Shown one piece after another: positions 1 through 54,513 of a stretch of DNA of 54,513 bases (position 1 is the first letter of the stretch; every line of letters begins with the position of its first letter). The notes under the pieces were generated by a model. It had not been told where the DNA came from, did not search any database, and saw nothing but the letters and a program-made list of their open reading frames with translations. The position numbers and the translations under genes are program-made. This DNA is from an uncultured archaeon (GTDB taxonomy: Archaea > Thermoproteota > Bathyarchaeia > 40CM-2-53-6 > CALIRQ01), in the NCBI GenBank assembly GCA_938042195.1, contig CALIRQ010000001.1, positions 1 through 54,513 on the forward strand. The letters run 5' to 3'.

Positions 1-1
1 G

Positions 2-103
2 GCGGAGGCATCGAGCAACTTCAGATGGACTATAGGTACGATCCTGATCGTATGGGGCGCGACAGTGATCCCGATCCTCTTGAGGCTCATAGGGGCGATC
101 TGA
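2..103 (+). CDS. C-terminal end of a membrane protein (partial)
   Basis: An open frame enters from the left edge and stops at a TGA at 101-103. Its 33 visible residues are dominated by one hydrophobic stretch (IGTILIVWGATVIPILLRLI) that reads as a C-terminal transmembrane helix ending a few residues before the stop. The family cannot be told from this fragment. It is convergent with the defence operon that ends at 315. It could also be a chance hydrophobic frame, so confidence is moderate. Confidence 0.45.
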   Translation, partial: AEASSNFRWTIGTILIVWGATVIPILLRLIGAI

Positions 104-314
104 TCGCTCGAGCCCTTCGAGGGCCGATTCGCATCCATCGAAGGGCCAAACTCTCGGAAACAGCCAGAGCTCTTCCCTTGCTATCTCCAGGCATTCCCCA
201 CACCGTTTGTAGAATACTAAAGGGTTCGAAACTCGGCTTCCTCAAGGCTGTCTCGCATCCTCTGCCAAAAGAGTATCAACCCACGATGTCATCATCTTCC
301 CTTTGCCTATCGAA
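104..314. other. Convergent intergenic gap with a possible decayed ORF
   Basis: This gap separates the partial membrane gene from the last gene of the leftward defence operon. On the minus strand one frame reads through a protein-like segment with two cysteines spaced CGEC, but it is interrupted by a TGA and has no usable start. I see no clear terminator hairpin, tRNA or repeat. Confidence 0.3.
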
Positions 315-692
315 CTAGAGGTAGGCCGTCCTGAGGGCCCGGATCGCTCTATTCCCGATCCGGAGGTAGAGGCTGTGCCACCAGTAGACCTCCCCCTTAT
401 CCATGGCGTTGACGGCCTCCAAGGCCTTAACCATCCGGTCCTTGGCTCTTAGGCCTATGATGGCCCGGAGGCCGATCGCAACCTTGAGGGCAAAATCCTC
501 ATCCATCTCCATGACGGCCCTTCCGTCCCTGAACCTGATCAGCTCCTTAAGGCTGATGCCTTGGAGAAGGATGCCCCGGGCGAGCTCTGCCCTCCCCCCG
601 GTCACCTCTGCTAGGGGCTTTCGGTTTTGCCCCTCTGCCCTGTAAAGCCTCAACGTAGGCTTCTTCGATATGCTCAGCCTGTACTGAACCAT
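315..692 (-). CDS. Small unknown protein, last gene of the BREX-like operon
   Basis: A 125-residue basic soluble protein whose ATG directly follows the TAG stop of the PglZ gene, so the two are almost certainly cotranscribed and coupled. The N-terminal third (residues 1-30) looks like beta strands around KPTLRLYRAEG. The rest is mainly helical, with a pattern like MEMDEDFALKVAIGLRAIIG. I see no catalytic motif, membrane segment or zinc site. I do not recognise the family with confidence. Its fixed place downstream of pglZ suggests an accessory subunit of the defence complex (inference). The gene is intact and its codon use matches the neighbouring operon genes. Confidence 0.75.
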   Translation of the reverse strand: MVQYRLSISKKPTLRLYRAEGQNRKPLAEVTGGRAELARGILLQGISLKELIRFRDGRAVMEMDEDFALKVAIGLRAIIGLRAKDRMVKALEAVNAMDKGEVYWWHSLYLRIGNRAIRALRTAYL

Positions 693-1607
693 CTAGGTTC
701 CTCCCTTGACCGTTATGATGGGGACGAGCGATTCTGTAAGGCTTATGCCTCCGTGGACGATGAAGGCACCGCTCTTCAGAACGTCCGGGGCGTGGAACCT
801 GCCCATGGCGACAACCTCCCCGCCCACGTCCAGCCCATGGTCGCCGTAGGAGCCTCCATGCCTCTCCGTGTGGCCGATCCAGCGCCAAAGGTAGCGGTTT
901 GGGCTCCTCCCAAGGAAGATATACCCATGGTCCCCCGTCACAACCAAGTCCGAGACCCGGGAGAGTTCGGAGATGATCTTGACGAGGTCCCCTATAACCT
1001 CAGAGACCTTTTGGATCTGCACAAAGCCGTACTTGACCGCGCTATGAAGAGGCGCATCTGGGTAGTAAGTGAGAAGCGAAAGATGCCTCCGGCCGCCTAT
1101 CTTGGGCGGGGACCTGACATTGTCTACGACCTGTCCGGTCCACTCGTATCCCTCCCTCAGCCCAGTTCCGCGGAAGGCATCCTGCAGGTTTTCGGTGCCG
1201 AAGAAGGAGCGAGCGGCCATTGCGGTCGTGGTCGGATGGGCAACTCGCCCGGCGGTGTACGTGACCCTACCCTGCAGAGCCTTGATCAAGACCAGGAGTT
1301 CCCTCAGGCTGAGGCCATCGGCGACGAGCACATTCGCGCCCATCTCTCCAGCCATTCTATAGGCTTTCGATAGGGCCCATAGGGCCCTTTCCTCGGGCTT
1401 TCCGAGAAGGAATTCGTAGAAGGATTTGCCCCAGACCTCGTAGAGCCACCTTTCGAACCTGCTCAGCTCGTCCTCTAGAACCTCGTAGCTCGCATCGATG
1501 TCAGCCAAGTCCACCTTACCCAAGAGCCTTTCGACCAAGTAGTTCAGAATTGCTTCCAACGGATCGGGATCGCGGACAAGTTTGATGAGGAAATCTTTGT
1601 TGACCAT
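693..1607 (-). CDS. pglZ: Compact PglZ-domain protein (BREX-like)
   Basis: A 304-residue protein of the alkaline-phosphatase-like PglZ superfamily, the hallmark of BREX and Pgl phage-defence loci. Residues that fit the metal and nucleophile sites are ADGLS near 96-100, TGDHGYIF near 224-231 and a late HGG at about 285. It is much shorter than the roughly 800-residue PglZ of classical BREX, so it is close to a bare catalytic domain, with a helical N-terminus (1-90). The ATG at 1607 has a strong ribosome-binding site (GGAGGATGAG) and lies 13 bases after the brxL stop. It is cotranscribed with the DUF499 ATPase and BrxL. In known systems PglZ is needed for both modification and exclusion; that role here is inferred from family and context. 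Confidence 0.87.
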   Translation of the reverse strand: MVNKDFLIKLVRDPDPLEAILNYLVERLLGKVDLADIDASYEVLEDELSRFERWLYEVWGKSFYEFLLGKPEERALWALSKAYRMAGEMGANVLVADGLSLRELLVLIKALQGRVTYTAGRVAHPTTTAMAARSFFGTENLQDAFRGTGLREGYEWTGQVVDNVRSPPKIGGRRHLSLLTYYPDAPLHSAVKYGFVQIQKVSEVIGDLVKIISELSRVSDLVVTGDHGYIFLGRSPNRYLWRWIGHTERHGGSYGDHGLDVGGEVVAMGRFHAPDVLKSGAFIVHGGISLTESLVPIITVKGGT

Positions 1608-1620
1608 CCCCTCATCCTCC

Positions 1621-3051
1621 TTAGCTGATATCGTAGCCCAGCCTCTTGCGCTCGAACTCCCCTGGGGATACCTGGCAGAGCCAGTTGTGGATCCGCTGCC
1701 TATATTCGACGGCCAGGTCTAGGCAAAGCTTGAGGGCCTCATCGTCGAACTTGCCGTGGGGATAGAGGAGCTTCAAGAGCCCGCTGGTCGTCCGAAGGAT
1801 GCTCTTCTGATCCCTTATTGTAACCTTTCCTCCGTCCGCGTGTAATCTAACCTTATCGGAGATACGATACTGATAGCTCTCCTTCCTGAGCTCATGCATG
1901 ATCTCGCAGAAGTAATCCGTTATGAAGCCGTAGCCTTGGCTCAGGTGAACTTCGCTCTGCTCTATCTTCGGAAGCTCCCATCCAGGAATGAAGCCATGAA
2001 GCCTATCTATGAAGGCCGAATCTCGCATACACTCGGGCATGACCGTGGAGTAATCTTCTACGGGCATCGGGCCTTGAACCTCGATGTTCCCCATGTAAAC
2101 GAGGCTACAACCGCTCCTCGCTCGCCTTAAGGCCCCCCTCTCGTACTCACCGCTTTCCATGAAGTCCTTCAGCTTTCCCACGATCTCGTCCGGATTCTGG
2201 AACCTTATCCGGCTGACCTCATCGAAGACGACGCAGTCCCTTACCCCTATATCGCCTATCGTTCGGAAGGTTCCGTGGAAGAAGAGGACGGCTGGGCTGA
2301 TATGCCCGCCAGAATAGAGGCGGACGTAATAGCTGATGTTCCTGAAGAGGAAGCTCTTCCCCGTCGCCCTAGGGCCGAACTCTACGAAGTTCACGTTCTC
2401 CTCAACCAACGGTATGAGGCGGCTGATGTACAGGAGCTTAGCCCTCTCGCTATATACAGCGGGGTTCATCCCAAGGCTGTTCATGAGGACGTCGATCCAC
2501 TCCTCGGTTGAGAACTCTTCCCTCCGCCTCTTGTACTCCTCGAGGCTTATGTTGCTGTATTGGAGGGGCGAGAACTTCACTATTTGGATAGGCGTCTGCT
2601 CCTGCTCCTCGCCTTGAGATTCCGGCGGCTGGTATTTGAGAGTAGCAGTTCCCCACATACCCGCCTCTAGAAGAGCCTTATGCTCCTCTAGGATGGAGGG
2701 CAAGATCATAGCATCGTTGACCCCGAGGCTTGGGATCTTCACTCTGCGAATCCCCCTCTTGGGGTCCACCGTCACCTTGAACTCGTCAAGGAGTGTGTAC
2801 TCGCCCTTGTTAATCAGTTCGTTGAGAACTCGATCCCTCTCCTTGGGCTCGGGGTAAAACCTATTAACGAACTTGGCGAGGAGGGCTAAGGCCTTCGGGT
2901 CAGGTTTGTCGCCGCAGACATCCTTGATCACATATTCGGAGATGAATCTCGGAAGCCTAGCTACCTCTTGGGTTAGACTGAGGCGCTTGTTAACGACCTC
3001 GCTTGGGAAGAGCTCCTTCAGCTTCGCACCCAAGGCCGTTCCCAAAGCCAT
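1621..3051 (-). CDS. brxL: BrxL-type AAA ATPase (BREX-like)
   Basis: A 476-residue protein matching the shorter BrxL-type family (Lon-related ATPases of BREX loci). The Walker A is GPRATGKS at about 226-233 and the Walker B is CVVFDEVS at about 273-280. An N-terminal helical region of some 200 residues precedes the AAA core. I do not see the serine-lysine protease domain of true Lon after the ATPase, so it probably acts as a DNA-binding AAA ring rather than a protease. The ATG at 3051 follows the stop of the DUF499 gene by one base, indicating translational coupling. In type 4 BREX a BrxL accompanies BrxC and PglZ, as here. Confidence 0.85.
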   Translation of the reverse strand: MALGTALGAKLKELFPSEVVNKRLSLTQEVARLPRFISEYVIKDVCGDKPDPKALALLAKFVNRFYPEPKERDRVLNELINKGEYTLLDEFKVTVDPKRGIRRVKIPSLGVNDAMILPSILEEHKALLEAGMWGTATLKYQPPESQGEEQEQTPIQIVKFSPLQYSNISLEEYKRRREEFSTEEWIDVLMNSLGMNPAVYSERAKLLYISRLIPLVEENVNFVEFGPRATGKSFLFRNISYYVRLYSGGHISPAVLFFHGTFRTIGDIGVRDCVVFDEVSRIRFQNPDEIVGKLKDFMESGEYERGALRRARSGCSLVYMGNIEVQGPMPVEDYSTVMPECMRDSAFIDRLHGFIPGWELPKIEQSEVHLSQGYGFITDYFCEIMHELRKESYQYRISDKVRLHADGGKVTIRDQKSILRTTSGLLKLLYPHGKFDDEALKLCLDLAVEYRQRIHNWLCQVSPGEFERKRLGYDIS

Positions 3052-3052
3052 C

Positions 3053-6000
3053 TCAGGCCTCCTTCTTGAAGGCCTTCACAAGGTCCTCGAGCGTCCTCTT
3101 AGGGCGGTTCTCCCTAACTCCAATCGCTTGCAACTGCCCTCGGTATTTGAGAACCCCTTCGGCGGACTTAAGGGCCTCTAAGGCCTCAATGGAAACGACG
3201 TCGCCCATCGCCCTGTAGTTTGGTAGTTGGATGTTCAGGGAGACATCGACGGTCTCAAGATAATCCTTGAGCTGCATCAGGGAGCTCCTCATGATCCCCA
3301 GCTTATCGCCGTCACCGCTTGCCTGCACGACGAACTGCTTCAGCCCAAACTTGGTGCCCCCGGAAGCCGCTAGGGTTACTTGGTAGTCTCCCCTTAGAAG
3401 CATCCCCAGAGCACCCGCATGCTTGGCGAAGGAGGCATAGCTCATTTTTACATCGAGCTTTAGCAAGTTCGTCCATCTGTCAAGGGTCCCTTTGAAGAGG
3501 CCGTAAGCTTCGCTCAGCTTTACCTCGCCTTCCCAGATCTCCGCGCCCGTGATGGGTTTAAACTTCGCCACGAGCCTCGTATCGATGTCGCAGGCGATCC
3601 TCCTCTCCAGATCTTCTACGAGGTCGTTCCAACCGATGAACATGAGATCCGGCGGGCGTTCCAACCTGACTTCGTGGAAGCTATCCTTAACAACCCTTTC
3701 TTCGTAGGGAGTGCTGTACTGCTGGCCATCAAGCCAGAAGTTCACCGGGATGGGCAGGTTCTTCGAGACATCAAAAGCATCGATCGCCAATACCACTTCT
3801 GCCGGTGGCGGAGACGCCCCCTTAGTTTTCAAGAGGAGTTTTAAGGTTCCCTTGGCATCCCACGTGAGGCTCCTCTCTGCGCCTTGAACCCCATCACTCC
3901 ACCCGACGAACTCCATGTCGCTCGGGATCTCAGCGCGAATGATATGCGTAGCGTCTTTGAGGTCCTCGTGCGTGAAGGGAGTTGTGCGGCTCAGCTCCCC
4001 ATCCAAGATGAGGGTGATTCTTAGGGGCTCGTTTCTCTGTTCGTCTAGGGCTTCAAAGGTGATCGGTACGACCTCGAAGTCCTTCATCAGAATTCCGTTC
4101 TCCTCAAGCTTGGAAGGCTCCCTCCCGTAGTATAGCTCCGGTCCATAGGTGTAGACGAGCCTTCCTTCCCTAAGGGCTGTACGGATCGCTTGCTCTACAA
4201 CATCGGGCTCACTTACGAGTTCGAGTTCTGGGCGCTTATAGAAGCCCTCGAAAACATCCCTGACCTCGGGACGGGCTACTCCTTTGGGCCAATACCTATT
4301 GAGGAGGGACCCCACATCGACCTTCTCGATGATCTTCTGGGCCCTCAGCCCCCTCTCTACCATCGTGAGGAAGCCCATATGGTCTCGCCTCTCCTCCCCC
4401 AGCTCTATTGGAGCCAAGCCATCCTCGCTCGGGTAGAGGAGGTAGCGGTAGACCGTTATACAGCTTGGAAGAAAGTCCCGAAGGGATTCCGCCCTCATTC
4501 TCTCGAGCTTCTTGATGCCCTCATCTCCGATGAGGGGCTGGAGCTGGGCTTTGTCCTTAAGCATCTCATCCAAGGCGAGGAGCTGCTTCGCGTGCTTTAT
4601 GGGACCATCCTTCTCAACAAGGCCTCTATCGGCCACGAGGAAGAAAAGCGTGTTCTTGTAGGTCCTGGACTTCGTCCCATAGTTCTCATAGAAGTATTTA
4701 GCTACCTGAGCCGCCTCCTCTTTTGTAGAGGCAACTCGGGCCGCGATGCTTGCGGCCCTCTCCTCCTCCGAGAGGAACTCCGAGGGTACGACGCTTGTAA
4801 GGGGTAGGTGATAGTCCAAGAGAATGAGCTTTGTGGATCTATCGTCCGGTACCTCCTCGGATCTACTAGGCCAAACGTAAATGTTTGCCTCCTCGAAGAG
4901 GGGCTGGGCCTCCCTTTTCTTAACTTCCTCCATGTAAGTCTTGTAGGCCCTGTGCTTCCACTCGTTGAGTTCTTTGGCGATGCGATCCCACCATAGCCCT
5001 CGGAGGTTCCTATCCCGCTCAACCTTTCGGAGGTAGTCGTCTAAGAGCTTGTTGAGGTTAGGCGAGCCGAAGATCCAGCGCCCATCTATGAGGTTTACAA
5101 ACCATAGGTTCTTTCCGCATTCCATCAGAGCCTTTCTGAGGAGTATTGGGGAGACGTCCGGCGTGAGGAGAGCGTAGACGATCTCCTCCTCTGTGATGCC
5201 GAGCTGCAGAGGTGTTTCAGCGGCCAGGGAGTTCAGAACGATGGCGGTGAGAATCCTCGTTGCGGCTTGGCGAAGGTCGGGTTCAAGCATACCTTCGATC
5301 CTTGCTAGATCGTTATCCAGCCTGTTGACCAAGATTGGGTTCTGAAGCTTCGCGATGGTTCCAGCCCTCACGTACTGGTCTGATAGCTCCGCATGGCCTA
5401 CGCAGATCATGTAGGCATCCGGAGGCCGAGCCTTGTAGACCGAATAGACGAGGCCCGCTAGGAAGCGGAGCTCGTCCCGCACTTCTTGGAAGGCCCGACT
5501 GTTCTTCAGCTTTAGGAGCGTGCGGTCCACGAAGGGATGGAACGGGTAGTTTTCGAGGATCGCCTCTTCGATTTGGCCTGTGTACCTTGGCAGGTGAGTT
5601 GCGTACAGGTTGCGGTACTCTTCGCCAAGTGCTGAAGCCTCGCCTCGAAGGATATTGTGTTCGTCCTGGAAGAGGGCGCGTTTCCTGATCTGCTTGTACT
5701 CGCCTCCGCTGGCGAGGATCATGCGCTTGCTGTAGCGGTCAAGGATCTTCTCAAGGCGCTTGGCCGCCTCCTCGTAGACCCCGATGGGTGTCGTGACGAC
5801 GAGTGCGCATCCCTTCGTCTCGCTGACTGCTGCCGTGAGGTTTTGAAGGAACTGTTGGACCCTGTTGCCCTTTATTTCATCTCCCCTCACCATATCCATG
5901 AAGAAGGTGAGTTCGTCCATCAGTATGAGAGTCGGTGCTACGGACAGGGCCCCCCTCAATATTGGAACCGCGGGGATTTCATCCCAGGTATCTAGGGCCT

Positions 6001-6502
6001 TGTGGGCATCGTAGACCCCGAGTTGCTTGAGGAGGAATCCCCAAGGTGTGTTCACGCGGCTACCGTCCGGATAGCGGATACCGAAGAGGGGCTGGAACCT
6101 CGTTCCATCAAAAACGACGACCCGAGCATTTGGAGGAACCTCCGCGATGCCCTCAGCCTTTAGGAAGGGAGAGACTTCCTTCCCTTGCCGTATGAGGTAG
6201 TAGAGGAGAAGGAGCGTGTGGCTCTTCCCGCCCCCCATCCCGACGTGGAGGTGGTAGACCGACTGGACGCCCTCGCCGTTGAGCCTCCTGACGACGTTTT
6301 TGAGGATTTCCCTCATAGCCTCCGTGAAATGCGTGCGTCCGTAGAAGCCCTTTGGATCGAGGTAGCGTGGATCCACCTCGACGTTTTCACCGAGTTCAAG
6401 CTTCTCCCAAATGCCTCCCAAGGAGACTACAAAGCTATCCTCGGTGACCCTGCCTTCCACGACCTCAGGGTAGGGGTGAAGAACCTCCCATACACGGTCC
6501 AA
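3053..6502 (-). CDS. brxC: DUF499 ATPase, BrxC/PglY type
   Basis: A 1149-residue AAA-type ATPase of the DUF499 family, the large motor subunit of BREX-like systems. The Walker A is GMGGGKSH at about 88-95 and the Walker B is TLILMDEL at about 191-198. Long helical segments follow to about residue 780. Two related beta-rich repeats then occur near 810-893 and 895-985, each with an F(V/I)GW(S/N)D core, an ER pair and an end like LxxxFK. A C-terminal domain near 1000-1149 completes it. The start is a TTG at 6502 with a TATA-like box (6519-6527) about 20-25 bases upstream, so the mRNA is probably leaderless. It heads the leftward operon with brxL, pglZ and a small gene, opposite the methylase. 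Confidence 0.88.
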   Translation of the reverse strand: MDRVWEVLHPYPEVVEGRVTEDSFVVSLGGIWEKLELGENVEVDPRYLDPKGFYGRTHFTEAMREILKNVVRRLNGEGVQSVYHLHVGMGGGKSHTLLLLYYLIRQGKEVSPFLKAEGIAEVPPNARVVVFDGTRFQPLFGIRYPDGSRVNTPWGFLLKQLGVYDAHKALDTWDEIPAVPILRGALSVAPTLILMDELTFFMDMVRGDEIKGNRVQQFLQNLTAAVSETKGCALVVTTPIGVYEEAAKRLEKILDRYSKRMILASGGEYKQIRKRALFQDEHNILRGEASALGEEYRNLYATHLPRYTGQIEEAILENYPFHPFVDRTLLKLKNSRAFQEVRDELRFLAGLVYSVYKARPPDAYMICVGHAELSDQYVRAGTIAKLQNPILVNRLDNDLARIEGMLEPDLRQAATRILTAIVLNSLAAETPLQLGITEEEIVYALLTPDVSPILLRKALMECGKNLWFVNLIDGRWIFGSPNLNKLLDDYLRKVERDRNLRGLWWDRIAKELNEWKHRAYKTYMEEVKKREAQPLFEEANIYVWPSRSEEVPDDRSTKLILLDYHLPLTSVVPSEFLSEEERAASIAARVASTKEEAAQVAKYFYENYGTKSRTYKNTLFFLVADRGLVEKDGPIKHAKQLLALDEMLKDKAQLQPLIGDEGIKKLERMRAESLRDFLPSCITVYRYLLYPSEDGLAPIELGEERRDHMGFLTMVERGLRAQKIIEKVDVGSLLNRYWPKGVARPEVRDVFEGFYKRPELELVSEPDVVEQAIRTALREGRLVYTYGPELYYGREPSKLEENGILMKDFEVVPITFEALDEQRNEPLRITLILDGELSRTTPFTHEDLKDATHIIRAEIPSDMEFVGWSDGVQGAERSLTWDAKGTLKLLLKTKGASPPPAEVVLAIDAFDVSKNLPIPVNFWLDGQQYSTPYEERVVKDSFHEVRLERPPDLMFIGWNDLVEDLERRIACDIDTRLVAKFKPITGAEIWEGEVKLSEAYGLFKGTLDRWTNLLKLDVKMSYASFAKHAGALGMLLRGDYQVTLAASGGTKFGLKQFVVQASGDGDKLGIMRSSLMQLKDYLETVDVSLNIQLPNYRAMGDVVSIEALEALKSAEGVLKYRGQLQAIGVRENRPKRTLEDLVKAFKKEA

Positions 6503-6583
6503 CCGGGAACCCCACGAGTTATATTAACGTTCCAATATAAATCTGTCCAGGCACCTTTTCAAACTTGGGGAGGATTGGGACCT
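6503..6583. promoter_or_regulatory. Shared divergent promoter of the BREX-like locus
   Basis: Two back-to-back TATA-like boxes lie six bases apart. TTATATTAA at 6519-6527 is placed for leaderless leftward transcription of the DUF499 gene (TTG at 6502). AATATAAAT at 6534-6542 is placed for rightward transcription with a short leader carrying a ribosome-binding site (GGGGAGG, 6567-6573) ahead of the GTG at 6584. The boxes are so close that two initiation complexes would probably collide, which could set the balance between methylase and effector expression (inference). Confidence 0.6.
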
Positions 6584-9472
6584 GTGAGGGATCTACTCAT
6601 CGAGAAGTGGTTCCCTGTGCATGAAGCCAGCGTTGAGAGCGCTAGGGAGAGAAGCTTCGCCTATTTACCTCCCCTTCATATACTATCCATATGGTGGGCT
6701 AGAAGGCCACTAACTGCTTCAAGAATAGCTTCAGTACTCGCTTGCCTCCCGCAAGAAGATCTAAACAACGAGGAGAGGAAGCGGCTCCTCCGGGCTCTGG
6801 GGTTGAGAGGCGATCCCTTAGCTGCTGTGGCGAGGATGGAAAAGGGGGAGAAGGGATTCGACTATCCCGTGCTCGAGGGGGTCCAGCCGGAGGAGCAAGT
6901 CTACATCAATAAGATGGTCGAGCTTTGGGGTAGGAGGCCAGTCGGGGCGGACTTCATGGCTGGAGGCGGCTCCATACCCTTCGAGATGATCCGTTCGGGC
7001 TTCGGCGAGGTCGTAGCAGGAGAGTACAACCCCGTAGCCTACGTCATCCTCAAGGCCTCTCTGGAATATCCGATCAAGTACGGCGAGAGGCTCGTCCAAG
7101 ACGTGGAAAGGTATGGGAGGCAGCTCCTAAACGACCTAAGGCGGAAGGTTGCAAAGTACTTCCCGAGGCATCCGCTCGGACAGCCGACAGGCTACATATG
7201 GGTGAAAATGTTCAGATGCCCCGAGTGTGGCGTCGAGACGCCGGCCCTCAAGAGCCTCTGGCTCGATAAGGAGAAGGGCTATGCGGTCTATCCGATCCTC
7301 GATAAGGATGGCGTTGAGCTGAAGGTAGTCAGAGTTGAGGAGGTCGAAAAGGTGAGGAGCGATGGAGGGGAGTATTCCCGCGTCAGGGTGCTGGGGGGCG
7401 ATTACCGAGGAACGATCTTCGAGACAAGGGGCTATGAGCGAGGAGGAGAGCTTGAATGCCCTAGGCATAGGCATACGGTACCTCAGAAGGTGGTTTGGGA
7501 ACAATATGGAGAGTTCCTTGCCAAAAGGAAGCTCTTAGGCTATCATGGAAGTCATCCTGCAAGACTTATAGCAGCAGTACTAGAGGGAAGGGTATACGTT
7601 AATCCTACTAAGGAAATGGTAGATGCTTACATATCTGCCGAGGAAGAACTGAAAGGGAGATGGGGCGATCTTGCCGCAGAAGACCTGGTACCAATCGAAG
7701 CGATCCCACAGGGAGTTAAGACTCAAGAACCTTTAAGAATGGGAGTGACAGAATGGTGCGAGTTATTTACGGCAAGGCAACTCTTGGTCCACGCCGAGAT
7801 CGTCCGCCTCATCAAGGAGATTCACGCCAGGGTAATAGAGGATGAGGTAGGGAAGGGAAGAAGCCGACAGGATGCTGAAGAGTATGCTAAGGCGATAGTG
7901 ACTTACTTGACCCTTGCGTTCGGCAAGACCCTAGATTACAACTCCACCCTGACTTTGTGGAACAAATCACGAGGCATAATCAGCCATGTTTTCGACACTC
8001 ATGCTTACGGCTGGACTTGGGACTTCGGCGAAGGCGACATGATCCATTACGGCAAGGCGCTTCTTGAGTGGAGTCTCAAGAACAGTCTCAAGGCCTTGAG
8101 GGGAATAGTCAAGAGGCTTAAGAAGTCGAGGGTGAGGGTGGTGTTCGGCGATGCAGCTCAGATAGCATCCATAAACGCTCCTCCCAGCGGGTACGATGCG
8201 ATCTTCCTAGATCCGCCCTATTACGGGAACGTCCAGTACGGCGAGATAAGCGACTACTTCTACGTCTGGTTCAAGAAGACGCTTGGAAGCCTCTACCCGG
8301 AAGCCTTCCAAGAGCCTGAAACGCCTAAGCAGGAGGAGGCCGTGGCCAACAGGATCCGCCATGGGAGCTCGAAGCTCGCCTCCATGCGCTACGAGGAGAA
8401 GATGCGGGAGATCTTCGCAAGCGTCCATAAAGCCCTTCGGAGCGATGGGGTCTTCCTCCTCTGGTTCGCCCACAAGGCCGGAGCCGCCTGGATAAGGACG
8501 ATAAGGGCGCTCCTAGATTCGGGCTTCCGAATTACGGCCATGTGGGGCATCCGGAGCGAGATGGCTCGAAGCCTTCACATCACCGGCAAAGCCGCCCTCA
8601 GGACCAGCATCCTCATTGTCTGCCGCAAGCGGCTGAACGGCGAGGGGGGCTACATCCAAGACGCCCTCAGGGAGATCGATAAGGCCATGGAGCCGAGGCT
8701 TACAGAGCTGGAGGGATACGGCCTCATGGGACCGGACTTCTTGATGGGAGCCCAGGCAGAAGCCCTCAGAATCGCCAGCCACTACTGGCCCCTCAAGGAT
8801 CCTTCGGGCAAGAGGTCGGCCTACGAGCTTCTAGACCTGCTCCTAGATCAGGCGGCGGGCATCGCCGTCAACCACGTCACGCGAAGGGTCGCGCCTCAGA
8901 TCGTAGATATTGATGCGGCGACGAAGTTCTACATCCTCGCGAAGCACCTCTACAGCGACCTCATCCCCTACGACGACGCTAGGAGGCTCGCCCTCGCCTG
9001 CCTGGGAGGCTTCGAGGCAGGAGACCCGGTGGAGGAGGTCGTCGTCAAAAGCGGCTTGGGGAGGATGGCGGCTGAGCAGGTGAGCGGCGAGAGGGCGAAG
9101 GTCGTAAGGCTTTCTCATCCCTGGGAAAGGTCGCGGGAGGGAAGGCTCTTCGAGGCCAAGCCTCCGCCCATCATAGACTGGATCCATGCAGCCGTTGCGG
9201 GCTTGGAGGAGGGAAAGAGGCCGGAGGAGGTCGCCACCTACATCGCGAAGGGAGGCCCCTACGTCTGCGAGGTCGTAAAGGCCCTCTACCACATCCTGCC
9301 CGACACAATGCCTGACAGCAGGGGAAAAAAGGGCCGCAATAGGGAGAAGCTCCACGTTCAAGCCCTGCTCTTGGGCATCTGCCGGGAAGGCCTCCACCTC
9401 GCCATCCAACAGCAACTTCAAGAGAAGGAGGTCCAAAGGCGTTTAGACGCATACGCGGGGGCGAGGCGATGA
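6584..9472 (+). CDS. DUF1156 adenine-specific DNA methylase (PglXI type)
   Basis: An adenine-N6 DNA methyltransferase of the DUF1156 (COG1743) family, the PglXI-type methylase of type 3 BREX. The SAM-binding motif is GADFMAGGGS at about residues 120-129 and the catalytic DPPY motif lies near 543. Between them is a zinc-ribbon-like pair (CPEC near 212, CPRH near 292). The chosen start is the GTG at 6584: the conserved N-terminus (LIEKWFPVHEASVESARERS) begins there and GGGGAGG precedes it. The frame stays open upstream, but that part is antisense to the DUF499 gene. Two internal patches (about 6640-6775 and 7500-7790) use markedly more A/T-ending codons than the rest, suggesting recombination. 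The stop overlaps the next start by four bases. Confidence 0.88.
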   Translation: MRDLLIEKWFPVHEASVESARERSFAYLPPLHILSIWWARRPLTASRIASVLACLPQEDLNNEERKRLLRALGLRGDPLAAVARMEKGEKGFDYPVLEGVQPEEQVYINKMVELWGRRPVGADFMAGGGSIPFEMIRSGFGEVVAGEYNPVAYVILKASLEYPIKYGERLVQDVERYGRQLLNDLRRKVAKYFPRHPLGQPTGYIWVKMFRCPECGVETPALKSLWLDKEKGYAVYPILDKDGVELKVVRVEEVEKVRSDGGEYSRVRVLGGDYRGTIFETRGYERGGELECPRHRHTVPQKVVWEQYGEFLAKRKLLGYHGSHPARLIAAVLEGRVYVNPTKEMVDAYISAEEELKGRWGDLAAEDLVPIEAIPQGVKTQEPLRMGVTEWCELFTARQLLVHAEIVRLIKEIHARVIEDEVGKGRSRQDAEEYAKAIVTYLTLAFGKTLDYNSTLTLWNKSRGIISHVFDTHAYGWTWDFGEGDMIHYGKALLEWSLKNSLKALRGIVKRLKKSRVRVVFGDAAQIASINAPPSGYDAIFLDPPYYGNVQYGEISDYFYVWFKKTLGSLYPEAFQEPETPKQEEAVANRIRHGSSKLASMRYEEKMREIFASVHKALRSDGVFLLWFAHKAGAAWIRTIRALLDSGFRITAMWGIRSEMARSLHITGKAALRTSILIVCRKRLNGEGGYIQDALREIDKAMEPRLTELEGYGLMGPDFLMGAQAEALRIASHYWPLKDPSGKRSAYELLDLLLDQAAGIAVNHVTRRVAPQIVDIDAATKFYILAKHLYSDLIPYDDARRLALACLGGFEAGDPVEEVVVKSGLGRMAAEQVSGERAKVVRLSHPWERSREGRLFEAKPPPIIDWIHAAVAGLEEGKRPEEVATYIAKGGPYVCEVVKALYHILPDTMPDSRGKKGRNREKLHVQALLLGICREGLHLAIQQQLQEKEVQRRLDAYAGARR

Positions 9473-9894
9473 GTAGCCTGGTCACAGTCTACTTCTGCGA
9501 TTCCGAGGCCCTCAAAAGCCTAGCCCAGCTCTTCGAGAAAAGCCTCAAGGCGGAACGCGAAGAACGGAGGATCCTCGACTTCATGAGGTATTCAATGGCC
9601 TCACCGGGCCGGATCAAAGCCCCACTGCTCGTCGTAAAAGGGCTCGATAGCCTCCTCACGGGTGAGTACGTCGACCCCCGGCTGGCCCTCGACCTCCTTA
9701 GGGTGTGCTTGAAAAAGGTGGGCCGGGATACCCTGTTGCTCATAGAGGCCAAAAGGGTGGACTGGACTCCCACCAACCGAGGCGAGGTCGTCCTGGATGG
9801 TGTGCGGCTTCCCGTTTCATCCATCGACGTCGAAGACACGCTGAGGCTCCAAGAGGAATACAACATCAGGAACTTCGTGAAGGCAAGCCTCTAG
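9469..9894 (+). CDS. Small unknown protein coupled to the DUF1156 methylase
   Basis: A 141-residue soluble protein whose ATG overlaps the methylase stop (ATGA at 9469-9472), so translation is coupled. It has alternating helices and strands, for example LLIEAKRVDW in the second half, and ends in an acidic and helical tail. I see no nuclease, kinase or DNA-binding signature I can name. A LLVVKG followed by LLLIEAK pattern could be strands of a small alpha/beta fold. Its exclusive pairing with the methylase makes it a candidate specificity, inhibitor or phage-sensing subunit (inference only). Confidence 0.75.
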   Translation: MSSLVTVYFCDSEALKSLAQLFEKSLKAEREERRILDFMRYSMASPGRIKAPLLVVKGLDSLLTGEYVDPRLALDLLRVCLKKVGRDTLLLIEAKRVDWTPTNRGEVVLDGVRLPVSSIDVEDTLRLQEEYNIRNFVKASL

Positions 9895-10117
9895 CTCGGC
9901 GCGAGCTTAAGAGCTCCCCTCCGGCGAGGTGGGAAGGGGCCGAGTTGTTGAGTCTGAGGATATTTAGCTCCTGTCGGGCCTCATAAGGCTCGAGGATTGA
10001 AAGGGCCGTTGGCCTGTGAACGCACCCCTATGGGGCGCGGGATCGCCGGCGGGGCCTGGCAACCATTTCCAAAGGGGCAGGCATTCGATCCCCCTGCCTT
10101 TAGCCTCCAATCCGTCC

Positions 10118-10500
10118 TCATGATCCCAAGCGATGAGCAACAAATTCCCGCATCCCAGTTCCCCTGAGGCCTTGATCGGGCTTTTGACCCCTCCACTTCG
10201 CCGCTGGCATGAGTTGAATGATCATCTTGCCCCAACCCCCTCCCGGATGGCTCAGCGCTTCCAAATCCCTGACCTCAAATCCCTTGGCCTCAAACTCTCC
10301 GAAGTTAAAGGGGGAGATCGCGAAATCCATGCCCCTCCCCAGGGCCGTGGCGATCTCCCAGCTGGAGGGCTTCGAGCGTTTGAACGAGGGCCCGCTGGGA
10401 TGGAACCCGCAGGCGGGTTGGGATCCGGGCGCCTGGAGGAACGTCCCGACCTCCAACCTTTTCTCGGTGGTGCGGGCCGCAGCGTTCTTAACTGCGTTAT
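10118..10500 (-). pseudogene. Possible transposase C-terminal remnant
   Basis: A minus-strand frame without a proper start reads NNAVKNAAARTTEKRLEVGT and continues to a stop at 10118. The Asn/Ala-rich start followed by a low-complexity tail resembles the very C-terminal end of TnpB/OrfB-type transposases, whose last conserved element is an asparagine-containing helix. No zinc ribbon or RuvC residues are present, so if this reading is right nearly all the gene is gone. It may equally be a chance open frame in GC-rich DNA. Confidence 0.25.
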
Positions 10501-10501
10501 T

Positions 10502-10660
10502 ATAACGCCGTAGCCCCCCCTATAGGGGGGGTGGTCGCGAAGGGGCCATCTTGAAATCTTGAATATATTCAAAATAAATCAAATGAATCGAATCCGGGCC
10601 GAAAGGGGCCCATTTTGGGCCTCATTTCGGCGAAAGGGGCTCAAAAAATCAAAATTAATC
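10502..10660. repeat. Dispersed repeat, copy A
   Basis: Begins with ATAACGCCGTAGCCCCC and contains a perfect CCCCCCCTATAGGGGGGG palindrome at 10514-10531, then AT-rich runs with AATCAAA words and two CGAAAGGGGC boxes. A diverged copy with the same order of blocks lies at 51202-51336. It is noncoding in all frames. Its origin (a miniature mobile element, a shared regulatory element or an RNA) is not decided by the sequence. Confidence 0.65.
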
Positions 10661-10797
10661 AAAAGGGGATCGAGATCACCGCTTGAAATGCGGGGCGGGG
10701 AAAGGGATCCGCATCCCAAACCCATTCGTTTATACATCCGAGCCCGATTGCCGAAGGGGCTGGAACGGGCCGGGAATCGGGGAGGGTGGGAGCGGGA

Positions 10798-12372
10798 ATG
10801 GAAATGGAAGCGGATGTATTGATAATCGGCGGGGGCCTCGGCGGCTTATCCGCGGCCCTCTTCCTGAGCGAGCTCCGCGCGGCCTCGATCGCCATCTCCT
10901 CCAAATCGCCCCTGGGCTACGGCGGATCCACCTATTATTCCCAAGGCGCCTTTCGCTGCCCGATCGGGGGCTATTCGATCGAGGACCACATCCGGGATAC
11001 CCTGGAGGGCGGCCGCCGCATAAATAGGCCCTTCCTGGTCCATATGCTCGCCGAGGGGGCCCTTGGGGCCATAAGGGCGCTCGGGGAAGCGGCGGGCATG
11101 GGGTTCGGGGAATCGAGGGGCTCCCTCAGGATCGAGGGCCCCGATCCCCTGATCCCCAGCAGGGAGTTCGCCATCCGCCTCGGCGAGCGCGTAAAGGCCT
11201 TAAGGGGCATCAGGGCCTTCGAAGGCGCCCGCCTCCTGGATTTGGCCAAATGCCCCGACGGCTCCTTTTTGGCCCTTCACGCGTATAACGGCCGGATCCT
11301 TTCGATCGGCGCCAAGGCCGTCGTATTGGCGACGGGCGGCGCGGCCAACGCCTATATTAGGAGCGACAACCCCGCCCAGCTCACCTGCGATGGCCATGGC
11401 GTGGCCCTCAAAATGGGCCTCCCGCTGGTGGATATGGAGTTCGTCCAATTCTTCCCCTTGGGCATCGCCGAGGATGGGAGGCCCGCCCTTATGATCCCGT
11501 TCGCGAAGGGGAGGATCCTCAACGGGCTAGGGGAGGATATAATCCCCAAATACGGCTTGGGGGATTTGGGCGAGGCCCTGAGGATGCGCAGGGATCTGCT
11601 GTCCCAATGCATCATGCTCGAGGCGGCCGAGGGCCGGGGGATTGGGGGCGCTTTGCTCATAGATCCCGAGCCCTCAGACGACCATCTCTCCAAATCGGCC
11701 TTCGAATTGATGCGCAGGTTCTGCCTGAGGCCGCCCGTTAGGGTCCTGCCGACGGCCCATTATACGATGGGCGGCGTCGAGGTCGATGAGGGGCTTAGGA
11801 CGGAGCTGCCCGGCCTTTACGTGGTTGGGGAATTGATGGGAGGGGTTCAAGGCGCCAATAGGCTGGGCGGCAACGCCCTAACGGCCTGCGCCTCCCTATC
11901 CAGGCTGGTAGCCGCCGAAGTGGCCGAATACCTGGAGGATGAGTTCGGGGAGGGCCCGATCGGCGCCCCGGAGCCGGCGCTGATCGGGGATCTTATGAGG
12001 GGCTATGGGCCCAGGGAGGGATCGGTCGATGCGGCGGAGCTGAGGCTTCGCGCGAGGAGGATCATGTGGGAACGCGTGGGCGTCCTCAGGTCCGAGGAGG
12101 GCCTTAAGGGGGCGATCGATGAGCTCTCGGAGGCCTTGGAATCGCTGGGCCGGGCCAAGGTCAGGGGCCCCGGCGATCTCATCGCCTTGAAGGAGGCGGA
12201 GAACACCCTGCTGGCGTCCTTGGCGATCGCCCGCTCCGCCCTAGAGAGGGAGGAGAGCAGGGGCAGCCATTTCAGGATGGATCATCCTGAGGAGCGGCCC
12301 GATTGGGCCAAGGCCATCAGGGTCAGGTATTTGGAGGGCGCGATGAGGTGCGAGATCGCGCCGATAGACTAA
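10798..12372 (+). CDS. Fumarate reductase/L-aspartate oxidase-type flavoprotein
   Basis: A 524-residue FAD enzyme of the succinate dehydrogenase/fumarate reductase flavoprotein family. The N-terminal dinucleotide-binding motif is DVLIIGGGLGGLSAAL (about 5-20). FAD and substrate-site segments include ATGGAANAY near 180 and the catalytic-type HYTMGG near 320. GVQGANRLGGNALTAC precedes the C-terminal helical domain. I chose ATG 10798 because GGAGGG sits about ten bases before it; GTG 10786 and ATG 10804 are alternatives. No iron-sulfur or membrane-anchor subunit is adjacent, and no nadA or nadC, so it may be a soluble fumarate reductase or an aspartate oxidase. The sequence alone does not choose. 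Confidence 0.85.
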   Translation: MEMEADVLIIGGGLGGLSAALFLSELRAASIAISSKSPLGYGGSTYYSQGAFRCPIGGYSIEDHIRDTLEGGRRINRPFLVHMLAEGALGAIRALGEAAGMGFGESRGSLRIEGPDPLIPSREFAIRLGERVKALRGIRAFEGARLLDLAKCPDGSFLALHAYNGRILSIGAKAVVLATGGAANAYIRSDNPAQLTCDGHGVALKMGLPLVDMEFVQFFPLGIAEDGRPALMIPFAKGRILNGLGEDIIPKYGLGDLGEALRMRRDLLSQCIMLEAAEGRGIGGALLIDPEPSDDHLSKSAFELMRRFCLRPPVRVLPTAHYTMGGVEVDEGLRTELPGLYVVGELMGGVQGANRLGGNALTACASLSRLVAAEVAEYLEDEFGEGPIGAPEPALIGDLMRGYGPREGSVDAAELRLRARRIMWERVGVLRSEEGLKGAIDELSEALESLGRAKVRGPGDLIALKEAENTLLASLAIARSALEREESRGSHFRMDHPEERPDWAKAIRVRYLEGAMRCEIAPID

Positions 12373-12713
12373 TAGTTGCCTCCAACCCCCGCCCACGCCC
12401 TTGATCGTTTTTATGCCCCTCGTTAATTTCCCCTTGAGCAAACCCTCCTGGCCCCTCGGCGGCCGCTTTAATTCCCCAGCCATGGTTCCTTGGCGGAAGC
12501 TGGGGCCGGCGAAATGCCGTCTTCCGCCGGATCGGCTCAAGCCCTTCCTTGATGCCATCGCTTGCGAATAACTCATGAACCCTCCAGCCCGATCCCTTTC
12601 GGCCATCGTTTGACCGATTCCCAAGGCCGCGTGGCTGCTTGCGCTGCTAACCCCATGGCTCCCTCCACCTCCACCCCTCCGGAACAATTCGCTTATATCG
12701 GCCCTGCCCCTTC
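12373..12713. other. Intergenic region ahead of the HerA-NurA operon
   Basis: About 340 bases. A TATA-like GCTTATAT at 12691-12698 lies about 20 bases before the nurA start region and fits leaderless transcription. A 29-codon frame at 12482-12571 (MVPWRKLGPAKCRLPP...) is open but has no ribosome-binding site and no family I recognise; I do not call it a gene. No RNA gene or repeat is apparent. Confidence 0.45.
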
Positions 12714-14102
12714 ATGACGGCGATGGGGCCGGCGGGCCCACGCGCCGGCTCGTGGATCGCCATGCCGCAGTTCTTGGACGCGTTCATCGAGCAGGTCTCC
12801 AAGAAGCGGGATTCCCTAGCCCAAAAGATGGCCGTTGGGAGGGCCTCGGTGCTCGATGCCGACCTCGAGCGCCTCCTGCTCGAGGGCTGGCGCCCGATCC
12901 CCGCCCATGGCGTCCCGGATAGGGAGGTAGCGGCCGTGGACGGGAGCCGGGCCGTTAGGGCCTTGGCCTCCGGGGCCATATTCTACATAACCCGCGCCAT
13001 CGCCGTCCTGGGGAGGCGGAGGTTCAGGGAGCTCGAGGCCGACGCCTTCTTCTCGAAGGCCAAGCCCCATGAGATAAGCGTCTTCATCGGTAGGAAGATG
13101 GAATGGTTGGAGTTGAAGGCGGCCATCAAGGCCATAAGGGAGGGGGATTTATCCGAGGGGGCCCCGGTCCTGATCGATGGATCCCTCTACGGCCGCCTCC
13201 TCCACCTCCCCAGGGATCAACCGGCCGAGGGCATGAGGGCCTTCATGCTGGATTATTTCAAAACCCTTTGGGAGCTCTTCGAGCTCTGCCGGGAGAGGCG
13301 CATCCTATTGGCCGGCGTGAGCAAGGAGAGCCGCTCCAGCTTCCTCCGGGACCATTTGCTCGAACGGCTCCTCGAGGGGGAGCTGGGGAGGCTAGATGGG
13401 CTCCCGGTGGAGGTCAAAGCGGAGCTCAGGGCCATTTTCGAAACGGCCCTCCAAGCCCCCTCCGAGGCGCTCTCCGCGCTGAGGAGGCTCAAGAGGGCCC
13501 ATGGGGATCGCCTCGAGGGGGTGGAGCGGATCATCCGCGAGGCCGCGTCGGCGAGGCCCGATCATCAGCTCATACGCCGCTTAGCCAAGGCGCCGGGCTA
13601 TACGGCGCCGCTGGAGCTCGGGGCCTTCAAGCCCGGGTCGACAACGATCGAGCTCATGGGGAAGGATCCGAAGGCCTATGTGAGGCGGTATTTCAGGGAG
13701 GCCATCTTGGAGGCCGAGGATGAGAAAGCCTTCATAAGGGAGGCGGCCGGGATACTCGCCCGGATACCGGGCCTCCCCTCGATCGTATCGTTCCATTTGT
13801 TGCCCGATCCGAGGGATACGCCGATGAGGGTCGATATCCCCAGCTGGGCCTGCGGGCCCGGCCATAGGATCTCGGATTTCGCCGGGATCAGGCCCGCCGA
13901 GGCCGACGTGAGCGGGATGGTCGCCCTCCTCATGGGGGGATACGCGGGCCTGAGGGATTATAACGTTTGGCTCAAGAGGGCGGATGAGGAGGTCCGCTTG
14001 AGCCGGGATATCGTCGACGGGCTTTACAGCCCGGCGCTCGAGAAGATGTTGAACGCGACCATGATCCACCCGAGGGGGTATAGGCGTGTCAAATACCCGT
14101 GA
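12714..14102 (+). CDS. nurA: NurA 5'-3' nuclease
   Basis: A 462-residue NurA-family nuclease that works with the HerA translocase and Mre11-Rad50 in archaeal DNA end resection. The N-terminal metal-binding aspartate lies in AAVDGSRAV (D76), and VLIDGSLYGR near 155 and LLAGVSKESRSS near 200 are typical of the family. A long helical insertion follows and the C-terminal part carries HLLPDPRD. The ATG at 12714 is a few bases from the position expected for a leaderless mRNA from the TATA at 12691; ATG 12723 is an equally good alternative. It is the first gene of a four-gene operon with overlapping ends, and its end overlaps herA by 17 bases. Confidence 0.9.
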   Translation: MTAMGPAGPRAGSWIAMPQFLDAFIEQVSKKRDSLAQKMAVGRASVLDADLERLLLEGWRPIPAHGVPDREVAAVDGSRAVRALASGAIFYITRAIAVLGRRRFRELEADAFFSKAKPHEISVFIGRKMEWLELKAAIKAIREGDLSEGAPVLIDGSLYGRLLHLPRDQPAEGMRAFMLDYFKTLWELFELCRERRILLAGVSKESRSSFLRDHLLERLLEGELGRLDGLPVEVKAELRAIFETALQAPSEALSALRRLKRAHGDRLEGVERIIREAASARPDHQLIRRLAKAPGYTAPLELGAFKPGSTTIELMGKDPKAYVRRYFREAILEAEDEKAFIREAAGILARIPGLPSIVSFHLLPDPRDTPMRVDIPSWACGPGHRISDFAGIRPAEADVSGMVALLMGGYAGLRDYNVWLKRADEEVRLSRDIVDGLYSPALEKMLNATMIHPRGYRRVKYP

Positions 14103-15711
14103 GCTGAGGGAGGTCGGCATAATCGTCGGCGAGGCGAGCTCGAGCGAGTTCTTCTTCGCCTCGAGGGCGGAGGAATGCCCTTCGAAATGGGAGTACTTGG
14201 TGGCCTTCTCGAAGGAGGAGGTGGATGGCCGATGGATCGAGGTCCCGGTGATCGCCCAAGTGGAGAAGATCGTATCGGCCAGCCAAGCGCTCAGCAAGGA
14301 TGTCGACCTCGATGCCCTCAGGAGGATAATCGCGGCCGAGCTGGAGGACGTCCGGACCTGGGGGAAGGCGAGGGTCCTGGGATATTTGGCCGAGCCCGGG
14401 GACAGGATACTCCAGCCCCGAAGGGCCATCGCCCCGGGGAAGCCGGTCTACGTGGCGCCTGGGGACATCCTCTCCAAGTTCTATTCGTTCCCGGAGGATG
14501 AGGGCCTCCTGATAGGCAACCTCATAACCAGGTCCGATGTCCCGGTCCATTTATCGCTCAGGGGCTTCAGGAGGCATTTGGCCATAATCGCCCAAACCGG
14601 CGCCGGGAAATCCTATTGCGCGGGCGTCCTGATCGAGGAGCTCCTGAGGAAGGGGGCCACCGTGGTGGTCCTGGATCCCCATGCCGATTACGTCCTCATG
14701 TCCCTCGCCCAAGGAGGGGGGAGGCATGAGCTCTCGGATAGGATAACGATCTTCAGGAGCCCGGCCAGCCCGGGGAGGTTCGGGAGAAAGGACCTCGGCA
14801 GGGTCGAGGCTTACGAGGTGGCCTTCCCCGACTTGGACTGGTCCGAGATCTGCGATATGGCCGGGATACCGGAGAAGGCCTCGAACATAAGGGAGGCCGT
14901 GAAGAGGGCCCTCGAGGCCCTGAGGGCATCCGGATCCATTTACTCCCCGGAGGACCTCCTGCGCGCCCTCGAGGACCCCTCCTGGGCGATCGACGAAGGG
15001 GGGAAGCCCGATAGGAGGATGAGGGGATATGCGGAGGGGGCGGTCAAATACATCAGATCGCTGGCCAAGCTCCGGGTCTTCGGATCCTCCTCCACGCCGA
15101 TCGAGAGGCTATTGAAGGAGGCGCATGCCTCCATAGTCGATCTCTCCGGCCTCGAGGATAAGGCCATGAATTACATAGCCTCGAGGATCCTGCAGGGGAT
15201 CTACGACGCCGTTGCGATCGGCGCTTACGAATACCCGGTCTTCGCGATCATAGAGGAGGCCCATAGGTTCGTCCCGCCGAACCGCGAGACCTACGCATCT
15301 CCCATAATAAACAAGATCGCCGCCGAGGGCCGGAAGTTCGGCATATTCCTCACCCTAATAACCCAGCGCCCCTCCAAGGTCGATCCGGATAGCCTGAGCC
15401 AATGCAATAGCCAGATAGTCATGAGGCTCACGAACCCGGAGGATCAAAGGGCGGTTGAGGAGAGCTCCGAGAGGATGAGCAAGGATTTGATGGCCGATCT
15501 CCCCGGCCTCAACCCAGGCGAATGCATAATCGTCGGGGAGGTGACGAAGGCCCCGGTGATGGCCAAGATCAGGAGGAGGGAGACGATGGAGGGAGGGGCC
15601 GATGTGGACGTCGTCGCCCGGCTCAGGCTGGCCAGGAGGGCTGCGGGGGAGGCGGAGCGCGAGCGGATCCAGGGGGCCCGCAGGGAGCGGTTCAGGGGCG
15701 AGTTCCGATGA
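14086..15711 (+). CDS. herA: HerA DNA translocase/helicase
   Basis: A 541-residue hexameric FtsK/VirB4-type ATPase. The Walker A is AQTGAGKSY at about 169-177 and the Walker B region is FAIIEEAHRFVPP near 386-398, followed by the sensor-like TLITQRPSKVDPD. An N-terminal HAS barrel covers roughly residues 1-130. The start is a GTG at 14086 preceded by GAGGGGG and lies inside the end of nurA. The stop overlaps the mre11 start as ATGA. With NurA it forms the end-resection motor acting with Mre11 and Rad50. Confidence 0.94.
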   Translation: MSNTRELREVGIIVGEASSSEFFFASRAEECPSKWEYLVAFSKEEVDGRWIEVPVIAQVEKIVSASQALSKDVDLDALRRIIAAELEDVRTWGKARVLGYLAEPGDRILQPRRAIAPGKPVYVAPGDILSKFYSFPEDEGLLIGNLITRSDVPVHLSLRGFRRHLAIIAQTGAGKSYCAGVLIEELLRKGATVVVLDPHADYVLMSLAQGGGRHELSDRITIFRSPASPGRFGRKDLGRVEAYEVAFPDLDWSEICDMAGIPEKASNIREAVKRALEALRASGSIYSPEDLLRALEDPSWAIDEGGKPDRRMRGYAEGAVKYIRSLAKLRVFGSSSTPIERLLKEAHASIVDLSGLEDKAMNYIASRILQGIYDAVAIGAYEYPVFAIIEEAHRFVPPNRETYASPIINKIAAEGRKFGIFLTLITQRPSKVDPDSLSQCNSQIVMRLTNPEDQRAVEESSERMSKDLMADLPGLNPGECIIVGEVTKAPVMAKIRRRETMEGGADVDVVARLRLARRAAGEAERERIQGARRERFRGEFR

Positions 15712-16859
15712 GCGTCCAAATCGTCCTAACGGCCGATAACCACTTGGATCCGATCGCGGCGGGCTTCGGGCCGAATAGGATGAGGAGGAGGGAGGATCAT
15801 CTTAAATGCTTCGGGGAGGTCGCCGAGTTCGCCCTTAGGGAGAGGCCCGACCTATTCCTGATCGGCGGGGACCTCTTCGACTCCGTCAAGCCCAGCAACG
15901 CCACCAGGGCGGCGGTCATGAGGATCCTCAAGGCCCTCCACGATGCCGGGATCAGGGTCCTCGCGGTCGGGGGCCACCACGATACCCCCAAGAGCGTTGA
16001 GGAGGGCGCCTCGCCCTTGGCCGTTTACGGGGATTCGGGCCACATGCGCTTCTTCAAGGACCCGATGCCCGAGGGGGAGATCTTCGAGATCGGCGGCCTC
16101 GCCGTCTCCGTCATAGGGCTCGGCCACGATCCCCTCCTCGAGCCGGGCCAGGATCCGCTCTCCGGCCTCGACCTGAGGCCCAAGGGCCGGATCAATATCC
16201 TCCTCATGCATTACCCGATCCAGGGCTTCGGCGGATGGATTGGGGAGGAGCCCATCGTGAGCCCCTCCTCCATACCGAGGGCGTTCCAATTGGTGGCCTC
16301 CGGCCATTTCCACAAACATCAATCGAAAAGGATCGGGAACGTCTCGGCCATCTATCCGGGAAGCACCGAGAGGGTTTCCTTCGCGGAGGAGGCGGAGGAG
16401 AAGGGCTTCGTTTGGCTCGAGCTCGGCCGGGAGGGGATCGTCTCCGAGGAGTTCGTTGAAACCTCGGCCAGGCCCTATAGGACCGTGGAGATAGACTTCC
16501 CATCGGGCGGCGATCCTATGGAGCGCATAAAGGAGGGGATCGAGGGTGCCCTGGATCCTGAGGCGGTCCTGAGGATCAAGCTAAGGGGTAGGGCCACCGC
16601 CGAGGCCCTCGCCTCCTATAGGCGCCCGGAGATCCTCTCCTTCTGCCAAGGCAGGGCCTTCCATTGCTTCGTCGACGAGGGCGAGTTGGAGATATCATCG
16701 CCGGAGGCCCCGGAGCCCCTCCCCCGCACCACGCCGCTCCAAGAGCTGGAGAGATGCTTCAGGGCGCTCATGGAGGGCGCTGGCCCGGATGAGAGGCAAA
16801 TACTCGAGGAGGCCCTGGCTCTGAGCCGGGCCAAGCTTCAGGAGGCGGGCGCTTGGTGA
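15708..16859 (+). CDS. mre11: Mre11-like nuclease
   Basis: A 383-residue calcineurin-like phosphoesterase of the Mre11/SbcD family. Metal motifs appear in order: TADNHLD (residues 8-14; DNH in place of the usual DxH), GGDLFDS near 48-54, GGHHDTP near 88-94 (usually GNHD), MHYPIQG near 166 and SGHFHKHQ near 198. The GG-H-HD change at the third motif is unusual because an Asn is normally there. ATG 15708 overlaps the herA stop by four bases and its own stop overlaps the rad50 start. It should pair with the following ATPase to process DNA ends. Confidence 0.9.
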   Translation: MSVQIVLTADNHLDPIAAGFGPNRMRRREDHLKCFGEVAEFALRERPDLFLIGGDLFDSVKPSNATRAAVMRILKALHDAGIRVLAVGGHHDTPKSVEEGASPLAVYGDSGHMRFFKDPMPEGEIFEIGGLAVSVIGLGHDPLLEPGQDPLSGLDLRPKGRINILLMHYPIQGFGGWIGEEPIVSPSSIPRAFQLVASGHFHKHQSKRIGNVSAIYPGSTERVSFAEEAEEKGFVWLELGREGIVSEEFVETSARPYRTVEIDFPSGGDPMERIKEGIEGALDPEAVLRIKLRGRATAEALASYRRPEILSFCQGRAFHCFVDEGELEISSPEAPEPLPRTTPLQELERCFRALMEGAGPDERQILEEALALSRAKLQEAGAW

Positions 16860-19153
16860 GGCTCCTCAGCCTTTACGCGAGCAACTTCAAGAAGCTCAAG
16901 TTCGACGGGCCCTTGGAGCTCCCGGGGGGAGTATCGGTCATATCGGGCTTGAACGAAGCCGGGAAATCCACCGTATTGGATGCGATCCTCTACGCCCTCT
17001 ACGGCCGCGTCATAAGGCCCCCGGGCCACGTTAGGGACGAGGACCTGATATGCTATGGGGCCGATAGGGCCGTCGTGAGCTTGGACTTCGAGATCGCCGG
17101 CCGCAGATATAGGGTCAGGAGGGAGATCCGAAGGGGGAAGGCCAACTCGGCGATATTGGATGAGGTCCTCCCGGATGGGAGGCTCAAGCCCTTGGCCGCG
17201 AAGGTCAGGGAGGTGACGAGGGCCATCGAGGGCCTATTGGGCGGGATAAGCTTCAGCGAGCTCGTGAGCAGCAACGTGGTCGCGCAAAAGGACCTCGATA
17301 GGCTGATAAGGGAGGGGGGAGAGAGGCACAAGGTCATCAACGCCTTCCTCAACCTGGAGAGCTTCAATTCGGTCCTCGAGGACCTCAACGAGGAGAGGAA
17401 GGATTTGGAGGGGACGCCCTCCAGGCCCGGGTTGATAAGCGCCGAGCGGGCGAGGCTGGAGGCGCTTAGGGCCGAGCTGGAGGAGCTCAACCGCAGGAGG
17501 GCCGAGCTCGAGGAGCTTCGGAGGAGGATCGGGGAGCTCTCCAAGGAGCGGGAGGATCTGCGATCCCGCCTCCGGGAATTGGAGCCCCTTCGCGCGGCAT
17601 TGGCCAAATACGGGGAGGCGTTGGCCGAGAGGGAGAAGCTCGAGGCGGAGCTCGAGGGGAAGAGGGAACTCCTGAGGAGCCACGAGCTGGAGATCGGCGC
17701 GCTCGAGGAGAGGATCCGCTCCGCCGAGGCCGAGCTGGCGGGTTACGGCGATCTGCCCTTGGGGGAGGCCCCGAGGATCCGGCAGGCGCTGGAGGCCATC
17801 GGGGAATTTGAGAGGAGAAGGGCGGAGGCCGAGGAAAGGGCGCGGGGGCTGGAGGGCGAGATCGAGCGGCTCGAGCGGGAGCTCGAGGGGTTCGACCCGG
17901 CTGAGCTGAAGAGGGCGAGGGAGGCCAGGCGAAGGCTCGGCCAATATTTCCCGATCGCGATCGCGCTCATGATCCTATTCGCGTTCTCCTTCGCCTTGGG
18001 CGCCCCCCCGATCCTTTGGTCGATCGCGTTGGCCCTCGGGCTCCTCCTCGCCCTGAAGGGGCTTTCGCTCTCGAGGCTGGCCAAAAGGGCCGATTTGGCC
18101 GAAGGCCTCTTGGGCAAGGAGGCGCTGTTGATGAACAAAAGGTCCGAGCTCTCGAGGCTTGGGGAGGAGATGGCGCGGGCCCTCGAGGATGCCGGGAGGG
18201 CGAGGCTGGAGCTTCGGGGGATCCTCTCCGCGCTCAAGCGCTACGCCCCCTTGATATCGAGCGAATCGAGCCCGGAGCTGGCCGCCGAGAGGGTCTTGGA
18301 AAGGCTATCGGAGGAGGGGATCGCTAAGGAGGGGTTGGAATCGATGCTGAAGGGCCTCAGGGAGAGCCTCGAGGACGCCATGAGGAGGGTCGATGCGCTG
18401 GCCCTACAATCCGAGATAGAGGCGCTCGAGGAGCGGCTCTCCGCGATGGAGCTCCCGAGCCTGCCCGAGGGCGTTCGTTTCTCCAAGGCGCTCCTGGAGG
18501 CCGTTTCGAAGGAGAGGGACGACGCCAAGGCGAGGCTCGAGAGGGTCGAAGCATCCATCGAGGCCTATGAGGAGCGCATGCGGGAGGACGAGCGCTATAT
18601 AGCGGAGCATGGGGGCGTTGAGGGGGCCGTTAGGGATCAGGAGGCGAAGCTGAGGGAGCTCGAGAGGAGGCTGAGGATCGTCAAGGCGGCGATGGAGGGG
18701 ATCGAGGCGACCGCGGAGGCCCTGAGGAACCGGGTGAGGCCGAGCGTTGAGAGGTACATGGGCCAAATACTCCCCAAGCTGACCTCGGGCAGGTATAAGG
18801 CCGTTTTGTTGGACGAATCCTTCGGGATCAAGGTTTGGGATCCCGATGCGGGCGAGTTCAGGCCTAAGGACGTCTTCTCGGGCGGGACCGAGGATCAATT
18901 CCTATTGGCCATGAGGCTCGCCTTCGCCTTGTCCCTGATGCCCGAGGCGAAGGGCATCAAGCCGGACTTCCTCTTCCTCGATGAGCCCTTGGGCAGCTCC
19001 GATGAGGTCAGGAGGTCGGGGATAATAGAATACATCGCATCGGAGCTCCCGAGGCTCTTCGGGCAGATATTCGTCATAAGCCATGTCGGCGGCTTGGAGG
19101 AACTTTTGCCGAACGTCGTAAGGCTCGAGGATGGGAGGGTCGTGGGCCGGTGA
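16856..19153 (+). CDS. rad50: Rad50-like SMC ATPase with a central membrane hairpin
   Basis: A 765-residue ABC/SMC ATPase. Walker A GLNEAGKST is near residue 36, then long coiled coils with EEL/RRR heptads. The signature motif is FSGGTEDQ near 676, Walker B is FLFLDEP near 704 and a D-loop with SSDE follows. At the exact midpoint (about 363-406), where Rad50 normally has a CxxC zinc hook, there are instead two hydrophobic helices (IAIALMILFAFSFALG and ILWSIALALGLLLAL) and no CxxC anywhere. That layout recalls bacterial YhaN, the partner of the Mre11-like YhaO. GTG 16856 is chosen because GGAGGCGGG precedes it; TTG 16853 is one codon upstream. The gene ends in two tandem hairpins. Confidence 0.9.
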   Translation: MRLLSLYASNFKKLKFDGPLELPGGVSVISGLNEAGKSTVLDAILYALYGRVIRPPGHVRDEDLICYGADRAVVSLDFEIAGRRYRVRREIRRGKANSAILDEVLPDGRLKPLAAKVREVTRAIEGLLGGISFSELVSSNVVAQKDLDRLIREGGERHKVINAFLNLESFNSVLEDLNEERKDLEGTPSRPGLISAERARLEALRAELEELNRRRAELEELRRRIGELSKEREDLRSRLRELEPLRAALAKYGEALAEREKLEAELEGKRELLRSHELEIGALEERIRSAEAELAGYGDLPLGEAPRIRQALEAIGEFERRRAEAEERARGLEGEIERLERELEGFDPAELKRAREARRRLGQYFPIAIALMILFAFSFALGAPPILWSIALALGLLLALKGLSLSRLAKRADLAEGLLGKEALLMNKRSELSRLGEEMARALEDAGRARLELRGILSALKRYAPLISSESSPELAAERVLERLSEEGIAKEGLESMLKGLRESLEDAMRRVDALALQSEIEALEERLSAMELPSLPEGVRFSKALLEAVSKERDDAKARLERVEASIEAYEERMREDERYIAEHGGVEGAVRDQEAKLRELERRLRIVKAAMEGIEATAEALRNRVRPSVERYMGQILPKLTSGRYKAVLLDESFGIKVWDPDAGEFRPKDVFSGGTEDQFLLAMRLAFALSLMPEAKGIKPDFLFLDEPLGSSDEVRRSGIIEYIASELPRLFGQIFVISHVGGLEELLPNVVRLEDGRVVGR

Positions 19154-19202
19154 GCCCAGCTCCTTGGGCTCGATGCCTTTTTGGCCTTGGATCCAAAAAG
19201 GC
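19152..19202 (+). terminator. Two tandem terminator hairpins after rad50
   Basis: The first hairpin (19152-19171) has a perfect 7-bp stem GAGCCCA/TGGGCTC overlapping the stop codon. The second (19175-19202) has a perfect 10-bp stem GCCTTTTTGG/CCAAAAAGGC. The run of T in the second stem fits archaeal termination at T-rich tracts. They would close the nurA-herA-mre11-rad50 transcript. Confidence 0.65.
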
Positions 19203-19337
19203 TTGAAATCCTCTTAAACCGCCCAATGAGGAAAATCTCATAAAATCTCACGCGCCAGCCTTTCGGGCGATTGAATGCCGAATGCCGCCTAACGATGAAA
19301 AGGATATAAAGTCCTTTATCCCTTTAGCCCTTTGGGG

Positions 19338-19628
19338 ATGAATATGGGGGCGATCAAGGTCTACATATCGGATGAATTGGAGCGAAGGTTCAGGGAGGCC
19401 GCCATGAGGCTCTACGGGTATGGAAGGGGCTCCTTGAGCATTGCGGCCGAGAACGCCTTCAAGGAATGGCTTTCGGGGGCCTCGAAGGCCCTCGAGGCGA
19501 CTGGATCGATTGAGGATCCCGTGGAGGCGATATACGGGATGCTATCCCACGTCAAAAGGACTGGGGTGGAGCTCCAGCATGAGGCCCGGGAGCTCAGGTC
19601 GAAAAGGGCGCTTGGAGATACTTCTTGA
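19338..19628 (+). CDS. vapB: VapB-type antitoxin
   Basis: A small protein of about 96 residues. Its N-terminus is a ribbon-helix-helix-like segment (IKVYISDELERRFREAAMRL) followed by GRGSLSIAAENAFKEWL, typical of archaeal VapB antitoxins. The C-terminal half is a flexible charged tail that should bind the toxin. A TATA box at 19304-19310 lies about 30 bases before ATG 19338, so the message is probably leaderless (ATG 19344 is an alternative). It overlaps the PIN-domain toxin gene by 17 bases. Confidence 0.8.
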   Translation: MNMGAIKVYISDELERRFREAAMRLYGYGRGSLSIAAENAFKEWLSGASKALEATGSIEDPVEAIYGMLSHVKRTGVELQHEARELRSKRALGDTS

Positions 19629-20025
19629 TGCCAATATATTCCTCGAGGTCGAGTTGGCCGAGCGGCATGCGGGAGCCTGCAAGAGCCTTTTGGGCAAGGT
19701 GAGGGATGATGCCATCTCGGCGGCGATCACGGACTTCCACATAGACTCCATATTATTGGTCATGGAGGGTTATGGCAAGGGTTGGAGGGAGCTGGCCATC
19801 TTCCTCGCTTCGCTCCTTCGCTATAAGGGATTGAGTATCCATTCCGTCGGCCTTGGCGGCCGAATGAGGGCCGTATCGATGATGAGGGATTACGGCTTGG
19901 ATTTCGATGACGCGATCGCGGCCCAAGCCCTCAAGGAGCTCTCCATCGATACGATAGTCTCATACGACGATGACTTCGACTCGGTGGGTTGGGTCAAGAG
20001 GCGAACCCCCGAGGACCTGCTATAG
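19612..20025 (+). CDS. vapC: VapC-type PIN-domain toxin
   Basis: A PIN-domain ribonuclease of about 137 residues. It opens with EILLDANIFLEVEL (first acidic residue), has a middle acidic stretch and ends with GLDFDDAIAAQAL and IVSYDDDFDSV, the usual third and fourth acidic sites. The TTG at 19612 puts the start right before the first beta strand and gives the normal VapC length. ATG 19579 would add 11 residues. It is coupled to the upstream antitoxin. Its target is probably RNA, by family. Confidence 0.83.
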   Translation: MEILLDANIFLEVELAERHAGACKSLLGKVRDDAISAAITDFHIDSILLVMEGYGKGWRELAIFLASLLRYKGLSIHSVGLGGRMRAVSMMRDYGLDFDDAIAAQALKELSIDTIVSYDDDFDSVGWVKRRTPEDLL

Positions 20026-20153
20026 GGATTTTTGGGGAGCCGGCGTTAGGAAGCGCCCCCATATGGCATGGCTCGCCGACCGATGAACCGAACCCGCCCA
20101 AGGGGCGGCAAGATATATTACGCTACCCGCCCGAGCAGCATCCATGAGCGGCC

Positions 20154-20561
20154 ATGGGCTATGAGAGGTACAGGGATTGGCTCGATGAGGCTTGCGATGA
20201 TTACGGCGCCGCCGAAGCCCTCCATGGGCTCGGCAAATACGGCAAGGCTTGCTTCCTTTCGCATCAGGCATGCGAGAAGGCCCTCAAAGCCCTTCTGATC
20301 AAGAAGCTGAATAGATGCGAATCGATCCATAGCGCGGCGGAGCTATTGAGGAGGGCCGGAGGGGCCGTTGGGGTGCCCGAGGAGCTCCTCCGGAAGGCCG
20401 AGTACTTGGATAGGTTCTACATCCCGACCAGGTATCCAAACGCATGGCCCAGCGGAGCCCCCTATAGGCATTATACAAGGGAGGATGCCGAGGCGGCCCT
20501 GAAATGCGCGAAGGAGGTAATGGATTTTGTTAAGGGAGAGATTGAGCGAGATCCTCGCTAG
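20154..20561 (+). CDS. HEPN-domain protein (toxin of a HEPN/MNT pair)
   Basis: A 135-residue all-helical HEPN protein (COG2250 type). Diagnostic segments are WLDEACDDYGAAEALHGLGKYG, FLSHQACEKALKALLI and a late YIPTRYPNAWPSG motif in which the Arg belongs to the putative RNase site. HEPN proteins are RNases or RNase-like toxins, silenced by the partner nucleotidyltransferase. A TATA-like ATATATT (20112-20118) lies upstream. It overlaps the next gene by 35 bases. Confidence 0.85.
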   Translation: MGYERYRDWLDEACDDYGAAEALHGLGKYGKACFLSHQACEKALKALLIKKLNRCESIHSAAELLRRAGGAVGVPEELLRKAEYLDRFYIPTRYPNAWPSGAPYRHYTREDAEAALKCAKEVMDFVKGEIERDPR

Positions 20562-20928
20562 GTCCTCGGCGGGGGACCTATTGCCCGGGCTCGAGGCGTT
20601 GTTGCGCGGCCTCATAGAGGAATATGGACCCGAATCCATCATAATAGCGGGCTCCCTGCCAAAATCCAGGTTCGTGCGTGGGTTGAGCGATTTGGACATC
20701 TTGGTCATAGTGGCCCGCGAGGTCGGGGAGCATGAGCGCTTCAAATTGAGGGCCGTGGGGGATGTGGACGCGGAGATCTCCGTATATAGCGCCGGCGAAG
20801 CGCTCCGCGCCCTAGAGGCCGGGGATCGATTCATCCTCGATGCCATCGAAAGCGGCGAGGAGGTCTACGGGGATTGGAGGGCCCGCGCGATGCGCCGCCT
20901 AAAGGAGGCGGGGGAGGCCCGAAGCTGA
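20527..20928 (+). CDS. MNT-type nucleotidyltransferase (antitoxin of the HEPN pair)
   Basis: A 133-residue minimal nucleotidyltransferase. The catalytic pattern GS-x-n-SDLDILV (residues about 42-59) contains the paired aspartates, and a third acidic residue lies in VDAEISVY. In such pairs the enzyme AMPylates and inactivates the HEPN toxin. The TTG at 20527 is supported by an AAGGAGGT site 8 bases upstream inside the HEPN gene. Its own end overlaps the next gene by 55 bases, so three genes are translationally linked. Confidence 0.83.
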   Translation: MLRERLSEILARSSAGDLLPGLEALLRGLIEEYGPESIIIAGSLPKSRFVRGLSDLDILVIVAREVGEHERFKLRAVGDVDAEISVYSAGEALRALEAGDRFILDAIESGEEVYGDWRARAMRRLKEAGEARS

Positions 20929-21782
20929 TCTTATGCAACCCTTGGCGGAATGCGCCTTTTTTCAAAAGGCGGGGCGGCGATCCCCATACCGGGGCAACTC
21001 GTCCGCCTCGGCCCTACGATCCGGTTCGGAGGCATCTCGCCATCGAGGGGCTTGTCTCCAAGAGGGAGGGATCGGCGGAGCTGAGGAGATATTATCGGTT
21101 CCGCGCCGATCGATGGTACGGCGGGATAGCCACCGCCGATGCCTCGGGCTGCGGGCTTTTATGCAAATTCTGCTGGACATCGGATCGGGCCTTATATAGG
21201 CCGGCCGAGATGGGGGATTTATATGCGCCCGGCGACGTGGCCTCGAGGCTGGCCCGCATTGCCGATTGTAGGGGCTTCCGTCAAATCCGCGTGAGCGGGG
21301 GGGAGCCGACCATAGGGAGGGCGCATCTCCTAAGGCTTTTGGATGAGATCGATTCCCTAAAGGGCTACGCCTTCATATTGGAGACGAACGGGATCCTGAT
21401 CGGCTGCGATGCCTCCTACGCCGAGGACCTTTCCAAATACAAATGCCTCCACGCCCGGGTTTCGCTGAAGGGATGCGATGAGGAGGACTTCTTTGCCTTG
21501 ACCGGCGCGGATCCGGAGGGATTCCGATTGCAATTGAGGGCCTTGGGGAACCTCTTGGACGCGGGCGTCGAATGCCATCCCGCCGTTATGGCGTCGTTCT
21601 CGCCCCCGAGCAAGCTCGAGGCCCTGGCCGATAGATTGAGGGGGATCGATAGGGGGCTTGCGAACGCCTTGGAGATCGAGGAGTTGATCCTTTACGATAG
21701 GGTCGCGGCGAGGATAAAGCGGTACGGGCTGAAGCCCCTCACGTTCCACATGCCGGGGCGGATCCCGAGGGAATTGATCTAA
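20874..21782 (+). CDS. Radical SAM protein of unknown substrate
   Basis: A 302-residue radical SAM enzyme. The 4Fe-4S motif CGLLCKFC lies near residues 93-100, after YYRFRADRWYGGIATADASG, and SGGEPTIG follows as the usual SAM-binding strand. It belongs to an archaeal group annotated only as radical SAM. No ATG, GTG or TTG exists between 20877 and the conserved core. The TTG at 20874, with GAGGAGGT about eight bases before it, is therefore the only sensible start, although it lies inside the MNT gene. The N-terminal segment LILCNPWRNAPFF looks conserved-like rather than random. Confidence 0.8.
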   Translation: MEGPRDAPPKGGGGGPKLILCNPWRNAPFFKRRGGDPHTGATRPPRPYDPVRRHLAIEGLVSKREGSAELRRYYRFRADRWYGGIATADASGCGLLCKFCWTSDRALYRPAEMGDLYAPGDVASRLARIADCRGFRQIRVSGGEPTIGRAHLLRLLDEIDSLKGYAFILETNGILIGCDASYAEDLSKYKCLHARVSLKGCDEEDFFALTGADPEGFRLQLRALGNLLDAGVECHPAVMASFSPPSKLEALADRLRGIDRGLANALEIEELILYDRVAARIKRYGLKPLTFHMPGRIPRELI

Positions 21783-21795
21783 GCGGAGGGCCGAT

Positions 21796-22839
21796 ATGGA
21801 GCTGGAGATCGAGGCCGAGGCCTTCGACCTCGACCTAACCCTCTCGCCCTCATTCGTCTCAAGCCTTTACCGCAGGGCCGGCCCGAAGCGCTGGGTGAAG
21901 ATCGCCGGCCTATTGGGCGGGGATTTGGAGCTCGAGCAACGCGGCGAGGTCCTCAGGGTCAAAAGCGATGCCAATTTTGGCGAGGAGGAACTGCTCCGGA
22001 TCGCCTCGCTCGAAACCGGGTTATGGCATGAGCCCTATGAGGAGGGCCTGGGATCGCTACCCGGATCGGCCAAGCCGATCTTGGAGGCGTTGGGCGGGGC
22101 TTATGCGGGCGTTAGGTTGCCCATAGCCCCCCACGATTTCGATCGTTTGCTCATCGCGGTCGCGCTTTCGAAAAGGGCCGATTACGAAGGGAGGGTCCTC
22201 GCTTGGTGCCGGGCGATTTGGGAGGGATACGGGGGCGACATCCGCCGGATAAGCTCCGCGCCCTTGAGCGAATTGAGGGGGATAAGCCCCAGCTATCAGG
22301 TCTTGGGCCTTCGGAGGACCCTGAGCTCCTTATTGGAGCTAGGAGGGCGCCTGCCGAGGGCGATCGTGGAGCGCTTCGGCGCCCCCGAGGGCTCCATTGC
22401 GAATTATTTGCTAGGGCTCCCGCCCGAGCTCGCGAGGATCGCCCTGATAAGCGGTTGCTGGGGCATCGGGCCGAAAACGGCCGATTCGATAATCCTATCG
22501 GCCTTCAAGGCCCCGCGCTTCATCCCCTGCGATTCGCATCTCCGATCGGTGGCCCTTAGGCTCGGGCTCGCGGGCGAGGGATTGAGGATGCCGAGGGCCG
22601 ATCTTTGTTCCAAGTTCATCTGCGATCCGAGCCCTCAGGGGTCCTATGGAATCGATCCCTGCCCTGGGTTAGCCTCGTGCCTCAGGGGAGGGCTGGCTTG
22701 GCTTGGGGACCTCGGCGGATGGTTCCAAACGCTTGCATATATCCACGGCAGGGCCCATTGCAGGGCGTTGAGGCCTAGATGCCGCGAATGCCCGATCGAG
22801 GGCCTTTGCCCAACGCCCGCCCCTCGTAGGCCCTCCTGA
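21796..22839 (+). CDS. HhH-GPD DNA glycosylase with 4Fe-4S cluster
   Basis: A 347-residue base-excision glycosylase of the endonuclease III/AlkA superfamily. It shows a helix-hairpin-helix GCWGIGPKTADS (about 220-231), the catalytic aspartate in IPCDSHLRS (about 244-252), and a C-terminal iron-sulfur loop with spacing C-x6-C-x2-C-x5-C (HCRALRPRCRECPIEGLC). The N-terminal 100 residues form an AlkA-like beta domain. ATG 21796 has GGAGGG upstream. It ends inside the 3' end of the convergent PfkB gene. The substrate is uncertain (alkylated or oxidised bases). Confidence 0.85.
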   Translation: MELEIEAEAFDLDLTLSPSFVSSLYRRAGPKRWVKIAGLLGGDLELEQRGEVLRVKSDANFGEEELLRIASLETGLWHEPYEEGLGSLPGSAKPILEALGGAYAGVRLPIAPHDFDRLLIAVALSKRADYEGRVLAWCRAIWEGYGGDIRRISSAPLSELRGISPSYQVLGLRRTLSSLLELGGRLPRAIVERFGAPEGSIANYLLGLPPELARIALISGCWGIGPKTADSIILSAFKAPRFIPCDSHLRSVALRLGLAGEGLRMPRADLCSKFICDPSPQGSYGIDPCPGLASCLRGGLAWLGDLGGWFQTLAYIHGRAHCRALRPRCRECPIEGLCPTPAPRRPS

Positions 22840-23692
22840 GCTCCCGATGCCTTTCCTCCACCCTCGCCCTCTCGGCTATCCCATCCGTCCCGAAGGCCTC
22901 CACCGCGAACGATGCCGCGGCCGAGGCGAAGAGGCCCGCCTCCAACGCATCGCGGCTCTCGAAATACTTGATCGCGAAGGCCGCCGCGTAAACGTCCCCA
23001 GCCCCCGTTGGATCGACCTCCCTGGTCCTATATGCCGGCACCTCATAGCCATCGAAGCGATCCCCGTCGAAGATCAGCGAGCCCCTTTCCCCAAGCGTCA
23101 GCTCAACGATCCTCGGCCCGAATCCCGAGAGCTCTCGGCAAATCCCCCACGGATCCCTCATCCGGGAAACGAGCCTCGCCTCCTCCCTCCCGACCTTCAA
23201 TAAATCCGCATGTCCCAAGAACTTCCCCCTCTCGCCCCAAAACCTGCCGATCACCCTCGAACCCCTCAGCCCTCGAACGAAGCCTTGGGCATCGAGCGAC
23301 AGCAGCCCGCATCGCCCCTTGGCCCCCTCGACTTCCTCGGCGCCCACCTCGCCGAACATTGGGTTGATGTGGATCACATCCGCCTCCCAGGAGGGGTCGT
23401 AGGCTATGGGGCCCGTGTGGCTCAGGAGCCATTGCCGCCTCCCGCCCGAGGAATAATCGTTCAAGAAATGCGTTAGGGATTCGTCGGGCTGGACGTCCAC
23501 CTTTATGCCCTCCCCCCTCAACCCCTCGGCCCAAGCCTCGATCTCATCGTTGCCCCTGGTGACTATTTGGGCCTCCCATCCCAATCTGGCCGCCGCGAGG
23601 GCGGCATAGCTAGCGCCCCCGAAGGCGATCCTCCCGCCCGCCTTGGTTATCAACTCGTCCTTCGTTATGTTGCCGATGACCAGGAACCTCAT
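22775..23692 (-). CDS. PfkB-family carbohydrate/nucleoside kinase
   Basis: A 305-residue ribokinase-family protein. The N-terminus GNITKDELI and GGASYAALAAARLG fit the substrate-binding GG motif; the C-terminal DPTGAGDVYAAAF (about 227-239) is the anion hole with the catalytic Asp. The substrate cannot be told; the family covers ribose, fructose-phosphate and nucleosides. ATG 23692. The 3' end overlaps the convergent glycosylase gene by 65 bases, so the two transcripts can be antisense to one another. Confidence 0.85.
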   Translation of the reverse strand: MRFLVIGNITKDELITKAGGRIAFGGASYAALAAARLGWEAQIVTRGNDEIEAWAEGLRGEGIKVDVQPDESLTHFLNDYSSGGRRQWLLSHTGPIAYDPSWEADVIHINPMFGEVGAEEVEGAKGRCGLLSLDAQGFVRGLRGSRVIGRFWGERGKFLGHADLLKVGREEARLVSRMRDPWGICRELSGFGPRIVELTLGERGSLIFDGDRFDGYEVPAYRTREVDPTGAGDVYAAAFAIKYFESRDALEAGLFASAAASFAVEAFGTDGIAERARVEERHRELRRAYEGRALGKGPRSGIRGI

Positions 23693-23764
23693 GCCCCGGG
23701 CTGAAGTGGATGGGCATGGCCGATAAATTTAATCGACCCATCCCCCTCGCCATCAACGATCGGC

Positions 23765-24142
23765 ATGGACTTGGAACCGGGTCGAAGGCTCTCGATGAGG
23801 TTCAAGGCCGGCCCGGAGCATTCGGCATCGCATTTGGGCTCCGGGGCCGAGGTCCTTTCGACGCCCTCCCTGATATCCTTCATGGAGAGGGCCTGCAAGG
23901 CCTTGGCGGAGCCCCTCCCAAAGGGCCAAACGACCGTCGGCGTTAGGATCGACGTTCACCATTTGAGGGCCGCGCCGATCGGGGCCGAGATCGAGGTAAA
24001 AGCAACGCTGTTATCGATTGATGGGAGGAGGCTCGTCTTCTGGGCGGAGGCCTTCAGGGATGGCGAGAGGATAGGCCAGGGGATCCACGAGAGGCGCATA
24101 ATCGATGAGGATGAATTCCTCAAGGGCTTAAGGGGATCCTAG
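23765..24142 (+). CDS. Hotdog-fold thioesterase (FlK-like)
   Basis: A 125-residue single hotdog domain. The helix SLISFMERACKALAEPLP and the strand-turn TTVGVRIDVHHLRAAPIGAEIEV match acyl-CoA thioesterases of the fluoroacetyl-CoA thioesterase type, with the His-rich VHHL turn. The family hydrolyses small acyl-CoAs. ATG 23765 is preceded by a TATA-like ATAAATTT (23723-23730), leaving a short leader. It is divergent from the PfkB gene. Confidence 0.8.
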   Translation: MDLEPGRRLSMRFKAGPEHSASHLGSGAEVLSTPSLISFMERACKALAEPLPKGQTTVGVRIDVHHLRAAPIGAEIEVKATLLSIDGRRLVFWAEAFRDGERIGQGIHERRIIDEDEFLKGLRGS

Positions 24143-24530
24143 GGGCAAACCGATTAAGGCAAGGGATCGTCTATTGGGTTGGCGATGAGCACCTTCCCGA
24201 GCTCGCATTTGCATTGAACAGGATAGCGTTTGAAAACCGATTCCTACTTGGATCGGGGATAATTTAATCTAGGATGGAATTTCTTCGAGGAAGTTTTTAA
24301 GAAATATTTCGCGAAACATTCGCGAGGGTTTATTTGATGGTCGTAGCAAAGCGCAACGTATGCGACATTGTATGCGCTATGAGATCCGCGTTTGCTCCGA
24401 ATGCGATCTGATTCGTTGCGGAAAGTCCATGAAGGGGTTTTCCAAGAAGCGATTCAAACCCCTTCCTTTTTTGAGGGCTTGGAAAAGGAGGGCTATATGG
24501 CGGTATTGCTTCAATGGATGCCTCCAAATC
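24143..24530. other. AT-richer intergenic region with broken frames
   Basis: About 390 bases, clearly richer in A/T than its surroundings. The plus strand carries short protein-like pieces in different frames, such as YWVGDEHLPELAFALNRIAF near 24175-24240, WNFFEEVFKKYFAKHSRGF near 24275-24335 and GVFQEAIQTPSFFEGLEKEG near 24430-24490, each broken by stops. They look like the wreck of one or more transferred genes. No family is recognisable, and no intact gene or RNA is visible. Confidence 0.35.
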
Positions 24531-25430
24531 TCATCCGAATACGCCCGTGCTCAGGTACCTCTCCCCGCCATCCGGGAAGATCACCACTATCCTCTTGCCC
24601 TCGCCCAGCTCCTTGGCCTTCTGAAGCGCCACCCACATCGCCGCCCCGGAGCTCGGGCCGACGAATAGGCCCTCCTTATGCGCGAGCTCCCTAGCCATCT
24701 CGAAGGCGTCCTCATCCTCGATCATGACCTTCTCGTCCAGCTGGGAGGCATCGAGGATCGGGGGGACGTAACCGATTTGGCTGAAGTTCATCAAGCCCTG
24801 TATCCTCGAACCCGGATGGGCCTCGACGCCCACTATCCTTATCCTTGGATTGAACTCCCTCAGCCTTCTCCCGACGCCCATTATCGTCCCGCCGGTCCCG
24901 ATGCCCGCGACGAGCATATCGATCTTCCCGCCGGTTTGCTCCAAAATCTCCCTACCGGTCGTCTCATAATGGGCTATGGCGTTGGCGCGGTTCTCGAACT
25001 GATTGGGCATGAAGTACCCCTCCCGCTCGGCCAACTCCTTCGCCAATCCTATTGCGGCATCCCTCCATTCCCCCTCCTCGACTAGGATCAGCTCAGCCCC
25101 CATCGCCCTCATGATCTTCATCCTCTCCGAGCTCATCGACTCCGGCATGACGATCTTCACCCTATAGCCCTTAGCGATCCCGATCATCGCCAGCGCTATC
25201 CCCGTGTTCCCTGATGTCGGCTCGATTATCGTCATCCCCTTGCGGAGCTTTCCCTCCCTCTCGGCTAGCTCTATCATGTACTTGGCCACTCTGTCCTTTA
25301 TCGAGCCCCCGGGGTTATGCTTCTCCAGCTTCGCCAGCACGGTGGCATCCCCCCGCTTGGTCAGCCTCTTTATCCTCACCAAGGGGGTGTTCCCGATCAG
25401 GTCCAGAACGTCCTCTGCTACGAAGGCCAT
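24531..25430 (-). CDS. cysK: Cysteine synthase (O-acetyl/O-phosphoserine sulfhydrylase type)
   Basis: A 299-residue fold-type II PLP enzyme. The Schiff-base lysine is in GGSIKDRVA (about 41-49), TSGNTGIALA near 69 binds the substrate carboxylate, GIGTGGTIMG near 175 binds PLP phosphate and PSSGAAM is near 260. Full length compared with bacterial CysK. It makes cysteine from an activated serine and sulfide. ATG 25430 is preceded by GGGGGTG. It stands alone, with no serine acetyltransferase visible, so O-phosphoserine as substrate is possible. Confidence 0.92.
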   Translation of the reverse strand: MAFVAEDVLDLIGNTPLVRIKRLTKRGDATVLAKLEKHNPGGSIKDRVAKYMIELAEREGKLRKGMTIIEPTSGNTGIALAMIGIAKGYRVKIVMPESMSSERMKIMRAMGAELILVEEGEWRDAAIGLAKELAEREGYFMPNQFENRANAIAHYETTGREILEQTGGKIDMLVAGIGTGGTIMGVGRRLREFNPRIRIVGVEAHPGSRIQGLMNFSQIGYVPPILDASQLDEKVMIEDEDAFEMARELAHKEGLFVGPSSGAAMWVALQKAKELGEGKRIVVIFPDGGERYLSTGVFG

Positions 25431-25987
25431 TGGAGAACACCCCCTTGGCCCCCGCCCGGGCCGATGGCCCTCGGAGGCCCTTCGGAGTCTGGGGTTGAAG
25501 GGATCCGATCCGCCGCTACGCCTTGGGGCTCAACAGGTGCAAGGCCCCTCCTCGAGGGGCATCGCGCGCGCAACGTATAGTGGCCATTGCTCCGGGCCGA
25601 TGGCATCAAGCCCGGAAAGGCGATCCCCAGCCCTTCGCGCCATCGGGCGGAACCTCCTTCGGATCCTCCTATCGGGATATGTGGAGCCCGCAATCGGGAT
25701 GGAAAATATTAAGCCTTTCGCCGCGATATCGCGCCCGGCAGATCGGATCGATGAAATCGAAATCCATGGGCAGCTGGATGACGAACTGAGGAGGCCCATT
25801 CGCCGCTCCATTCCGGGAGACCCTTTGAAAGCATTCGCATGGGATTGACTAGGAGAATTTGGGGAACATCAAATGGGCCTTTCCAAGGGGATGTGGATTC
25901 GGGGATCCGGAGAATCCGCCCGGCCCCTCCCGAAGGCGATCCCCGGGATCGCTTATCGCGAAAAGGCATTTAAGAAATGGATCGCCG
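25431..25987. other. Divergent intergenic region, cysK / nitroreductase
   Basis: Over 550 bases with no convincing gene. The right end carries one arm of a 24-bp inverted repeat (25942-25965) and a TATA-like ATTTAAG (25969-25975) about 15-20 bases before the nitroreductase ATG. The rest shows only short frames on both strands with no starts or families. No tRNA or riboswitch is recognised. Confidence 0.45.
25942..25965 (+). repeat. Left arm of a 24-bp inverted repeat around the nitroreductase gene
   Basis: The sequence CCCGGGATCGCTTATCGCG followed by AAAAG is the exact reverse complement of 26742-26765. Each arm also contains a small internal hairpin (TCGC/GCGA). The two arms bracket a single gene over about 824 bases. 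Confidence 0.75.
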
Positions 25988-26509
25988 ATGAGGACCAACT
26001 GGGTGCATTTGGATTTGGATGCCTTGGAGGCCATAAGGAAGAGGAGGAGCGTCAGGAGGTATAAGCCAACCCCCGTATCCGCTGAGATAATCGAGAAGCT
26101 CATCGATGCCGGGAGATGGGCGCCATCCGCCATGAACGTGCAACCTTGGGAGTTCATCGCCGTAACGGATCCCGAGACCCGCAAGAGGATAGCGGATATA
26201 ACGGATTATGGGAAGTTCATAGCCGAGGCGCCGCTTTGCATAGCGGTCCTTTGCAGGGATACGAAGTATTACTTGGAGGACGGTTGCGCGGCCGTCGAGA
26301 ACATCCTCATAGCCGCCACGGCGCTCGGCCTCGGAACATGCTGGGTGGCCGGGGATAAGAAGAGATACGCCGATGAGATCCGGAAGCTCCTCGGCGCGCC
26401 AAGCGGATATAAGCTGGTGGCGCTGATAGCCGCCGGATACCCGGACGAGGGGGAGAGGCGCAGGGAGAGGCGCGACCTAAAGGAGATCCTCCATTACGAG
26501 CGATTCTAG
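25988..26509 (+). CDS. Nitroreductase-family flavoprotein
   Basis: A 173-residue FMN oxidoreductase. The N-terminal AIRKRRSVRRYKPTPV carries the FMN-phosphate-binding arginines, AGRWAPSAMNVQPWEF is the second FMN segment and GLGTCWVAGD near 115 the third. The C-terminal ERRDLKEILHYERF is typical. Substrates are unknown; the family reduces nitro compounds, quinones or flavins. ATG 25988 lies about 16 bases after a TATA-like box, so it may be leaderless. It sits alone between two arms of a perfect inverted repeat. Confidence 0.87.
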   Translation: MRTNWVHLDLDALEAIRKRRSVRRYKPTPVSAEIIEKLIDAGRWAPSAMNVQPWEFIAVTDPETRKRIADITDYGKFIAEAPLCIAVLCRDTKYYLEDGCAAVENILIAATALGLGTCWVAGDKKRYADEIRKLLGAPSGYKLVALIAAGYPDEGERRRERRDLKEILHYERF

Positions 26510-26741
26510 ATGGGATCCGCCTCCATCGGCGGGTTCGGCCCTCTCGCGGTCGCTCGGGGCGCCTTGGGACATGGATCCCCCATTCCCAAAGATGTTCTCG
26601 GCTCGCGCATCCTTCATAGAATCCCGGCTTCTGAAGCCATCGGAGCGCAGGTCGCCATCTCCTTCGCGCCCCTCAGCCATATGCCAACGCCCCTCCCATG
26701 GGCGGCCCCTGAGCTCCCGGACGGGTTAAGTCCCAAAAGGG

Positions 26742-26765
26742 CTTTTCGCGATAAGCGATCCCGGG
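26742..26765 (-). repeat. Right arm of the 24-bp inverted repeat
   Basis: Exact inverted copy of 25942-25965, reading CTTTTCGCGATAAGCG then ATCCCGGG on the plus strand. It lies between the nitroreductase stop and the end of the ridA gene. It could be a transcription-end hairpin element, a binding site or the end of a small mobile unit. Confidence 0.75.
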
Positions 26766-26790
26766 CATTTGGGAATGGGTTGGATGGGGC

Positions 26791-27177
26791 TCAATGGCTC
26801 GCGCAGGCCACGGCCTCGATCTCGACTAAGAACTCCGGGGATGCGAGCTTGGCCTCTATGGTGGACCTGGCCGGGGGATCGGTTGGGAAGTAGGCCTTGA
26901 AGGCCTCGTTCATGGCGCCTATATCCCTTATGTCCTTCAGGAACACCGTGACTTTGACGACATCCCCCAAGGAGGAGCCCGAGGCCTCGAGCAAGGCCCT
27001 CAGGTTCTCGAGAACGGCCGCCGTCTGATCCTTTACCCCGCCCTGAACAAGCCCGCCCGTCTTGGGATCGATGGCCAACAGGCCGGATACGTAGATGAAA
27101 TCGCCCGCCCTGATCGCCTGTGAATAATGACCCCTTGGGGCATGCGCCCTATCGGTCCTTATGGCCGCTTTGCCCAT
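26791..27177 (-). CDS. ridA: RidA-family enamine/imine deaminase
   Basis: A 128-residue YjgF/YER057c/UK114 protein. YSQAIRAGDFIYVSGLLAIDP, the middle ENLRALLEASGSSLGDVVKVTVFL and the C-terminal PARSTIEAKL with the conserved Arg that binds the carboxylate are all present. It removes reactive 2-aminoacrylate and related imines made by PLP enzymes such as threonine dehydratase. ATG 27177 is chosen because the TATA-like core of an upstream palindrome lies about 30 bases before it. The frame opens 45 bases further upstream, but through the palindrome. Confidence 0.9.
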   Translation of the reverse strand: MGKAAIRTDRAHAPRGHYSQAIRAGDFIYVSGLLAIDPKTGGLVQGGVKDQTAAVLENLRALLEASGSSLGDVVKVTVFLKDIRDIGAMNEAFKAYFPTDPPARSTIEAKLASPEFLVEIEAVACASH

Positions 27178-27196
27178 GGATTTGCCATTGTGAATA

Positions 27197-27220
27197 GCGC
27201 TATGATTATAATCATAGCGC
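27197..27220. promoter_or_regulatory. Perfect 24-bp palindrome over the ridA promoter
   Basis: Two exact 12-base arms, GCGCTATGATTA and TAATCATAGCGC, meet at an ATTATAAT core centred about 31 bases before the ridA ATG, which is where the TATA box is expected. A dimeric repressor bound here would block TBP. The regulator is not identifiable from the window. Confidence 0.7.
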
Positions 27221-27403
27221 AATTGGGATCAAAATGATCGCGCCTCCAGCGATCAATTCGAAGGTTGGGTAAGGGGCTGACTATGCGGGCCCCCAAATCA
27301 TTCCAAAATCATTCGAGGGCATGTTAAAAACCATAAGGCGCCATCGAAGATAGGCATCGGGCTTCATCCAAGTCCGCCCTGGGGGTTCGCAAGCACCTCA
27401 ATA

Positions 27404-28471
27404 TTAGATCATTTTGACTGAAGACGCCTTGAAGGCGAGGAAAACCTTCGAATTCAGGCCAATTTTCATATCATTGAACGATCGCTTGGTTATCTGTGCG
27501 GTGAAATCCCTATTGGACCTGACCTTCAATTTAACGATGGATCCGAGGTCGGAGATCTGAACCACCAAACCCTCGAGCGTATTCCGGGCGCTTGAAACGA
27601 TGGGCCGGGTCGATAGTATGATATCCTCGGGGGGTATATGGACGATTACGCTTCCGCTCCTTTCGAAAGCGGCCTCGATATGCAACCCATTGCCTACATC
27701 GATTATGGATGTGCCCTCCGGGGTGGCCTTCGAAAAACCGGAAAAAACGTTTTCTAGTCTGGCGAATTCCGATAGAAATCTGTGGGGCCGTTCGAAAATA
27801 TCTTGAAAAGCGCCAATCCTTTCTATTTTCCCCTCGTTGAGCAAGGCGATCCGATGGGCTAGGTTCTCCGCTTGAAATACGTTATGGGTTGACATGATTA
27901 TCGTAGTCTTTCCCTCCCTGTTCACGCGGGACAAAACCTCTTCGATTATAGAGGCGTTTCTCGGATCGAGGTTCGCGGTGGGCTCGTCGAGAAGCAAAAG
28001 CTCGGGCTCGATGGCCAATGCTTGAGCGAGAGCCACCCTTTGGGCCTCCCCTCCAGACAGCGCTAAAGCGTTCCTCCCCTCAAAGCCCTGTAGCCGCACC
28101 AGCTCCAGCGCGGCCTTGACTCCCTCTCTAATCTCCCTTTCGCTCATCCCCCTAACTTTTAACCCATAGGCCACATTATCGAAGGTGCTCATGTTGAATA
28201 GAACGGTCCTTTGAAAAACCATTCCTATCCCCCTTCTCAAATCCTTCCTATCCTTAATGGAATAGTCCACCTCCGCGCCTCGGAACAATACCGTTCCGCT
28301 CGAGGGCTCATCGAGCAAATCCAATATGCGAAGGAGCGTAGTTTTGCCCGCTCCGTTTGGACCGATTAAAGCGAAAATCTCCCCCCGCTCGACGCCAAAG
28401 CTGACATCGATTAAAGCCCTCTTCCCCGGGTAATCCTTACAGAGGTTCCGCACCTCGACGTGAAAATGCAA
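27404..28471 (-). CDS. tupC: Tungstate/molybdate ABC transporter ATPase
   Basis: A 355-residue ABC ATPase. The Walker A is GPNGAGKTT near 36-44, the signature LSGGEAQRVALAQA is near 137 and Walker B LLLLDEP near 158 is followed by a His switch (STHN). The C-terminal 90 residues are a TOBE/Mop-like oxyanion-binding domain, usual for molybdate and tungstate importers. The TTG at 28471 is chosen (AGGGGATAGG upstream, two bases after the permease stop); a GTG at 28453 is the alternative. It is the last gene of the leftward tupABC operon. Confidence 0.87.
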   Translation of the reverse strand: MHFHVEVRNLCKDYPGKRALIDVSFGVERGEIFALIGPNGAGKTTLLRILDLLDEPSSGTVLFRGAEVDYSIKDRKDLRRGIGMVFQRTVLFNMSTFDNVAYGLKVRGMSEREIREGVKAALELVRLQGFEGRNALALSGGEAQRVALAQALAIEPELLLLDEPTANLDPRNASIIEEVLSRVNREGKTTIIMSTHNVFQAENLAHRIALLNEGKIERIGAFQDIFERPHRFLSEFARLENVFSGFSKATPEGTSIIDVGNGLHIEAAFERSGSVIVHIPPEDIILSTRPIVSSARNTLEGLVVQISDLGSIVKLKVRSNRDFTAQITKRSFNDMKIGLNSKVFLAFKASSVKMI

Positions 28472-28473
28472 TC

Positions 28474-29157
28474 CTATCCCCTGACCCCCCTCAACTGCAT
28501 AATCGTCAGGAGGAGGTTTATTGCGAACGCCATTGTTAGGAGGATTATCCCCAAAGAGATCGCTAAAGCGAAATTCCCGAGCTCGACCTCTGTAACTATT
28601 GCGGTCGTAAGCGTCCTGGTGAACCATCTTATGTTCCCGCCGGCCATCATGATGCCGCCCACCTCCGAGATCGCCGCTCCAAAGGCCACGATTATGGCGG
28701 TTAACAAACCCATGCGCGCCTCCCTCAAAACCATCCAAGTCGCTTGCCAATTCGATGCTCCCAACGAAAGCGCCTTCTCCCTTATGGATTCCTCGACGCC
28801 CCCGACGGCCGACATGGTCACGCCGATTATTATGGGGGTTACCATTATGAGTTGGGTTAGTATCATGGCAGTTGGTGTATACAATAATCTAAGCGGACCG
28901 AGGGGCCCCGATGAGCTTAATAAGAGGTAAACCACCAAACCCACCACCACGGGCGGCAAGCCCATAAGCGTATTGACGAAGCTCCTCAGGGCGACGTCCA
29001 TTAAACGCATCAGAGTCCGTTTCCCCCTAAATCGCTTAAACCCCAGGATCGTCCCAATCGGCACCCCTGCCAATGCGCCTATCAACACCGCCAATCCGGA
29101 AACCCTTAAGGAAAGCAGGGTTATGCTCAAGACCTCTTCTATGAAGGGGCTTTCCAT
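28474..29157 (-). CDS. tupB: Tungstate ABC transporter permease
   Basis: A 227-residue inner-membrane permease with about six hydrophobic segments. The conserved EAA-type cytoplasmic loop reads EKALSLGASNWQATWMVLREAR, and NTLMGLPPVVVGLVVYLLLS matches TupB-type permeases. ATG 29157; the ATPase gene starts two bases after its stop and the binding-protein gene lies 21 bases upstream. It forms the membrane channel of the importer. Confidence 0.9.
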   Translation of the reverse strand: MESPFIEEVLSITLLSLRVSGLAVLIGALAGVPIGTILGFKRFRGKRTLMRLMDVALRSFVNTLMGLPPVVVGLVVYLLLSSSGPLGPLRLLYTPTAMILTQLIMVTPIIIGVTMSAVGGVEESIREKALSLGASNWQATWMVLREARMGLLTAIIVAFGAAISEVGGIMMAGGNIRWFTRTLTTAIVTEVELGNFALAISLGIILLTMAFAINLLLTIMQLRGVRG

Positions 29158-29178
29158 ATGAGGGCTTCACCCGTGGGT

Positions 29179-30105
29179 TCATTGGGGCCGCGCATCATAC
29201 CATGAGAGCTCATCCCTCTGATTTGGAAAACCTAGGGCCTCGGCCAACTCCAAATTTCGCGCGATCGGCATAAATGGCCTCTCCCCGCCCTTGGTGAAGT
29301 TCGCGATAAGCCCCTGTCCCTCCTCCGAAATCATGAACTTGGCCAAGGCGATAGCCCCATTATAGTTCCTATGGGGATGCCTCTCCGGGTTGACGAGTAT
29401 GATCGCATATGGATTGAGCAATATCTTATCCCCTTGGACCAAGACCGCCATATTCGCCAATTGGCTCTTGAACGAAAGCCAGGTCCCCCTATCCGTCAAG
29501 GCATACGCGCCCTTTTCATTTGCCATCCGCAGCACCGCGCCCATGCCAGCGCCAGCCGCCAAATACCATGAGGCCCAGCTCTTGTTTGAAGGGTCCATCC
29601 CCAACCTTTTCCATATGCTTAGTTCCAGCATATGCGTTCCGGATTTATCCGCGCGGGAAATGAAGATCGCATCCCCCCTCCCGCCACCCCTGGCGATCTT
29701 CGCGAAAGCCTCAGTCGCATTGGATGAGCCGCGTATCCCGGCTGGATCGCTCATGGGGCCGATTATCACAAAATCGTTATACATTATCCCAATCCTGCGA
29801 ATGCCATGCCCGCCATTAACAAATCCCAGCTCGAGATCCCTGCAATGCACCAAGACGAGATCGCAATCCCCCCTCTGAGCGATCTCCATAGCTTGGCCCG
29901 TCCCCGCCGATATTATTCGCACCCTCGTATCGTGTTTCGTTTCAAACTTTGGCATCAGATAATCCAACAAACCAGAATCGTAGGTGCTAGTGGTCGTCGC
30001 CAGCATAACGACCGGTTTTAGTAAAAATTGTTGCTCGTATATGAGCATGCCCGTTGCGAAGATCGCTATTATGAGAACCGCAATCAAAATCTTCGGCTTG
30101 CTCAA
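29179..30105 (-). CDS. tupA: Tungstate-binding protein of the ABC importer
   Basis: A 308-residue periplasmic-binding-type protein. It has one N-terminal hydrophobic segment (ILIAVLIIAIFATGMLIY, about 6-23) and no lipobox Cys, so it is probably anchored by an uncleaved helix. The oxyanion site ATTTSTYDSGLLDYLMPKF and the later RADKSGTH resemble TupA more closely than ModA or WtpA, so tungstate is the likely ligand. The start is a TTG at 30105 with GCGGGGG just before. A ModE-like operator lies at 30126-30149. Confidence 0.87.
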   Translation of the reverse strand: MSKPKILIAVLIIAIFATGMLIYEQQFLLKPVVMLATTTSTYDSGLLDYLMPKFETKHDTRVRIISAGTGQAMEIAQRGDCDLVLVHCRDLELGFVNGGHGIRRIGIMYNDFVIIGPMSDPAGIRGSSNATEAFAKIARGGGRGDAIFISRADKSGTHMLELSIWKRLGMDPSNKSWASWYLAAGAGMGAVLRMANEKGAYALTDRGTWLSFKSQLANMAVLVQGDKILLNPYAIILVNPERHPHRNYNGAIALAKFMISEEGQGLIANFTKGGERPFMPIARNLELAEALGFPNQRDELSWYDARPQ

Positions 30106-30125
30106 TCCCCCGCACGCATCCGATT

Positions 30126-30149
30126 CGTTATGTTCTTACGAACATATCG
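30126..30149. promoter_or_regulatory. ModE-box-like palindrome at the tup promoter
   Basis: A near-perfect 24-bp palindrome, arms CGTTATGTTC and GAACATATCG, with 20 of 24 positions symmetric. It sits directly downstream of a minus-strand TATA box (TTTATAAGG, about 30155-30163), near the expected transcription start. Bacterial ModE operators have similar CGTTAT...ATAACG-type ends. The divergent gene encodes a ModE-like protein, so oxyanion-dependent repression of tupABC is the obvious reading. Confidence 0.7.
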
Positions 30150-30354
30150 AGCCTTATAAACTTTCATGAACTCCGGATGATTGAAGTTTTATCAAAATAA
30201 AATTGTAATTCCATGGTTGGGTTTGGGCGCAATCCAAGTGGAAATGGGGAAGCCATCGCCTTTAATGAAGAAGGCAACCTTTGGGCTAATATGAATCCCA
30301 ACAAGCGGCCCCTCCGAAAATTATATAAATATACTCGTCTGGAACCATATCGCA

Positions 30355-30915
30355 TTGATTCGAAGGCGAAGAATTCTTTCGCCATCCTTCAAGCTCTGGC
30401 TGGGGAGAAATCAACTGCCGATCCTCGGCAAGGGCGGGGCCTCTCTGCTCAAAGCAATAAATAGATATGGATCCATCGCGGAAGCCTCTGGGAAGCTTGG
30501 GATATCCTACAAACATGCATGGAATCGGCTCGTGGAGATTGAGAGGGCCATCGGGGAGCCAGTCCTCAGGACCAAGAGGGGCGGGAGGGGGGGAGGGGGC
30601 GCGGAGTTGACGGAGGCGGCCCTCCGGCTCCTGAGGTCATATGAGAGGACCGAGCGATACCTCAGCAGGGCTCTGAGGGATGGCGAATCTTGGGAGGCGA
30701 TCGGTTTGAGGATAAGCGCGAGGAATCGCCTTAGGGGGATTGTCGAAGGGGTGGAGAAGGATTCGATCGCGTCCAAGATCAGGATAAGGATAATGGCGCC
30801 AGCGGTGATAACGGCCGTTATCACGAGGGAGGCCGCGGAAGAACTGGACATCAAGCCCGGGGATGACGTTGAGGCTGTGATAAAGGCGACGGAGGTTATG
30901 ATCGCCAAGGATTGA
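30355..30915 (+). CDS. modE: ModE-like molybdate/tungstate-responsive regulator
   Basis: A 186-residue protein with an N-terminal LysR-like winged helix (GKGGASLLKAINRYGSIAEA, KLGISYKHAW recognition helix, about 25-85). The C-terminal Mop/TOBE domain (about 115-186) starts with SARNRLRGIVEGVE and ends in KPGDDVEAVIKATEVMI. It should bind molybdate or tungstate as a dimer and control the divergent tupABC genes. The TTG at 30355 lies about 25-30 bases after a strong TATA box (TTATATAAATA, 30320-30330), so the mRNA is probably leaderless. Confidence 0.87.
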   Translation: MIRRRRILSPSFKLWLGRNQLPILGKGGASLLKAINRYGSIAEASGKLGISYKHAWNRLVEIERAIGEPVLRTKRGGRGGGGAELTEAALRLLRSYERTERYLSRALRDGESWEAIGLRISARNRLRGIVEGVEKDSIASKIRIRIMAPAVITAVITREAAEELDIKPGDDVEAVIKATEVMIAKD

Positions 30916-31000
30916 GGGACCGATCGGCCCTCGCCCTCAAACTCCCCTCGGTCCCCTCAAAAAAGGGAGGGTTTTTGGGAAGGGGGGAAGGCCGCCCTCC

Positions 31001-31171
31001 TCACGCCGTTTCTATCGTCAGCTTTATCTTCGCGCCCTTCTTGGCATCCTCAGAAACCGTTATGTCCCTCTTCTCCCTCTCCGTGAATGATAGTATGTCG
31101 TTGAGGCAGACCTTGTCCCCCTTCTTGATATCCTTATTCAACTCAAGGGTGATCTCCCCGATCTTCGCCAA
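31001..31171 (-). CDS. Small unknown beta-rich protein
   Basis: A 56-residue charged protein starting at TTG 31171 with GGGGTGA just ahead; GTG 31180 is an alternative. A clear minus-strand TATA box (TTTTTATATGAG, about 31217-31226) supports transcription. The sequence alternates short strands and turns (GEITLELNKDIKKGDKVCLN, DITVSEDAKKGAKIKLTIE) and looks like a tiny beta barrel. I recognise no family. It lies between the modE-like gene, with which it converges, and the threonine synthase gene. Confidence 0.65.
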   Translation of the reverse strand: MAKIGEITLELNKDIKKGDKVCLNDILSFTEREKRDITVSEDAKKGAKIKLTIETA

Positions 31172-31302
31172 GGAGCTCACCCCTTTAACCCGTGAGCTTT
31201 TTGAGCAAAAGCCTCTCATATAAAAATTTTTCTCAAAATGAATGATTTTTGGATTTGGTCAGCCGTAGTGAAGGCACCTCGTGGCGCGATTGCCCCCTTA
31301 GC

Positions 31303-32409
31303 TCAACGCGGCCTTAGCTCGCTCTTCAGCCCGCTCCCGGTTAAGATTATCAGGGTCCTTTCTCCCCTCGAAGCCCTGCCGGATTCAAGCCGCTTCTTGT
31401 ATGCGGCATAGGCAACGGCGGAGCTCGGCTCGACGAAGAAGCCCCTCTTGGCGAGCTCTGAGAACGCTTCGAATATCTGCTCCTCGCTGACGACCTCCGC
31501 ATCCCCACCAGAGCCCCTCAAACCCTCCGCCATCAGGTCCAAGAGCGGCGGGCTCGTCCCTATCAGGGCATCGGCGATTGAATCGACCTTGCTCGGCGGG
31601 ACGTACTTCAGGCCCTTGAGAAGGTGGTAAAGTGGGGAAACCTGCTCCGTTTGGCAAGCCACCACCTCCGGGAGCCCATCTATGATGCCCGATTCCTCCA
31701 AATGCCTCAGGCCATCTAGAACCCCCAATAGCAATGTCCCAGCGGACGTGGGCAGGTAGATTGTATCCGGTAGCTCCCAGCCGAATTGTTCCGCCAGCTC
31801 GTAGGCGAGGCTCCTGATGCCATCCCTGAAGAGCGGATGGAGTATATGGCCGATGTAGATCTTCCCCGGCTCCGGCCTTTGGGCCTCGGAGGCTATGCGC
31901 TCCCTGCTGCCCGAAACCCTTATGACCTCGGCCCCATAGGCCCTCGCCTGCTCCACCTTTCGGCCCGAGGCCCCCTCAGGGACATATATCCTCGCCCTCA
32001 AGCCCGCGCGGGCGGCGTAGGCGGCGATCGAGGCGCCGGCGTTGCCGGAGGAATCCTCGGATACATATCCCACCGATCCCCTCAATAGGGGCATCAGGGC
32101 TGATATGAGCACAGCGGAGCCCCTATCCTTGAAGGAGCCGGTGGGGTTCAAATGGTCGAGCTTCAGGAATAGGCCATCCGAGAGCTCCACCAATGGCGTC
32201 CAACCCTCGCCCAAGGTGACGGCCTCCCTTTCGTTAACGTAGGGGAAGAAGCTCGAATATCGCCATAGGCCCCTCTCCTTGGCTGCGATTCGCTCCCTCC
32301 TGAAGCCCGACAAGGGCTTGACCCTGAGCGGGGAGCCGCATTGGCATCTGAAGTCCAGCAAGCCCCGGGCCTCCCGGCCACACCTCGAGCACTCTATCGC
32401 GTATTCCAT
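31303..32409 (-). CDS. thrC: Threonine synthase-like PLP enzyme
   Basis: A 368-residue fold-type II PLP enzyme. A short N-terminal zinc-ribbon-like segment (CSRCG and CQCG, residues 7-27) is followed by TPLVELSDGLFLK, the Schiff-base lysine in PTGSFKDRGS (about 90-99) and SSGNAGASIAAYAARAG (about 120). It should convert O-phosphohomoserine to threonine. The ATG at 32409 is chosen over a TTG three codons upstream. It lies 54 bases after the moeA fusion gene and may be cotranscribed. Confidence 0.87.
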   Translation of the reverse strand: MEYAIECSRCGREARGLLDFRCQCGSPLRVKPLSGFRRERIAAKERGLWRYSSFFPYVNEREAVTLGEGWTPLVELSDGLFLKLDHLNPTGSFKDRGSAVLISALMPLLRGSVGYVSEDSSGNAGASIAAYAARAGLRARIYVPEGASGRKVEQARAYGAEVIRVSGSRERIASEAQRPEPGKIYIGHILHPLFRDGIRSLAYELAEQFGWELPDTIYLPTSAGTLLLGVLDGLRHLEESGIIDGLPEVVACQTEQVSPLYHLLKGLKYVPPSKVDSIADALIGTSPPLLDLMAEGLRGSGGDAEVVSEEQIFEAFSELAKRGFFVEPSSAVAYAAYKKRLESGRASRGERTLIILTGSGLKSELRPR

Positions 32410-32463
32410 ACGTCTCAATTGGGCATTAACCCCCTTTAACGGTTCGCCGGGATGCGGGCCGCA

Positions 32464-34461
32464 TCAGAGGATCCTCCTGCCGACATCCTCCGTTATCAGG
32501 AAGCCGGGCAGCTTGGCCTCGAGCTCCCGCTTGAAATCATCCGACCTCAACGCCGAAAGGAACTCCTTGACCGAATCCTTCTCGATCCTACTCGCCGGTA
32601 TGAGGAAATCGTATTCCTCCTCCGCCAGCGGTATGAAATCCAAGCCATGCGCCTCGGCCGCTGGCCTTATGCCCACTCCCGCGTCCGCGAGGCCCCTCGC
32701 CACCGAGGATGCGGCGGCCGAATGGGTATTGACCTCGAAGCCCCAACCCTTGACCCGCGCCTTCAAGGATCCGGCATCGATGCCGACCCTCTCCGATATT
32801 TCCTTGATCCACGACTCTATCAATAGCCTGGTCCCGGATCCGGCGTTCCTGTTCACGAACTTCAAGCCCTTGTGAATGATGTCCTCGAATCCCCGAATCC
32901 CATGGGGATTCCCCTTCCTAACGATCAAGCCCTGCTGGCGCCTATAGCCCCTCACTAAGATCGCCCGCCCAACAAGGCCATAGCGCTCTAGGAACGGCAG
33001 GTTATAGCGCATCGTCTCCTTATCCAACAGGTGAATGCCAGCTATATCGGCCGCCCCATCCCTTACGGCTTGGATCCCCCCCAAGGAGCCCACGTTTATC
33101 ACCTTCGCGATCAGGTTGGGATTTCGCTTGCGAATGATCCCGAGAAGGATGTCGACCCCGATGCAGTGGCTCCCCATGAGGACCAAATCGGCGGGCCTGT
33201 AATCCCTTCCGAAGAGCTCGACCTCGACCTCCTCCCCCCCCTCCAAAAACTCCTGATCCTCGGGGACCCTAACGAAACCGTCAGCCATCGAGAAGGAGGT
33301 TATCGCCCCGGATCCCTTCAGGATCGGATACGCCAAGGCCTCTCCGGACTCGGACCTGACCAAGTGGACCGGTAGGAACTCCGCCCTCCCCTTGGCGGAG
33401 GCGATCCTCTTAGCCACCTTGGCCCTTTGGCGAACGCCCTCGGCCCCGCCTCCCAAGCCTGCCATGGATCTTATGATGGGGGCAACCAGCGCCGTGAATA
33501 TTATCATGGCCGAGGTCGGATAACCGGGCAGGCCGAATATCGGCTTCCCATCGACTACGGCTATCGCGGCAGGCTTCCCCGGCTTAACCTTGAGCCCATG
33601 TACCAAAAGGCCGGGGCTCCCGAGCCTATCCAGCAAGCTGTAGATCACGTCTCCCGATCCAGCCGATGTGCTGCCGGAGGTTATGATCACATCGGCCCTT
33701 CGGAGAGCATCCCTCAGGGCTCCCTCGATCCTCCTCGGGTCATCCCCAACGCTCCCGAGGCGCAACGGCGAACCCCCGTTCTCCAAGACCGCATAGCTTA
33801 GGGAGAAGGAATTGACATCGTATATCTTTCCGAAGCTCAGAGCCTCGCCGGGCTCCGCGAGCTCATCGCCCGTCGATATTATGGCCACCTTGGGCCTCCT
33901 GAAAACCCTGACCCTCCGCCTACCGATCGCTGCCAGAACGCCCGCCTCCTTGGAGGAGATCCTTTGACCCCTCCTCAGGACGAGCTCCCCGGCCATTATG
34001 TCGTTTCCCATCGGCGTCACGTTCTCGCCTGGGGAAACGGCCTTGAAGACGAGCAACTCGTCCCCCTTGGTCTGCGTATATTCCACCATGAGCACGGCGT
34101 TGGCTCCGCCGGGCATCGGGGCGCCAGTGGCTATCTCGGCCGCCAAGCCCGGCTCGATCTCGAACCCGGGCTCCTCGCCCGCCCTGACCGAGCCTATTAT
34201 CCTGAGCGCCCTCGGCTCCTCCTCATCGGCCCCGAACGTATCCTGGGCGATGAGGGCGAACCCATCCACCGCGGCGCGCGAGAAGCCCGGGACGTCTATG
34301 CCCGAGTATACGTCCTCAGCCAAAACCGCCCCATAGGCATCCTCCAGGGCGACCTCCTCCTCGCCGATCGGCGAGGGGTTAAAATGCTCCAATAGGATCC
34401 CCCTGGCCTCCTCAAGGCCGACTAGGCTCCTGAAGATCTTCCTCCCCAATGGATGCGACAA
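32464..34461 (-). CDS. moeA: MoeA fused to a periplasmic-binding-type domain
   Basis: A 665-residue fusion. Residues about 10-410 are MoeA (molybdopterin molybdenumtransferase), with RAAVDGFAL near 63, TGAPMPGGANAVL near 113, the adenylyl-molybdopterin site ISTGDEL near 195, TSGSTSAGSGDV near 260 and the GLPGYPTSA motif near 312. Residues about 420-665 form a substrate-binding-type domain (LVLMGSHCIGVDILL, NRNAGSGTRLLIESW), common in archaeal MoeA fusions and thought to sense the metal or cofactor. The start is a TTG at 34461; a second in-frame TTG lies 12 bases later. It fits with the nearby tungstate transporter: metal uptake and insertion are encoded together. Confidence 0.9.
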   Translation of the reverse strand: MSHPLGRKIFRSLVGLEEARGILLEHFNPSPIGEEEVALEDAYGAVLAEDVYSGIDVPGFSRAAVDGFALIAQDTFGADEEEPRALRIIGSVRAGEEPGFEIEPGLAAEIATGAPMPGGANAVLMVEYTQTKGDELLVFKAVSPGENVTPMGNDIMAGELVLRRGQRISSKEAGVLAAIGRRRVRVFRRPKVAIISTGDELAEPGEALSFGKIYDVNSFSLSYAVLENGGSPLRLGSVGDDPRRIEGALRDALRRADVIITSGSTSAGSGDVIYSLLDRLGSPGLLVHGLKVKPGKPAAIAVVDGKPIFGLPGYPTSAMIIFTALVAPIIRSMAGLGGGAEGVRQRAKVAKRIASAKGRAEFLPVHLVRSESGEALAYPILKGSGAITSFSMADGFVRVPEDQEFLEGGEEVEVELFGRDYRPADLVLMGSHCIGVDILLGIIRKRNPNLIAKVINVGSLGGIQAVRDGAADIAGIHLLDKETMRYNLPFLERYGLVGRAILVRGYRRQQGLIVRKGNPHGIRGFEDIIHKGLKFVNRNAGSGTRLLIESWIKEISERVGIDAGSLKARVKGWGFEVNTHSAAASSVARGLADAGVGIRPAAEAHGLDFIPLAEEEYDFLIPASRIEKDSVKEFLSALRSDDFKRELEAKLPGFLITEDVGRRIL

Positions 34462-34524
34462 TTTGAGCCAGCCCCGCGATCCCGAATCCTCTGGATCGGC
34501 GAAGCCCCTTTGGAGTTCGATCTC

Positions 34525-35043
34525 TTAAGCCTGTTGGGGCCCTTCGCGGCCCTTGGGCACGCCCCTCCTGGTCCTTACGGCGACGCCCCTCGAAGCGCTC
34601 AGCATCTCCGCCGCGCTCATGAGGGCTCTTCCGACTCCCAGCAGGTTTCCCGCTTCGTCTAGAACGATCGCCTCCTCCCCCGGCCTGAGCTCAGGGTCGG
34701 CATCAACGACGTGCTTCGCGAAGACGCTTCGCCCCTCCCTTATGAAATCGCCCACATCCCCCCTGACGATCACCCTGTTCGGCGGGGGACTCAGGCGCTC
34801 GAGGATCGCCTTGGCGCCCTCCTCCGTCAGCGCCAAGAAGCCGTCCCCGGGCCTCAGGGTCGCCACTAGGGCCCCATGCCTATAGATGGTCCTTATCCGA
34901 CCCGTGGCCTTCGATCGCGTCAGCTCCACTCCCCCTTCCGGGAATAGGGCCGCGCCCGCGCCGCGCCCGAATTGATAATCCGCCAAGCCCCTAAGCTTGA
35001 TGAGGTCTAGGGGCCTAGCTCTCTCCCGCTCCATCGAGCCCAT
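34525..35043 (-). CDS. PUA-domain RNA-binding protein
   Basis: A 172-residue protein. The C-terminal 80 residues are a PUA domain (NRVIVRGDVGDFIREGRSVF, then HVVDADPELRPGEEAIVLDE and GVGRALMSAAEM), as in archaeosine and pseudouridine enzymes. The N-terminal half (FGRGAGAALFPEGGVELTRS) is the small alpha/beta domain often paired with PUA. It probably binds rRNA or tRNA. A TATA box (TTTTATAAAAT, about 35066-35076) places the transcription start at the ATG 35043, so it is leaderless; in-frame codons further upstream are then excluded. Confidence 0.8.
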   Translation of the reverse strand: MGSMERERARPLDLIKLRGLADYQFGRGAGAALFPEGGVELTRSKATGRIRTIYRHGALVATLRPGDGFLALTEEGAKAILERLSPPPNRVIVRGDVGDFIREGRSVFAKHVVDADPELRPGEEAIVLDEAGNLLGVGRALMSAAEMLSASRGVAVRTRRGVPKGREGPQQA

Positions 35044-35171
35044 TCTAAGAGGCGTTTGGCAAACCATTTTATAAAAGATGCAAAATTTCAAAGGCATATA
35101 TTGTACTGGAGTTCATTAGAGCCCTTTTATTTTTCAATAAAACGTTTTTGTCATGCGCATAATCCAATTCC

Positions 35172-35651
35172 AATGGAGGATCAATTTACTTTGCTAAAAA
35201 GGGCGCCAAGAAAATAATAGTTTATGAACCAGTTCCGGAATTTTATGAAATAGGGAAGATGATTTTGTCGTTAAACTCAGTCCCAGCCGAGTTATATAAT
35301 CTTGGTGCGGGGACGGAAGATGCTATTTTTGAAGTAAGCTATGAGGAACTCGATAGCACTTTTGGTTTGCGCGCTGGCGTTAAAAAGAAAAGGATTGACA
35401 TTATTGATGTAAAGAAATACTTGAGGAAGGGATAGATATAGCGAAGTTTAATTGCGAAGGTTGTGAATATTCATTGCTCTCCGTTCCAAATGAAATCCTG
35501 AGGAGGATACCGCTTTACATCATTCAATATCACTCGGCCCCGCTCCCGCTTTTGAAAAAATTAAGAAGCTGGCTTCGAGTATGAGCAAAAACCTCCCTTT
35601 ATTATCGCCAAAATACCAAAACGCCGTGAGAAAATATTTTCATTTACTTAA
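35172..35651 (+). pseudogene. Broken FkbM-family methyltransferase
   Basis: An AT-rich remnant of a SAM-dependent FkbM-type methyltransferase. Three consecutive reading frames join into one protein. The first is GGSIYFAKKGAKKIIVYEP to KKYLRKG, ending at a TAG at 35433. The second is IDIAKFNCEGCEYSLLSVP to about 35565, and the third GFEYEQKPPFIIAKIPKR to the TAA at 35649. The FAKKGAKKIIVYEPVPEF and DIAKFNCEGCEYSLL segments are hallmarks of the family. The N-terminal glycine-rich start is missing, and two frameshifts are needed. Base composition is far more A/T-rich than every neighbour, which points to horizontal gain (such genes often modify surface glycans) and later decay. Bases 35098-35171 and 35652-35824 hold no other gene. 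Confidence 0.8.
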
Positions 35652-35824
35652 TCAAAGCTATTGGGGATTGGAACCTCCTCCATGATCCCCGTGGCCGAGC
35701 CCAATCTAGGCAAGGGTAAGAAGCGACGGCTTCAACGAGGGATCATTCATGCCCTGCTCGAGGACGAGCCTGCTCGAAGAAAAATTTATTACGATATGAA
35801 GCTTCCCTCACCCCGGGGCCGCTC

Positions 35825-36316
35825 TTGATATGCGAGATATGCGGCAAGGAGATCTTTGGAAGGCCCAAGAGGATAGTCGTGGATAGGGCCGAGCTGACAG
35901 TTTGTCAAGATTGCTCAAAGCTGGGCGAGCCGGTAGCCGAGAGGAGGCCCGCCGCGAAGGCGACCAGCCCAAGGATTATCGCGAGGAGGGCCGCGCCGAG
36001 GATATCGAAGGAGCTCTTGGAGAGCGAGGTTTGCGAGGATTTCTCGGAGAGGGTCAGGAGGGGGAGGATCGCGGCGGGGATGAGCCAAGAGGACTTGGCC
36101 AAGAGGATAAATGAGAAAGTATCGGTGATCCAAAGGGTGGAGTCCGGGAGGATGGTCCCGAGCGTTCGCCTTTGCAGGGCATTGGAGCGCACCCTGAAGA
36201 TCAAGCTCTTGATCGAGGCGGAGGCCGAAGAGCCCATCCCGAGGGCTCGGCCGGGGCCCGCGCCCCACGAGCCTACCTTAGGGGAATTGGCGAGGATAAA
36301 GAGGAAGGGTCAATAG
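35825..36316 (+). CDS. mbf1: Multiprotein-bridging factor 1 (archaeal MBF1)
   Basis: A 163-residue archaeal MBF1. The N-terminal zinc ribbon has CEICGKE and CQDCSK pairs (residues about 3-30) and a basic linker. The Cro-type helix-turn-helix lies at about 70-130: VRRGRIAAGMSQEDLAKRIN then VIQRVESGRMVPS. It is a transcription or translation cofactor associated with the small ribosomal subunit in archaea. The TTG at 35825 is about 35 bases after an AT-rich TATTTATT-like box. It leads an informational operon with Trm56 and TFE. Confidence 0.9.
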   Translation: MICEICGKEIFGRPKRIVVDRAELTVCQDCSKLGEPVAERRPAAKATSPRIIARRAAPRISKELLESEVCEDFSERVRRGRIAAGMSQEDLAKRINEKVSVIQRVESGRMVPSVRLCRALERTLKIKLLIEAEAEEPIPRARPGPAPHEPTLGELARIKRKGQ

Positions 36317-36343
36317 CCGGCCCCTGCCAGCGGGCGATCCGGA

Positions 36344-36883
36344 TTGCCCAAGTTGATCGTCCTCAGGATCGGGCATAGGGTCAAGAGGGACTCAAGGGTA
36401 ACCACTCACGTATGCCTCACCGCTAGGGCCTTCGGCGCCGATGGGGTCATCGTCAGCGACGTCGTTGATGAGGGGCTCGAGAGGACGATGGAGAAGGTCG
36501 TGAAGTCGTTCGGGGGCTCCTTTTGGATAAGGATGGGGGAGCCTTGGAGGAAGATCGTCAAGGATTGGATCGAGGGCGGGAATGAGCTGATCCATCTGAC
36601 GATGTATGGGATCCCAGTATGCGATGCAATCGATGAGATAAGATCGTCGCCGAGGGATAAGATGATCGCCGTTGGATCCCAAAAGGTCCCAGGGGAGCTC
36701 TATGGGTTGGCGACTTGGAACGTCTCCATAACCAACCAGCCAATCAGCGAGGTCAGCGCCCTGGCGATCTTCTTGGATCGATATTTCGAGGGGAGGGAGC
36801 TCCGCGCCAAGTTCGAGGGGGGAGAGATCGAGATAATCCCCTCCAGGAGCGGGAAGAGGATAATAAGGAAGGCGAGGGGATAA
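36344..36883 (+). CDS. trm56: tRNA (cytidine(56)-2'-O)-methyltransferase Trm56
   Basis: A 179-residue SPOUT-class methyltransferase. VLRIGHRVKRDSRVTTHVCL opens the enzyme, and MIAVGSQKVPGELYGLATWN with the following NQPISEVSALAIFLDRYF forms the knotted SAM site. It methylates the 2'-hydroxyl of C56 in the T-loop of archaeal tRNAs, and is an archaeal signature gene. The TTG at 36344 follows the MBF1 stop by 27 bases. It is followed by tfe after six bases. Confidence 0.93.
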   Translation: MPKLIVLRIGHRVKRDSRVTTHVCLTARAFGADGVIVSDVVDEGLERTMEKVVKSFGGSFWIRMGEPWRKIVKDWIEGGNELIHLTMYGIPVCDAIDEIRSSPRDKMIAVGSQKVPGELYGLATWNVSITNQPISEVSALAIFLDRYFEGRELRAKFEGGEIEIIPSRSGKRIIRKARG

Positions 36884-36889
36884 AATCCC

Positions 36890-37435
36890 ATGGAACAAGC
36901 CCCGGAGCAAGGGGCGGCCCCCGAGAGGAAGGATCGGGAATCGCCTCTGGATCGCGAGTTCATCAAGGTGATAGGCCATCTCGGCGGCGAGGAGGCCGTG
37001 AAGATCGTCGAGGCCCTCAAGAGGCTCGGGGAGGTCACGGATGAGGTTCTTGCGAACGAGGTCGGGATCAGGATCAACGATGTGAGGAAGATACTCCTCA
37101 AACTCTACGAGAAGGGCCTGATATCGGCCATTAGGGTCCAAGACGAGAGCACGGGATGGTATATATTCCTCTGGAGGACTCAGCCCGATCAGGTGGATAC
37201 GTTCATAAGGAGCCGGAGGAGGAAGGTCCTCGAAAAGCTTAAGCGAAGGTTGAGCTATGAGGAATCTCGGAGCTTCTTCAGATGCGATCGTTGCAAGGGG
37301 ATCTATCTCTCCTTCGACGAGGCCATGGAGCGCGCCTTCATGTGCCCGGGCTGCGGTGGCCCCCTCAGGGCGATCGATAATTCCAAGGCCGTAGAGAGAA
37401 TTCGCGAAATCATAAAGAAGCTGGAGGCCGAGTGA
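36890..37435 (+). CDS. tfe: Transcription initiation factor TFE alpha
   Basis: A 181-residue homologue of the TFIIE alpha subunit. An extended winged helix covers about 24-105 (VTDEVLANEVGIRINDVRKI with a basic wing) and a zinc ribbon lies near 128-160 (FRCDRCKGIYLSF then MCPGCGGPL). It stimulates RNA polymerase open-complex formation with TBP and TFB. ATG 36890 follows Trm56 by six bases. No TFE beta gene is seen here. Confidence 0.94.
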   Translation: MEQAPEQGAAPERKDRESPLDREFIKVIGHLGGEEAVKIVEALKRLGEVTDEVLANEVGIRINDVRKILLKLYEKGLISAIRVQDESTGWYIFLWRTQPDQVDTFIRSRRRKVLEKLKRRLSYEESRSFFRCDRCKGIYLSFDEAMERAFMCPGCGGPLRAIDNSKAVERIREIIKKLEAE

Positions 37436-37444
37436 GGTATTCCC

Positions 37445-38002
37445 ATGGCATCGGGGGAGGGCCAAAAGGCCGATCCTAAATCCCTGCGCGAAAGGGCCGT
37501 GATGGCCTTGTATGAAGCCGGTTGCCCTCCGAACGTTATAAAGCATTCATTGGCGGTCGCCGAGTTAGCGGCGGAGATCTCGAGGGCCATCGAGAGGAAC
37601 GGCGTGGAGCTCGACTCCGACCTCATCGAGGCAGGGGCCCTGCTCCATGACATAGGGAGGTGCCGGACCCATGGCATAGACCACGCGGTGGTCGGCGCAT
37701 CCATCGTAAGGGGGATGGGGTTCCCGGAGGCCGTAGCCAGGATCGTTGAGGTCCACATAGGGGCCGGCATACCGGCGGAGGAGACGGAGGAGCTCGGCCT
37801 GCCCAAGGGGGACTACGTGCCGAGCACGCTGGAGGAGAAGATAGTGGCCTACGCCGATAAACTGATAGAGGGGGATCATAGGATAGCGCCAGAGGAGTTC
37901 GCGAGGAGGTTCTCCCAAGCCTTGGGCCCGAGGCACCCCGCCATATCCCGCTTCTGGAGGCTCCACGGCGAGATATCGGCCCTGAGGGATCAAAGGGCCT
38001 AG
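37445..38002 (+). CDS. HD-domain phosphohydrolase
   Basis: A 185-residue HDIG-type protein. The metal ligands are the H in NVIKHSLAVAELA, the HD of LLHDIGRCRTHG and an H in VEVHIGAG, with a final D in VAYADKLIEGD. Members of this archaeal group hydrolyse nucleotides or cyclic phosphates; the substrate is unknown. It follows tfe by nine bases and is clearly in the same operon, which hints at a role in RNA or nucleotide handling. Confidence 0.87.
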   Translation: MASGEGQKADPKSLRERAVMALYEAGCPPNVIKHSLAVAELAAEISRAIERNGVELDSDLIEAGALLHDIGRCRTHGIDHAVVGASIVRGMGFPEAVARIVEVHIGAGIPAEETEELGLPKGDYVPSTLEEKIVAYADKLIEGDHRIAPEEFARRFSQALGPRHPAISRFWRLHGEISALRDQRA

Positions 38003-38072
38003 GGGCGGTTGGGCGATCCCTTTCTGGGAAAAGTTTTATGGCCGCCGACCCCCATTCCGGGATCGAGCCGAA

Positions 38073-38813
38073 GTGAAGATAAAGGCATTGGCCTTCGACT
38101 TCATTGGGACGATAGCCACCGTGAGGGCAGATATAGATGCCTGCATCGCCAGCCTTTACGAGGCGGCTTCCGCCCTCATCGGCCTCTCCGCGCCCTTCGA
38201 GGCGTTTAAGGAGGTGTATAGGGAGAAGGCCATCAAATATAGGAGGGCCCGGCTCGAGAGCCATAGGGAGATCCACAACAGGGTTTGGATACGGGAGGCC
38301 TTGGAGGGACTGGGTTGCAGCGTGGGCGATGAGGAGCTAGATGAATTGGTGAACTCATACTTCAAGCCCTATATGGCCTCCCTGCGGATACCAGAGGAGA
38401 CGAAATCCATCCTGAGAAGCCTCAGGGGGTATAAGCTGGGCTTGGTCTCCAATTTCACTCATCCGGAGCTCATATTCTCCTGCTTGGACAAGCACGGCAT
38501 ATCGGGCCTGTTCGATTGCGTGGTGATATCGGGATCCATCGGATGGAGGAAGCCCCATAGGAGGATATTCGAGCACCTCCTTGGGTTGCTGGAGGCCGCT
38601 CCCGAGGAGGTCCTGTACGTTGGCGACGACCCAATCTATGATATAGATGGAGCCAAGGCGGTCGGCATGAAGGCGGTCCTGATCAAGGGGAGCGCATTGA
38701 CCGAGGGGAGCTATTACGGCATAGATCCGATCGAGGAGCCGAAGTTCGAACCGGATTACCGAATAGGATCGATGAAGGAGCTCATGGAGATCCTATCGCG
38801 GGACGCAATCTAA
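38073..38813 (+). CDS. HAD-superfamily hydrolase
   Basis: A 246-residue haloacid dehalogenase-type protein with a helical cap. Motif I reads FDFIGTI: the nucleophile Asp is present, but the Asp two residues on that phosphatases use as general acid is replaced by Ile. Haloacid dehalogenases and phosphonatases also lack it. The other motifs are normal: VSNFTHP (II), WRKPHRRIF (III) and YVGDDPIYDIDGA (IV). The start is a GTG at 38073. It sits 70 bases after the HD gene, so it may have its own promoter. Confidence 0.85.
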   Translation: MKIKALAFDFIGTIATVRADIDACIASLYEAASALIGLSAPFEAFKEVYREKAIKYRRARLESHREIHNRVWIREALEGLGCSVGDEELDELVNSYFKPYMASLRIPEETKSILRSLRGYKLGLVSNFTHPELIFSCLDKHGISGLFDCVVISGSIGWRKPHRRIFEHLLGLLEAAPEEVLYVGDDPIYDIDGAKAVGMKAVLIKGSALTEGSYYGIDPIEEPKFEPDYRIGSMKELMEILSRDAI

Positions 38814-38847
38814 TGCCCAACTGTCCATTTGGGGCTCGGCCTCGAAC

Positions 38848-39336
38848 TCATCCCCTCGCATCGTGTGCGCTCTCGACCTTGCGCTCATCCTCCTCAAGCT
38901 TGGCTTTCAAAACACCGTTTAAATATGAGGAGTCGGATAACCTCATGCGCTTCGGCAACTTGACGATCCTATGGAAGCCCCCTCCCCCGAAGACCTCGAT
39001 GGCCCTCCCCCTAACCGATATGCGGACCTCCTCCTCCGGCCCCGGGACCTCGGCTATGAAGAGGAGTTCCTTGCCGCGGCGGATCATGTCGTAGATCCAC
39101 TGCTCATCAACCTCCTTCGGGATCCCCTCCGCCCCTCCCTTGAGCGCAACTCTGACCTCGTTTGCCCAATATACCAGGAGAGCCAATGCCGCTATCGCCA
39201 ATAAGGCCCCCAGCAGGCCCCGCTGCCCCCTCACCAAGAGCGTCAGGGTTGCAAACACTATGATGAATCCGGCCACCAGCAACGTGAGCTGGAGGAGGTC
39301 CTTCGCCTCGAAATGCTCGACCGAATCCAAGGCCAC
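38848..39336 (-). CDS. Membrane-anchored small heat-shock-like protein
   Basis: A 162-residue protein with two N-terminal transmembrane helices (about 14-36 and 41-58: LTLLVAGFIIVFATLTLLV and LLGALLAIAALALLVYWA). A soluble domain follows (about 85-155) reading LLFIAEVPGPEEEVRISVRG and then GFHRIVKLPKRMRLSDSSYLNGVLKAKL, a pattern of alpha-crystallin/HSP20 domains. That domain would face the cytoplasm if both ends are inside. GTG 39336 follows GAGGGGG. The HSP20 assignment rests on pattern alone. Confidence 0.65.
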   Translation of the reverse strand: MALDSVEHFEAKDLLQLTLLVAGFIIVFATLTLLVRGQRGLLGALLAIAALALLVYWANEVRVALKGGAEGIPKEVDEQWIYDMIRRGKELLFIAEVPGPEEEVRISVRGRAIEVFGGGGFHRIVKLPKRMRLSDSSYLNGVLKAKLEEDERKVESAHDARG

Positions 39337-39547
39337 CCCCTCGCCTAGGTGGGATGGGGCGATTTAAGCATTGACCCATTCGTACATTTCAACATCCTCT
39401 ACGCCATAAGGTTCACCGTTTGCGTGGCGATTTGCCGCCCTGGCCCCGCCCATTTTGATGGCGGATCTACCGAACGGGGCATTAGGGACGTCGGAAAACA
39501 GTTCTGGGCCCATCCTTTGATTTATGGGCTATGCGAGGCGCGCTTCG

Positions 39548-42355
39548 CTATACTTCTATGGATACGTAATGGAGCTCCACTATGCCTCCCGCTTGGATCA
39601 GGAAGCCGAAATTCGCCTTATTCCCCTCCCTCCACATTAGGGCCTTCCCGGATCCCTTCCCCCATTCCTCAACGAACCCCTTCAGGAGGGCCTCTATGGA
39701 GTTCCAATCCCCCTCGCGAAGGTACCTTGCATCGCCCTCCTTGAAGGAGACGTGCGGATAGATCGCGCTGGGCATAACGACCCTGATCCCGAGCCCCTCA
39801 AAGAACTTGATGATGGAGGAGATCTTGGCCTCGGGCTCCATAATGGAGGGACCCCCAGCCCCTTGGAATTGCTTCAAATACTCGGCGAAAGCCTCCTCGG
39901 GCGTGGAGCCCAACCCGACGTAATATTCCCCGGTGAAGCTGGCCCCAACGGCGGCAACGACCCCCAGCTCGGCGACGACCCCCCCGGTCCCCGCCGTATA
40001 GACCGGTATGAAATAAACATCATGGGAACCGATCCTGTAGAGGATGACGTTACCAATCCTGGGGGACCTTAGGAGGGTCCTGAGTTGGACGAAGGATGGG
40101 TTCTTCTCCAAGGCCTCTAGGGCGCCGCTGGGGCCGAGCAGCTTGGCCTTTGACTCCATCGGGACCTTATAGAAGATCATCTTGCCGAACGAATCGTAGT
40201 CGTTCTGGACGACCATATACCCCGCTAGGTTCCTTCCCCTCGCCCCCCTAAGCTCTAGGGATAGAAGCCCGAGGAACGCGGGCTCTTCAAAGCCAGGGGG
40301 CTTAGCCATGACGTAGTATGTATCCAAACCCTCCGGGACCTCATAGAACTCCTTCCCTACGATGAAGGACGCGGGGTCCGTTACGTGATAATAATTATAC
40401 ATGGCCACCCTCCACTCGAATAACTCCTCCGGATATCTCATCTGGGGCCTCAGCCAATTCGGGATCTCCGAGGATACGTAATCTCCATAGGCCATCTTGA
40501 AGATCTGGCTGAAGAAATCCCGCCCGAATACGAAGAGCCTGACATCTCCATCGTAGACATCGATCAGCCCATAGCCCACGAGCCTCACCATCGGATTGCC
40601 CTTGCTCCACGGGACCACCCCCGTATCCAGCTTTACCAAGAGCGGGATGGCGAAGTAGGTATTCTCGCCATCGGTGACCGGGAAGGCATCGATCCGATTG
40701 CCCCAAGGCTCATATTCGAAGTATGGGAAGAGCAGCCTCATCCTTTCGTGAACATCCCTATGCCTCATGATGTGGATTGGGGTATTCCCATACGCCAGAA
40801 GGAAGTTTAACTCGAAGAGCCAGCTGAGCGGGGGATTTAAGTTGATCCCGCCCTTCCCGCTATAGAGGGCCCCCCCAAGCTCATCGCTCCTCCCTCTCCC
40901 AAGCGGATAGGCCGCCCAAGAGTCCTTGAAGAGGCCCCCCTCGCCATAGTATATCCTCCTTTGCTTGAAGAAGAGGCTCGCGTTGACTATCCTCCCCTCA
41001 TGGGCATCGAGCAGGAAGAAGCCGTTTGGGACGTGCGTGTAGAAGAAATGCATCGCGTACCATCTATCCTCGCGCCTCACCGTCTCCGGCAGAACGGGCT
41101 TCATGGACGCCGCCCAATAGAGCCTCCCGCCGAACCTGAGTATGTCGGAATCCTGAAAATCCAAATATGGCATGAGGCCTATCTCCGGCTTCAGCTTTGC
41201 GTAGGCGGCATCCCAATCCCAAAGCCTCACGGATCTGAGGAGCGAAACGTCGCCGGCGGAGGGGCCCATGCCTCGGGGCGGAGGACCGCTGAAGTTATAC
41301 GGGACCTCTAGGATCTCGTCCAACTCGGCCAAATACCTATTGACGCATATCTCCTGGGCCGTATAGGGGCCCAGCCATTCGACCTTCCTCGCGTCCGCGA
41401 TGCTGTTGTTCGCGATAACGACCGAGCTAGTCGTGAGGGCTATGAGGGCCAAGGGGATGAGCTTGCGGGAAAGCCCCTTCGGGCTAATCGCCCCCGGGGC
41501 CCATTTGGCGAACCTCCCGCGCAAGGAGAGGGCCCCTAAGTATGCTCCGGCCGCCAAGAAGCCCGCTATGAGGAACTTCGTATTGTAATCTATGTAAGAG
41601 GTTAGGAGAAGCCTGAGGGCGATCCAAAGGCATAGGAGCGCCCCGAGCCCATGGAGGATCGATGCCCTATCTATGGTCCCGATGGACCGGGCCTCGACCG
41701 GGATGGCCCGGGGCATCAGAGCCCTAGCGAGATTCGTGACCCCCACCAATAAGAGGAGCCTCAACCCGAGCGCCCTCAGGGACGGTCCCACCAGAAGGGT
41801 TAGGGCTGGAATCAAGGGGATCACCCTCTCTAACGAATAACGGGGATCTAGCGGAGGGGCGAGGAAGGGTAGCTTGAGCAGGTTCAGTAGCCCGACAAAG
41901 CCGAAATCCCATCCCCTGAAGGCCGATGCGAGGGCCATCCCGAATATGGCGTCTTGGAAGAATAAAGCGCCGATCAAGACCTTCGTGATCTGCCAAGCCA
42001 AGAATTTGTGGAGGGGGAGGGAGAAGGAATCGAAGTCGAGCCAGAGGCCGCCCCCCTCCCTCCACGATCTCTGAAGGCGCGCTGCGAAATTTATCGCCCA
42101 CCAAGTTAGGGACCTCCTCCGGAGGAGATCGATCCTGAGGAGGGCGATGGAGGCTAGGGCGATCCCGCCGAAAAAGGAGAAATAAAGGGGCCTTAGGAAG
42201 AGGTCCCCGAACTCGATCGAATCCAACCAAGCCCCGAGGATCGAATCCCAAGAGGCCCAGAAGGCGAGGATCAAGGCTAGGGCGAGGAGGATCCGATAGG
42301 ATCTCTTGGGGAGCGCAACGCGCCTTTGCCCCCGACCGCGATGTCTCCCGAACAA
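39548..42355 (-). CDS. UPF0182-family large membrane protein
   Basis: A protein of about 935 residues. The N-terminal third has around seven hydrophobic segments (for example YRILLALALILAFWASWD). The rest is a long extracellular-type beta-rich region with family markers WVFELNF-like and YNYYHVTDPASFIVGKEFYEVPEG. UPF0182 proteins occur in archaea, cyanobacteria and actinobacteria, and their function is unknown. The frame opens at TTG 42436, but the TTG at 42355 puts a short basic segment before the first helix and leaves room for a shared promoter with dedA. I prefer it, with moderate confidence. Confidence 0.85.
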   Translation of the reverse strand: MFGRHRGRGQRRVALPKRSYRILLALALILAFWASWDSILGAWLDSIEFGDLFLRPLYFSFFGGIALASIALLRIDLLRRRSLTWWAINFAARLQRSWREGGGLWLDFDSFSLPLHKFLAWQITKVLIGALFFQDAIFGMALASAFRGWDFGFVGLLNLLKLPFLAPPLDPRYSLERVIPLIPALTLLVGPSLRALGLRLLLLVGVTNLARALMPRAIPVEARSIGTIDRASILHGLGALLCLWIALRLLLTSYIDYNTKFLIAGFLAAGAYLGALSLRGRFAKWAPGAISPKGLSRKLIPLALIALTTSSVVIANNSIADARKVEWLGPYTAQEICVNRYLAELDEILEVPYNFSGPPPRGMGPSAGDVSLLRSVRLWDWDAAYAKLKPEIGLMPYLDFQDSDILRFGGRLYWAASMKPVLPETVRREDRWYAMHFFYTHVPNGFFLLDAHEGRIVNASLFFKQRRIYYGEGGLFKDSWAAYPLGRGRSDELGGALYSGKGGINLNPPLSWLFELNFLLAYGNTPIHIMRHRDVHERMRLLFPYFEYEPWGNRIDAFPVTDGENTYFAIPLLVKLDTGVVPWSKGNPMVRLVGYGLIDVYDGDVRLFVFGRDFFSQIFKMAYGDYVSSEIPNWLRPQMRYPEELFEWRVAMYNYYHVTDPASFIVGKEFYEVPEGLDTYYVMAKPPGFEEPAFLGLLSLELRGARGRNLAGYMVVQNDYDSFGKMIFYKVPMESKAKLLGPSGALEALEKNPSFVQLRTLLRSPRIGNVILYRIGSHDVYFIPVYTAGTGGVVAELGVVAAVGASFTGEYYVGLGSTPEEAFAEYLKQFQGAGGPSIMEPEAKISSIIKFFEGLGIRVVMPSAIYPHVSFKEGDARYLREGDWNSIEALLKGFVEEWGKGSGKALMWREGNKANFGFLIQAGGIVELHYVSIEV

Positions 42356-42482
42356 CCGACGGCTCGCCCCCGCCAACTCCGGGGCGCCTCCATTAAAGCT
42401 TTCGCGAGAAATGACACCGGAAGGTTTATTCAGCAATCAAGTAGTAGAGGAGGATTGGGACAGCGCGGGCCAGAGCTGGTCG

Positions 42483-43088
42483 ATGGTGAGCCTTCGCGAA
42501 ATGGCGATATATCTGTTCTATAATTATGGTTATTTAGGCGTATTCCTCATGGAGCTGATCGCGAGCTCCTCCATACTCTTCCCCGTGCCGAGCTATCTCG
42601 CGACGACCATTGCCGGGACCCTCCTGAACCCCTATTTGGTCATCTTTTCGGCATCGCTCGGATCCTCCATAGGGGAGCTATCCGGATACGCTTTGGGCCT
42701 CGGCGGGAGGAAGGCCATTGACAAGAGGTTCGAGCTCCGCTCCCTGAAGCGCGCCTATGCGAAGTACGGCATATGGTCGATACTGGTCTTCGCGGCGATG
42801 CCGATACCGTTCGATATAATCGGGATACTATGCGGGATTTTGAGGATCCCCGTGAGCACATTCGTGGCGCTGACGTTCATAGGCAAATTGGTGAGATACT
42901 TCCTCCTCGTTATAGCTGGGCGGCGGGCGAGGGATTTGGTCATGGACCTCCTAGCGGGCAGGTTGAACTCCTTCGCCATTCTATACCTCTTAATCCTATC
43001 CGCCCTCCTCTTGGGCTCGCTCCTATCGTGGAGGCTCCTGAGCCGGAAATGCGATGAAGGGGGGCGATCCCCCAATCCCTTGGGGTAA
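42483..43088 (+). CDS. DedA/VTT-family membrane protein
   Basis: A 201-residue membrane protein with about five hydrophobic segments. ELIASSSILFPVPSYLA near the N-terminus, GSSIGELSGYALGLGGRKAI and the later amphipathic MPIPFDIIGILCGILRIPVS are DedA/SNARE-associated hallmarks. The family flips lipids or polyprenyl phosphates across the membrane. The ATG at 42483 is chosen as the first start close to the first helix; the long upstream frame overlaps the divergent UPF0182 gene. A TATA-like TTTATT lies at 42424-42429. Confidence 0.85.
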   Translation: MVSLREMAIYLFYNYGYLGVFLMELIASSSILFPVPSYLATTIAGTLLNPYLVIFSASLGSSIGELSGYALGLGGRKAIDKRFELRSLKRAYAKYGIWSILVFAAMPIPFDIIGILCGILRIPVSTFVALTFIGKLVRYFLLVIAGRRARDLVMDLLAGRLNSFAILYLLILSALLLGSLLSWRLLSRKCDEGGRSPNPLG

Positions 43089-43122
43089 TTGCCCCTCGGG
43101 GTCGCGGCTCGGAGGGCTGTAA

Positions 43123-43274
43123 TGGTAGCGGGGGGTGGATTCTCGGGGCGAGGCCCTTTCGAACCACCGATCTCAGGGTGCCCCAGCCATATCGGCTTAT
43201 GAGCCCTGCGGGCTGTTCGAGCCCGGCGGCCCTTTAAACCTGGCTACCCCACCCTTGTAGATTGGAAATTCGCT
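43123..43274 (-). tRNA. Initiator tRNA-Met (CAU) with four introns
   Basis: The minus strand encodes an archaeal initiator tRNA-Met. Removing four segments leaves a 79-base cloverleaf with CCA: acceptor AGCGGGG/CCCCGCT with A73, D-stem GGG/CCC, anticodon stem CAGGG/CCCTG with three G-C pairs, loop CTCATAA and T-arm GGTGG TTCGAAT CCACC. The proposed introns are 43255-43270 (16 bases, acceptor stem between positions 4 and 5), 43213-43233 (21, D-arm), 43180-43197 (18, usual 37/38 site) and 43140-43157 (18, T-loop). Exact borders can shift by one or two bases in the last three. The A1-U72 pair and GGGTAGCCAGG D-arm identify an initiator. CCA is encoded (43123-43125). Confidence 0.78.
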
Positions 43275-43433
43275 ACGGTGGCTAAACCCCCGCCGGCTTT
43301 TTGAGTCGTTAAGGCTCCCTTAAAAGTTTTTAGAAGGGCTCGCCGGCCCCGGCCCGCCCTGCGGATAATCGCTCATTCAAGCGGAAATGGGCTCGGGACC
43401 AGCCCGATAGGAGCGATCCAGGGGAATCGGACT

Positions 43434-43961
43434 TTAAGGCCATGGGTACCTCAGCTCCCCGTTCGCGACCCTTGCGAAGCGCGTGAGCCCATGGGCCCTC
43501 GCATCCCCCTCTTCGATTATATGCGTCAGGGAATGCCCCTTCGCCGTTAAATAGTCCGAAAGGATCAATCGATGGCATCGCCAATGGAACCTCTCGGCGC
43601 ACATAACGGCGACCCTGCCCCGGCTCGCGAGCTCCAATAGCCTCCTCACGCCCTCCTCGAATGGGGCCGTCATGGCGTAATCCGCGTAGTTCCTGAATCC
43701 CCTGCTCCTCCAAGCACCATTGGGCGACCCCTCCCCTAAGCCCTCCTTGCGCCATCCCCCCAATAGCTCCCCCAGCCATTCGTATTCGATCCCGTGGGAT
43801 CGGAGGGCCTTCGCCAAGGCCTCGCGATTGAAATGGGGATTGCGCCGCGATCCCGGCCGCCTCCTTATATCCACAACGATCTCTATCCCATGCTCGCGGA
43901 GGAGCCCCAAGAACTCCCCTAGGCCCCTCGTGGAATGGCCGATCGTATAAAGATGCGCCAT
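43434..43961 (-). CDS. DUF488 family protein
   Basis: A 175-residue protein of the DUF488 family. It opens with LYTIGHSTRGLGEFLGLLRE, then VVDIRRRPGSRRNPHF and a C-terminal VAVMCAERFHWRCHRLILSDYL; the CAE...CHR signature is diagnostic. The family is widespread and its biochemical function is not settled. ATG 43961. It is divergent from the PAC2 gene and downstream of the initiator tRNA. Confidence 0.88.
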   Translation of the reverse strand: MAHLYTIGHSTRGLGEFLGLLREHGIEIVVDIRRRPGSRRNPHFNREALAKALRSHGIEYEWLGELLGGWRKEGLGEGSPNGAWRSRGFRNYADYAMTAPFEEGVRRLLELASRGRVAVMCAERFHWRCHRLILSDYLTAKGHSLTHIIEEGDARAHGLTRFARVANGELRYPWP

Positions 43962-44066
43962 CCGGCCCCCTCGCCCGGGATCTATCTCCGAGTCGGAATT
44001 GGGGATCGCGGCATTGCCTTAAACCTTTTTATTGGCTATGGACCGAGACCTAGGCGCGCGGAAGCG

Positions 44067-44735
44067 ATGACGTTAATCGAAGGGGGCTATTTCAGGCTTC
44101 ACCGAGCCCCGGGAAAGAGGGATTCGACCCTCATAATTGGGCTGGGATGGGATCACGGACCCTGCGCATCCGCGGCCCTCCTGCTGGCAAACTCAATTGG
44201 GGCTAAGCTATTCGCTGAGTATTATAGCCGCTTCTTCCCAGATCAGGTGATCATAAATCCGCTTGGGATATGCGCCCTTCCCCGATACGAGTTCTACGAG
44301 GGGGAGCTCGATGGCAGGGGCGCGGTCATATGCGTGGGTAACGCTGAGGTGGCGGTCGAGGAGCCAGAGGCCTTCTACGAGGTTTCCTCGGACATGGCCG
44401 GATTCGCGAAGGAGATCGGGGCCAAGAGGGCCATAGTCTTGGATTCAACGCCAGCTCGGGGCGGGGAGGGGAAGATCCGATACGCGGTCAATACGCCGCT
44501 TATCCTCGATGCGCTGGAAGGCTTGGGCCTCATCCCGATCAGGAACTCGAGGCTTCTCGGGAGCTTCGGCCTGCTCCTCGGCCTCCTGAGGCTCAGGGGA
44601 ATCCCAGCCCTTGGGATCTTAGTGCCGGTCGATCCCAGTGCCTCGGAAGAAGTCCAGCCCTCCCTCATCCACCTCCTAAATAGGCTGGCATCTGCCCAAT
44701 GGCCGTTAATGGATAATCGCGGGCGGGGGCCCTAA
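44067..44735 (+). CDS. PAC2-family protein (proteasome assembly chaperone-like)
   Basis: A 222-residue protein of the PAC2 fold: LIIGLGWDHGPCASAALLLAN, LLDGRGAVICVGNAE-like strands and a C-terminal helical region. Archaeal members resemble eukaryotic proteasome assembly chaperones, though a direct role is not shown. ATG 44067 is preceded by an AT-rich TTTTTATTGG box around 44026-44035. The 3' end overlaps the convergent tiaS gene by 30 bases. Confidence 0.8.
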   Translation: MTLIEGGYFRLHRAPGKRDSTLIIGLGWDHGPCASAALLLANSIGAKLFAEYYSRFFPDQVIINPLGICALPRYEFYEGELDGRGAVICVGNAEVAVEEPEAFYEVSSDMAGFAKEIGAKRAIVLDSTPARGGEGKIRYAVNTPLILDALEGLGLIPIRNSRLLGSFGLLLGLLRLRGIPALGILVPVDPSASEEVQPSLIHLLNRLASAQWPLMDNRGRGP

Positions 44736-46046
44736 GCCGAAGAAGGGCAAGGGGGGGCTCGGAGCCCAGCCCTTCTTCTCCAATCCATATCTGGAGAGGG
44801 GCTTCGTTAAATGCCTATGGCCCCTTGGGGAGGCCAAATACAGCCCAGGGGAGATCGCCCTGGGAACCTCGAAGGCGACTTTTTCCTTTGCCTCGGTTTT
44901 GCAACGCCTGCACCGATAGCCCTGCCCCCTTCCCGCCGACTCCATCCCTCTTCCGCAGGATGGGCATTTGGGATTCCTGAACTCAAAGGCCCTCTCCAAT
45001 TCCAATATCTCGATCTTCTCCAGGTTTATGGTCCTCGGATGCTCCCGGGATGCCCTCCTCACGCCCCCATAGGCCTTTATCAAATCCCCGACGATCAAGC
45101 TCCTCGCGACCCTATTGAGGTCCCCGCTCGGCTCATAGGCCGCGCAATCTATCTCCCCGCTTCCGTTCGACAACCTGAATATTACATGCCCCCCCGGGAT
45201 AACCCTTGGTGGCGAGGAGACGACGCCCATAACGCAGGCGGACCTGAAGGGCTTTAGCTCGCATATCTTGAAATCGGCCCTCAGGTGCGCATCGGTCCCT
45301 TGGTTCGTCCGAAAGAGGACCCACCTTTCCACGGGCTCCCCTATCTCCAACCTTGAGAAGGCCTCGAAGAGGATACCGGGCGATTCCCCCCTTATCCCAA
45401 CGAGCACCGGATCCGGTCCCCTCGGGGTTATCAGAATCCTCCTTGATTCCGGATCCAAGTTATTGAATGTCATGGGCCTCGTTAGGCGATCCATCCTCTC
45501 GACAGAATCCGGGTTCACCCGCCTCCTCTTCCCGTAATTCTCCCGAGCCCTATAGGCGATCATCTCAAAGGTATGATCGCCCGATAGCTTGTTCCCTATT
45601 GCCGCGAGCCCGCCCACTATGCCCCTTCCGCCCTTGAACCCTATGGCCTCGCCCCCTTTATCCCTCACGATCTTGATGGCCGAGCTGAGCTTCACCAAAT
45701 CGAAGAGGGCCCTCTCGGAGAACTCCTCCACCTCCCTTGGGACCTCCCCAACTAGGAATACGATCCCAGGCGAGGTCCTTGGGTCCTCTAACTCGGCGTT
45801 CTCCTCCACCACTTCCACCACGGCCTCCTCCAAATCTCGGAGCTCCTCCTCGGTTTCGATCCTGAGGCAGATGGCCCCATTCCCCTTTGTCTTCCAAGGG
45901 ACGTTTGGGTTCAATCTTATCAGGTTCGGATAATCCAAGAACCTGACCCGGAGCCTCGATATCCTCTCGATTATCAGGGCGCAAATATAGGAGGTGCACC
46001 CTCCCAAGAGGGAATCCATGTCATCGAATCCTATATGAACGATCAT
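44706..46046 (-). CDS. tiaS: tRNA(Ile2) 2-agmatinylcytidine synthetase TiaS
   Basis: A 446-residue TiaS. It opens with IGFDDMDSLLGGCTSYI (ATP/Mg site), has GGRGIVGGLAAIGN in the middle, an OB-like region (GHVIFRLSNGSGEIDCAAYE) and a C-terminal zinc ribbon (CPSCGRG and CRRCK). It attaches agmatine to C34 of the AUA-decoding tRNA-Ile2, an archaeal-only modification. ATG 46046. It overlaps the end of the convergent PAC2 gene. The tRNA-Ile seen in this window has a GAT anticodon and is not its substrate. Confidence 0.93.
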   Translation of the reverse strand: MIVHIGFDDMDSLLGGCTSYICALIIERISRLRVRFLDYPNLIRLNPNVPWKTKGNGAICLRIETEEELRDLEEAVVEVVEENAELEDPRTSPGIVFLVGEVPREVEEFSERALFDLVKLSSAIKIVRDKGGEAIGFKGGRGIVGGLAAIGNKLSGDHTFEMIAYRARENYGKRRRVNPDSVERMDRLTRPMTFNNLDPESRRILITPRGPDPVLVGIRGESPGILFEAFSRLEIGEPVERWVLFRTNQGTDAHLRADFKICELKPFRSACVMGVVSSPPRVIPGGHVIFRLSNGSGEIDCAAYEPSGDLNRVARSLIVGDLIKAYGGVRRASREHPRTINLEKIEILELERAFEFRNPKCPSCGRGMESAGRGQGYRCRRCKTEAKEKVAFEVPRAISPGLYLASPRGHRHLTKPLSRYGLEKKGWAPSPPLPFFGLGPPPAIIH

Positions 46047-46095
46047 GACTTATGGTCGCCCGGCGCCCAGGGGGGCCGGGGGAGATCGGCCCATC

Positions 46096-46329
46096 TCAGC
46101 TCTCTATGACTATCATCGTGAGGGTGGATCGGACCTTGTCCAACCGCCTTATCTTCCAAGTGATCGTCTCCCTGAGCTTATCCATGGTCTCGGCCTCGAT
46201 CTTCGCGACTATATCGTAAACCCCATAGACCAGATAGGCCTCCTTCACGTTGGGCATCTTCTTCAGCTCCTTAAGGACCACGTCCTCGGCTCCTATCTCC
46301 GCGTTTATGAGCACGAAGGCCACTGGCAT
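46096..46329 (-). CDS. Stand-alone Lrp/AsnC ligand-binding (RAM) domain
   Basis: A 77-residue protein equal to the effector domain of Lrp/AsnC regulators, without the DNA-binding half: VLINAEIGAEDVVLKELKKM, VKEAYLVYGVYDIVAKIEAE, then TLTMIVIE. Such single-domain proteins form rings and bind amino acids. ATG 46329. Its upstream region shares a TTTAAA box (46366-46371) with the divergent prepilin peptidase gene. Confidence 0.87.
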   Translation of the reverse strand: MPVAFVLINAEIGAEDVVLKELKKMPNVKEAYLVYGVYDIVAKIEAETMDKLRETITWKIRRLDKVRSTLTMIVIES

Positions 46330-46392
46330 GCTCCAATCACCGTAGGCCTTAGTAGCATGAATGGCTTTAAAATGCTTGCGGCCCCCGTGTGG

Positions 46393-47196
46393 ATGGGAAT
46401 GGATCCAATCGAACTGAACGAGGCGGCGTCGGCGTCGTTGAGCCTCCTCGCGATCCTGATCGCCTCCATCTTCGACCTTAAGCGTAGGGAGGTCCCGGAT
46501 AAGGTTTGGGCCCTTTACGCGCCGCCCGCGATCGCATTGACGGCCCTGAGGTTGAGTGGCTTCGGGATAGCCCTATGGCCCTCGATAGCCTCCATAGCAT
46601 TGACATCGGCCCTATCCCTTGGGCTTTACCGCCTCGGCGCGTTCGGGGGGGCCGACGCAAAGGCTTTCATATGCCTAGCCCTCTCGATGCCATTGAATCC
46701 ATCCATCCTCCCGTCCAAGGGAAATTTCTTCCATCCCTTCTTCCCCCTGACGGTCCTTTGCAATTCCTACATAATCTCCTCCTCCTCGATCGCCTATATG
46801 GCGGCTAGGAACCTCGCTTGGGCCCTAAGGAACCCCGGGAGGATGGCGTTCGAGGGGCTGGAGGGCGAGCCGGCTTGGAGGAAGGCCGCCGCCCTATTGA
46901 CGGGCTATAGGATGAGGCTCGGGGAATTGGCCGCCAAGGGGGCCTTTTATTACCCCATGGAGGAGGTCGCCTTCGACGGGGAGGTGAAGAGGCGATTGAA
47001 GATATCCTTCAGCGCCAAGGAGGAGCCCGCGGATTATTTCAAGCGCCTCGCCGAGCTCTTGGGCGAATCGGAGGAGATCTGGGCGACGCCCGGCCTCCCG
47101 CTCTTGGCCTTCGTGGCGCTCGGCCTCCTGATAGCGTTGTTCCATGGCGATATATTGCACGGCGCCGTGAACGCCATCCTCCGCGCTCTCCTCTGA
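46393..47196 (+). CDS. Type IV prepilin/pre-archaellin peptidase (A24)
   Basis: A membrane peptidase of about 267 residues. The catalytic aspartates are in ASIFDLKRREVPDKVW and in the GGAD of GAFGGADAKAFICLALSM. Six or so hydrophobic segments surround a soluble loop (about 150-235). It would cleave class III signal peptides of pilins or archaellins. A TTTAAAAT box at 46366-46373 lies about 25 bases before ATG 46393, so translation from 46393 or 46399 of a leaderless mRNA is likely. An ATG at 46372 is in frame but overlaps the TATA box. Confidence 0.85.
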   Translation: MGMDPIELNEAASASLSLLAILIASIFDLKRREVPDKVWALYAPPAIALTALRLSGFGIALWPSIASIALTSALSLGLYRLGAFGGADAKAFICLALSMPLNPSILPSKGNFFHPFFPLTVLCNSYIISSSSIAYMAARNLAWALRNPGRMAFEGLEGEPAWRKAAALLTGYRMRLGELAAKGAFYYPMEEVAFDGEVKRRLKISFSAKEEPADYFKRLAELLGESEEIWATPGLPLLAFVALGLLIALFHGDILHGAVNAILRALL

Positions 47197-47247
47197 TGGA
47201 AAGGGTTTTCAAATAGCCCTCCACGCTCTATACGTGGTGCTTCCTCG

Positions 47248-48786
47248 ATGGCCGAAGCCGCGGCTGTTGCGTTGAGCTCGGGCGAGGCCATGGCATTGGA
47301 CATGAACGCGGCGTTCCTGGGGATCTCGACCCTTCAGCTGATGGAGAACGCGGGGAGGGCCGTGGCCCAAGAGATAGCCTCCCGATTGCCCCCCGGCTCC
47401 AATATCGTTGTATTCGGTGGGACCGGCCGGAACGGCGGCGATGGCATGGTCGCGGCGAGGCATTTGGCCTCGGAGGGCTTCCGGGTCTCCTTCATGCTCG
47501 TTGGAAGGGAATCCGAGATAAGGGATGAATGCGCGCTCAGGAATTTCAGGATATTGAGGGGCCTTTGGAGGAGCGTTACTATAGAAGAGGCGGGGGATTC
47601 CAGCGCCATCGCTCCCGTGGAGGCCGATGCGATCATCGATGCATTGCTCGGGACCGGGGCCAAGGGCCCCCTTAGGCAACCCATACTCCAAGCCGTGAGG
47701 GCCATAAACGCTTCGAAGGGGCTCAAGCTCTCTATCGATATCCCGACCGGCATAGATTCCGATACCGGCGAGGTCCTAGGGGAAGCCGTCAGGGCGGACA
47801 TTACGGTGACGTTCCATAGGGCCAAAGCCGGTCTGGCGAGGGCCAGCGATTACGCGGGCCAAGTCAAGGTGGTTGGGATAGGCATTCCGACCGAGGCGGA
47901 ATCGCTGGCCGGCCCTGGGGACCTAGCGCTCGTGGTGGAGAAGAGGCCTAGGGAATCCCATAAGGGGGATTTCGGTCGATTGCTCGTCATCGGAGGAAGC
48001 GAGACGTATACGGGCGCCCCTTGCCTCGTAGCCCTCGCGGCCCTTAGGTGCGGCACCGATCTGGTTTACATAGCGGCCCCGGAAGAAGCCGCGAGATCTA
48101 TCTCCTCCATGTCCCCCAATATGATAACGGTGAAGCTGGATGGGGATTGCCTATCCAAGAAGAACGTCGGCCCGATAAGGCCGCTCTTGGAAAGGGCCAC
48201 GGCGGCCGCCATGGGGCCGGGCCTCGGGACGCGCGAGGAGACCTTCGAGGCGGTCGATGAGATCCTCTCGATGCTCGGAGCCCTCGGGAAGCCCTCGGTC
48301 ATAGACGCCGATGCCATAAAGGCTATGGGAAGGTCCCGCAGGCCCCTTCAATCCCCAGCCGTCCTAACCCCTCATCGGGGGGAGTTCAAAGCCCTCACCG
48401 GGTTGGAACTCCCATATGATCGTAGGAGCTTGGAGGAGCAGATCCGATCAGTTAAGGAGGCAGCCAAGGGGCTAAATTGCACAATACTCCTCAAGGGGCC
48501 CATAGACATAGTGAGCGATGGCGAGAGGGTGAAGCTAAATTCGACGGGGAACCCCTTCATGACCGTGGGCGGCACCGGGGACGTTCTCACGGGTATAGTG
48601 GGCTGCTTCCTCGCTCGAGGCGCTGACCCGATGAGGGCGGCCGCCGCGGGGGCGTTCTTGAATGGGTACTTGGGGGATTCGCTACTGAAGAGAGGGAGGG
48701 CGCCGCTCCTGCCAACGGATATGATAGAGGAGATCCCAAGGGCCTTGAACGAATTGATGCCCCGCGCCTTCGATGGAGGGGCTTAG
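47248..48786 (+). CDS. nnr: Bifunctional NAD(P)HX epimerase/dehydratase
   Basis: A 512-residue two-domain repair enzyme. The N-terminal epimerase (YjeF_N, about 1-215) has GGTGRNGGDGMVAARHLA and LSIDIPTGIDSDTGEV. The C-terminal ADP-dependent dehydratase (about 225-510) has HKGDFGRLLVIGGS, GPGLGT near 327, LTPHRGEFKAL near 372 and TVGGTGDVLTGI near 440. It repairs hydrated NADH and NADPH, which form readily at high temperature. ATG 47248. The tsr3-like gene overlaps its end by 14 bases. Confidence 0.93.
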   Translation: MAEAAAVALSSGEAMALDMNAAFLGISTLQLMENAGRAVAQEIASRLPPGSNIVVFGGTGRNGGDGMVAARHLASEGFRVSFMLVGRESEIRDECALRNFRILRGLWRSVTIEEAGDSSAIAPVEADAIIDALLGTGAKGPLRQPILQAVRAINASKGLKLSIDIPTGIDSDTGEVLGEAVRADITVTFHRAKAGLARASDYAGQVKVVGIGIPTEAESLAGPGDLALVVEKRPRESHKGDFGRLLVIGGSETYTGAPCLVALAALRCGTDLVYIAAPEEAARSISSMSPNMITVKLDGDCLSKKNVGPIRPLLERATAAAMGPGLGTREETFEAVDEILSMLGALGKPSVIDADAIKAMGRSRRPLQSPAVLTPHRGEFKALTGLELPYDRRSLEEQIRSVKEAAKGLNCTILLKGPIDIVSDGERVKLNSTGNPFMTVGGTGDVLTGIVGCFLARGADPMRAAAAGAFLNGYLGDSLLKRGRAPLLPTDMIEEIPRALNELMPRAFDGGA

Positions 48787-49351
48787 ATTGGAGGCGAATG
48801 AGCGGCTAAGCCAGCGATCGCCGAGGCTCTACGTGCTCCGCCTCGGACAGGACGATCCGAGGAAATGCACGGGTGGGAAGCTTTCCAAGTTCGGGCTGGC
48901 CATTGAGCTGGGGAGGCCCTCCTCCGTGCCCGGCAGGGCGATACTCCTCGATCCGTTCTCGGATCGCATCCTGACGCCCAGGGATCGCGAGCGGCTCATG
49001 AGCGGCGGCTTGGTCGTCGTGGATTGCTCCTGGGAGAGGGCGGAGGGGGTGTTCTCCAGGAGGATCCCCGGGATCCATAGGCGCCTCCCCCTATTGATGG
49101 CGGCCAACCCCGCGAAGTTCGCCAAACTGGGGATCCTGAGCTCCGCCGAGGCCCTAGCCGCCGCCCTATTTATAACCGGGTTCAAAAGAATGGCCCTGAA
49201 GATCCTTGGGAAATTCAAGTGGGGGGGCACCTTCCTCGACCTGAACCGGGACCCCCTCAAGTATTACTCAAGGGTCGAGGGCGAGGAGGAGATAAGGGCC
49301 GAGGAGGCCGAGATATTCGGGCCGCGCGCGGTTTGGGGGGAGGTCGTTTGA
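48773..49351 (+). CDS. tsr3: Tsr3-like rRNA aminocarboxypropyltransferase
   Basis: A 192-residue DUF367 protein. LGQDDPRKCTGGKLSKFGLA, VVDCSWERAEG (residues about 82-92) and LPLLMAANPAKFAKLG are hallmarks of Tsr3, which puts an acp group on the hypermodified pseudouridine/uridine of small-subunit rRNA in eukaryotes and archaea. ATG 48773 overlaps the nnr stop region by 14 bases. It is in the same operon and is followed by a possible small membrane protein. Confidence 0.9.
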   Translation: MEGLRLEANERLSQRSPRLYVLRLGQDDPRKCTGGKLSKFGLAIELGRPSSVPGRAILLDPFSDRILTPRDRERLMSGGLVVVDCSWERAEGVFSRRIPGIHRRLPLLMAANPAKFAKLGILSSAEALAAALFITGFKRMALKILGKFKWGGTFLDLNRDPLKYYSRVEGEEEIRAEEAEIFGPRAVWGEVV

Positions 49352-49671
49352 GGCTTGAGGCGATCGAGGTAGCGCTTGGGATCGCATCGTTGGCATCGTT
49401 CTACGCCTCCTCGGCCCTCGGGATGGAATGGTTGGCCCCATTGGGATGGATCCTCCTATCGGCCTTCCTCGCCTCATTGCTCGACGATTTGATCGCCTCT
49501 TGGAGGGCGTGCCGGGGAGGGACCCACGCGCCATCCGCTCAGCCGGCATATGCAAATGTAATCCCCGATCCCCTGGTCGATCAACTCGCATTCGCCCAGA
49601 GGCCCGAGGATCTCGATGAGCTCCCCCGGCTCGAAACCCCCCTTGGGGACGCTGAGGACGAGCGTCGCTAA
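49348..49671 (+). CDS. Possible small membrane protein after tsr3
   Basis: A frame that starts at a TTG overlapping the tsr3 stop by four bases and runs about 107 codons. The first 55 residues form two hydrophobic helices (VALGIASLASFYASSALGM and WILLSAFLASLL). The C-terminal half is polar and antisense to the 3' end of the convergent methyltransferase. The hydrophobic start and the overlap argue for a real gene; the long antisense tail argues against it or for a frameshift. I do not know its function. Confidence 0.42.
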   Translation: MRLEAIEVALGIASLASFYASSALGMEWLAPLGWILLSAFLASLLDDLIASWRACRGGTHAPSAQPAYANVIPDPLVDQLAFAQRPEDLDELPRLETPLGDAEDERR

Positions 49672-50097
49672 GGGCTTGAGGACCCTCTCCAGCTCTGGGA
49701 TCGATGCCCTCAGATCGGCCGGCCCGGAGAATACCGTGAAGGAGAAGAGGGCATCGAAGAGGCGATCCCTGAGCGGCAAATGTTCGGCATCCGCCCTTAT
49801 CAAATGGGCCCCGAAGCCCTTCCCCCTCGCCGCTTTCAACATCCCCTTCGATAGATCAACGCCCACGATCTCGAAGGAGCCGATCAACCTGCTGAATAAG
49901 GCCCCGGTGCCGCATCCGAGATCGAGCGCGAGGCCGCGGCCTTCCCTTATGGCCCCCAACGCCGAGTCGTATTTCCTCCCCTGCTCCTCCCCGTATAGCT
50001 CATCATAGCGGCTCGAGAGGAAATCATATCGCTCGGCGATCCCTTCCTTCTCTTCCCACTTCCCACGTCGCCCTCCGCTAGCGCGGGCGCCCCCCAT
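49474..50097 (-). CDS. Class I SAM-dependent methyltransferase
   Basis: A 207-residue methyltransferase: LALDLGCGTGALFSRLI (motif I), VGVDLSKGMLKAARGKGF (motif II), IRADAEHLPLRDRLFDALFSF (motifs III-IV). The substrate is unknown; small-molecule or ubiquinone-like methylases look the same. ATG 50097 is chosen since a TATA-like GGATTTAAG lies about 25-30 bases ahead (leaderless). The residues after ICICRL at the C-terminus extend beyond the usual fold. Confidence 0.85.
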   Translation of the reverse strand: MGGARASGGRRGKWEEKEGIAERYDFLSSRYDELYGEEQGRKYDSALGAIREGRGLALDLGCGTGALFSRLIGSFEIVGVDLSKGMLKAARGKGFGAHLIRADAEHLPLRDRLFDALFSFTVFSGPADLRASIPELERVLKPLATLVLSVPKGGFEPGELIEILGPLGECELIDQGIGDYICICRLSGWRVGPSPARPPRGDQIVEQ

Positions 50098-50267
50098 GGG
50101 CGGAAACTTGTCGATCCGGAGCTTAAATCCTAAGGGTCCTATGGCTCCCACGTTCCGGCGCTCCCCGACCGGATGGACAACGCCCCATAACCCCGACTAG
50201 CTTAAACCGGCGTTATCGGAAAGGAAAGGTTTATCATTCAGGAGGCCATATAACACTTTGATGGAAG

Positions 50268-50588
50268 ATGGGACTGAAACCGCCCTGCGAATCGGTCGTT
50301 AAGGAAATAATGCCCGTCATAAGATCCCTAGTCGCCAAGGAGTTGGTCAAGAATTACAAGATGACCGAGGTTGAGGTCGCGAGGAGGATGGGTATAACCC
50401 AAGCGGCTGTGAGCCAATACATATACGGCAAGAGGGGTAGGAGGAAGAGGATCCCTGTCAATCTATCGGACATGAGGGATATGGCGAAGGAGTACGCCGA
50501 GATGATTGCGAAGGGAGAGGCTGGGAAGCCAAGCGCTGATTGGTTCTGCCAGTATTGCATGAAGAAGATAATGAAGAGAAGGGCCTGA
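50268..50588 (+). CDS. Archaeal helix-turn-helix regulator (COG2522 type)
   Basis: A 106-residue basic protein. The helix-turn-helix is KMTEVEVARRMGITQAAVSQYI (about 33-54), followed by KRGRRKRIPVNLSDM and a C-terminal pair CQYCMKKIM. Many archaeal genomes carry close relatives near nucleotide or thiamine genes; the target is unknown here. A TATA box (CATATAAC, around 50246-50253) precedes the ATG by about 20 bases, so the mRNA is leaderless. Confidence 0.83.
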   Translation: MGLKPPCESVVKEIMPVIRSLVAKELVKNYKMTEVEVARRMGITQAAVSQYIYGKRGRRKRIPVNLSDMRDMAKEYAEMIAKGEAGKPSADWFCQYCMKKIMKRRA

Positions 50589-50947
50589 AATTCCGGAGCC
50601 CCTTGGGGCCAATGGGGAATTGCCGCATTACGAGGGCATCCCTATCCTACGCCACAATCGCGGCAGCACTCCCTCCGCGAGCGAGGTAAGAGTTGGGCGC
50701 CTACGCAATGAGCATCGCTCGCGGCCCAGCTATGGGACCATCTCTAGGCGGACTTGCTGCGGCCGCTATGGGGGAACCTCTTTCATAAACGCCCCATAAA
50801 TAGGCATGTATCGCGGGAGCCGACCTAACGGGGAATAGCTGTGATAACGCCTCCATGCAACGGAAAATTGAGAGAGTTTGAAAATCGGCGGATAAAGCCC
50901 TGGTCCCAATACCCCAAGAGCGGCTAGGATCCGCTTAGAAATTTAAG
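50589..50947. other. Intergenic region before tRNA-Ile
   Basis: About 360 bases with no coherent frame on either strand. Parts such as CCCCATAAATAGG look like TATA boxes, and there are short inverted repeats, but I could not fold a known RNA (SRP, RNase P or box C/D) from them by eye. I leave it unassigned. Confidence 0.4.
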
Positions 50948-51056
50948 TGGGCCGGGCCGGATTTGAACCGGCGACCACACGGTTTCGGCGCCCCGGGGCC
51001 TATCAGCCGTGTGCTCCTTGGCCCCATCGCCGTTAACCAAGCTGAGCCACCGGCCC
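50948..51056 (-). tRNA. tRNA-Ile (GAU) with two introns
   Basis: The minus strand gives a 75-base tRNA after two 17-base segments are removed. Acceptor GGGCCGG/CCGGCCC with A73, D-stem GCTC/GAGC, anticodon stem CACGG/CCGTG with loop CTGATAA (anticodon 51002-51004), and T-arm GCCGG TTCAAAT CCGGC all pair fully. Introns are 51017-51033 in the D-loop side and 50984-51000 at the usual 37/38 site. CCA is not encoded. Confidence 0.87.
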
Positions 51057-51201
51057 ATCGATCCCTATCCATCGGGCTTGGGCTTATAACCGTTTTCCCG
51101 GATGCCATCGGCCAAAAAGGGCTTCCGGGCTCTTGGCTAGGGTCCCCTCATCAACCCTGTTGCCTCCAGCAATTTCGATCCCCATTCGATCATCATCATT
51201 C

Positions 51202-51336
51202 ATAACGCCGTAGCCCCCTATTGAGAGATATCCGAGGAGCCCTCATTAAATCAAAAGAATCAAAATTAATTAGATCTGGCCTAAAGGAGCAATTTCTGGC
51301 CCATTTAGCTCGAAAGGAGCTAGAAAATCAATATCT
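51202..51336. repeat. Dispersed repeat, copy B
   Basis: A shorter, diverged partner of 10502-10660. It shares ATAACGCCGTAGCCCCC at the left edge, then AATCAAAA words, and two AAAGGAGC boxes matching the CGAAAGGGGC boxes of copy A in the same order. It lies just upstream of the tRNA-Ile promoter side and before a small membrane-protein gene. Confidence 0.6.
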
Positions 51337-51445
51337 CGGCTCCCGACTCGTCCGGGCCGATCCCCTCCATGAGCACCGCGGGCGCGATGGCCGACAATAG
51401 GAACAAGGCAGCGGCGAACGCAGCTAGAGCTCTCTTGTCTAAATC

Positions 51446-51775
51446 CTATCCCCCTTCAGGCCTTCGGCTACCCCCACCAGCTGAGGCCCCCCCTTTGTAT
51501 AATACGCCCTTTGGATCCTTAAGCAATAGGGCGACCTCCCAGACCGCTAACGCCGCGATCAACATGGATACGCCGAGGATCATTGCCTCCACTGACACCT
51601 CAAGGAACTCTCCGCCCCTCATCAAATAGCCCATCGCGCGGTCGACAAAGACCATTATCGTTGAGCCCCATAGCATTAAGCCGAGGAACCTGAGCATGTA
51701 CCTATCATCCTCAGCCTTGGAATACCATAGGGCAGTTACGATCACCGCAGCGAACGCGGAAATCAGGAGCCACAT
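51446..51775 (-). CDS. Small membrane protein (unknown)
   Basis: A 109-residue protein with three hydrophobic segments (about 1-17, 27-50 and 60-88), containing MWLLISAFAAVIVTALWYS and LIAALAVWEVALLL, plus a glycine-rich tail. The ATG at 51775 has GGGGGGTGA ahead and a TATA box (51806-51815) further upstream. It is divergent from another small membrane protein across a promoter with a direct repeat. No family is recognised. Confidence 0.7.
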   Translation of the reverse strand: MWLLISAFAAVIVTALWYSKAEDDRYMLRFLGLMLWGSTIMVFVDRAMGYLMRGGEFLEVSVEAMILGVSMLIAALAVWEVALLLKDPKGVLYKGGASAGGGSRRPEGG

Positions 51776-51805
51776 ACCGCTTCACCCCCCACATCCCACA
51801 GATAT

Positions 51806-51845
51806 GCTTATAAATAAGTATTACGTATCACAAAATAAGTATTAC
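51806..51845. promoter_or_regulatory. Divergent promoter with a 13-base direct repeat
   Basis: AAATAAGTATTAC occurs twice, at 51812-51824 and 51833-51845, with a 21-base period (two helical turns). The first copy overlaps the TATA-like TTATAAATA; the second is about 20-30 bases before ATG 51862. That spacing suits cooperative binding of a regulator to one face of the DNA, controlling both small membrane-protein genes. Confidence 0.6.
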
Positions 51846-51861
51846 CAAAGGTGCATGTGGA

Positions 51862-52230
51862 ATGGCTTGCTTTATATTCCCGATGGCGTTGGCGATAGTA
51901 ACAACCATCGTACAAAGGATCGCTCCCAATATATCCGAGAGGCTTAAGCTGAGCTCGCTAAACGCTTTGCTATGGGGCGGCGTAATCCTGCTCGCGCTCG
52001 AGCACATCTGGCATGGCGAAGTAGTGCCCTGGCCGCCGTTCCTGACCGCGATGGCCAATCCAGCCGATATGCCAATAATGCTCCACGAGGTGGCCACCGT
52101 GGGCATGGCCATGTCCGCAGCCGTAACCACCACTTGGGCCGCGATGCTCACCATAGCCCGCATGAGGCCAAAGGCGATCGCGCTTAAGGGAATGGAACGA
52201 ATCAAGAGGCCGATTGGCCAGCCGCTATAA
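51862..52230 (+). CDS. Small membrane protein (unknown)
   Basis: A 122-residue hydrophobic protein with about four membrane segments, including the start FIFPMALAIVTTIVQRIA and MSAAVTTTWAAMLTIA. Several His residues (EHIWHGE, MLHEV) and Met-rich stretches could bind metal or haem (inference). The ATG at 51862 fits a leaderless mRNA from the second repeat-TATA. It faces away from the 51446-51775 gene. No family is recognised. Confidence 0.65.
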   Translation: MACFIFPMALAIVTTIVQRIAPNISERLKLSSLNALLWGGVILLALEHIWHGEVVPWPPFLTAMANPADMPIMLHEVATVGMAMSAAVTTTWAAMLTIARMRPKAIALKGMERIKRPIGQPL

Positions 52231-52304
52231 AAATTTTAGTCCCTTTTCCTTTTCATTCTTGATCCGGCGCTGGCCATCCCCTAGGCGACAGGTCGAGGGA
52301 AGGT

Positions 52305-52790
52305 TCATTCAAGGAATTGAGAGGCCCCGAGCGAGGCGATCGAGATCCCTCTACCCTGCCGGAAAGGTTGCTGCGCCATGCCAAATAACTCGGGTCTTGC
52401 CCTCCTGTTTTCTCGTCGCGTTTTGTCTGAGGTTGGCCGGTAACGAAAGCCATTCTTCACGCCGTTGCTGCTGACGATATCCTCGGCCATTCCGGCCTTC
52501 GAGGTCTCTTCAACCAGCGGCTTAACATCCCGCCACTGCCCGCCCCCTCGTCGATCACCAAGATCCTCTTCCGCTCCATGTCGGCCCTCCGTTTATAGCG
52601 GATCCATTCGCCCCGGTTGGCGACCTCGTCAGTGACGGCCATGGCGATGAGTACGCCCCTTCTCATTCGGATCTATGGTATCGGGGATCGAGCGCAAGGG
52701 GCCTCCCATTTCTCCGCTAGGTGCCGATCGCCCAGCAGCATCGAACTTCTCCCCATCCCTAGGTCCGGGTCGAGGGGGTTCGCCTCGCCA
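52305..52790 (-). pseudogene. Decayed gene of unknown family
   Basis: On the minus strand two frames join into one protein-like text: MAVTDEVANRGEWIRYKRRA followed by MERKRILVID, then, after a one-base shift near 52530, DVKPLVEETSKAGMAEDIVS followed by SNGVKNGFRY and a charged stretch. An in-frame stop also splits the upstream part near 52690. It reads like an inactivated transferred gene, possibly a transposase, but no catalytic motif survives. Confidence 0.35.
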
Positions 52791-53024
52791 ACGCCCCCCG
52801 CTCCGCTTCAGATCGCGCTTCGGCATCGCCTGCGCATAACCGAGGCCCGAAAGCCCATAGGGAACCAATGGGTGAGGCCGCGGCAAAATTGAGCTAAATC
52901 TGGGGAAAATACGGATTATTTGATAGGGCAAAAATGGGAAAGCCTAATATTTTAGCGCCTCCAACCATGCCGAGGATAGGGGGTCGTTAAAAAGGCCCCT
53001 TGGAAAAATGGTATCAAGGGCTGT

Positions 53025-53102
53025 GGGCCGGTAGTTCAGCCTGGTATGAACGCCCGGTTCGCAACCGGGAGGTCGCGGGTTCGAATCCCGCCCGGTCCAC
53101 CA
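53025..53102 (+). tRNA. tRNA-Ala (CGC)
   Basis: A complete cloverleaf without intron: acceptor GGGCCGG/CCGGTCC with the G3-U70 pair that marks alanine tRNAs, D-stem GTTC/GAAC-like, anticodon stem CCCGG/CCGGG, loop TTCGCAA (anticodon 53060-53062), T-arm GCGGG TTCGAAT CCCGC, A73 and an encoded CCA. It decodes GCG. Confidence 0.95.
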
Positions 53103-53231
53103 TCGAAATTCCCGCCCTCTTTGGCCCATATTTGGCGGGGATCTGGGCGATCATCGCCATATCTCGCAATGGGCCAAGCTCGATGCTAAGGGCCTCCAGG
53201 GCGGATCCAGGAACAGATTGTGCGGTACCAT

Positions 53232-53639
53232 TCACCAAATCCTAATGTCCATCGGCTCCTCCGCCATAAACGAGGCGACGCCGCTCACGGCCCCCTCGTA
53301 TTTCTCATTTCCCCTCCACGATGCCATGACGCTCCATAAGCCGGGCATATCTGGCGCGAGGATGTCCTCGTATATGGAGAATATGAAAGTAGTGGCCGTC
53401 CTATTGACGGTGGAGCCATCGGGCCTGAAGTATGTGATCTGCACCTCCGCACCAGAAACGGAGGGCCTGATCCTACCCGAGACCCTTATGAAATCGCCGA
53501 CCCTCACCTTGGGGTCGGAGACGCGGATCGAGATCTCGCTCGGTTGGCGTCCCGCCGCTAAAGGAGAGGCGATCGTGGAGAAACAGGATATCAATAAAAT
53601 CAGCGCAATAACCCCCTTATATGCGCGGCGATCCCTCAT
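53232..53639 (-). CDS. Secreted protein with one Ig-like domain
   Basis: A 135-residue protein with an N-terminal signal peptide (GVIALILLISCFSTIASPLA, residues about 9-28). A single beta-sandwich domain follows: ISIRVSDPKVRVGDFIRVSG, TATTFIFSIYEDILAPDMPG, then SVMASWRGNEKYEGAVSG. That is the pattern of Ig/CARDB-type domains in archaeal surface proteins. It probably sits outside the cell or is loosely bound to the surface. ATG 53639 with TAGGAG immediately ahead. Confidence 0.75.
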   Translation of the reverse strand: MRDRRAYKGVIALILLISCFSTIASPLAAGRQPSEISIRVSDPKVRVGDFIRVSGRIRPSVSGAEVQITYFRPDGSTVNRTATTFIFSIYEDILAPDMPGLWSVMASWRGNEKYEGAVSGVASFMAEEPMDIRIW

Positions 53640-54320
53640 CTCCTAACGAGCCTCCATCTAAGGGGCCGTGTGCCGTGAGCAAAGCCCCCATGGGCCATCG
53701 ACCAACCCCACTTCCCATTCATCGCGTGCGGGATTCGCGCGCTCCATTCGCTCGAGCAGCCCCTCGGAGCCGCTCCCGCCGGGAGTGGCGCGAGCCCCGG
53801 CCGAGCCGGGATTGGGGATGGGCCTCGTTGGGAGGAGCTAACTCCGATAGCGAGGGGGCGGGGAGCCATCCAGTAGGCGCGGGCCCCGATGCCCGCGCTG
53901 TTCGCCATCATGACCGATCCATGAGCATTGATCCATCCGATTGGGCTCGCGGTCCTCGCCATGGCCCAAGCCCCTCCATCGGCGATCGCCGCGGGCCCAA
54001 AAAAATCCGGGCGCGCCCGCGTGGAAGGGGCTTGGATCGCCATGCCATTGAAGTCGGCGACGTGAATCATCGGGGCTTCGCCAAAACGCGCCCTCGCCAT
54101 CATCCCCAACCCCCCTCGTTCTTTGGGCGATGGAAGCGGGAGATAAGCGAAATGAACAATTTTCCAGCTAATAGCTCGGCGCGCGCTAGCTAATTTTGCC
54201 GGCGGGAAGCCCCGGATCGGCCGGGGGCTTCCCAATCGTTTTTCAACGATCCCCTTCGAGAAGGCTTATTAGCCTTAAGAGGGGCCCCTCCCTCGGGTCC
54301 CTTACCCGGAGCGATAGGCT
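53640..54320. other. Long intergenic region with a terminator hairpin
   Basis: Nearly 700 bases without a gene I can support. Long open frames on both strands (minus 53636-54235, plus 53621-54193) overlap each other, show no family and are rich in Pro, Arg and Ala, as expected for GC-rich noncoding DNA. A hairpin follows at 54204-54233. Confidence 0.45.
54204..54243. terminator. Strong hairpin followed by a T run
   Basis: GGGAAGCCCC pairs perfectly with GGGGCTTCCC (54204-54213 with 54224-54233), followed by CGTTTTTC. It looks like a rho-independent-style terminator or an insulator ahead of the next gene. Confidence 0.5.
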
Positions 54321-54513
54321 TTGAAGATAAAGCTCGCCAAACAGGTCGGCAGGGTCCCCTATAAGAGGATCGAGCTAAGCGAGGCCGAGGAGGAACGGGT
54401 GGAGGCAATCAAGGCCAAAGCGCTCTCCGTGGATATGCATTCGCATCCGATAGTCCTTCCGGAGGATTTGAAGGACCTCGATGCCTATTTCGATGGACTG
54501 AGATTCGAGATAG
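54321..54513 (+). CDS. Dipeptidase-type amidohydrolase (N-terminal part)
   Basis: The first 64 residues of a gene cut by the window edge. After a basic start (MKIKLAKQVGRVPYKRIELS) the chain reads SVDMHSHPIVLPEDLKDLDA, with the metal-binding DxHxHP near residues 39-44 that fits membrane dipeptidase (M19) or related amidohydrolases. The start is a TTG at 54321 with CGGAG about ten bases upstream. The assignment rests on one motif. Confidence 0.65.
   Translation, partial: MKIKLAKQVGRVPYKRIELSEAEEERVEAIKAKALSVDMHSHPIVLPEDLKDLDAYFDGLRFEI

Follow-up and report, generated by a model that had tools for sequence, protein, structure and literature searches.

Positions 43123 to 43274 of the window, which is the whole stretch of 54,513 nucleotides analyzed here, raise the question of how an initiator tRNA could be obtained from a gene whose acceptor stem is itself interrupted by an intron. 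According to the original prediction, the minus strand encodes an initiator tRNA with four introns, one of them in the acceptor stem, that would have to be cleaved at four bulge-helix-bulge (BHB) sites. Direct reading of the DNA confirmed its coordinates, its strand, and the lengths of the four segments (16, 21, 18, and 18 nt). The borders of introns 3 and 4, in turn, had to be moved by one base to agree with BHB geometry, which leaves the product unchanged.

An initiator tRNA-Met gene in five exons

The initiator tRNA-Met(CAU) gene (43123..43274, minus strand) consists of five exons, with A1 at 43274 and the encoded CCA ending at 43123. When the four segments are taken out of minus-strand 43274-43123, a mature 79-mer (AGCGGGGTGGGGTAGCCAGGTTTAACCCGCAGGGCTCATAACCCTGAGATCGGTGGTTCGAATCCACCCCCCGCTACCA) is obtained that forms a full cloverleaf with a CAU anticodon, an A1:U72 pair, and an encoded CCA. 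Its stems are AGCGGGG/CCCCGCT (acceptor), GGGT/ACCC (D), and CAGGG/CCCTG (anticodon), the last of which contains the three G-C pairs (29-31/39-41) that are a hallmark of initiator tRNA-Met; the anticodon loop reads CTCATAA and the T arm GGTGG-TTCGAAT-CCACC. A purpose-written, independent spliced-alignment program assigned the locus a score of 114 with four introns, whereas the highest scores were 30 among 200 other tiles of the window and 32 among 200 dinucleotide shuffles of the locus. Both nulls rule out a chance assembly of the exons. The Rfam tRNA model, a permissive scan, and ARAGORN all left the gene at 43123-43274 undetected; for the Rfam model and ARAGORN this would be expected with so many insertions. 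Since the exons follow in normal order within 152 nt, with no 3' half upstream and no separate transcripts, the gene is neither permuted nor split. Minus-strand 43274-43123 is an initiator tRNA-Met gene broken by four introns, and the removal of these introns from its transcript is predicted from the sequence.

In the standard BHB geometry, a 4-bp central helix lies between two 3-nt bulges, one on each strand, and the cuts are made inside the bulges. This geometry was found at all four introns (P < 0.001 each), in agreement with the original prediction; shuffled introns matched the central and inner pairing at P values of 0.0003-0.0007 each. The central helices have 4 bp throughout, the inner helices of introns 1 to 4 have 3, 5, 4, and 4 bp, and the outer helices have 5, 1, 5, and 5 bp. 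Intron 1 (43255..43270, minus strand; AATTTCCAATCTACAA) lies in the acceptor stem at 4/5, a site shared by 24 initiator genes from two phyla, and its BHB combines an outer helix between leader CCACC and GGTGG (nt 6-10), a central helix GTAG/CTAC, and an inner helix ATT/AAT. Intron 2 (43213..43233, minus strand; AGGGCCGCCGGGCTCGAACAG) interrupts the D arm at 22/23, a site also used in the Bathyarchaeia genome G003; its central helix is GTTT/GAAC, and the outer helix of a single base pair, without a neighboring outer helix, makes it a relaxed BHB. Intron 3 (43180..43197, minus strand; AGCCGATATGGCTGGGGC) occupies the canonical 37/38 site, with CTCA/TGGG as its central helix and the anticodon stem as its outer helix. 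Intron 4 (43140..43157, minus strand; AGGGCCTCGCCCCGAGAA) is located in the T loop at 59/60, with a central helix TTCG/CGAG and the T stem as outer helix; in the related genome G002, a G>A change converts a G-U pair of this intron into an A-U pair. When the precursor encoded in the window is folded, its minimum-energy structure does not show all four BHBs simultaneously.

A second, intron-poor initiator tRNA, which the original prediction had named as grounds for regarding the locus as a pseudogene, was sought in the metagenome-derived assembly (93.6% complete) by pattern and by mature sequence, and none was found. The mature 79-mer matched only pieces of the 43123-43274 locus in the entire 1.27-Mb assembly, and the four other GGGCTCATAA sites in the genome are not tRNAs.

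Intron number and position in Bathyarchaeia

Two genomes of sister species in the same genus (G001 and G002) share this gene, including all four introns, and their flanking sequences diverge. The number of introns in Bathyarchaeia initiator genes ranges from zero to four, and about seven sites are used, namely, 4/5, 15/16, 22/23, 29/30, 37/38, the variable region, and 59/60. Four introns were observed in the window's genus (4, 22, 37, 59), G003 (4, 22, 37, variable), BA2 (4, 37, variable, 59), and RBG_16_50_20 (29, 37, variable, 59), so that four Bathyarchaeia lineages present four different site combinations. Four introns are thus found in five other genomes (G001, G002, G003, BA2, and RBG_16_50_20), above the published maximum of three per archaeal tRNA gene (PMC8450103, PMC4033280, PMC4390854). 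In a literature search conducted mostly outside subscription journals, we found no archaeal tRNAs with four introns; such genes may already be listed elsewhere, for example in supplementary tables. The original prediction had called this number extreme; it had overlooked that the gene is shared across the genus and that such genes recur in the class, as well as two features described below, the dependence of the acceptor intron on the leader and the leader's duplicate of the acceptor strand. This excess over the published three concerns a tRNA on which every protein depends. In initiator genes on two Thermoplasmata contigs (L077 and L129), introns occupy 37/38 and 59/60; the acceptor strand is intact there, and the leader contains no copy of it.

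An acceptor-stem intron built on the 5' leader

The BHB of intron 1 extends into the leader segment CCACCGT (43275..43281, minus strand), whose positions -7..-3 form one strand of the outer helix and whose positions -2,-1 contribute half of the central helix. In the latter, leader GT and A1G2 stand opposite intron CTAC. A census of this intron, based on a scan of 84,980 species for a split 5' strand and on the loci of the class, required the loss of an uninterrupted AGCGGGG and retrieved the same 4/5 intron in 24 initiator genes, 18 from Bathyarchaeia and 6 from Thermoplasmata. Many matches to AGCG-gap-GGGTGGGG were ordinary initiator genes with a chance AGCG in the leader and were excluded.

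In the aligned paired segments of these genes, 87% of the cells pair. Both sides were altered in 41 cells, compared to 4-13 when the partners were slid, and the covariation score was 0.241, compared to 0.05-0.09; the segments were aligned manually on the pairs proposed, a procedure that favors these pairs, and the slid controls retain the same alignment. Leader base -2 and its intron partner, for example, form A-U in 9 genes, G-C in 7, and G-U in 5. The acceptor introns of the two phyla may reflect a shared origin, transfer, or convergence. The Thermoplasmata contigs with a 4/5-intron initiator gene are L109, L115, L116, L142, L145, and L153, mostly with GCGGGG in the leader.

An acceptor-strand copy in the leader

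Farther upstream, the leader contains GCGGGG (43288..43293, minus strand), which repeats the 5' acceptor strand except for A1 and is complementary to the 3' acceptor strand CCCCGC. An exact copy was present in the leader of 22 of the 24 initiator genes with the acceptor intron, the two exceptions being L115 and L145, in which it is degenerate; among initiator genes with an uninterrupted 5' strand, it was found in 0 of 98. The copy is located 8-23 nt upstream of the gene, with a spacer of variable length. The longest pairing of the leader with CCCCGCTACC averaged 8.1 bp in genes with the intron and 3.9 bp in genes without it, with a P value of 7e-14 that overstates the independence of the sequences because these are related. 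In minimum-energy folds, the copy is paired with the 3' acceptor strand. Six genes pair through CCCCGCTACC (10 bp) and into the encoded ACC, and the corresponding run in the window has 7 bp and does not include ACC. The GCGGGG core of this pairing cannot covary since initiator tRNAs are invariant there.

A TATA-like box (AAAAACTTTTAAG; 43319..43331, minus strand) lies at a greater distance upstream than in most initiator genes lacking this kind of intron in the acceptor stem. The nearest such box starts at -47 in 17 Bathyarchaeia genes with the acceptor intron (quartiles -48 and -47), compared to a median of -35 in 55 Bathyarchaeia genes without the acceptor intron (quartiles -50.5 and -30). 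Archaeal transcription starts about 25 nt downstream of the TATA box, and the transcript would therefore begin at, or just before, the leader copy.

Leader copies in tRNA-Asp and tRNA-Glu

A partial inventory of the tRNAs of this genome, compiled from cmscan alignments and T-arm patterns, revealed that all but two of the genes with a T-arm pattern pair an intact 5' acceptor strand with an intact 3' strand. The tRNA-Asp(GUC) gene (G000:C6 about 62545-62695, plus strand; L295) reads CCA[aaagggaccataatcccttggcgag]GGGC-G-CCA, with an intron of BHB geometry at 68/69 in the 3' acceptor strand and another in the D loop, and its leader contains the exact copy GCCCTGG. The tRNA-Glu(UUC) gene (G000:C13 about 66480-66700, minus strand; L315) reads CCGGA[agggggatggcctgagcctccccccgggag]GC-ACCA, its 3' acceptor strand being interrupted at 70/71 by an intron of BHB geometry, and is preceded by the exact copy GCTCCGG. 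Both acceptor introns are conserved in G001. Among the genes surveyed, only Asp and Glu have a perfect 7-nt leader copy of their own 5' acceptor strand; the leaders of 31 other tRNA genes in the genome match in at most 6 of 7 positions. The tRNA-Glu of G003 has neither the intron nor the copy. In a class-wide pattern search, the Asp leader copy was retrieved in G000, G001, and G003 only, and three other matches were not tRNA-like.

In G003 tRNA-Asp (L342 / L330, G003:C6:37494-37659), both acceptor strands appear to be broken, and a GCCCTGG copy is found further upstream; an intron in its 5' strand looks plausible but lacks a clean BHB and is not claimed. The genome is generally rich in tRNA introns, and another tRNA gene in the window (50948-51056, minus strand) has two, in the D loop and the anticodon loop. 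The contig with the tRNA-Asp gene also carries a TPP riboswitch (G000:C6 about 85390-85502; L030:63-175) that scored 71.7 bits, above the Rfam cutoff.

A proposed processing pathway

The genome encodes two tRNA_int_endo proteins, of which L187 has the catalytic residues Tyr, His, and Lys and L188 lacks His and Lys, as assigned by eye. This pair is consistent with an alpha-beta heterotetramer of broad specificity. An RtcB ligase gene and an archaeal RNase P RNA are also present.

We consider it probable that in this five-exon gene, the sole initiator gene found, the leader copy serves as a splint in cis that holds the broken acceptor stem together until splicing is complete and RNase P trims the leader. 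Splicing itself, the tethering role, the exchange of strands, and the order of steps are what we infer from the sequence, as follows. The primary transcript would start just upstream of the leader copy, and GCGGGG would pair with the 3' acceptor strand to form a stand-in acceptor stem. This stem would form because intron 1 splits the true 5' strand (AGCG+GGG), the first bases of which are taken up, together with leader positions -7 to -1, by the BHB of this intron. The two-subunit splicing endonuclease would then excise all four introns and RtcB would join the exons, while the leader holds the 4-nt first exon to the tRNA body through cleavage and ligation. Without the copy, this exon would barely be retained between the two reactions, and the 3' acceptor strand would be unpaired. 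Once ligated, AGCGGGG would displace the copy from the 3' strand, with A1:U72 as an additional pair, and RNase P would finally trim the leader. Since the BHB of intron 1 uses leader bases, RNase P is expected to act after the splicing of this intron.

With somewhat less confidence, although still favoring it, we extend this proposal to a general one, in which acceptor-stem introns are tolerated by means of a leader-encoded duplicate of the 5' strand that acts as a temporary stem and splint, in the tRNAs for initiator Met, Asp, and Glu and in both Bathyarchaeia and Thermoplasmata, with splicing before RNase P cleavage. Tethering of a short 5' exon is not needed in Asp and Glu, whose true 5' strand is uninterrupted, and the splint argument must be extended to a short 3' exon.

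Alternative explanations

The leader copy might instead act as a lock that masks the 3' acceptor strand, often together with ACC, from RNase P, from action at the CCA end, and from methionyl-tRNA synthetase before splicing. The 10-bp pairing through CCCCGCTACC in six genes and the occurrence of copies in tRNAs in which the 3' rather than the 5' strand is broken speak for such a role, whereas the 7-bp run of the window leaves ACC free and the stand-in stem might itself attract RNase P. We regard masking as possible, at roughly the level of a minority opinion, and it is compatible with a splint.

It is rather unlikely that the copy is a functionless relic of the tandem duplication that gave rise to the acceptor introns. 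The Asp and Glu copies do repeat 7 nt exactly at a distance of 14-15 nt, a pattern to be expected from a small tandem duplication, but the initiator copy has been kept in two phyla despite a spacer that varies from 8 to 23 nt, the promoter is found at a nearly fixed distance, and the pairing reaches the encoded ACC (10 bp) in several Bathyarchaeia.

Less probable still is that the copy is the true 5' exon. In that case the upstream xGCGGGG would provide the acceptor strand, and the whole segment from it to T8, with the inner AGCG, would be a single 7/8 intron. The copy reads AGCGGGG, identical to the mature strand, in G003 and in several genes of Thermoplasmata, so that the sequence of the product alone cannot discriminate. 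However, GCGGGG is preceded by G (once by T) in the genus of the window and in almost all remaining Bathyarchaeia, and a mature strand starting with that base would lose the A1:U72 pair of the initiator; furthermore, the BHB at AGCG^...^GGG is complete, with covariation in both phyla, and a 7/8 intron in the window has no apparent BHB of standard geometry.

It is barely credible that this locus is a pseudogene and that the assembly missed a normal initiator tRNA encoded elsewhere in the genome: an assembly completeness of 93.6% leaves some room for it, but in two further genomes of the genus (97% and 95% complete) the sole match to the initiator D-arm pattern is the same gene, every exon base is identical in the three congeners, and the introns retain their BHB pairs.

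Comparison with known systems

The splint model suggests how an intron can occupy a helix that is recognized by RNase P, RNase Z, and the synthetase. It would assign to 5' leaders, usually deemed disposable, a defined role as part of a splicing motif and as a temporary replacement stem, and the combination of a leader copy with an acceptor BHB provides sequence rules for tRNA genes that Rfam and ARAGORN overlook.

Introns in the acceptor-stem region of archaeal tRNAs have already been mentioned as known (PMC12397907), and the present gene is similar in this respect. In the literature covered, which mostly excluded subscription journals, we found no description of their dependence on the leader, of an acceptor-strand copy in the leader, or of their co-occurrence in two phyla. 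The gene also resembles the multi-intron tRNAs of Thermoproteales (Pyrobaculum, Thermofilum), which have several short BHB introns, many of them non-canonical, and a two-subunit splicing endonuclease. Unlike these, with a maximum of three introns, it contains four, in the initiator tRNA, and one has a BHB that uses the 5' leader.

The same essential tRNA is disrupted in Thermofilum pendens, where the initiator is permuted, and in Nanoarchaeum equitans, where it is split; there, too, the BHB is formed partly by sequence outside the mature tRNA, and promoter distance served as evidence (PMC3218864). In contrast to both, the exons described here are in normal order within one transcript, with no permutation or split. 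Methanopyrus kandleri likewise has pre-tRNAs with introns and leaders, and both of their ends are trimmed before the introns are removed (PMC3695527). The model predicts an order opposite to this one, measured in an archaeon, in that intron 1 would be removed before the 5' end is cut.
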